IMG/VR virus record: IMGVR_UViG_3300043438_001363
Span: 1 to 24,450 of that record
Origin: a virus
Length of the DNA: 24,450 bases
Reading direction: 5' to 3' (one strand)
In this document: positions 1-24,450 of the stretch, piece by piece
Layout of the letters: each line of letters begins with the position of its first letter
Numbering within the stretch: the stretch's first letter is position 1
Program-made: the position numbers and the translations under genes
Notes under the pieces: generated by a model
Seen by the model: only the letters and a program-made list of their open reading frames with translations
Database searches by the model: none
What the model was told of the DNA's origin: nothing

Positions 1-278
1 GCAACAGCCTGAACATCATATACATCTTGCCATACTGAATTCACTTCGGTATTGTATTTGTTTCCAAAATCATCATCGAACTTTTTCCATTTAAAGTCTA
101 CGCAATCTCTATAGTCAGGCATTTTTTCTCTGTATCCGACTGTTGCTTCTTTCCAAGTATGCATACCTTTGGAATTACTTATAGCGTTTTCTAGCCTATT
201 AATTATATCCATCTCTGGAGTAATTACGTTTCTATATACCCAAAGTCCTGGAAATAGCTCTTCTTTTTCATACATCAT
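1..278 (-). CDS. Partial protein, possibly the N-terminus of a 2OG-Fe(II) oxygenase-like protein
   Basis: An open frame reads leftward from ATGATG at 278 and leaves the window after about 92 codons without a stop. The product starts MMYEKEELFPGLWVYRNVITPE, rich in Trp, Tyr and acidic residues. Its start overlaps the stop of the zinc-ribbon gene to the right as ATGA, with GGGGAAAAGA just upstream as a weak ribosome-binding site. The opening 'short beta segment, then N/D-x-I-(T/S/P)' resembles the first residues of the oxygenases at 18877-20222 (for example FYIEDFISKED and FYFKNAIPNSKE). The catalytic HxD...H core would lie outside the window, so the family assignment is inference. Confidence 0.5.
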   Translation of the reverse strand, partial: MMYEKEELFPGLWVYRNVITPEMDIINRLENAISNSKGMHTWKEATVGYREKMPDYRDCVDFKWKKFDDDFGNKYNTEVNSVWQDVYDVQAV

Positions 279-532
279 TCTTTTCCCCATTTTTCTATTG
301 GACACTCAGCGTTACTAAGTTTAGTTTTTAAAGTCATTACACAGCCACATTTTTTACACTGTTTTGTTGTTTTTATAAATTCTGGACAAGATAGACAAAT
401 ACTGTATCTTTTTTCAGATACAGATTTATCTACATATTTTGTATTTGGATCTAAAAAATCCCAAGGTCTGGAGTCTCCTAGACTTTCTTTATACTTTTCC
501 CAAGCACTTTTTTTGCTATCGCTGCTCATCAA
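275..532 (-). CDS. Small zinc-ribbon protein (DUF6171-like), paralogue 1
   Basis: 85 residues. The C-terminal half holds a C-x2-C...C-x2-C-x-C...C pattern (CLSCPEF, then CKKCGCVM, then a late CP) that looks like a small zinc ribbon. The N-terminal half carries a short 'SRPWDFLDP' motif. The same architecture recurs at 8494-8742 ('ARPWDLFN', 'CKVCPEL', 'CKKCGCIM', 'ASCP'), so the two are paralogues. The 3' end overlaps the next gene (ATGA), and the start overlaps the stop of the gene at 529-975, so it is translationally coupled on both sides. Function is unknown; its position among tail genes suggests a virion or assembly accessory (inference). Confidence 0.85.
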   Translation of the reverse strand: MMSSDSKKSAWEKYKESLGDSRPWDFLDPNTKYVDKSVSEKRYSICLSCPEFIKTTKQCKKCGCVMTLKTKLSNAECPIEKWGKE

Positions 533-975
533 GCATTGTCTGGGTTAGTAAAATTGACTCCATCATAAAGCCAACCTTTTTCAACTAAAAACTGCTGCTC
601 TTGTTCTATTTCAACTATTTGAGAGTTAACTATATCATCAATAAACTGATGAGCTTCTTCTATGTTTTCAAAGAGTTCTGTTCCCATTCCCCATTGTCCG
701 ACTATTTCGCCATCAACAATTCCAGCAACTCTTATTGCGTTTGGGAGAGTAAATGCACCATCTTCTAGTAAAGTTGTATTATTAGTTTCGGCGTCTTTTT
801 TATAAAATTTACCATCAGTAAACAAGTCTCCTGGCATTACATCGTAATTACTTGAGTCTTTTAAGATAACTCCTGATCTATTTAGCGCTATCCATTTTGA
901 CTGTGCGGGGGTAGAGCTTGTTACAAGCTGAACGTATTTGACTATTCCGTCTCTTACATATCCAAAGTATGGCAT
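529..975 (-). CDS. Tail-associated hypothetical protein ending in a W-x-YDG-x-x-F motif
   Basis: 148 residues with a good AAGGAG Shine-Dalgarno six bases before ATG. The chain is soluble, with no signal peptide or membrane segment. It has a beta-rich first half (MPYFGYVRDGIVKYVQLV), a helical acidic stretch around residues 103-130, and the ending GWLYDGVNFTNP. That last motif is of the type seen at the C-termini of small tail-fibre-associated phage proteins; the gene at 8216-8494 has a comparable NWDWDGENFSYP. It sits directly downstream of the (F/H)FPP fibre gene and overlaps the zinc-ribbon gene by four bases. A role in fibre assembly is possible, but nothing in the sequence proves it. Confidence 0.8.
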   Translation of the reverse strand: MPYFGYVRDGIVKYVQLVTSSTPAQSKWIALNRSGVILKDSSNYDVMPGDLFTDGKFYKKDAETNNTTLLEDGAFTLPNAIRVAGIVDGEIVGQWGMGTELFENIEEAHQFIDDIVNSQIVEIEQEQQFLVEKGWLYDGVNFTNPDNA

Positions 976-1025
976 TATATCTCCTTTTAATAATTGTACA
1001 ATATTTTTTATTTTTTATCAATACC

Positions 1026-1051
1026 CTGGGGCAATATTTCTATTGCCCCAG
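1026..1051 (-). terminator. 11-bp perfect hairpin after the (F/H)FPP fibre gene
   Basis: CTGGGGCAATA and TATTGCCCCAG form a perfect 11-bp stem around the 4-base loop TTTC, just after the stop codon at 1062 and before the next gene. On the minus (coding) strand the stem is followed by an A-rich stretch, not a U-run; the T-rich run lies on the other side. It may be a U-less terminator, a 3'-end-protecting stem or a processing site. Confidence 0.55.
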
Positions 1052-1061
1052 TTAGTATTAA

Positions 1062-2105
1062 TTAGCAGTACCAGTTAGACCCTGCGCAATCACACCATGG
1101 GCAGAAGTAGGATCCTCCTACAAAGTGTGGCGGGAAGAACGGTGGGAAGAACGGTGGGAAGTGTGGTGGGAAGAACGGTGGGAAGTAAGGTGGGAAGAAC
1201 GGTGGGAAGAACGGTGGGAAGAACGGTGGGAAGAACGGTGGGAAGTGTGGTGGGAAGAACGGTGGGAAGTGTGGTGGGAAGAACGGTGGGAAGAACGGTG
1301 GGAAGAATGGTGGGAAGAATGGTGGGAAGTGTGGTGGGAAGAATGGTGGGAAATGTGGTGGGAAGAACGGTGGGAAGAACGGTGGGAAGTGTGGTGGGAA
1401 GAACGGTGGGAAGTGTGGTGGGAAGAAAGGTGGGAAGAATGGTGGGAAATGTGGTGGGAAGAACGGTGGGAAGAACGGTGGGAAGTGTGGTGGCGTAAAA
1501 GTTTCTACAGTTCCAGTTGTCGTGCCAGCAGACTGTCCATTTGCATTCGTTGCGTAAACAGTATAAGTTTCAGAGTTTGGAGATGCTGTATCAAATGGAG
1601 ATGTTGCAGAAGCAGACAAAGATCCACGAATGCTAGAAGTAATTTGAAAAGTAGTTATTGCGCTTCCACCTGTAGCGTTTGCAGAAAAAGTAATTCTGTC
1701 AAAGCCAGAAGCTGGGACTGGGGTTGGCCCAGCGGCACTTGTTGAAACAGATGCGTTTGGAGCTTGCGGAACTGTTGTAGCAGTTATTGATCCTGATGTT
1801 GTTGGCTGAGATGATCCCGCAGCGTTTGAAGCAACAACTGTAAAAGTATAAGCCGTGGCACTTGCTAATCCAGTAAATGTATAACTAGTGCTAGAAGTAG
1901 TTTGTGTTGTTGTTGCTGGGGTTGATGTAATGGTATAAAGTGTTGCTGGGGGTGATGCGGCTGGCAAAGACCATGTAAGAGATGCTGCGCCATTATTATA
2001 TGCCCGCCCAGTACCCACATTTGTTGCAGTTAAGGAAGTAACTGCACTTGGTTCTAAGAAGTTATCCTGCGCTGAGGATTTTCTACCTATTCTCTTATTT
2101 GCCAT
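1062..2105 (-). CDS. Fibronectin-III-like tail protein with (F/H)FPP repeat tract and Cys-rich tip
   Basis: 347 residues starting at ATG with AGGGG nine bases upstream. Residues ~19-112 look like a fibronectin type III domain ([11 protein letters not shown]...SLTWSLP...[14 protein letters not shown]), and ~113-203 like a second beta-sandwich. Residues 205-328 are a near-uninterrupted tract of 30 four-residue units, FFPP or HFPP with a single YFPP, closing in HF. The last 19 residues ([19 protein letters not shown]) hold four cysteines, including CPWCDC. FN3 domains are common in phage tail fibres and bind carbohydrate or protein surfaces. The aromatic/proline tract and Cys cap look like a rigid stalk with a cross-linked or metal-binding tip (inference). 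It lies in the fibre cluster, downstream of an Mtd_N fibre gene, and ends at a strong hairpin. I recognise no named family for the tract. Confidence 0.9.
1122..1493. repeat. 31-unit, 12-bp tandem repeat (variants of GGTGGGAAGAAC)
   Basis: About 372 bp of 12-bp units on the plus strand, mainly GGTGGGAAGAAC, GGTGGGAAGAAT and GGTGGGAAGTGT, with rarer ...AAATGT, ...AAGTAA and ...AAGAAA. On the coding strand each unit gives (F/H/Y)FPP. Variation is confined to the first codon (TTC, CAC, CAT, TAC) and to the third base of the second proline codon. The period is a multiple of three, so copy-number slippage stays in frame. The same periodicity opens two spurious plus-strand reading frames. Confidence 0.97.
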
Positions 2106-2134
2106 TTATTTAGCCCCTATCTTTATTTTTTTAA

Positions 2135-4747
2135 TTATGCTGTCAAGTCTCCAGCTAGCAACCAAGTGTTTACTGCTACCTTGGTAAGTGTTGCTGATGA
2201 ATGTGTTGTTCTTAGTTTTAATCCTGGTGTACGAAGAATTGTAACTGTACCATCTGCTGCTACAAAGTTTGCGCCAGTTCCTGATGCTTGGTAAAAATCA
2301 ATTGATGTACCAATCGGAAAAGCTGTTGTTGCATTTGTTGGTATTGTAATTGCCTGTGTTCCTGCAACTGGGATAAGTTGATCTCTTAGGGCAAGGCCAC
2401 CTGTTGACAGGTTATATGCTGCTGAGATTTCAGTTCCAATTGTTGTAAGTGATGGGACACCAGCTTTTGTTTGAGTGCCATCTGTAAATGCTACTCCTGC
2501 TGCTGCAACTGTTACTGTACCAGTAAATGTTGGGGAAGCAAGTGGTGCTTTTGCTGCTAAATTAGTTGTAACTGTCGATGCAAAGTTTGCGTCATCACCA
2601 AGTGCTGCAGCAAGTTCATCAAGTGTGTTGAGTGCTGCTGGAGCAGATGCAATTACTGCATTTACCTGTGCTGTTGCATCTGCAATTGCTTCTGACTTAG
2701 CAGTTGCGATTGCAGTAGCCTGTGCTGTTGATACTGGCTTTGCTAAGTCTGCTGTATTATCAACAGATCCAAGCCCAACCATAGTCTTTGTAATTCCTGA
2801 TACTGTGCCTGTAAATGTTGGTGAGGCAAGTGGTGCTTTTAGTCCAAGAGCTGTATCGAGTCCTGAAATCTTAGATGTTGCAATTGCTGCAGAAGCATTA
2901 ATGTCTGCATCTACGATTGTTCCGTTTGCAATTTTAGCTGAAGTTACTGCGCCATCTGCAATCTTTGATTCAGTTACTGAATCAACTGCAAGTTCTGAGC
3001 TAGTTACCGATGCTGCAATAATTTCTGCAGTTCCAACTGAATCATCTGACATCATTGATTGAGTAATTGTATTTGCAGGAAGTGTTACTGTTCCTGTAAA
3101 TGTTGGGGAAGCAAGTGGTGCTTTAGTATCAATTTGAGTCTGAATAGATGATGTTACTCCATCAAGGTAACCGATTTCAACATCTGAAACGTTGGCAACA
3201 ACTGGCTGCTTGGTATTTAATTGAGTTTGAATTGCTGATGTTACTCCATCAAGGTAGCCAATTTCAACATCTGAAACGTTAGCAACAACTGCCTGCTTGG
3301 CATCTAGTTGTATTTGAATACCAGATGTTACTCCGTTTAGGTAACCTATTTCTAGGTTGCTAACATCACCGATTGAAGTTGATTCTGGAAGAGTTACATT
3401 TCCAGTAAATGTTGGTGCTACAAGTGTTGCGTAAGTTGTTGCGGCAGTTGCTGATGCTAACTTAGCATCAATTTGTCCTTGAACTGAAGATGTAACGCCG
3501 TTGAGATAACCAATTTCTAGATTGCTAACGTCACCGATTGAAGTTGATGCTGGAAGAGTTACTGTACCAGTAAGTGTTGGTGAGGCTAGTGGTGCGTAAG
3601 TTGTTGCGGCAGTTGCTGATGCTAACTTAGCATCAATTTGTCCTTGAACTGAAGATGTAACGCCGTTGAGATAACCAATTTCTAGATTGCTAACGTCACC
3701 GATTGAAGTTGATTCTGGTAGAGTTACTGTACCAGTAAGTGTTGGTGAGGCTAGTGGTGCTTTTGCATCGAGCTGAACCTGAATACCAGAAGTTACTCCG
3801 TTTACATAACCTAGCTCTACATTGCTTACATCGCCAATGGTTGTTGTAGAAGGAAGTGTTACAGAACCAGTAAATGTTGGTGCATTTATTGGAGCTTTTG
3901 TTGCAAGGCTTGATGTAATAGTTCCTGAAAAGTTTGCGTCATTACCAAGTGCTGTTGCTAACTCGTTAAGAGTATTTAGCGCTGCTGGTGCAGCACCAAG
4001 TACTAATCCAATTTGCTCATCAGCATATCCTTGAGCTTCTGACTTGGCAGTTGCAATTGCTGATGCTTGTGCTGTTGATACTGGTTTTGCTGAGTCTGCT
4101 GTATTATCAACATTTGCAAGACCAACGTCTGACTTAGTAATTCCAGTTGGTGTATTAATAACTGGAGATGTTAAAGTTTTATTTGTAAGTGTTTGTGTAC
4201 CAGTTAGTGTTGCAACTGTTGAATCAATATCAATTGTAATTGTTCCTGCTTCATCATTATATGTCTTGTCTAATCCTGTTCCAGCTACTAATGCTGTTTC
4301 TACGGTATCGACTACAGCTTCTGAACCAACTAGTGCTTTCCAGTTTGCATCTGTTGATGCAGGTGATGCAGAAAGAACATATGACTGTCCGTTATCTGAC
4401 TGAATAGCAATATCTCCAGCTTCTGCTGTCAATGCTAGTCTTGCTGCTTGGTTTGCAACAGCGCTTACGGTTACTTTAGCAAGCGGTGGAAGTTGAGATG
4501 ATGGGATAAATCCTGATGAGTCTAATGAAGCAACTCCATTGGCAACCCCCTTAGTGCTTAGAAGAATATAATCGTCTACTGTTTGTGAGAGAGCATAACT
4601 TAGTGAGTTCCAAGCAGTGCTTCCATCTCCAAATTTAAATGTATTAGTATCTGTTTCAATACCAATTTCTCCAGCTGCTAGGGTTGGGTTTGCTGCCACC
4701 CATTGAGCTTCTGTACCTCTTCTTAACTGTAATCTTACTGTTGCCAT
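2135..4747 (-). CDS. Large tail fibre with Mtd_N-like N-terminal domain
   Basis: 870 residues. The N-terminus (ATVRLQLRRGTEAQWVAANP, then LAAGEIGIETDTNTFKFGDG and TAWNSLSY) matches the pattern of the Mtd_N domain (N-terminus of the major tropism determinant), found at the virion-attached end of many phage fibres. The middle is built from repeated blocks 'APLASPTFTGTVTLP.STSIGDVSNLEIGYLNGVTS.VQ.QIDAK', including two nearly identical 55-residue copies. Further on come 'LNTLNELATALGNDANF' blocks and a C-terminal beta-rich domain (~780-870). The start has AAGGGG nine bases upstream. It shares blocks at near nucleotide identity with the fibre at 10285-12039, a sign of intragenomic recombination. 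It probably forms a trimeric fibre; no enzymatic motif is visible. Confidence 0.9.
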   Translation of the reverse strand: MATVRLQLRRGTEAQWVAANPTLAAGEIGIETDTNTFKFGDGSTAWNSLSYALSQTVDDYILLSTKGVANGVASLDSSGFIPSSQLPPLAKVTVSAVANQAARLALTAEAGDIAIQSDNGQSYVLSASPASTDANWKALVGSEAVVDTVETALVAGTGLDKTYNDEAGTITIDIDSTVATLTGTQTLTNKTLTSPVINTPTGITKSDVGLANVDNTADSAKPVSTAQASAIATAKSEAQGYADEQIGLVLGAAPAALNTLNELATALGNDANFSGTITSSLATKAPINAPTFTGSVTLPSTTTIGDVSNVELGYVNGVTSGIQVQLDAKAPLASPTLTGTVTLPESTSIGDVSNLEIGYLNGVTSSVQGQIDAKLASATAATTYAPLASPTLTGTVTLPASTSIGDVSNLEIGYLNGVTSSVQGQIDAKLASATAATTYATLVAPTFTGNVTLPESTSIGDVSNLEIGYLNGVTSGIQIQLDAKQAVVANVSDVEIGYLDGVTSAIQTQLNTKQPVVANVSDVEIGYLDGVTSSIQTQIDTKAPLASPTFTGTVTLPANTITQSMMSDDSVGTAEIIAASVTSSELAVDSVTESKIADGAVTSAKIANGTIVDADINASAAIATSKISGLDTALGLKAPLASPTFTGTVSGITKTMVGLGSVDNTADLAKPVSTAQATAIATAKSEAIADATAQVNAVIASAPAALNTLDELAAALGDDANFASTVTTNLAAKAPLASPTFTGTVTVAAAGVAFTDGTQTKAGVPSLTTIGTEISAAYNLSTGGLALRDQLIPVAGTQAITIPTNATTAFPIGTSIDFYQASGTGANFVAADGTVTILRTPGLKLRTTHSSATLTKVAVNTWLLAGDLTA
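2590..2840. repeat. Fibre-gene segment shared with 10690-10985
   Basis: Long stretches here recur almost base for base in the fibre gene at 10285-12039. They include the run encoding ATAIATAKSEAIADATAQVNA and LNTLDELAAALGDDA, and the run encoding SGITKTMVGLG. Order differs between the genes: the 'SGITKTMVGLG' block precedes the 'KSEAIADA' block here and follows it there. Nucleotide-level identity, including at silent positions, suggests recent exchange or duplication and not only shared ancestry. Confidence 0.8.
3429..3760. repeat. Two tandem 165-bp near-identical units inside the fibre gene
   Basis: The run starting GCGTAAGTTGTTGCGGCAG at 3429 restarts at 3594, exactly 165 bp (55 codons) later, and is almost base-identical across both units. 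Each encodes a block containing TSIGDVSNLEIGYLNGVTSS and QIDAKLASATAATTY. Diverged versions flank it on both sides. The in-frame period and high identity point to recent expansion that can lengthen or shorten the fibre. Confidence 0.9.
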
Positions 4748-4800
4748 TTTGTTACCCCTTATATATTTTATTTATACTGCTTATTGTATCATTTATTGCT

Positions 4801-5166
4801 TTAAGATATAGATCCAGAGTCAAAAACCATAGAAACATCGGCATCTGTAGATGATGGCGATCCGCCATCTACAAACTTGCTTGTTGCTTCAGGAGTAACT
4901 CCATTTGCCTGTACTGTATATATTGGCTGACCATTATAATCAATGGCTAATCCAATATCCATAAAACTAATTGTTGTACTTGTATCTGGAATATCTGAAT
5001 TGAAAGCTATTGGAACCCATGTTCCATTTAGCTGTATTTGTAGCTTGCTTGTTGCTGTATCAAATCTAAGGGGTGTTTCGCCTAAAACGACGTTAGACCC
5101 AAATGTGGCAGTGCCTGCTACATTGAGTCCATTTTTTACTTTAAAATTTTTATCTACTGTTGCCAT
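4801..5166 (-). CDS. Short tail-fibre-like structural protein
   Basis: 121 residues. The N-terminus MATVDKNFKVKNGLNVAGTA is homologous to that of the next gene upstream (MATVNKNFRIKNGLIVEGGTA), so both probably dock to the same virion component. Residues ~30-55 (TPLRFDTATSKLQIQLNGTWVPIA) follow the 'x-W-x-P' pattern of fibre or adaptor modules. It lies between two long fibres and behind a 9-bp hairpin. The best Shine-Dalgarno candidate, AGGGG, is rather far from the ATG. Its small size suggests an adaptor or a shortened paralogue of the 532-residue fibre (inference). Confidence 0.85.
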   Translation of the reverse strand: MATVDKNFKVKNGLNVAGTATFGSNVVLGETPLRFDTATSKLQIQLNGTWVPIAFNSDIPDTSTTISFMDIGLAIDYNGQPIYTVQANGVTPEATSKFVDGGSPSSTDADVSMVFDSGSIS

Positions 5167-5196
5167 TTAAGTTCACATATCCCCTAATTGTTTTTG

Positions 5197-5221
5197 TGGG
5201 GGATTTTTAAGGAATCCCCCA
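5197..5221. terminator. 9-bp G/C-rich hairpin between fibre genes
   Basis: TGGGGGATT pairs perfectly with AATCCCCCA around a 7-base loop, between the stop at 5236 and the start at 5166. On the minus strand it is followed by CAAAAAC, not a T-run. It may be a U-less terminator or an mRNA-stabilising stem that sets the ratio of the two fibre proteins. Confidence 0.5.
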
Positions 5222-5235
5222 AAACCTTTATTTAA

Positions 5236-6834
5236 TTATTTAATTAGCGTTCCAACAACCACAACTTCTGTGTTAGCGTTTGCTGGTGTTACTCTAATTC
5301 TTACATCTGATCCAGAATAATCTGCTGAAACTGCAGCCAATTCTGTTCCGTTTGAATATGTAATTCCATATTCAGAAACTGCTACGTTATTTGCAGTATC
5401 AAGGGTTACTACTAGGTCTGAAACCTGAGTATGTACACCATTTTTTACTTTTACTACAAACTTAGCGCTTCTGTAGTCTGCTGCTACCCATGAGATAGCT
5501 GTTGTTTCTGCTGCCACCGCAATATTTCCAGTTGTTGCTGCAACCTGCTTAGCAACATCATTGTAATTAATTGCTGTAAATGATGTAGTTCCATTTTGCT
5601 GAGCTGCATTAGCTGCTGCTGCTGTTGCTTCTGCTGCTGCTTGAGCTGCGTTAGCTTTTGTAGTAGCATCTGATGCGGCTGTTGAGACTGCTGTTGCTAC
5701 ATTTGCTGTAGTTGCTAGAAGTGAAGTATCTGCAATTCCGTGAATGTTTGTTGTATCTGCGCTGTGTGTTGAAAGCGCTGCTGCTGCTGTTGCTTCTGCT
5801 GCTGCTTGAGCTGCGTTAGCCTTAGATGTTGCATCTGCTGCTGCGGTTGCTTCTGCTGCTGCTTGAGCTGCGTTAGCTTTTGTAGTAGCATCTGATGCGG
5901 CTGTTGAAACTGCTGCCGCGATATCTGTTGTTACTTGAGCTGAGTTAGCCTTTGTTCCAAGGGCTGTTGTTATAGTTGTTGTGTAATTAGCATCATCATT
6001 GATTGCTGCTGCTAATTCATTTAATGTGTTAAGAAGTGATGGTGCGCCATCCACTAATGAATCTACTGCAGTTGAAATTGCTGAGTTACGGTTTGAAACC
6101 TCTGTTGAGATTGCAGATGAAAGCGCTGCTGCTGCTGTTGCTTCGGCTGCTGCTTGAGCGGCGTTGGCTTTTGTAGTAGCATCTGTTGCTGCTGCAGACT
6201 GTGCTGCGTTGGCTTTTGTAGTAGCATCTGCTGCTGCTGCTGAGATAGCTGCTGCTTGAGCTGCGTTAGCCTTAGATGTTGCATCTGCTGCTGCGGTTGC
6301 TTCTGCTGCTGCTTGAGCTGCGTTAGCCTTAGATGTTGCATCTGCTGCTGCAGTTGATACTGAAGCTGCGTCGCCTGATACTCTAAGTGCTGCTTCTGCT
6401 GCTACCTTAGTTGTAGCATCTGTTGCTGCTGCAGTAATTGCTGCTGACTGTGCTGCTGCTGCTGAGCCTGCTGCATCGTATGCTGCGGCTGTTGCTGACA
6501 ATGCACGAGCATCTGTAAAATATTTGTTTGCTGGATTTTCTGCAAGGTCTGCTGTGTCATGATTTGAAAGACTTGAAACTGTACCTGTTACATCACCAGT
6601 AAGGTTACCAACAAATGTAGCAGTAATTGTTCCTGCGGCAAAATTGCCATTGGCATCGCGTTTTACTACTGTATTTGCTGTATTGGCTGAAGTTGCTGTA
6701 CCACCAATAATACCAACAATGTAGTCTTGGTCTGCTTGGGCCTTGGTTAATACACCAAAACCGTTAACGGTAGCTGTGCCACCCTCAACGATAAGCCCAT
6801 TTTTAATTCTAAAGTTTTTATTTACTGTTGCCAT
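5236..6834 (-). CDS. Ala-rich repeat tail fibre protein
   Basis: 532 residues, with AAGGGAG ten bases upstream of ATG. The N-terminal anchor (MATVNKNFRIKNGLIVEGGTA) matches the short protein at 4801-5166. Residues ~100-400 are dominated by heptad-compatible 'AADATTKANAAQAAAEATA' repeats, likely a long alpha-helical coiled coil. They are interrupted by a 'LVDGAPSLLNTLNELAAAINDDANYTTTITTALGTKA' block that recurs in the fibres at 2135 and 10285. The C-terminus (~440-532) is beta-rich and comparable in style to the C-terminus of the neighbour at 6861-7412. It is presumably a trimeric side or tail fibre. The low-complexity coding gives open frames on other strands that are not genes. Confidence 0.9.
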   Translation of the reverse strand: MATVNKNFRIKNGLIVEGGTATVNGFGVLTKAQADQDYIVGIIGGTATSANTANTVVKRDANGNFAAGTITATFVGNLTGDVTGTVSSLSNHDTADLAENPANKYFTDARALSATAAAYDAAGSAAAAQSAAITAAATDATTKVAAEAALRVSGDAASVSTAAADATSKANAAQAAAEATAAADATSKANAAQAAAISAAAADATTKANAAQSAAATDATTKANAAQAAAEATAAAALSSAISTEVSNRNSAISTAVDSLVDGAPSLLNTLNELAAAINDDANYTTTITTALGTKANSAQVTTDIAAAVSTAASDATTKANAAQAAAEATAAADATSKANAAQAAAEATAAAALSTHSADTTNIHGIADTSLLATTANVATAVSTAASDATTKANAAQAAAEATAAAANAAQQNGTTSFTAINYNDVAKQVAATTGNIAVAAETTAISWVAADYRSAKFVVKVKNGVHTQVSDLVVTLDTANNVAVSEYGITYSNGTELAAVSADYSGSDVRIRVTPANANTEVVVVGTLIK

Positions 6835-6860
6835 TGATATGACTCCCTTTTACTGCTTTT

Positions 6861-7412
6861 TTATGCTTTTAATGCTGTTCTAAAATATCTTACTTTTACT
6901 GATCCTGAAACAGGAGTTACGCACAAACTTATTATACCGCTATTTTCTTCAAAAGTAACTGTAGCTAAAGATAAATCTGTGTTTGACACTATGTCTGATT
7001 CTGAAATGTAAACATTGGTTCCATCGTTAAGCAGTACAATAGTTGAAGTGTGTGTTAAGTTTCCAACAGACTTATCAATCTGCAGGGAGTATCTAACTGT
7101 CTTATATACCGTCTTTGAGAATGAATCTATAGCTGTTTTGTTTTCTATTCCGTCTATAGTTAGATCGTTGTTTCCATCTAGCCCCAAAAGTTCTGAAGCG
7201 TTTTCTGCATCAAGAGTAGCTAAGCTTGTTTCTAGCTGAGAAACCTTGTAGTCTATCGAGTTTACATCTGTTGATCCGTTTACGCCAAGCTTGTTTTCAA
7301 TTGCCTCAATTGCATCATTGACGTTGCCGTGCAACGTTGCATGGCCTTCCATTGATTCAGTTGCGGCAGGATTAGTAAAATTGTCTTTTGATGTTGGGTA
7401 ACTTGTTGCCAT
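6861..7412 (-). CDS. Tail-fibre-associated structural protein
   Basis: 183 residues starting ATGGCAAC with GGAGG eight bases upstream. The N-terminus (MATSYPTSKDNFTNPAATES, then 'HATLHGNVNDAIEAIENKLG') is a pattern familiar from phage fibre and baseplate-attached proteins, with a short helix of coiled-coil type after it. Residues ~100-183 form a beta-rich domain ending VKVRYFRTALKA, likely an Ig-like or receptor-contacting module. It is separated from the upstream gene by about 100 bp of very AT-rich DNA that could hold a promoter, although no clear one is visible. The structural role is inferred from context. Confidence 0.85.
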   Translation of the reverse strand: MATSYPTSKDNFTNPAATESMEGHATLHGNVNDAIEAIENKLGVNGSTDVNSIDYKVSQLETSLATLDAENASELLGLDGNNDLTIDGIENKTAIDSFSKTVYKTVRYSLQIDKSVGNLTHTSTIVLLNDGTNVYISESDIVSNTDLSLATVTFEENSGIISLCVTPVSGSVKVRYFRTALKA

Positions 7413-7512
7413 TTTGCCTCCAGGCAGTGTTGCTTATGGTTTAATTATACATTATAAAAAATTATAATTTAAATATTTTTTATTTTTAAGAAGGGGCTTA
7501 TAAAAGCTTGTA

Positions 7513-8196
7513 TTACTCGTAGCTCTTTCTTTGCCATATATTCTGCTTGTACCAGCCAATCATAGACTTATTGGAAAGCTTATGGTTTCTTTCTGCATCC
7601 TTAATGATATCTAAATCTGAAATAGCTTTCCAGGGCTCTCTTTTAATTGGTATAATTTGAGCTATTGGTGTGCCAGCCTCAATTACCCCAGAGAATCCTT
7701 TTCTTATGTAGAATGGGAAGTTTCCTGGCTGCATGTCATACGGCCCATCTACTATTCCAGAAAGGGTATAGAATGGAAGGTCAACCCTATTTAAAGGATG
7801 GGTAAACAAAAAACTATAACCTTCTGGTATGCTGATTGCAACTTTTGACTCCCAAGCAAACTGCTGACTATAAAATCCTGGAGGAGCTGGAACTTCTTGG
7901 TTTGCAGATCTTTCTCCAAAAAAACGTCCATCTAGCCTATGTCTAATCTTTGGCTTTCCATCTTCTATTTCAACTAAAAAATCTATAGGTGCAGTTAAAG
8001 CATAACCAGTAAGCATTGAATCCATATATGGACCACAAACTTTTACCGTTACATTTGGTGGGTTAAGGCTATACTGCTTTGCTCCATCTTTAAACTTATC
8101 TATAGACTTATACCAGTCAGGAACTAAAGATTTTATTGGAACTATCGGACTAAAGACTTCATCGTACATAGCAAACTTAAGAATTTTTTTCTTCAT
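7513..8196 (-). CDS. Conserved aquatic-phage-type protein with FTHPLNR motif
   Basis: 227 residues with AGAAGGG six bases before the ATG. Visible features are 'IKSLVPDWYKSIDKFK' near the N-terminus, 'CGPYMDSMLTGYALTAPID' (~54-72), 'FLFTHPLNRVDLPFYTLSGIVDG' (~129-151) and 'GTPIAQIIPIKREPWK' (~175-190). This arrangement reminds me of uncharacterised proteins of marine and freshwater phages (DUF6065-like, from memory); the 'G-x-PIAQ-x-IP' part is beta-barrel or cupin-like in style. There is no signal peptide. It lies within the tail block, so it may be a structural or glycan-related accessory. I cannot assign a reaction. Confidence 0.8.
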   Translation of the reverse strand: MKKKILKFAMYDEVFSPIVPIKSLVPDWYKSIDKFKDGAKQYSLNPPNVTVKVCGPYMDSMLTGYALTAPIDFLVEIEDGKPKIRHRLDGRFFGERSANQEVPAPPGFYSQQFAWESKVAISIPEGYSFLFTHPLNRVDLPFYTLSGIVDGPYDMQPGNFPFYIRKGFSGVIEAGTPIAQIIPIKREPWKAISDLDIIKDAERNHKLSNKSMIGWYKQNIWQRKSYE

Positions 8197-8215
8197 ATCC
8201 GACCCTTCTAAATAA

Positions 8216-8494
8216 TTAAAGTTGCTTGTCTGCTTCTTCTATTGCTAAATCTTCTGCTAAGAGCTCTTCTTCTGTTGGTGAGCCAATTGATGATGATGCT
8301 GGGTATGAAAAATTCTCTCCATCCCAATCCCAGTTTGTCATATTAATACCAACTCCTCCGTTGGCATAAATTTCAGTTACATCTATAACTACTGGGTCAC
8401 TCAAAAATATTGAAGCGAGTCTTTCATCTGTGTGTAAAACGTCTACAACTTTGCCATCAATAACAAAAGCAACTTTAATTGGTGGATTTTCCAT
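8216..8494 (-). CDS. Small acidic hypothetical protein, WDWDG motif
   Basis: 92 residues. The ATG overlaps the stop of the zinc-ribbon gene (TAATG), so translation is probably coupled. The first half (IKVAFVIDGKVVDVLHTDER, then LASIFLSDPVVIDVTE) is a compact alpha/beta segment. It is followed by 'NMTNWDWDGENFSYP', comparable to the GWLYDGVNFTNP ending of the gene at 529-975, and a strongly acidic tail. The pairing of this gene with a zinc-ribbon paralogue mirrors the pairing at 275-975. Function is unknown. Confidence 0.8.
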   Translation of the reverse strand: MENPPIKVAFVIDGKVVDVLHTDERLASIFLSDPVVIDVTEIYANGGVGINMTNWDWDGENFSYPASSSIGSPTEEELLAEDLAIEEADKQL

Positions 8495-8742
8495 TATATA
8501 ATTTCCTCATTTTCATCTGGATTAACTGCAGACCACTTACCTAGGGGGCAACTGGCGTTTGGTAATTTTGTTTTTAGATTCATGATACATCCACACTTTT
8601 TACACTGAGATGTTGCTTTAATAAGCTCTGGACAAACTTTACATATCTCAAGTCGCTCTTGGGCTAAATCTTCATCTACCCTTCCAAGCTCTTTATTAAA
8701 AAGATCCCAGGGTCTGGCACCCCTCATGTATGGATTTTTCAT
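8494..8742 (-). CDS. Small zinc-ribbon protein (DUF6171-like), paralogue 2
   Basis: 82 residues with C-x2-C (CKVCPEL) and C-x2-C-x-C (CKKCGCIM) plus a late CP, likely one structural zinc site. The N-terminal 'MRGARPWDLFNKE' matches the 'SRPWDFLDP' of paralogue 1 at 275-532, and the 'NLKTKLPNASCP' stretch is nearly identical in both. An AAAGAGA ribosome-binding site lies a few bases upstream. The duplication inside one late block suggests two copies that serve different fibre subsets (inference). Confidence 0.85.
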   Translation of the reverse strand: MKNPYMRGARPWDLFNKELGRVDEDLAQERLEICKVCPELIKATSQCKKCGCIMNLKTKLPNASCPLGKWSAVNPDENEEII

Positions 8743-8764
8743 TATTATCTCTTTCTGTTTATAT

Positions 8765-10285
8765 TTATATTGTAGCAGAAAAGTTAGAAACTGTCGAGCC
8801 TTGATTATATGGAGACGGAGATTTTATTATTCCAACCACGCCTGTCCTATTCGGTGAAGTAATTGTGTCTGATCTTTCTCCTATAGAATTAGTCATTCCT
8901 ATTGTAGAATATGCAATAGATCTTACATTTGTTCCTGAAATAATAACTTTTATTGCTAGTGGCTGTGAAGGCAATGCAACATCTGTACCGACTGAGCTTA
9001 CTACTCCTCCGATTGATTTTATTACATTTAAATAATAATTATAATTTGTTTGCGTTGTTGTTTGAGTGTAACAGCTGTACTGAGTTGGTCCAGGGCCAAC
9101 ATAGCATGTTGTGCCAGACAAAGAGCCACCTGAAGGGCAGCTGTAGCTAGCAGGTACAGAAACAGTGCAAGTAGACCCACTTAGGCTACCACCTGAAGGG
9201 CAGCTGTAGCTAGCAGGTACAGAAACAGTGCAAGTAGACCCACTTAGGCTACCGCCTGAAGGGCAGCTGTAGCTAGCAGCTACAGAAACAGTGCAAGTAG
9301 ACCCACTTAGGTTTCCACCTGAAGGGCAATAGTAGTATCCAGGCACATCAACTATGCAATTATTTCCAGATAAAGTTCCTCCTGAAGGACAGGTGGTTGA
9401 TGCTGGCGTACTTACAGTACAAGTACTTCCAGACAAGGTTCCTCCAGAAGGGCAAGACAGTGTAACTGAGGCTGGGTAATAACATGTTGCACCTGATTTT
9501 GTTGTACCTGAAGGACAACATTGGCTAAAAGAATATGTTTCTTCACATGGCCCGCTGCATTGAGAACATAAAGGTATTCCATTTGTTCTTTGATAAAAAT
9601 CCTTAGAAATATTAAAAACTCCACAACACCTTGTTTCGGCTGTGTAAGAACTGCTTGCGCTATATGTAAAACTTGATGCTGGCTGATTGTATGCTGCGTA
9701 GCTAGATGAAGAAGGATTCTGGTATGCAGCACCGTAAGAAAAAGAATAAGAAGGGCTAAGTTGCGCTGAATATGAAAATGAATAAGCGGGATTTAATTGC
9801 GCTGAATATGAAAATGAATAAGCAGGATTTAATTCCGCTGAATATGAAAAAGAATAAGCAGGGTTTAATTGTGCTGCATACTGATATGGAGCAGATCCAG
9901 CTATTGTTGAAACGCCTCCACAACAATTTGCAGATGGTGGATTACTTCCATTAGTTACTAAACCAGTATTGCATGGATAGCTTGTAGATGTAGTATTGTA
10001 AGAAACAGAAGCAACCCAGCTATTAGCATCTGATACCCAATATGTTAATCCCGTTCCACCAGTAACTCCAGCAGATGCAGTAAGATTTGGAAGCGAAAGC
10101 TTAACTCCAGATATTGCATATGTAGATGGGTCTGAGCTACTTATAGCAACTCCAGTACCTAGAACCCAGGATCCCCTGTAAGACTTCCATCCAGCTTTTA
10201 ATGTTACACCGCCAAAACTATCTAAAAACTGCTGATATGCTTTAAGCTTAGAGTTAACAACCCTTTTCTTTTTAGCACTTCTCAT
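8765..10285 (-). CDS. Cysteine-repeat tail fibre/adhesin-like protein
   Basis: 506 residues whose start overlaps the stop of the upstream fibre (TAATG). Residues 1-130 are a Ser/Gly/Thr-rich head with an early basic stretch (RSAKKKRVV). Residues 139-186 are four 12-residue repeats of the form QLNPAYSFSYSA. Residues ~218-256 are Cys-rich (RCCG, CSQCSGPC, CC). Residues 257-403 are seven units of exactly 21 residues, each opening CPSG and closing with a cysteine 11 residues later (C257/268, 278/289, 299/310, 320/331, 341/352, 362/373, 383/394). The C-terminal ~95 residues are a beta-rich domain with few cysteines. There is no signal peptide, as expected for a virion protein. The strict Cys pairing suggests disulphide-laced beta turns formed after release, or metal binding. 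It is probably a receptor-binding protein. Confidence 0.9.
   Translation of the reverse strand: MRSAKKKRVVNSKLKAYQQFLDSFGGVTLKAGWKSYRGSWVLGTGVAISSSDPSTYAISGVKLSLPNLTASAGVTGGTGLTYWVSDANSWVASVSYNTTSTSYPCNTGLVTNGSNPPSANCCGGVSTIAGSAPYQYAAQLNPAYSFSYSAELNPAYSFSYSAQLNPAYSFSYSAQLSPSYSFSYGAAYQNPSSSSYAAYNQPASSFTYSASSSYTAETRCCGVFNISKDFYQRTNGIPLCSQCSGPCEETYSFSQCCPSGTTKSGATCYYPASVTLSCPSGGTLSGSTCTVSTPASTTCPSGGTLSGNNCIVDVPGYYYCPSGGNLSGSTCTVSVAASYSCPSGGSLSGSTCTVSVPASYSCPSGGSLSGSTCTVSVPASYSCPSGGSLSGTTCYVGPGPTQYSCYTQTTTQTNYNYYLNVIKSIGGVVSSVGTDVALPSQPLAIKVIISGTNVRSIAYSTIGMTNSIGERSDTITSPNRTGVVGIIKSPSPYNQGSTVSNFSATI
9077..9517. repeat. Seven 63-bp tandem repeats encoding the CPSGG...C units
   Basis: Period is exactly 63 bp. 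The copies nearest the 3' end of the gene (about 9130-9300) are almost base-identical, while the 5' copies are diverged, so expansion at the 3' end looks recent. Each unit encodes CPSGG-x6-C plus a short linker such as TVSVPASYS. In-frame length means copies can be gained or lost without breaking the gene. Confidence 0.95.
9728..9871. repeat. Four 36-bp tandem repeats encoding QLNPAYSFSYSA
   Basis: The plus strand shows recurring GCTGAATATGAAAATGAATA runs every 36 bp. Each unit encodes 12 residues rich in Tyr, Ser and Phe; the fourth is diverged (QLSPSYSFSYGA). They form a low-complexity aromatic spacer ahead of the Cys repeats. Confidence 0.93.
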
Positions 10286-12039
10286 TAGGCTTCCGTATCG
10301 CCAGTTACCAACCAGCTGTTTGCTGCTCTTTTTTCAATAAATATTGATGACCACTGTACTCTGGATTTAAATTGATTGTCTGGTCCATAAATTAAAACAG
10401 ATACACTCTCTCCCTGAACAGTTATCTTTCCAGTATTTGCTTGAAGCAATTCAATACTAGAGCCAATTGGTAGGTTTAAAGTAATATCTGCTGGTATAGT
10501 AACCGTAATTGGTGATGCCGAATTAAACTCTATTCTTTTATAAAGATCAGAAGATGTTATTGAATAGCTTGTACTTGTTGTTCCAGCTGTAGATATTAAG
10601 TTATCAGATTTTGCATTTAAAGCAGTTTGAGTTAATGAAGAAATTGGTTTGTTGGTATCAGAAGTATTGTCAACATTACCAAGCCCAACCATAGTCTTTG
10701 TAATTCCTGATACTGTACCAGTAAATGTTGGTGAGGCAATTGGGGCTTTAGATGAAAGATTAGCTGTTACTGTAGCGGCAAAACTTGCGTCGTCTCCAAG
10801 TGCTGCTGCAAGCTCGTCTAGAGTATTAAGTGCTGCTGGCGCTGATGCGATTACTGCATTTACCTGAGCTGTTGCATCTGCAATTGCTTCTGACTTAGCA
10901 GTTGCGATTGCAGTAGCTTGTGCTGCAGACACTGGCTTTGAAGCATCTGCTGTATTATCAACATTTGCAAGCCCAACTGAAGATTTTGTAAGTGCTGCTA
11001 TTGCAGATGATACCTTTGTGTCTGCCGCAGAGCTTGCTGCTGCTTGAGCGGCGTTAGCCTTTGTTGTAGCATCTGCTGCTGCTGCTGAGATAGCTGCTGC
11101 TTGAGCGGCGTTGGCCTTTGTTGTAGCATCTGCTGCTGCTGTAGATACTGAAGCTGCATCTCCTGATACTCTTAGTGCTGCTTCTGCTTCTACCTTAGTT
11201 GTAGCGTCTGTTCCTGCTGCAGTTATTGCTGCTGCTTGTGCTGCGTTAGCCTTTGTTGTAGCATCTGTTGCTGCTGCAGATATTGCTGCTGCTTGAGCTG
11301 CGCTGGATTTTGTTGTAGCATCTGTTGCTGCTGCTGAGATAGCTGCTGCTTGAGCTGCGTTGGCTTTTGTTGTAGCATCTGTTTCTGCTGCTGAGATAGC
11401 TGCTGCTTGAGCTGCGCTAGCTTTAGATGTAGCATCTGATGCGGCTGCAGCAGTTGCTGCGGCTTGCGCTGCGCTAGCTTTAGATGTAGCATCTGATGCG
11501 GCGGCTGCTTGCGCTGCGTTAGCCTTTGTTGTAGCATCTGCTGCTGCTGCTGCAGTTGCTGCTGTAACATCAGATAAATTAGCTTTTGTTCCTAGTGCTG
11601 TTGTTATAGTTGCAGCGTATGAAGCATCATCATTAATTGCAGCGGCAATTTCATTTAAAGTATTTAATGCATCAGGTGCTGTATCTATAAGGTTTGATAT
11701 AGCATTTGTAATAGCTGAATTTCTATTTTCAACCTCTGTAGAAATTGCTAAAGATACTTCTGAATCTCTTGCAATTCCTGCTGGAATTTGAGAATCTGGT
11801 ACTTTGCCAGCAGAATCTAGTGCTGCAACTCCACCAGGAACTGATTTTTGATTTAACGGAATATATTCATCAATTGTGCCAGCCAAGGCGTAATCAAGAT
11901 CTCTCCAAGGAGTTTGTCCGTCTCCAATTTTAAATGTATTTAAATCTAAAGATATTCCAATTTCTCCAGATCTTAATATTGGGTTATCTCTAAACCAATC
12001 ATCTTCTACATCTCTTCTTAATTGAATTCTAGTTGCCAC
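10285..12039 (-). CDS. Mtd_N-type Ala-rich tail fibre protein (GTG start)
   Basis: About 584 residues. I place the start at GTG 12039 (VATRIQLRRD), because GGAGGGG sits ten bases upstream. The ATG at 12054 is itself part of that Shine-Dalgarno, and the paralogue at 2135-4747 begins at the equivalent MATVRLQLRR. Residues 1-50 are Mtd_N-like (IQLRRDVEDDWFRDNP, then LRSGEIGISLDLNTFKIGDG). Next comes a 'LIDTAPDALNTLNEIAAAINDDASY' block, a long 'ATDATTKANAAQAAAISAA' helical region, then blocks shared with 2135-4747 and a C-terminal beta domain. The frame overlaps the previous gene by 11 bases. It likely forms a trimeric fibre with a coiled-coil shaft. Confidence 0.88.
   Translation of the reverse strand: MATRIQLRRDVEDDWFRDNPILRSGEIGISLDLNTFKIGDGQTPWRDLDYALAGTIDEYIPLNQKSVPGGVAALDSAGKVPDSQIPAGIARDSEVSLAISTEVENRNSAITNAISNLIDTAPDALNTLNEIAAAINDDASYAATITTALGTKANLSDVTAATAAAAADATTKANAAQAAAASDATSKASAAQAAATAAAASDATSKASAAQAAAISAAETDATTKANAAQAAAISAAATDATTKSSAAQAAAISAAATDATTKANAAQAAAITAAGTDATTKVEAEAALRVSGDAASVSTAAADATTKANAAQAAAISAAAADATTKANAAQAAASSAADTKVSSAIAALTKSSVGLANVDNTADASKPVSAAQATAIATAKSEAIADATAQVNAVIASAPAALNTLDELAAALGDDASFAATVTANLSSKAPIASPTFTGTVSGITKTMVGLGNVDNTSDTNKPISSLTQTALNAKSDNLISTAGTTSTSYSITSSDLYKRIEFNSASPITVTIPADITLNLPIGSSIELLQANTGKITVQGESVSVLIYGPDNQFKSRVQWSSIFIEKRAANSWLVTGDTEA
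10690..10985. repeat. Fibre-gene segment shared with 2590-2840
   Basis: Partner of the 2590-2840 segment. Both contain long identical nucleotide runs covering KSEAIADATAQVNAVIASAP, LNTLDELAAALGDDA and GITKTMVGLG. Identity at synonymous sites makes recent gene conversion between the two fibre genes likely. Confidence 0.8.
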
Positions 12040-12493
12040 TTGAATCCCCTCCATTTATTACTGGTGAATATTGATCAGAAGAGTCCCCACCATTAATTAC
12101 AATACTATCAGATTCGGGATAGTATAAAGAATCTGGTGCTCCTCCTGAAAGTAATGATAGATTTTCAAACCTAGGAAAATCTACTTCATCACCTGGTCCA
12201 CCACCGTCAAATCCTAAAACAAGCGGGGTAGTCTCTAAAACGCTTTGTGCTGTATTAGTATTTTTAAAATTAATAGGATTTTGTGTATTAACTGTATGTA
12301 CTGAACCATCATATGCGTGAGTGTGCATATAAAATGGAGTAGGGTCATCGCTTTTAGGAGTAATGTCTACCCAAACTGCTCCATTGTATATTCTAATATT
12401 TTTTGTTAAAATGTTAAAGTATACGTCACCTTCTAAAGCTGCAGATGGATTCTCTGCAAGCGTTAGAAGGTTTAACGAAGACTTAAGTTTCAT
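12029..12493 (-). CDS. Tail/fibre adaptor-like structural protein
   Basis: 154 residues. The N-terminal part (PSAALEGDVYFNILTKNIRI, then YNGAVWVDIT) is the short 'GDVYFN...I-YNG-W' beta module common in phage fibre proteins. The same idea occurs at residues ~34-55 of the next gene upstream (GQIYYNTGTNILYFYNGTEW). Residues ~65-85 hold a His-containing 'MHTHAYDGSVHTVNT'. The C-terminus carries the octapeptide VINGGDSS twice, separated by DQYSP. No clear Shine-Dalgarno is seen; the gene starts eight bases after the upstream stop. It probably connects fibres to the baseplate (inference). Confidence 0.83.
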   Translation of the reverse strand: MKLKSSLNLLTLAENPSAALEGDVYFNILTKNIRIYNGAVWVDITPKSDDPTPFYMHTHAYDGSVHTVNTQNPINFKNTNTAQSVLETTPLVLGFDGGGPGDEVDFPRFENLSLLSGGAPDSLYYPESDSIVINGGDSSDQYSPVINGGDSSGN

Positions 12494-12500
12494 TTTTGAC

Positions 12501-13781
12501 TTAGCCTATTACAACTACTCTATATTCTCCAGATGCTGGTGCAACTGCAAACTTAATAGTTACTGCTGAGTCTGATGTATGCTCAATATCTGTAAGAATC
12601 TCTGCATATGGTGCTGCAACTTCATATATAGAAACTACAACATCTTTTGTTGCTAAATTGTGAGTTACTGTATAAGATGTTGCTGATGTATTGAGAGTTG
12701 TCTTATACTTTCTTGTTATCTCATGATAATTTGTACCGTCATTTGTTAATGTCCATTGGTCTGCCGCCTCATTCCATAAAACTTCTACATCTGCAGAGGT
12801 TCCACGGTTTACCTTAAGACCAGCATCTGCTGATGGGGCTCCAGTAACATTTGTATTAAGAACAACTTTATTATCAACAATATTAACTTCTGTTGTGCTT
12901 ATAGAGTTAATAGATCCTTGAACATCAAGGTTTCCACCAATGGTTAAGTTACCAGTAACTGTTACATCATCTGGCAATCCAATAGTTACTGCTGCTGATT
13001 CTGATCCAGATCCTGAAACTGTAATTTCTCCAGATGTTCCAGCAATTGTTGAAATGTAACTTCCAGTTGTGTCTGTTCCAAGAACAACTGAGTTTGGCTC
13101 AATTGTTGTTGATATTGTTACATCACCCAAATTGGTCATTGTTGCAGAACCAGTTACATCTCCTGAAAGTGTAATTACTGGATCTTTATTAAGAGATACT
13201 GCTCCTGCTGTGACTGTAAAGTCTGTTGAGCTAAATGAAGCAACACCTTTATTTGTGTATGTTGCATCTTCTGCAGATACTGTAATTGTGTTATTCGTTA
13301 CGGCTACATCAATTCCTTCTCCGCCAGCAACTGTGAGTGTGTCTGTAAGAAGGTCAACTGTGTCTGTTCCAGTGTCTCCAGCAACTGAAAGATTGGTTGC
13401 TACGTTTACTGTTCCTGCTGCAGTCAAACGACCTTGGGAGTCAACTGTAAATGTCGGAATTGCTGTTGCTGACCCATAAGATCCAGCAGTTACTGCTGTA
13501 TCATTAAGTTTTAATGTTGTTGTGCCTGCGGTATCGTCGTATGTTGCGGTTAAAGCTGTTCCTGCTAATACGGACGAACCAATAATGTCTTGAATTACTT
13601 CTGTAGAACCAGATGCGGGTGTCCACTCTGTTCCATTGTAGAAGTAAAGAATATTTGTGCCAGTATTGTAGTATATTTGACCAGATACTGGATTTGAAGG
13701 CGCTGAGCCTAAGTTTTGGATTCTAGCATTGAGCAACTCATTCTTGTTGAGATCAACGCTAACTAAAAATTTTCTTGCCAT
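12501..13781 (-). CDS. Beta-rich tail fibre/structural protein
   Basis: 426 residues with AAGGAG nine bases before ATG. The opening 'MARKFLVSVDLNKNELLNAR' and following 'PVSGQIYYNTGTNILYFYNG' are typical of fibre or baseplate-wedge-attached proteins of aquatic phages. The rest is a Thr/Ser/Val/Gly-rich beta repeat (TGTDTVDLLTDTLTVAGGEG, DVTVTGNLTIGGNLDVQGSI). The latter is of the type that forms triple-stranded beta-helices in fibres. It ends in a compact domain 'YKTTLNTSATSYTVTHNLAT...SGEYRVVVIG' also found in other phage fibres. It is the longest fibre in the promoter-proximal half of the block. Confidence 0.88.
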   Translation of the reverse strand: MARKFLVSVDLNKNELLNARIQNLGSAPSNPVSGQIYYNTGTNILYFYNGTEWTPASGSTEVIQDIIGSSVLAGTALTATYDDTAGTTTLKLNDTAVTAGSYGSATAIPTFTVDSQGRLTAAGTVNVATNLSVAGDTGTDTVDLLTDTLTVAGGEGIDVAVTNNTITVSAEDATYTNKGVASFSSTDFTVTAGAVSLNKDPVITLSGDVTGSATMTNLGDVTISTTIEPNSVVLGTDTTGSYISTIAGTSGEITVSGSGSESAAVTIGLPDDVTVTGNLTIGGNLDVQGSINSISTTEVNIVDNKVVLNTNVTGAPSADAGLKVNRGTSADVEVLWNEAADQWTLTNDGTNYHEITRKYKTTLNTSATSYTVTHNLATKDVVVSIYEVAAPYAEILTDIEHTSDSAVTIKFAVAPASGEYRVVVIG

Positions 13782-13792
13782 TTGCTATCTCC

Positions 13793-14233
13793 TTATGACA
13801 GGTATGCTGTCCCTGAAAATGGTTGAGCCATAGTCAGTGTTATTTGATTAGTACTATTGTAGTCTATTCCAGTTTCCAAAATATCCCCTGCACTAGACTT
13901 AACTGTTACGTTTGGTTGATATCCTAGTCCATGATTAATAACAACAGAATACACTCCAGATAAAGGACCAGTAACTTGGGTTAATTCCCAAGGATACGCT
14001 AGTGTATTATTTGTTAAAAATATTTTGCTTGCTCCTGACCAATTTAAATCAGAAAGCTTTGGTCCGTGAAATGCAGCTGAAAGCATATCAAAGTAAAAAT
14101 CTCCAGTAAGACCCAAATTTGCTGCTGGGTCTCCATTTCCATTTAGAATGGTTCTTCCTCTTGGTCCTTGTGGACCTGGAGAAGAAATTACTACTTTATT
14201 TATTTGCTCTCGAACAACTACGGATTCAGTCAT
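13793..14233 (-). CDS. Tail protein with collagen-like turn and beta C-terminal domain
   Basis: 146 residues. Its ATG overlaps the upstream stop (TAATG). After a basic/hydrophobic start comes a brief collagen-like GPQGPRG (residues ~20-26). Then 'LGLTGDFYFDMLSAAFHGPK', a module common at the base of phage fibres, and the C-terminal 'YSVVINHGLGYQPNVTVKSS' domain. The latter is the trimerising 'NHGLGYQP-x-V' beta domain known from many fibre proteins. It likely forms a short fibre or adaptor between the baseplate protein (14233-14580) and longer fibres. Confidence 0.86.
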   Translation of the reverse strand: MTESVVVREQINKVVISSPGPQGPRGRTILNGNGDPAANLGLTGDFYFDMLSAAFHGPKLSDLNWSGASKIFLTNNTLAYPWELTQVTGPLSGVYSVVINHGLGYQPNVTVKSSAGDILETGIDYNSTNQITLTMAQPFSGTAYLS

Positions 14234-14580
14234 TAAATAGTTACCGATCTATTTAGGGTCATAAACCCTTCAAGGAGCTTTATCTTATTCCCATTAGAAT
14301 CTACAACCATAACATCATAAGATGATTTAGGATAAAAGATTTTGCTTGTTTGTGTTGGTGTCATTTTTACAGTTAATTTACCATTAGGTCCATCAATTGT
14401 AATTCCGCCAGATGGTGATGTTAATGTAACAGCTAACTTGCTGCCGCCTTTTGTATCACGCACCTGCATCTTTGCAGATGCACCAGTAAGATCAATCGCA
14501 TCGTCATTTTCGTCTTTATATTCTACTATAAAACTAAATGTTGCATTTTGATCTACTTCGAAATTCTTTTGTCCTGCCAT
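14233..14580 (-). CDS. BppU-like baseplate/fibre-anchor protein
   Basis: 115 residues of predominantly beta structure. 'NFEVDQNATFSFIVEYKDEN', followed by 'DDAIDLTGASAKMQVRDTKG', is the pattern of the Ig-like N-terminal domain of upper baseplate proteins (BppU type) and of small phage proteins that precede fibre genes. AGGAG lies ten bases upstream. It is coupled to the downstream collagen-turn protein by a TAATG overlap, consistent with products that assemble together. The family call is from sequence pattern only. Confidence 0.8.
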   Translation of the reverse strand: MAGQKNFEVDQNATFSFIVEYKDENDDAIDLTGASAKMQVRDTKGGSKLAVTLTSPSGGITIDGPNGKLTVKMTPTQTSKIFYPKSSYDVMVVDSNGNKIKLLEGFMTLNRSVTI

Positions 14581-14602
14581 TTGCCATAGTCTCCTAAATA
14601 GG

Positions 14603-14636
14603 AATACTCCTGTACTAATTTTAGCACAGGAGTATT
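14603..14636. terminator. 11-bp perfect hairpin between holin-like and baseplate genes
   Basis: AATACTCCTGT pairs perfectly with ACAGGAGTATT around a 12-base loop, between the stop at 14657 and the start at 14580. It lacks a T-run on the coding strand. The descending arm begins with ACAGGAG, but a normal AGGAG lies further down for the next gene. Possible roles are partial termination or mRNA processing between lysis and tail genes. Confidence 0.5.
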
Positions 14637-14656
14637 TCTAATCGACTATTTTTTGT

Positions 14657-14890
14657 TTACTTGTTGGTAAACCCAAATGATGGTTCATTAGGGTTTAGTG
14701 CTTTCAAAATTACGGGTGCTGTGGCAGCGAATCCGCCAAGTAGTAGGTCTCTTGGGCTGGTGTTGCCTGTCATATATAGGGCGATTGCCGCTCCTAGAAA
14801 ATGACGTCCATAACTTGCTAGTGCTGCTAGAATCTTCTCTTGCATTGTAACCTTTCCATCTCCATTAAGATCTTCTTTAGCTTTTGCCAT
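14657..14890 (-). CDS. Holin-like membrane protein with N-terminal EF-hand loop
   Basis: 77 residues with a strong AAGGAGG Shine-Dalgarno. Residues 7-18 (DLNGDGKVTMQE) form a canonical 12-residue EF-hand calcium loop: acidic or Asn ligands at 1, 3 and 5, Gly at 6, hydrophobic at 8, Glu at 12. Two hydrophobic segments follow (HFLGAAIALYM, ~30-40, and LLLGGFAATAPVILKAL, ~49-65). The ending LNPNEPSFG recalls the short 'P-V-x-x-R/K-x-LNP-x-(D/E)-x-x-FG' tail of actinophage holins. Holins open the membrane to time lysis. The calcium loop is unusual and could link timing to ions, or simply be a stabilising module. The family call is good but unproven. Confidence 0.75.
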   Translation of the reverse strand: MAKAKEDLNGDGKVTMQEKILAALASYGRHFLGAAIALYMTGNTSPRDLLLGGFAATAPVILKALNPNEPSFGFTNK

Positions 14891-14961
14891 TTTGATCCTC
14901 CTTATTTCTAGGCGGTGTGCCCAGGAATTTTGAGCCTAAGCCCAATTATATAATTGTACCA

Positions 14962-17052
14962 CTATGCGCTAATATCTACCAATTCACAATTACCATCAGA
15001 GCTACAGGCAAGTGTAGCATTTATAGAGGTACCATCTTCTGTTTCATAAAAAGATAAATCTTCCCATCTAATGCTTTTAGGCATTCTTGACACCAGCTCG
15101 TCATACTCTTCCTTACCAACTTCTTGATATGGAGCTTGCTTGTAAGAATGATCAGAATATGGAAGGAAAGAGATTCCAGAAAGATCATCAAAGTTTTTGT
15201 AAACCCAAGCACCAACCTCCATCCATTCATCATCTTTAACAGAAACTGTAATAGATGGCTTATGGTCACACCAAGCCTTCTGATAAATCATCCAAAGCTC
15301 TAGGTGCTCTATGGCAGTGAGATCTTTTCTTAATGTTGCTCCATTTGGTGCTTTTACTGGGAAAGAAAAAACATAAGTTTCGTTAGGCTTCATTACATCG
15401 TCTTCTACTGGAATTCCAATCTCTTTAAGAAAAATTGAAATAGGATCTCCCTTAGACCCACGAACAGTTCTAATGTAATACTCAGAATGCCAAGGGTGCA
15501 TGCCAGAAGAAACTCCAGTAAGTTGAGAAACTGTTCCAGAAGGCTTTACACATGTAACTGAAGCTGATGGGTTAATTCCTATATTTGACGCTTCCTTAAC
15601 ATTTGCTTCTTTGGCTCTGACCTTAAGTCTTTGTAGAGCATGCTCAAGACGTAGGTGATCATCTTCTTTAATATGATCTTTATTTTTGCAATTTCCTTCA
15701 CAGCTATATCTGCATGTGTAGCCTTCTGGCTTGTGTGCCTGATACTTACCAGAAAAATAAGAATTTCCAAACTGTCCAGTTAGAGATACACCAAGAAGTC
15801 TTTCTTCTTCTGTATTCTTTTTCCAAACCTCTCTGATGTACTTAAAGTTTGTCAATGTTGATTGCCATGTTCCAAGAACTGAAGCAAGCTCAACTTTTAA
15901 AGAAACTGACTCTTCATTATCATCTTCACGAATAACAACTTCTGACAAATTACAGAACTGATTAGGTCTCAATATGATTTCTGAGCATGGGTTAGTGCCA
16001 TAATGTATTTCTGGATCTCTTCCACTTAATGCAGCTTGTTTTTGTGCTGCAGCAACGTTATAGATTCCTCTTTCTCCAGACTTTGAATCATACAAAGACT
16101 TCCATTCAGATATAAACTGCTCCATGTCTGGTTTTCTAGAATACGCTACTGAGTTGTTTGAAAGAGCACGTTGAGGATTGTTTTCCCACCAGTTTCCAGA
16201 CTTTGCTTGCGCCATCTCTATGTCATTGATATTAGACAAGGAGATCATAGCTGATCTACGAACTCCTCCAACAACAACAACCTCGCCAATCTTACACATT
16301 ATGTCATGGGCTTCAATTGGCTTAAGCTGTCTTCCAGCTGCAGTCTTAAATTTTGCAATTGTAAAATCAAAAAGGTTAACTAGCGGTTGAGGTCCAGAAG
16401 ATCTTCCACCCATAGTTTTAAGTCTGGCTCCTGCTGGTCTAACTTTTGTAACATCAAAAGATGGAATCTTTCCATCCCACAAATTCTTCAATAGTAGCTT
16501 ATATGCTGTTGCCCATCCAGTTTTAGAATCTTCTACAACAATAACATCAGAGACTTTTTCTAAAGATTGTGGAATAGACGGGAGCTTATTAATATATTTA
16601 TATTCTACCGAGAAACCAACTCCAGAACCACACATCAAGATATACATGGTTTCGTCAAATGCTCTTGGGTGATCTACTGGCAAATAAGAACAGTTATAGC
16701 CAGCAACATTATCTCTTTCTAAGGCGGGACCAGAAGTCATGACAGCTCTCATAGAAGGCATTACATTTCTCTTATATACAGCATCCTTAAGATTAGAAAG
16801 CAATATATCATCTGGAGTATAGTTAAAATTTTCTTTCAAGTTATTAAGCATAAAGTCAAAGTATCTATCTACAGTTTCTTTCCATGTTTCTCTTCTATTA
16901 AGATCTGGTATCCATCTTGCATATCTAGAAATAGCTATAAAGTTTTCATATGGGTTATTTATCAATGCACTATCAGAATTTGGCTGAAGCATTACCATTG
17001 GCTTTTCCTCAAAGTAGTCTGAGGATTGATTAAAGTTTTTTATTTTTGTCAT
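14962..17052 (-). CDS. nrdJ: Adenosylcobalamin-dependent (class II) ribonucleoside-triphosphate reductase
   Basis: 696 residues, close to the usual size of monomeric class II enzymes (~740). It reduces ribonucleotides to deoxyribonucleotides with a B12-derived thiyl radical, supplying phage DNA synthesis. Visible motifs are C121 (GYNCSYLP) and C367 (NQFCNLSEV) in the positions of the active-site redox cysteines, NPCSEI at 354-359 (N354, radical cysteine C356, E358), and VTCVKPSGTVSQLTGVSSGMHP at 499-520. A C-terminal C683-x5-C689 pair is the likely thioredoxin-facing relay. Residues 436-462 hold an unusual short Cys/His-rich segment (C447, C451, C455, with H440 and H460). The Shine-Dalgarno (GAAAAGAG) is weak. 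It is the first gene of the leftward late block, divergent from the lysozyme gene. Confidence 0.95.
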   Translation of the reverse strand: MTKIKNFNQSSDYFEEKPMVMLQPNSDSALINNPYENFIAISRYARWIPDLNRRETWKETVDRYFDFMLNNLKENFNYTPDDILLSNLKDAVYKRNVMPSMRAVMTSGPALERDNVAGYNCSYLPVDHPRAFDETMYILMCGSGVGFSVEYKYINKLPSIPQSLEKVSDVIVVEDSKTGWATAYKLLLKNLWDGKIPSFDVTKVRPAGARLKTMGGRSSGPQPLVNLFDFTIAKFKTAAGRQLKPIEAHDIMCKIGEVVVVGGVRRSAMISLSNINDIEMAQAKSGNWWENNPQRALSNNSVAYSRKPDMEQFISEWKSLYDSKSGERGIYNVAAAQKQAALSGRDPEIHYGTNPCSEIILRPNQFCNLSEVVIREDDNEESVSLKVELASVLGTWQSTLTNFKYIREVWKKNTEEERLLGVSLTGQFGNSYFSGKYQAHKPEGYTCRYSCEGNCKNKDHIKEDDHLRLEHALQRLKVRAKEANVKEASNIGINPSASVTCVKPSGTVSQLTGVSSGMHPWHSEYYIRTVRGSKGDPISIFLKEIGIPVEDDVMKPNETYVFSFPVKAPNGATLRKDLTAIEHLELWMIYQKAWCDHKPSITVSVKDDEWMEVGAWVYKNFDDLSGISFLPYSDHSYKQAPYQEVGKEEYDELVSRMPKSIRWEDLSFYETEDGTSINATLACSSDGNCELVDISA

Positions 17053-17197
17053 TTTGTCTCTTTTCCGCCATATGGCACATAAAATTTAGTAAGAGTCCTA
17101 TTCTACCAAAGTTCTTTATAGAAAGGAAGGGTAAAAAATAATTTTAAAACAATCACTATTATTAGTTAACTAGAATAAATAAAATCATATTTTTAGG

Positions 17198-17227
17198 TTG
17201 ACATATTGTAAAGTTTAATGGTATTCT
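17198..17227 (+). promoter_or_regulatory. Sigma70-like promoter for the lysozyme operon
   Basis: TTGACA at 17198-17203, an 18-base spacer, then TATTCT at 17222-17227, giving transcription from about 17234. The GGAGGA ribosome-binding site at 17248-17253 and ATG at 17261 follow. It is the only clear consensus -35 in the divergent 17053-17260 region. No equally good promoter is visible for the leftward reductase gene. Confidence 0.65.
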
Positions 17228-17260
17228 TATAGTTCGTTATCTCTATTGGAGGAAATGCCT

Positions 17261-17824
17261 ATGGAGAATATAAAACAAAAACTTAGCGATGTTTTACATC
17301 ACTATGTTGCAATAGCAGTAGCTGTACTGTTTTTATTTACTGGTCAACCAGAAATAATTCAATCAGCATCTGCACTGGTTGTAAAACCAGAAGTAAAAAC
17401 CGAAGCACAACTTAACAAGGAAAAGCTGGAGCAATTCAGCAATACTGTGTGGAAACCATCAGAGTCTTTAACAGACAAAGAATTGGTTGAACTTCTCAAG
17501 GCTGTAGGCTTTGAGGGTAGCGCCCTTAAAATGGCGTGGGCTGTAGCTAAAAAGGAGTCTAATGGACGCCCAATGGCTTATAACGGCAACAGGAAAACTG
17601 GAGACAGTTCCTATGGAATTTTTCAGATCAACATGTTGGGAAACCTAGGTGATGATCGTAAAGAAAAATTCAAACTGGATAGTAACTACTCGTTATTCGA
17701 TCCAGCAATCAACGCAGAGATAACGTATTATATGACCAATGGCGGTCAAGATTGGTCGTCATGGAAAGGTTTAACTCCTCGAACAAAAGAGTGGTTAGAC
17801 AAGTTTCCATCTAAAAAAGAGTAA
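17261..17824 (+). CDS. Secreted lytic transglycosylase/lysozyme-like protein
   Basis: 187 residues. I choose ATG 17261 because GGAGGA lies seven bases upstream, whereas earlier in-frame TTG and ATG codons overlap that site. Residues ~14-38 (HYVAIAVAVLFLFTGQPEIIQSASA) form an N-terminal hydrophobic signal or anchor. A lysozyme-fold core follows: 'MAWAVAKKESNGRP', whose Glu is the likely catalytic acid, then 'SSYGIFQINMLGN', the G-(I/L)-FQIN signature of the goose-lysozyme/transglycosylase superfamily. The C-terminal 'DPAINAEITYYMTNGGQDWSSW' matches the usual closing helices. It would cut peptidoglycan outside the membrane, either as an endolysin exported by the host Sec system or in virion release. 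It leads a plus-strand operon of small genes. Confidence 0.85.
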   Translation: MENIKQKLSDVLHHYVAIAVAVLFLFTGQPEIIQSASALVVKPEVKTEAQLNKEKLEQFSNTVWKPSESLTDKELVELLKAVGFEGSALKMAWAVAKKESNGRPMAYNGNRKTGDSSYGIFQINMLGNLGDDRKEKFKLDSNYSLFDPAINAEITYYMTNGGQDWSSWKGLTPRTKEWLDKFPSKKE

Positions 17825-17848
17825 GGGGTTAATATTAAGATACAAGTA

Positions 17849-18046
17849 GTGTCTAAGTATTTAGCTCTGTCAAGGGAAGGCCTTGTGTCAGAGATGGTTT
17901 GTCCATTAGACCAAGGTCTTCTCTTTTCTAATCAAGACGAAAAAGAAAAAATATTTGTATACTGTATTTCTTGCCAATATAAAAATTATATTGGAAGTGC
18001 TGTTTATTCAAAAATGCTGGAGAGTGTAAGTAATGCCGCTAAATAA
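17849..18046 (+). CDS. Small zinc-ribbon-like hypothetical protein
   Basis: 65 residues from GTG 17849. Upstream in-frame options are ATA and ATT codons close behind AAGGGG at 17824-17829, so the true start may be an ATT near 17834. The protein has 'MVCPLDQGLLF' and then 'VYCISCQYKNYIG', giving C-x20-C-x2-C, a small zinc-ribbon-like pattern seen in short phage proteins. It follows the lysozyme by a few bases and overlaps the next gene by 14 bases. Function is unknown. Confidence 0.75.
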   Translation: MSKYLALSREGLVSEMVCPLDQGLLFSNQDEKEKIFVYCISCQYKNYIGSAVYSKMLESVSNAAK

Positions 18047-18236
18047 CGAATTTGATGAGGCTTTAAGAGCTAAGGTAGCAAGGAATATACCATGTATGCA
18101 TATGCCTGGTTTGCTTCTTGCAGAAAAAGCACTTATTGTAGTTAAAGAATATGCTGAAGAAGCTAAATCTAGAGGCTTAACAACTATAGATGAATTGCTT
18201 GAAGATATGAAAGTAAAAGATGGAAAATCCGAGTAA
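18033..18236 (+). CDS. Small helical hypothetical protein
   Basis: 67 residues starting ATGCCGCTAAAT, with GGAGAG eight bases upstream inside the end of the previous gene. The product is mostly helical and charged (ALRAKVARN, LLLAEKALIVVKEYAEEAKS, DELLEDMKVKDGK), with no membrane segment and no recognised motif. It overlaps its neighbours by 14 and 17 bases, so the set is probably translated as one coupled unit. Confidence 0.75.
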   Translation: MPLNNEFDEALRAKVARNIPCMHMPGLLLAEKALIVVKEYAEEAKSRGLTTIDELLEDMKVKDGKSE

Positions 18237-18423
18237 TAATTTAGAAGACAATCTCCCTATGGTTAACTACATAATGCTCCATAGGATATATGATGTATTA
18301 TGCCTAATAGCTAAATTAAATGGGGGTAGTAATGAGATTGAAAAAATGGTAAAATATCATGAAGATGGATTTTTGCTGGGACCTTCCCCAGCATTTAGAG
18401 CGGAAGATGAAAAGAATGAATAA
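18220..18423 (+). CDS. Small hypothetical protein
   Basis: 67 residues; ATG at 18220, with a later in-frame ATG at 18259 (MVNYIMLHRIYDVL) as an alternative. The central part is a hydrophobic helix, 'MLHRIYDVLCLIAKLNG'. The C-terminus is acidic. The purine-rich GAAAGTAAAAG upstream is a weak ribosome-binding site, consistent with coupling to the previous gene. No family recognised. Confidence 0.7.
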   Translation: MENPSNNLEDNLPMVNYIMLHRIYDVLCLIAKLNGGSNEIEKMVKYHEDGFLLGPSPAFRAEDEKNE

Positions 18424-18613
18424 GGATAAAGAATCAGTAGTAGAGCTTATGGTTGCAGTATATGAGACTATAAATACAAAAATGGCTTTGATGTCTGGAA
18501 TGACTGAAGAAGAAGTAGAATCAAAAACAAATGAAGCACGTCCAGCTATGGTTTATTTTATGTCTGAAATATACAATAAGCTTGATGAAAATGATATACT
18601 AGCTCAGCAATAA
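18416..18613 (+). CDS. Small acidic helical hypothetical protein
   Basis: I place the start at ATG 18416 (MNKDKESVVELMV), which overlaps the previous stop by eight bases. Earlier in-frame ATGs at 18359, 18365 and 18407 would bury the gene in its neighbour and add residues of unlikely composition. The 65-residue product is helical and Met/Glu-rich (YETINTKMALMSGMTEEEVESK, YFMSEIYNKLDEND), with no recognised domain. Confidence 0.7.
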   Translation: MNKDKESVVELMVAVYETINTKMALMSGMTEEEVESKTNEARPAMVYFMSEIYNKLDENDILAQQ

Positions 18614-18637
18614 TTATAAAAGTGATATAATTAGTTT

Positions 18638-18778
18638 ATGTCACCTAAACATTTTAGCCAAGTCATGAAAACTCCATACTTTAGAATGGATAACCAGGTT
18701 TTGTCACTTTGTAAATGTTTTGAATGTAGAATAGAAAATCTTTTTATTAGATTTTTTAGCATAAGAAGAAAAAAATAA
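18638..18778 (+). CDS. Possible 46-residue basic Cys-containing peptide
   Basis: An ATG-to-TAA frame of 46 codons fills the gap between the previous gene and the terminator. The product has a C-x-C-x2-C cluster (LCKCFEC) followed by a basic hydrophobic tail (NLFIRFFSIRRKK). The ribosome-binding site is weak. It is supported only by position and by the absence of anything else in the gap. Confidence 0.4.
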   Translation: MSPKHFSQVMKTPYFRMDNQVLSLCKCFECRIENLFIRFFSIRRKK

Positions 18779-18780
18779 AA

Positions 18781-18821
18781 TTACGTAAGTTGAGATAATA
18801 CTCCTTACGTATGCACGTAAG
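18781..18821 (+). promoter_or_regulatory. Competing ACGTAAG/CTTACGT hairpins before the terminator
   Basis: ACGTAAG occurs at 18783-18789 and 18815-18821, with its complement CTTACGT at 18804-18810 between them. CTTACGT can pair with either copy, giving two mutually exclusive 7-bp hairpins (loops of 14 or 4 bases) a few bases ahead of the terminator stem. This resembles an attenuator or antiterminator layout, or a repeated protein-binding site (TTACGTAA is palindromic). Confidence 0.4.
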
Positions 18822-18825
18822 TGCT

Positions 18826-18865
18826 AAACCCCAATCGGATCCGCCTCTGATTGGGGTTTTATTTT
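18826..18865. terminator. Strong bidirectional intrinsic terminator
   Basis: AAACCCCAATC pairs with GATTGGGGTTT (11 bp) around a 12-base loop, followed on the plus strand by TATTTTTATCT and preceded by A residues that serve as the T-run on the minus strand. It sits between two convergent transcription units, the lysozyme operon and the oxygenase operon. Confidence 0.85.
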
Positions 18866-18876
18866 TATCTATATAA

Positions 18877-19473
18877 TTAAATTTTTTTGTGAACAAACAT
18901 TGACGCTATGACTCTATCTCCATTATAAAATCTATTTACTGCATGGGAGTATTCTTTTGTGCCAGGGTGACAAATTAGAGTTCCAGATTTTGGCTTTACA
19001 GATATGCCTTTATTAACATAAACAATTTCACCGTCATCAAAATCATCATTAATAAATATAACTAAACCTTTTGATACAAAAGACTTTCTTTCATTTAAAT
19101 CTTTTTCAGATAGATCGTATGAAACGTCATCTGCATGCGGTGGCATTATATATTCCGAGTTTAAAAACTCTATAGGAGTGTCTTTTGATAAAAAATCAAT
19201 ATTTCTATATTTAATTAATGAGATAAAGTCTGTATATGGACGTACTAACCATTCGGTTGAGTTATTAAAAATATCCTCTAATTTAGATAAATAAAAATTC
19301 CAAGTTTCAACTAAACTTTTTTCTGTTAAAATTAAAGATGTGTGAGCTAAATGTCCATAATCTTCAATGTAAGAATTAGACTTTATAGATTTTTGAATTT
19401 TGGCAATATCTTCTTTAGATATAAAATCTTCTATATAAAATATGTTTTCATCTAAGTATACTTTATCCATCAT
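18877..19473 (-). CDS. 2OG-Fe(II) oxygenase superfamily protein A
   Basis: 198 residues. It starts at ATGATG, overlapping the stop of the upstream oxygenase (ATGA). The iron-binding triad is visible: H-x-D in 'YIMPPHADDVSYD' (~113-115) and the distal His in 'GTKEYSHAVNRF' (~177). The following 'GDRVIASMFV' supplies the Arg that binds 2-oxoglutarate. Between them is the typical 'LVIFINDDFDDGEIVYVNKG' core strand set. The fold is the prolyl-hydroxylase-like double-stranded beta-helix. Substrates of phage members are unknown; hydroxylation of a protein, a nucleobase or a sugar is possible. It is second in a two-gene leftward operon. Confidence 0.88.
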   Translation of the reverse strand: MMDKVYLDENIFYIEDFISKEDIAKIQKSIKSNSYIEDYGHLAHTSLILTEKSLVETWNFYLSKLEDIFNNSTEWLVRPYTDFISLIKYRNIDFLSKDTPIEFLNSEYIMPPHADDVSYDLSEKDLNERKSFVSKGLVIFINDDFDDGEIVYVNKGISVKPKSGTLICHPGTKEYSHAVNRFYNGDRVIASMFVHKKI

Positions 19474-20222
19474 TCACCAAATATCCGTTTTTTATTTCTT
19501 TCTACTGTTTCTAAGTTATAAAAATCATTAGTTATGTCTTCTGGTAATTTAACATCTTTGAATCCCCAAGGTACAAACCCTTGTGATGGACCCATTCTCC
19601 AAAAATGTGGGGTTATGTACTTAAAACCTATATTAGGAACAGCTTCATGTTCATTATCTAGATCCGAAGATTTAAACATGATGATGCTTCCAGATTCTGG
19701 TTTTATTTGTAAATTATAGTTTGGAAAATATAAATATCCATCAGAATAATCATCATTGTAATATATGACAAAGGAGTGCTCTAGGTCATCATAGGGGCAG
19801 TCTGTGTGCAGTCCTCTAGATTGCATAGAGTTGTATTTACCAATAACATACCCAGGCGATGGGATTCTAGGATTCAAGGTAGTGTCTATCCCTAAATAAT
19901 TTGCATACTTATCTGAGCAATCTATAACAGCTTTATTAATAGATTCAAATACCCAATGACTTTCAGTATCTTTTTTATGTGGGTCAAACCAGTTTGGGTC
20001 ATATATACATTTAGCTAACCCAAAGTCTTCTGGAGTAATTCCTAATTCTTCCCAATCTTTTTTTTGCTCTAATGAAAACGCATATTTATTTCCCCATGGT
20101 AGCCAATCGGTAATAATATCATTTGACGTAGATTCTATATACTTTAGAATTTCTTTAGAATTAGGTATTGCATTTTTAAAATAAAAAATTTTATCGTTGT
20201 ATATTTCAACTTCTATAGACAT
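19470..20222 (-). CDS. 2OG-Fe(II) oxygenase superfamily protein B
   Basis: 250 residues with AAGGAG seven bases upstream of ATG. The H-x-D pair is in 'GLHTDCPYDD', the distal His in 'NEHEAVPNIG', and the core strand is 'SFVIYYNDDYSDGYLYFPNY' with 'KPESGSIIMFKS'. Where most members have an R that binds 2OG, this one reads 'GFKYITPHFWRMG', so the ligand may be the Lys or the later Arg. It is coupled to oxygenase A by a four-base overlap. The substrate is unknown. Confidence 0.85.
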   Translation of the reverse strand: MSIEVEIYNDKIFYFKNAIPNSKEILKYIESTSNDIITDWLPWGNKYAFSLEQKKDWEELGITPEDFGLAKCIYDPNWFDPHKKDTESHWVFESINKAVIDCSDKYANYLGIDTTLNPRIPSPGYVIGKYNSMQSRGLHTDCPYDDLEHSFVIYYNDDYSDGYLYFPNYNLQIKPESGSIIMFKSSDLDNEHEAVPNIGFKYITPHFWRMGPSQGFVPWGFKDVKLPEDITNDFYNLETVERNKKRIFGE

Positions 20223-20273
20223 AACATATCTCCTTATTGATTTCAGAAAGTGCGGCGAAAAGTGAGCCGAAAA

Positions 20274-20426
20274 TTAGAGACCATTATTTTCATTATCTAT
20301 GATATTCTTCAACATCTGGATATATGCCAGGATTTCTTCCTCAGTAGGCTGATCTGTGTATTCTGCTGGTAACCCAGCCCATATCACAAAAAGGAGGGCG
20401 GAAAGAGGGACATCATAAGCTAGCAT
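20274..20426 (-). CDS. Possible 50-residue small protein
   Basis: ATG at 20426 is preceded by AAGGAG about 12 bases upstream, and the frame runs 50 codons to TAA. The product has a hydrophobic N-terminal half (YDVPLSALLFVIWAGLP) and an acidic helical half (PTEEEILAYIQMLKNIIDNE). It lies directly between the tRNA gene and the oxygenase operon, on the same strand. The good ribosome-binding site is the main support, though its spacing is long. Confidence 0.5.
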   Translation of the reverse strand: MLAYDVPLSALLFVIWAGLPAEYTDQPTEEEILAYIQMLKNIIDNENNGL

Positions 20427-20462
20427 ATAAGTATTATACTCCTTATTAAATGAGAAACCAAG

Positions 20463-20537
20463 TAGGCCTATTGGGATTTGAACCCAAAGTCGATTGCATA
20501 TAAGACAATTGCTTTAACCAGATTAAGCTATAGGCCC
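20463..20537 (-). tRNA. tRNA-Ile(UAU)
   Basis: A complete 75-nt cloverleaf read on the minus strand. The acceptor stem GGGCCTA pairs with TAGGCCT (closing pair G-U), discriminator A. The D arm is GCTT...AAGC, and the anticodon stem ATTGT pairs with GCAAT around loop CTTATAT. The five-base variable loop is CGACT, and the T arm TTGGG-TTCAAAT-CCCAA is perfect. With U33 fixed, the anticodon is UAU, reading AUA (Ile). No 3' CCA is encoded. Most bacteria read AUA with a lysidine-modified CAU tRNA, so a direct UAU isoacceptor would let this AT-rich phage use its frequent ATA codons without that pathway. Confidence 0.9.
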
Positions 20538-20542
20538 TTATA

Positions 20543-20620
20543 TTAGCCTATTATCTGTATGAGTATGCCAAGGATAAAAGTAATGACAGTTATTATGGCT
20601 ACTGCAATAAGATTCTTCAT
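20543..20620 (-). CDS. Possible 25-residue single-span membrane peptide
   Basis: ATG at 20620 opens a 25-codon frame encoding MKNLIAVAIITVITFILGIL and then IQIIG, almost entirely one hydrophobic span with a Lys near the start. GAAAG lies directly before the ATG. It lies five bases upstream of the tRNA on the same strand. Too short to classify; micro-membrane peptides of this kind are common in phages, but the frame could be chance. Confidence 0.45.
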   Translation of the reverse strand: MKNLIAVAIITVITFILGILIQIIG

Positions 20621-20746
20621 CTTTCTATCCCGCCTTTTCTTATGTATTTTCTTTATGTTTTTTAATGATTTATCTGGGGATATTAGATTTTAGGAAAGCC
20701 CCCCTACCCCCCAAATTTTAACTTTTTGGAAAGATAGAGAAGCAGT

Positions 20747-20791
20747 CCTGAAATACCCACAGATTATATCTGGTACATATTGAGTTTCAGG
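20747..20791 (-). ncRNA. Nested hairpin, candidate structured RNA or leader
   Basis: An outer stem CCTGAAA (20747-20753) pairs with TTTCAGG (20785-20791), and an inner perfect stem CAGAT-TAT-ATCTG lies inside it. A further CCAAA/TTTGG stem and G-rich/C-rich runs follow. It lies about 20 bases after the promoter-like site at 20815-20844 and before the 25-residue peptide and the tRNA. No known riboswitch consensus is recognisable to me. Confidence 0.4.
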
Positions 20792-20814
20792 GTAAGCCCC
20801 CACAAAGCAAACTA

Positions 20815-20844
20815 AGTGTAGCATTTAACTTTTATTGAAGTCAA
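20815..20844 (-). promoter_or_regulatory. Sigma70-like promoter ahead of the tRNA segment
   Basis: On the minus strand TTGACT, an 18-base spacer and TACACT lie just before the end of the upstream oxygenase gene, predicting a start near 20808. It would transcribe the hairpin region, the micro-peptide, the tRNA and perhaps the oxygenase B/A operon. Confidence 0.5.
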
Positions 20845-20853
20845 TACTTAAAT

Positions 20854-21582
20854 TTATTTTTTTTCCGAATGTTCAAATGGCAAAGTGTAGAAATTCTTTG
20901 GCAAATCATTTTCGCCATATTCTCCAGTTATAGCACTAGACATTTTAATTGCATTAATACCCTCATATAGCTGGTCATTTTCTCTTAATGCTTGCGCTTC
21001 TGGAAGTGAAGCAAATCCAGCTACAATATATCTAACCCTATCACCTTTTACTTCTTCTGTATAGTGTGCATATTTTTCAAATCCAGGATGTAGCAGCAAA
21101 TCTCCCTTTTCAGGTTTATACATAAACTTAACATTTGGATAGGATATTTCACCACCGTCAAAATTGCTTAGATAGTGTGTTACACCAAATACGCATTTAT
21201 TATCCATACCTAGTGATTCCGACAAATTATCAGCATGTAAGAACATAGACTGCCCCTTGGTCATTCTATGAACAGAGTTCATGCTTTCGACCCAAAGCTC
21301 CTGTCTAAAGAGCTCCTGTAGCCTTATACGCATATGTTTTAGCTCTTCATCAAGTTCTGGATCTTCTATAAAAAAGAACTTGCCATGCCACCATTCTCTT
21401 TTATTTCTGTCCCACCAGATATCTTCTCCAAATGATTCTACATGGCTTACTAGTTTGTCGCAAAGATCATCTGATAGCCAGTTTTTTAATACAACTATGT
21501 TATCTTCAATTAGAACCGCATTAGGTTCTTTTTCTAGAATTTGATCAATCTGATTTTTAACTATAGATGCATATGGTTCCAT
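20854..21582 (-). CDS. 2OG-Fe(II) oxygenase superfamily protein C (leaderless start)
   Basis: 242 residues from ATG 21582 (MEPYASIVKNQ). A longer frame begins at 21603, but a -10 box (TATAAT) sits inside it and its predicted transcription start falls exactly on the A of ATG 21582. The shorter, leaderless form is therefore favoured. Catalytic residues: H-x-D in 'SMFLHADNLSES', distal His in 'FEKYAHYTEEVKG', and Arg in 'GDRVRYIVAGFA'. 'THYLSNFDGGEISYPNVKFM' and 'KPEKGDLLLHPG' form the beta core. This is the prolyl-hydroxylase-like group. A C-terminal extension of ~50 residues (ALRENDQLYEGINAIKM...) goes beyond the core. The substrate is unknown. Confidence 0.88.
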   Translation of the reverse strand: MEPYASIVKNQIDQILEKEPNAVLIEDNIVVLKNWLSDDLCDKLVSHVESFGEDIWWDRNKREWWHGKFFFIEDPELDEELKHMRIRLQELFRQELWVESMNSVHRMTKGQSMFLHADNLSESLGMDNKCVFGVTHYLSNFDGGEISYPNVKFMYKPEKGDLLLHPGFEKYAHYTEEVKGDRVRYIVAGFASLPEAQALRENDQLYEGINAIKMSSAITGEYGENDLPKNFYTLPFEHSEKK

Positions 21583-21588
21583 GCTCTT

Positions 21589-21616
21589 ATTATACACCGC
21601 CATATATTCTAGTCAA
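21589..21616 (-). promoter_or_regulatory. Sigma70-like promoter giving a leaderless mRNA
   Basis: On the minus strand TTGACT (21616-21611), a 16-base spacer, then a perfect TATAAT (21594-21589). Seven bases further is the A of ATG 21582. Leaderless transcripts are common in actinobacteria. Confidence 0.65.
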
Positions 21617-21722
21617 CTGCTTTTTCAGATTTAAGAAAATGTTAATATATTTTTTACATGTATGATACACGATTTGGGCAAAACGGACATTTCGGATAGT
21701 GCGCCCATAATGAATGGTCATT

Positions 21723-21738
21723 TGTGACCTATCTCACA
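21723..21738. promoter_or_regulatory. Crp/GlxR-like operator 1
   Basis: TGTGA-CCTATC-TCACA, a perfect match to the TGTGA-N6-TCACA palindrome bound by Crp/GlxR-family regulators. It lies about 83 bp upstream of the -10 box at 21814. Confidence 0.65.
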
Positions 21739-21747
21739 CGATTTTTT

Positions 21748-21763
21748 TGTGACTTACCTCACA
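21748..21763. promoter_or_regulatory. Crp/GlxR-like operator 2
   Basis: TGTGA-CTTACC-TCACA, centred exactly 25 bp from operator 1. Both lie between a distant inverted repeat, CGGACATT (21684-21691) and AATGTCCG (21763-21770), which could bracket a regulatory complex for the divergent genes. Confidence 0.65.
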
Positions 21764-21797
21764 ATGTCCGAATTGTACGCATTTATAAGTTGCAATT

Positions 21798-21819
21798 TGT
21801 CAGACCCCCATGTTATGCT
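21798..21819 (+). promoter_or_regulatory. PafBC/RecA-NDp-like early promoter 1
   Basis: TGTCAGAC, exactly eight bases, then TATGCT, matching TGTCR-x3-N8-TANNNT. It precedes the gene at 21861. The -35 region carries no TTGACA, as is usual for PafBC-type promoters. Confidence 0.65.
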
Positions 21820-21860
21820 TAAGGTATAAAGAAAAACAAATTAAAGAAAGGTGGTCTCAA

Positions 21861-22076
21861 ATGACTACACTAGATAAAAATACAATTAAACACTCTCGCT
21901 TTGGTCATCTTGACCTAGAGCAACGAATTCGCTTAGGTGCTGAAATGGTTGCCAATGGCGAACTAGTTTCCTTCCGTGGTGCTAGTGCCGAGACCTATAA
22001 CAAGGTCATGACTCTTGCTAATCGTATCAAGCAAGAGCGAGAGTTTCCTCAATGCCCTTGTGGAGAGTGTGACTAG
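21861..22076 (+). CDS. Early hypothetical protein
   Basis: 71 residues from ATG 21861, preceded by AAAGGTGG. A longer frame from 21810 would place the promoter-proximal leader inside the protein and is unlikely. The product is helical and charged (HLDLEQRIRLGAEMVANGEL, SAETYNKVMTLANRIKQERE) and ends in PQCPCGECD, a C-x-C-x2-C group. The leader and first codons (MTTL) match those of the gene at 23139. No known domain. It is the first of the rightward early genes. Confidence 0.8.
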   Translation: MTTLDKNTIKHSRFGHLDLEQRIRLGAEMVANGELVSFRGASAETYNKVMTLANRIKQEREFPQCPCGECD

Positions 22077-22111
22077 TATCACACCGACACGATAGGCTAA
22101 CCTCCCCAATT

Positions 22112-22133
22112 TGTCAGACCCCCATGCTACACT
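22112..22133 (+). promoter_or_regulatory. PafBC/RecA-NDp-like early promoter 2
   Basis: TGTCAGAC, eight bases, TACACT; nearly identical in sequence to promoter 1 through the spacer (CCCCATG). It drives the operon from 22166 to 22923. Confidence 0.65.
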
Positions 22134-22165
22134 TACAACATAACAACAACGAAAGGTCAGAATAA

Positions 22166-22279
22166 ATGACACTAGATGAATACAAGCAAATGGTAGAGGC
22201 TCAACGCCTTGCCTCCCTAGCAATCGCCCTAGAGGCACTAACTAAGTCTAAGGCTATCTCAGAGGAGATGAATAAATAA
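22166..22279 (+). CDS. 37-residue early peptide
   Basis: ATG at 22166 is preceded by CGAAAGG, the ribosome-binding element shared by the early operons. The product is helical (EYKQMVEAQRLASLAIALEA, then LTKSKAISEEMNK). The stop overlaps the next ATG as TAATG. Too short to assign. Confidence 0.7.
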   Translation: MTLDEYKQMVEAQRLASLAIALEALTKSKAISEEMNK

Positions 22280-22461
22280 TGTCATACGCATACTCATACG
22301 AAACTAACAGCGTGTCTAAGTGGGACACTATCCAATCAGATGTCGCAGACGCATACGCATACCTTGATGAGGTAGATGAGGAACAACCTCCACTAGATGA
22401 ATTTGATGACTCAGATGATGAGGCACTAGCAAAACTATACGAACTAACATGGGAGAACTAA
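22279..22461 (+). CDS. Acidic early protein
   Basis: 60 residues, extremely acidic (long runs of D and E, for example DEVDEEQPPLDEFDDSDDEA), with Tyr-rich N-terminus MSYAYSYETNS. Such proteins can act as DNA mimics or anti-repressors, but there is no direct evidence here. It is coupled to neighbours by TAATG at the start and followed by ATG two bases after its stop. Confidence 0.75.
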   Translation: MSYAYSYETNSVSKWDTIQSDVADAYAYLDEVDEEQPPLDEFDDSDDEALAKLYELTWEN

Positions 22462-22463
22462 TA

Positions 22464-22631
22464 ATGACTATCACTTACTCAATTTGGCAAGGCTCTAAAC
22501 TAATCTCTATTGACAATGTCGCAACAGATGTAAAAGCAATCGACAATCTAATAAATGCGCTTAATGATAGCGAACTAGGCAAGGGTAAAAAGTTTACCGC
22601 TAATGTAATGGACATAAAGGTGACCGCATAA
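22464..22631 (+). CDS. Small early hypothetical protein
   Basis: 55 residues from ATG 22464, with GGGAGA about seven bases upstream. The earlier in-frame ATG at 22449 lies inside the previous gene and has no ribosome-binding site. The start MTITYSIWQGSKLISIDNVA resembles a beta-rich domain. Its stop overlaps the next ATG. Function unknown. Confidence 0.75.
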   Translation: MTITYSIWQGSKLISIDNVATDVKAIDNLINALNDSELGKGKKFTANVMDIKVTA

Positions 22632-22801
22632 TGAAAGAATGTAAAGTAATTAACTGCAACAATACCGATTTAGTTTATAGCGGAATAGATGCCATGCTAT
22701 TAGGCGGTATCATTACCGAAACCTATTGCTACTCATGCGCTAATGCGTATAATCAAATAGATAGCGCTATGCAATCACTAAGAGATAAGGTTAATGCGTA
22801 A
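22631..22801 (+). CDS. Small early zinc-finger-like protein
   Basis: 56 residues beginning MKECKVINCNNTDLVYSG. C4 and C9 in the first strand and C-x2-C (CYSCANAY) later form a possible four-cysteine zinc site. The start overlaps the previous stop and the stop overlaps the next start. No named family recognised. Confidence 0.72.
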   Translation: MKECKVINCNNTDLVYSGIDAMLLGGIITETYCYSCANAYNQIDSAMQSLRDKVNA

Positions 22802-22923
22802 TGAATAGACTACTTACTACACTAGTGCAGTTATCCCTTGCCCTCCCCGCCCTATACATGGCGAGGATCGTGTGGCATGACTTTAAAGCAGAGATGAGAG
22901 AGATGTGGCAAGAGTCACACTAG
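22801..22923 (+). CDS. 40-residue early membrane-type peptide
   Basis: ATG overlaps the previous stop (TAATG). The product has a hydrophobic stretch LLTTLVQLSLALPALYMARIV followed by a charged tail (WHDFKAEMREMWQESH), so it may be a single-span inner-membrane peptide with a cytoplasmic tail. It ends the operon. Function unknown. Confidence 0.65.
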   Translation: MNRLLTTLVQLSLALPALYMARIVWHDFKAEMREMWQESH

Positions 22924-22959
22924 CCTAACGGCGTGTCGGCTTGACAATGTCGAGCTGGC

Positions 22960-22974
22960 CCGCAATCTTGCGGG
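22960..22974. terminator. GC-rich hairpin in regulatory cassette 1
   Basis: CCCGCA pairs with TGCGGG around a four-base ATCT loop, directly before the DnaA box. The second cassette keeps a CCCGC/GCGGG stem with a different loop, so the structure is conserved while the loop changes. It may terminate the upstream operon, though no T-run follows. Confidence 0.5.
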
Positions 22975-22976
22975 AG

Positions 22977-22985
22977 TTATCCACA
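22977..22985 (+). promoter_or_regulatory. DnaA box (TTATCCACA), cassette 1
   Basis: A perfect consensus DnaA box. A one-mismatch box in opposite orientation (TTTTCCACA on the minus strand) lies at 23000-23008. Confidence 0.65.
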
Positions 22986-23020
22986 GGGTTACGGGCATCT
23001 GTGGAAAACCCCAGAATTTT

Positions 23021-23036
23021 TGTGATATTTATCACA
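23021..23036. promoter_or_regulatory. Crp/GlxR-like operator 3
   Basis: TGTGA-TATTTA-TCACA, a perfect palindromic match, centred ~73 bp upstream of the -10 at 23102. Operator 4 has practically the same spacing to its own promoter. Confidence 0.7.
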
Positions 23037-23085
23037 TAGGCTGAGCGTCTCACATCTTGGAATTACTGGCTAGTAAGTAGAGAAA

Positions 23086-23107
23086 TGTCAGACCCCCATG
23101 CTACAAT
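23086..23107 (+). promoter_or_regulatory. PafBC/RecA-NDp-like early promoter 3
   Basis: TGTCAGAC, eight bases, TACAAT. It precedes the gene at 23139 and is preceded by the conserved GAATTACTGGCTAGTAA element of the cassette. Confidence 0.65.
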
Positions 23108-23138
23108 TCCACTATAACGAAAAAGAAAGGTGGTCAAA

Positions 23139-23312
23139 ATGACTACACTAACAAATACACATACACATACTCCACACATGGAGTCCATTTCTAATGTCGG
23201 AGATTTCCAATACACATTTTGCGAAACTTGCGAAATGAACATAGATAGATTTTACATCTATGATGACTATGACCGCTTACCATTTTGGACAGATTGGAGT
23301 TTAACTAAATGA
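23139..23312 (+). CDS. Early Cys-containing hypothetical protein
   Basis: 57 residues from ATG 23139 with AAAGGTGG upstream; a GTG at 23130 is less likely because it overlaps the ribosome-binding site. The N-terminus (MTTLTNTHTHTPHMES) matches the MTTL of the gene at 21861. A C-x2-C pair (FCETCEMN) and several aromatics follow (FYIYDDYDRLPFWTDW). Function unknown. It overlaps the next gene as ATGA. Confidence 0.75.
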   Translation: MTTLTNTHTHTPHMESISNVGDFQYTFCETCEMNIDRFYIYDDYDRLPFWTDWSLTK

Positions 23313-23470
23313 AAAGTAATTTTGAGGTAACGCAAGAAATAACCGACCTTGCTAAAAAACACTATGGCGAAATGGATTTAGCCTTTAAGTGGGGTTGTGC
23401 TCAAGCACTTCTTTCTACTAAACAATTAGAGATTATTCTAGGAATACTAAAAGATAAGGAAAACGCATAA
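23309..23470 (+). CDS. Small early hypothetical protein
   Basis: 53 residues: MKSNFEVTQEITDLAKKHYG..., a helical protein with 'FKWGCAQALLSTKQLEIILG' in the middle. The start overlaps the previous stop and the stop overlaps the next ATG (TAATG). No family recognised. Confidence 0.72.
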   Translation: MKSNFEVTQEITDLAKKHYGEMDLAFKWGCAQALLSTKQLEIILGILKDKENA

Positions 23471-23685
23471 TGCTAGATTTCGAAATTACTTTTGCGATTA
23501 AACAATTATTTGATGAAATGCTTGATGATTGTTATCCCGTCTATGAAATGGGTAACGCTGTTTTTTATCCCTCCCAAATTCTAAAAGATTGTGACCCGAT
23601 TGCTTACAATGAGGCACTTTTAGATTTTCAAGATAATTACATGAAAGATAACGCAGACGATTTAGAAAGGTTGATGAGCGAATGA
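23470..23685 (+). CDS. Acidic early hypothetical protein
   Basis: 71 residues, acidic and aromatic (LFDEMLDDCYPVYEMGNAVF, LLDFQDNYMKDNADDLERLM). No motif recognised. Overlaps at both ends show it is one member of a coupled operon. Confidence 0.75.
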   Translation: MLDFEITFAIKQLFDEMLDDCYPVYEMGNAVFYPSQILKDCDPIAYNEALLDFQDNYMKDNADDLERLMSE

Positions 23686-23780
23686 CAGATTTTTTTGGAT
23701 TTGAAAAATCAATTCAAATTGATCATTTAACAGATGAGCAAATCTTAAAGCTTGAAGAAATTTTTAAAGATTTCGAATAA
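23682..23780 (+). CDS. 32-residue early peptide
   Basis: ATG at 23682 overlaps the previous stop (ATGA). The product MTDFFGFEKSIQIDHLTDEQ, then ILKLEEIFKDFE, is an amphipathic acidic helix. It ends directly before regulatory cassette 2. Confidence 0.6.
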   Translation: MTDFFGFEKSIQIDHLTDEQILKLEEIFKDFE

Positions 23781-23831
23781 GTAACGGCGTGTCGACTTGA
23801 CAAAAGTTGATGCGCCCGCAAAAGAGCGGGG

Positions 23832-23861
23832 TTATCCACAGGGTTACGGGGGTTATCCACA
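23832..23861 (+). promoter_or_regulatory. Tandem DnaA boxes, cassette 2
   Basis: Perfect TTATCCACA at 23832-23840 and again at 23853-23861, same orientation, 21 bp apart (two helical turns). The second lies inside a GGGGGTT...AACCCCC hairpin (23848-23867). Candidate DnaA-binding control site or part of a replication origin. Confidence 0.65.
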
Positions 23862-23894
23862 ACCCCCTGGAATTTTCCGACACGCCCGAGATTT

Positions 23895-23910
23895 TGTGAT
23901 TTTTATCACA
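23895..23910. promoter_or_regulatory. Crp/GlxR-like operator 4
   Basis: TGTGA-TTTTTA-TCACA, perfect palindrome, centred ~72 bp upstream of the -10 at 23975. Confidence 0.7.
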
Positions 23911-23958
23911 CGGCTTGAGCGTCTCATTATTTGGAATTACTGGCTAGTAATTAGAAAA

Positions 23959-23980
23959 TGTCAGTGCCATAGGCTATAAT
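23959..23980 (+). promoter_or_regulatory. PafBC/RecA-NDp-like early promoter 4
   Basis: TGTCAGTG, eight bases, TATAAT: an exact match to the mycobacterial consensus TGTCRGTG-N8-TANNNT. It precedes the gene at 24013. Confidence 0.72.
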
Positions 23981-24012
23981 TGCTACTATCAACAAACGAA
24001 AGGCGGACTCAA

Positions 24013-24225
24013 ATGTCAGCAAATGTCTATACAATCGAAAGCCTACTTGTAGGAAAAACCTATCACTCAAAATCATTAAAGGGTGAAATCATCTCAGCGG
24101 AAAAAGATAATTCCGTATGGTATGCGGATTGCGAAACTTATAAGGTTCAGGTTAGACCTCATTACTCAGCACCGCTAAATTTAAAAGATACTTATCGCTA
24201 TTTAGCCGTAAAAACTTCCGATTAA
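24013..24225 (+). CDS. Small early hypothetical protein
   Basis: 70 residues from ATG 24013, preceded by AAAGGCGG. A longer frame from 23980 would start at the promoter and is unlikely. The product is beta-rich (VYTIESLLVGKTYHSKSLKG, EIISAEKDNSVWYADCETYK) with no recognised domain. It is the only gene of its transcript before the next promoter. Confidence 0.75.
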   Translation: MSANVYTIESLLVGKTYHSKSLKGEIISAEKDNSVWYADCETYKVQVRPHYSAPLNLKDTYRYLAVKTSD

Positions 24226-24296
24226 ATAAAATCGAAACAGGGGCAGTTTAGAGGGAGTCCTCGCCCAATGTCGTAAGTAAGAACCCTCACAAAATT

Positions 24297-24318
24297 TGTC
24301 AGTGCTAACTGATACAAT
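24297..24318 (+). promoter_or_regulatory. PafBC/RecA-NDp-like early promoter 5
   Basis: TGTCAGTG, eight bases, TACAAT: exact match to the consensus. An imperfect GGGC...GCCC hairpin with inner GAGG/CCTC lies upstream (~24241-24266), possibly terminating the previous gene. ACGAAAGG follows as the ribosome-binding site. Confidence 0.72.
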
Positions 24319-24346
24319 AACTAAATAAACAAACGAAAGGAAAACT

Positions 24347-24450
24347 ATGTTAAACATAATCGACAAAACCGATTTCTATGAAATCGCAGACGAGCAACAT
24401 TTTTGTTGTGATGAAAGTCAATTTAAGTATTACTGTATCGAACACCTAGA
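24347..24450 (+). CDS. Partial early hypothetical protein
   Basis: ATG at 24347, preceded by CGAAAGG, opens a frame that runs off the window after 34 codons (MLNIIDKTDFYEIADEQHF, then CCDESQFKYYCIEHL). Cys- and acid-rich, unrecognised. It is the first gene of the transcript from promoter 5. Confidence 0.75.
   Translation, partial: MLNIIDKTDFYEIADEQHFCCDESQFKYYCIEHL

Follow-up and report, generated by a model that had tools for sequence, protein, structure and literature searches.

Host CRP and host PafBC as probable readers of the rightward promoters of large uncultured actinophages

Four of five rightward promoters at the right end of this virus, and many promoters of relatives, join a CRP/GlxR-type palindrome to a core resembling the PafBC type. 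The window analysed is the whole record IMGVR_UViG_3300043438_001363 (24,450 bases; a fragment). The best explanation found, and one that we hold to be reasonably probable, is that these promoters take two inputs, one from CRP and one from PafBC, both supplied by the host. The case for the CRP half is strong, PafBC dependence of the phage promoters is likely judging from their sequence, and infection may be governed by both host sensors together. PafBC is a host DNA-damage activator, and the consensus of PafBC-dependent (RecA-NDp) promoters is TGTCRGTG-N8-TANNNT. The features of the promoter region are as follows.

21723..21738, no strand assigned: CRP/GlxR-type palindrome TGTGACCTATCTCACA, distal site of P1, gap of 59 to the core
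21748..21763, no strand assigned: CRP/GlxR-type palindrome TGTGACTTACCTCACA, proximal site of P1, gap of 34
21798..21819, plus strand: P1 core, TGTCAG (-26 element), N7, TG of the extended -10, N, TATGCT
21861..22076, plus strand: small ORF 3' of P1, ATG at 21861 after AAAGAAAGGTGG (start at 21810 in the ORF list), no Pfam match
22068..22083, no strand assigned: CRP/GlxR-type palindrome TGTGACTAGTATCACA of P2, gap of 28
22112..22133, plus strand: P2 core TGTCAGACCCCCATGCTACACT
22166..22923, plus strand: small ORFs 3' of P2, at 22166, 22279, 22449, 22631 and 22801
23021..23036, no strand assigned: CRP/GlxR-type palindrome TGTGATATTTATCACA of P3, gap of 49
23041..23076, plus strand: spacer element of P3, gap-48/49 class (CTGAGCGTCTCA ... 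ATTACTGGCTAGTAA), common to relatives
23086..23107, plus strand: P3 core TGTCAGACCCCCATGCTACAAT
23139..23780, plus strand: small ORFs 3' of P3, at 23139, 23309, 23470 and 23682
23895..23910, no strand assigned: CRP/GlxR-type palindrome TGTGATTTTTATCACA of P4, gap of 48
23959..23980, plus strand: P4 core TGTCAGTGCCATAGGCTATAAT, exact TGTCRGTG-N8-TANNNT
24013..24225, plus strand: ORF 3' of P4, no Pfam match
24297..24318, plus strand: P5 core TGTCAGTGCTAACTGATACAAT, exact consensus, no CRP palindrome 5' of it
24347..24450, plus strand: ORF 3' of P5, which leaves the contig end

A preliminary description of this DNA had reported five sites with TGTCAG and, after a fixed eight bases, TANNNT. All five were located, at 21798, 22112 and 23086 (TGTCAGAC) and at 23959 and 24297 (TGTCAGTG). 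The patterns TGTCRG-N10-TANNNT and TGTCRGTG-N8-TANNNT measure the same distance, and the former is present at 5/5 sites. The latter matches exactly at P4 and P5 (0.03 expected), as had been stated for the last two sites. P1-P3 depart from TGTCRGTG (3/5 sites off consensus) and are therefore labelled PafBC-like only, outside the class of PafBC-dependent promoters. Comparison with random expectation, a check named beforehand, gave six matches of TGTCAG-N10-TANNNT against 0.30 expected from shuffles of the window; the local expectation under a Markov model of 21604-24450 is 0.009. The window motifs are real and not a product of chance. The sixth match, at 24014, overlaps the initiation codon of an ORF; coding coincidence is its probable origin. 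In all five promoters 29-42 bases separate the -10 element from the ATG, and GAAAGG precedes each ATG. A generic promoter scan was uninformative about a classical sigma-70 -35 reading.

Transcription from these sites, and its early timing, are presumed from the sequence. The claim that all rightward transcripts carry the motif is true for the right end only, because further rightward ORFs at 17246-18613 lack an exact core. The argument that conserved spacing speaks against chance loses part of its weight for the five copies. Three of them have TGTCAGACCCCCATG in common, identity is 18-21/22, and a 77-nt repeat (81% identical) lies upstream of P3 and P4, so the constant spacing within the window is partly due to duplication and the independent evidence is that of relatives. 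There, 75 mutually dissimilar promoters of other contigs counter an origin by chance through duplication within the window.

Five perfect TGTGA-N6-TCACA palindromes (21723, 21748, 22068, 23021, 23895) are found in the window against 0.05 expected. This is the GlxR consensus (PMC7999487, excerpt). All five fall in the promoter region, so that 4/5 window promoters (P1-P4) possess the palindrome typical of CRP/GlxR class I promoters and P5 lacks it. The two sites of P1 lie 25 bp apart; the proximal one, with its gap of 34, falls into a less common class that is out of phase. Double sites with gaps of 34 and 59 were found again in relatives. The palindromes are the better-supported half of the promoter. 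They had been overlooked; with them, what had been read as a damage switch becomes a promoter with two inputs.

A scan of viral contigs for the palindrome and core pair recovered at least 120 stretches with up to 7 matches per stretch, while the mirrored-pattern control gave 7 matches, all single. The scan of relatives proposed earlier found the core again, coupled to the palindrome. Among large actinophages this combination is widespread as a promoter type. To this a second set of 100 loci was added that had been found via the core alone (20/120 stretches already present in the CRP-scan set were left out). Here a perfect palindrome lies no more than 130 bp away from 67/116 cores (reversed control: 0), and 83/116 cores have one with at most one mismatch; 49/116 lack a perfect palindrome and 33/116 lack even a one-mismatch palindrome. 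Seen from the palindromes of this set, a core lies on exactly one side in 208/251 and on both sides in none. The remaining 43/251 have no core, and among 18 of these that were printed several precede ordinary TTGAC-type promoters, as judged by eye. The constancy of TGTCAG in the collected promoters was discarded as an argument: it is circular, since the search patterns demanded TGTCAG, and therefore only the coupling of unselected palindromes and the phasing escape this objection. Among palindromes unattached to the selecting core, 128/177 have TGTCRG-N10-TANNNT within 80 bp, which makes TGTCRG a regular partner of the palindrome and no by-product of the search.

The distance from the palindrome to the core is quantised with a period of about 10.2 bp, the best of nine periods tested (67 mutually dissimilar promoters on contigs chosen via the core alone; R 0.755). 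This is helical phasing, and in these 67 promoters both the upstream position and the phasing of a CRP/GlxR class I promoter are present. In two long relatives 14/14 palindromes and 31/39 cores fall within a single rightward segment per relative. The logo of 490 phage cores displays the TG of an extended -10 and no TTGACA-like consensus at the expected -35 place. Spacers of the gap-48/49 class carry further conserved elements, including TGAGCGTCTCA and ATTACT-N4-AGTAA. A covarying dyad, YTACT-N4-AGTAR, was considered for this spacer; the arm counts (91/22/21/13) gave no clear support for covariation. In eight cultured actinophages the core is not enriched (7 matches vs 9 in the control), and no DNA relatives of the rightward region were found among cultured phages.

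The viruses probably infect actinobacteria, and freshwater ones; the host order too is presumed. At recA loci of small-genome actinobacteria TGTCRG-N10-TANNNT occurs in 17/28, directly before the SOS box in 15 cases and after it in 2; 11/28 have no exact core. Six of the 17 recA cores lack TG after TGTCRG (3 read TGTCAGCC), so even host genes do not retain this TG strictly. In 30 presumed-host-type genomes the strict pattern TGTCAG-N7-TGNTANNNT gave 27 matches vs 5 in the control: 12 at recA, 4 at carD and 11/27 at neither. PafC is encoded by 27/30 of these genomes and a CRP-type HTH regulator by 30/30. The gene order pafB-pafC-tatC was read by eye in two genomes (L241 and L244). Perfect TGTGA-N6-TCACA sites are not enriched (3 sites in 3/30 presumed-host genomes vs 7 in the mirrored control; perfect sites only), and none occurs at the recA loci of presumed hosts. 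An ordinary host promoter type was rejected as a source of the pair: the combined pattern was found in 1/394 class-level genomes, namely the seed genome. A stricter scan of genome contigs returned six stretches. By eye, two of them precede thyA; two more share a misbinned phage-like contig, and the others are L227 and L229.

The PafBC reading of the preliminary description has partial support from the agreement of the core with the recA promoter of small-genome actinobacteria and from the presence of PafC in most of these; as first given it was incomplete, since the palindromes were missed. Three of the five sites are off consensus, and DNA-damage induction and a hijack of PafBC are conjectural. 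None of 30 long relatives has a WYL domain and none a cNMP-binding domain (0/30 each), and for this reason the promoters are likely to be read by host factors. When ORFs of the PafC and CRP loci of hosts were compared by BLASTP with 8339 phage ORFs, no match was found at 1e-3.

Under the two-input explanation, the virus would be a large tailed actinophage whose rightward promoters, probably early ones, take two host inputs. The core has TGTCAG around -28 to -23, mostly an extended -10 (TGN-TANNNT) and lacks a -35 box; it would correspond to the host PafBC (-26 element) promoter type seen at recA and carD. TGTCAG would be occupied by the HTH of PafB, while PafC would dock domain 4 of sigma-A in place of the -35 contact. 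Upstream, CRP/GlxR dimers are predicted on TGTGA-N6-TCACA, centred about 64, 75, 85 or 95 bp before the putative start and occupying one helix face, where they would most simply touch the alpha C-terminal domain of RNA polymerase (class I). Binding and activation by both host proteins are presumed. The inputs would be host energy state (cAMP-CRP) and single-stranded DNA (PafBC), so that expression of phage genes would follow the physiology of the host and the ssDNA that infection or damage produces. In published work the PafB HTH contacts the -26 motif and PafC contacts SigA domain 4, and PafBC is active only when ssDNA-bound (PMC11804915, excerpt), which makes it awkward for an immediate-early promoter. 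A motif search, as excerpted, did not find the mycobacterial PafBC motif conserved in Streptomyces venezuelae (PMC9380542), so it is not to be assumed for every actinobacterium.

An unlikely competitor is that CRP is the sole activator and that host sigma-A alone reads TGTCAG and the extended -10 once CRP recruits polymerase; likeness to PafBC promoters would then imply no need for PafBC. Extended -10 promoters can function without a -35, the CRP phasing is the strongest signal, and some palindromes of relatives sit before promoters that by eye lack TGTCAG. The ssDNA requirement of PafBC (PMC11804915, excerpt) also suits this reading. Against it, nearly three quarters of the unattached palindromes (the 128/177 above) are accompanied by TGTCRG-N10-TANNNT, and 16/27 strict matches in presumed hosts are recA or carD, which is unlike a general core element.

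It is improbable that TGTCAG or the palindrome is recognised by an activator or sigma factor of the phage itself, with the host likeness arising by convergence or mimicry. The lack of WYL and cNMP-binding domains in 30 long relatives and the empty BLASTP search of 8339 phage ORFs led to rejection of a phage-encoded activator of these kinds. No sigma factor is among the Pfam families listed for 55/98 ORFs of one relative, G457 (25/34 families). TGTCAG, 10 bp from the -10, is too near for -35 contact by sigma region 4. In its favour, one relative encodes a WhiB protein, and a sigma-70 factor and a WhiB are both present in cultured phages of Nanopelagicales (PMC10202952, excerpt). An uncharacterised HTH protein may conceivably be the reader. 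It is very improbable that the palindrome is a repression operator or second-regulator site, with phasing due to looping or co-binding. The common gaps leave about 55-96 bp between the palindromes and the assumed start downstream, a position usual for class I activation and not for polymerase blocking. The double sites of P1, the extra spacer elements (TGAGCGTCTCA and ATTACT-N4-AGTAA) and the repression of coliphage T1 promoters by cAMP-CRP (PMC6737242, excerpt) would suit the operator reading.

Among known systems, RecA-NDp/PafBC promoters of mycobacteria and other actinobacteria share TGTCRG at -26, the fixed distance to TANNNT and the lack of a -35, and the phage core recurs beside the recA SOS box and before carD in presumed hosts. 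Phage copies differ in often reading TGTCAG[AT]CCCC instead of TGTCRGTG, in usually having the extended -10 TG, and in mostly possessing a phased upstream palindrome, whereas presumed-host recA loci have no perfect one. Class I CRP/GlxR promoters likewise have TGTGA-N6-TCACA upstream on one helical face in steps of about 10 bp, but the phage palindrome is joined to a PafBC-type core and not to a -35/-10 promoter, and the pair forms arrays in phages but is extremely rare across 394 host-class genomes. The coliphage T1 gene pir senses host cAMP-CRP (PMC6737242, excerpt); there CRP represses, whereas the position of the site described here suggests activation, and the site recurs before many operons of one region. 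Large Streptomyces phages (Stanwilliamsviridae) are genomic relatives: the ribonucleotide reductase of the window is 61% identical to that of StarPlatinum/Karimac-type phages and the WhiB of the relative L092 50% identical to that of BillNye-type phages. However, four of them (StarPlatinum, SparkleGoddess, WhereRU, Bmoc) lack core enrichment.

The matches listed and the excerpts from the open-licence literature mention no phage promoter built on PafBC and no promoter joining PafBC and CRP inputs, and a search on actinophage early promoters and CRP gave nothing relevant among the matches listed. Should the two-input explanation be true, the early program of many uncultured actinophages would be linked to the sensing of cAMP and ssDNA by the host. 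This would provide a testable physiological trigger of infection and a motif by which actinophages that lack whiB or CRISPR matches could be recognised, as well as natural promoters for the study of CRP and sigma adaptation on one polymerase. More tentatively, and with doubt prevailing, an AND gate of cAMP-CRP (energy status) and ssDNA-activated PafBC might drive most of the rightward early region in large actinophages that form a widespread and probably freshwater group. Early transcription would then take place only in a metabolically suitable cell once phage- or damage-generated ssDNA arises, and the RecA-independent damage response of the host would become a positive feedback for the phage.

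The 24450-base virus contig has a GC content of 38%. Tail-fibre proteins and a ribonucleotide reductase are encoded among its leftward genes, the latter with 61% identity to large Streptomyces phages of Stanwilliamsviridae. Three leftward ORFs (20854-21603, 19470-20222, and 18877-19473, minus strand) match PHROG 2297, named DNA endonuclease; the name is possibly wrong, since one of them also weakly matches 2OG-Fe(II) oxygenases. Small rightward ORFs occupy the contig from about 21.8 kb to its end, and none of the seven scanned gave a Pfam match at cut-off. A second rightward gene group at 17.2-18.6 kb lacks an exact core.

The preliminary description rightly reported five motifs, which precede five right-end ORFs or operons. 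The window contains 6 copies of the PafBC-type core TGTCAG-N10-TANNNT where shuffling gives 0.30, and 0 of 100 shuffles reached that number. All six are rightward and lie in the final 2.7 kb; the one at 24014, which overlaps a start codon, is treated as a coding coincidence. The longer form TGTCRGTG-N8-TANNNT is exact at promoters P4 and P5 and not at P1-P3. That five copies argue against chance holds as regards the excess over shuffles, but the copies are not independent, since three of the five cores are mutually identical at 18-21 of 22 positions and the regions upstream of P3 and P4 share a repeat (81% identical).

Perfect TGTGA-N6-TCACA palindromes, a sequence published as the GlxR consensus (PMC7999487), occur exactly five times in the window (0.05 expected), all in the right-end promoter region. 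They are the half of the promoter that was overlooked in the earlier reading.

Predicted rightward promoters of the window, with core position and palindrome centres; centres assume a transcription start 7 nt past the -10.
P1, core at 21798: two palindromes, centred at about -95.5 and -70.5
P2, core at 22112: one palindrome, centred at about -64.5
P3, core at 23086: one palindrome, centred at about -85.5
P4, core at 23959: one palindrome, centred at about -84.5
P5, core at 24297: no palindrome

Scanning of relatives, as had been proposed, recovered the core widely: the core alone (TGTCAGNCCCCCATGNTANNNT) matched at least 120 stretches of viral contigs, and four long relatives combined contain 64 cores against 6 in the mirrored control. 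A scan of viral contigs for a palindrome, 28-58 bases, and then a core (set A) also yielded at least 120 stretches, a single stretch having as many as 7 matches; its mirrored control gave 7 stretches in all, with one match each. Set B comprises 100 stretches from the core scan (L127-L226); 20 of the 120 were omitted as already present in the palindrome scan and, because these had a palindrome, the omission can only lower the palindrome share. In set B a perfect palindrome lies at most 130 bp upstream of 67 of 116 unique cores (83 with at most one mismatch), and in the reversed control at 0 cores. Conversely, 208 of 251 set B palindromes are flanked by a core at 80 bp or less on a single side, and 0 are flanked on both; the figure for set A, which was selected for pairing, is 311 of 390. 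Because the collected promoters contain TGTCRG by construction, the fairest test of coupling is provided by set B palindromes other than those of the selecting core: a core accompanies 128 of these 177 (with slightly different de-duplication).

The palindrome-to-core gaps are discrete: 28, 38, and 48/49 bp are the main peaks, 18 and 59 are lesser peaks, and 33/34 forms a small class out of phase with the others. Set B was thinned to 75 representatives by removing promoters with more than 1/4 common 6-mers, and 8 with gaps above 75 bp were set aside. Of nine periods tested on the remaining 67, 10.2 bp fitted best (R 0.755, nR2 38), with 10 and 10.5 nearly equal; 58 gaps fall within 1 bp of 18, 28, 38, 48, or 58, bins picked after the data were seen. 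Sets A and B together (n=177) again gave 10.2 bp (R=0.783), set A gaps being limited by the search pattern. The spacers differ between gap classes: those of 34/59 carry AATGTCCG, those of 38 CGACACGCCCGA, and those of 48/49 TGAGCGTCTCA and ATTACT-N4-AGTAA. Distances that are quantised while spacers are unlike are strong evidence for a predicted CRP-type dimer acting with polymerase at the core. The TGAGCGTCTCA ... ATTACT-N4-AGTAA element, conserved between palindrome and core at 23041-23076 of the window and in gap 48/49 relatives, might be bound by a third regulator as its operator.

The positions left free by the search pattern in 490 unique phage cores preceded by a palindrome indicate an extended -10: 84% have a G two bases ahead of TANNNT, and 70% a T just ahead of that G. 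No TTGACA-like consensus was found at the -35 place in these cores. This architecture fits published PafBC promoters, where the PafB HTH sits on the -26 motif and the PafC HTH on SigA domain 4 (PMC11804915).

In two long relatives, G453 (108 ORFs) and G457 (98 ORFs), the majority of ORFs are leftward. Rightward segments lie at 20.4-29.9 kb in G453 (10 of 16 rightward ORFs with 90 aa or more) and 79.1-93.1 kb in G457 (11 of 15). The cores and perfect palindromes cluster in them (G453: 17/23 and 8/8 at 17.1-28.5 kb; G457: 14/16 and 6/6 at 80.7-92.5 kb), which suggests early expression. Ten proteins scanned from these segments included two of the GP88 family and two DUF932. G457 also encodes RecA/UvsX, SSB, ThyX, and Hsp20, and the protein of its locus L376:3-539 partially matches the Proteasome-subunit family (PF00227, E 1.1e-8, 41 residues). 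GGCGTGTCG is located at window 22930 (+), 23786 (+), and 23886 (-), two of the copies after operon ends. It is strongly over-represented: 920 kb of set B phage loci contain 249 copies and 139 kb of presumed-host recA/paf loci contain 13, where the mirrored word has 0 in each case; G457 lacks it. The DnaA-box-like TTATCCACA is intergenic at 22977, 23832, and 23853, before P3 and P4 (set B: 266, mirrored word: 11). Clustered cores also occur on a phage-like contig of 110 kb (CAINGU010000031.1; L228/L231), which is part of a cyanobacterial MAG and probably misbinned.

One relative (L092) encodes a WhiB 50% identical to that of large Streptomyces phages; WhiB is a marker of actinophages (PMC10202952; PMC6802176). 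As presumed hosts, 30 genomes of 1.2-1.5 Mb were chosen among 394 class-level genomes. Genome size, together with a GC of 42-53% in most retrieved loci and 56-63% in a few, suggests that they are mostly freshwater Nanopelagicales. PafC was found in 27 of the 30, with the order pafB-pafC-tatC in two loci (by eye), and a CRP-type HTH in all 30. In two loci (by eye) the CRP-type regulator has an endonuclease III-like neighbour, as does the mycobacterial one. TGTCRG-N10-TANNNT is present at 17 of 28 recA loci (immediately upstream of the SOS box in 15, downstream of it in 2) and absent at 11; 6 of the 17 lack TG after TGTCRG (recA examples: TTGTCAGTGGCGCCTGCTACCTT, TTGTCAGCCCCTCCTGCTACCTT; phage: TTGTCAGACCCCCATGCTACACT). 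The strict form TGTCAG-N7-TGNTANNNT matched 27 times against 5 in the control, at least once in 18 of 30 genomes. By downstream ORF these are 12 recA, 4 carD (one carD-type sequence checked by Pfam), and 11 other places, so in these genomes the strict core is mainly at DNA-damage-type genes. The carD genes of four small-genome actinobacteria (L282, L286, L292, L301) are preceded by TGTCAG-N7-TGGTAGAAT, suggesting that carD belongs to their PafBC regulon. The motif is not shared by the whole phylum; a published search reported the mycobacterial PafBC motif as not conserved in Streptomyces venezuelae (PMC9380542).

Neither a WYL nor a cNMP-binding domain was found in 30 long relatives (77-117 kb, possibly incomplete), so host PafBC and host CRP would be the simplest readers of the phage sites. 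Two findings count against a host-CRP reading: perfect palindromes are rare in the 30 presumed-host genomes (3 sites, against 7 for the mirrored control), and the palindrome-plus-core pair, detected in 1 of 394 genomes (the seed genome), is in essence a phage trait. Host chromosomes can carry the pair too, as seen at two actinobacterial genes read by eye as thyA: a palindrome and TGTCGG-N7-TGNTANNNT lie directly before thyA in L230 (1127-1214) and L232 (2623-2718), possibly host genes with the same two-input promoter.

In the parts consulted of the open-licence literature on PafBC and phages, no description of phage promoters of this kind was found. The start sites, the host, the early timing, and the dependence on PafBC and on cAMP are predictions. 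The PafBC reading of the phage core is plausible and better supported than before. As predicted from sequence, the promoter is a two-part device, the better-supported half of which is the phased CRP/GlxR site.
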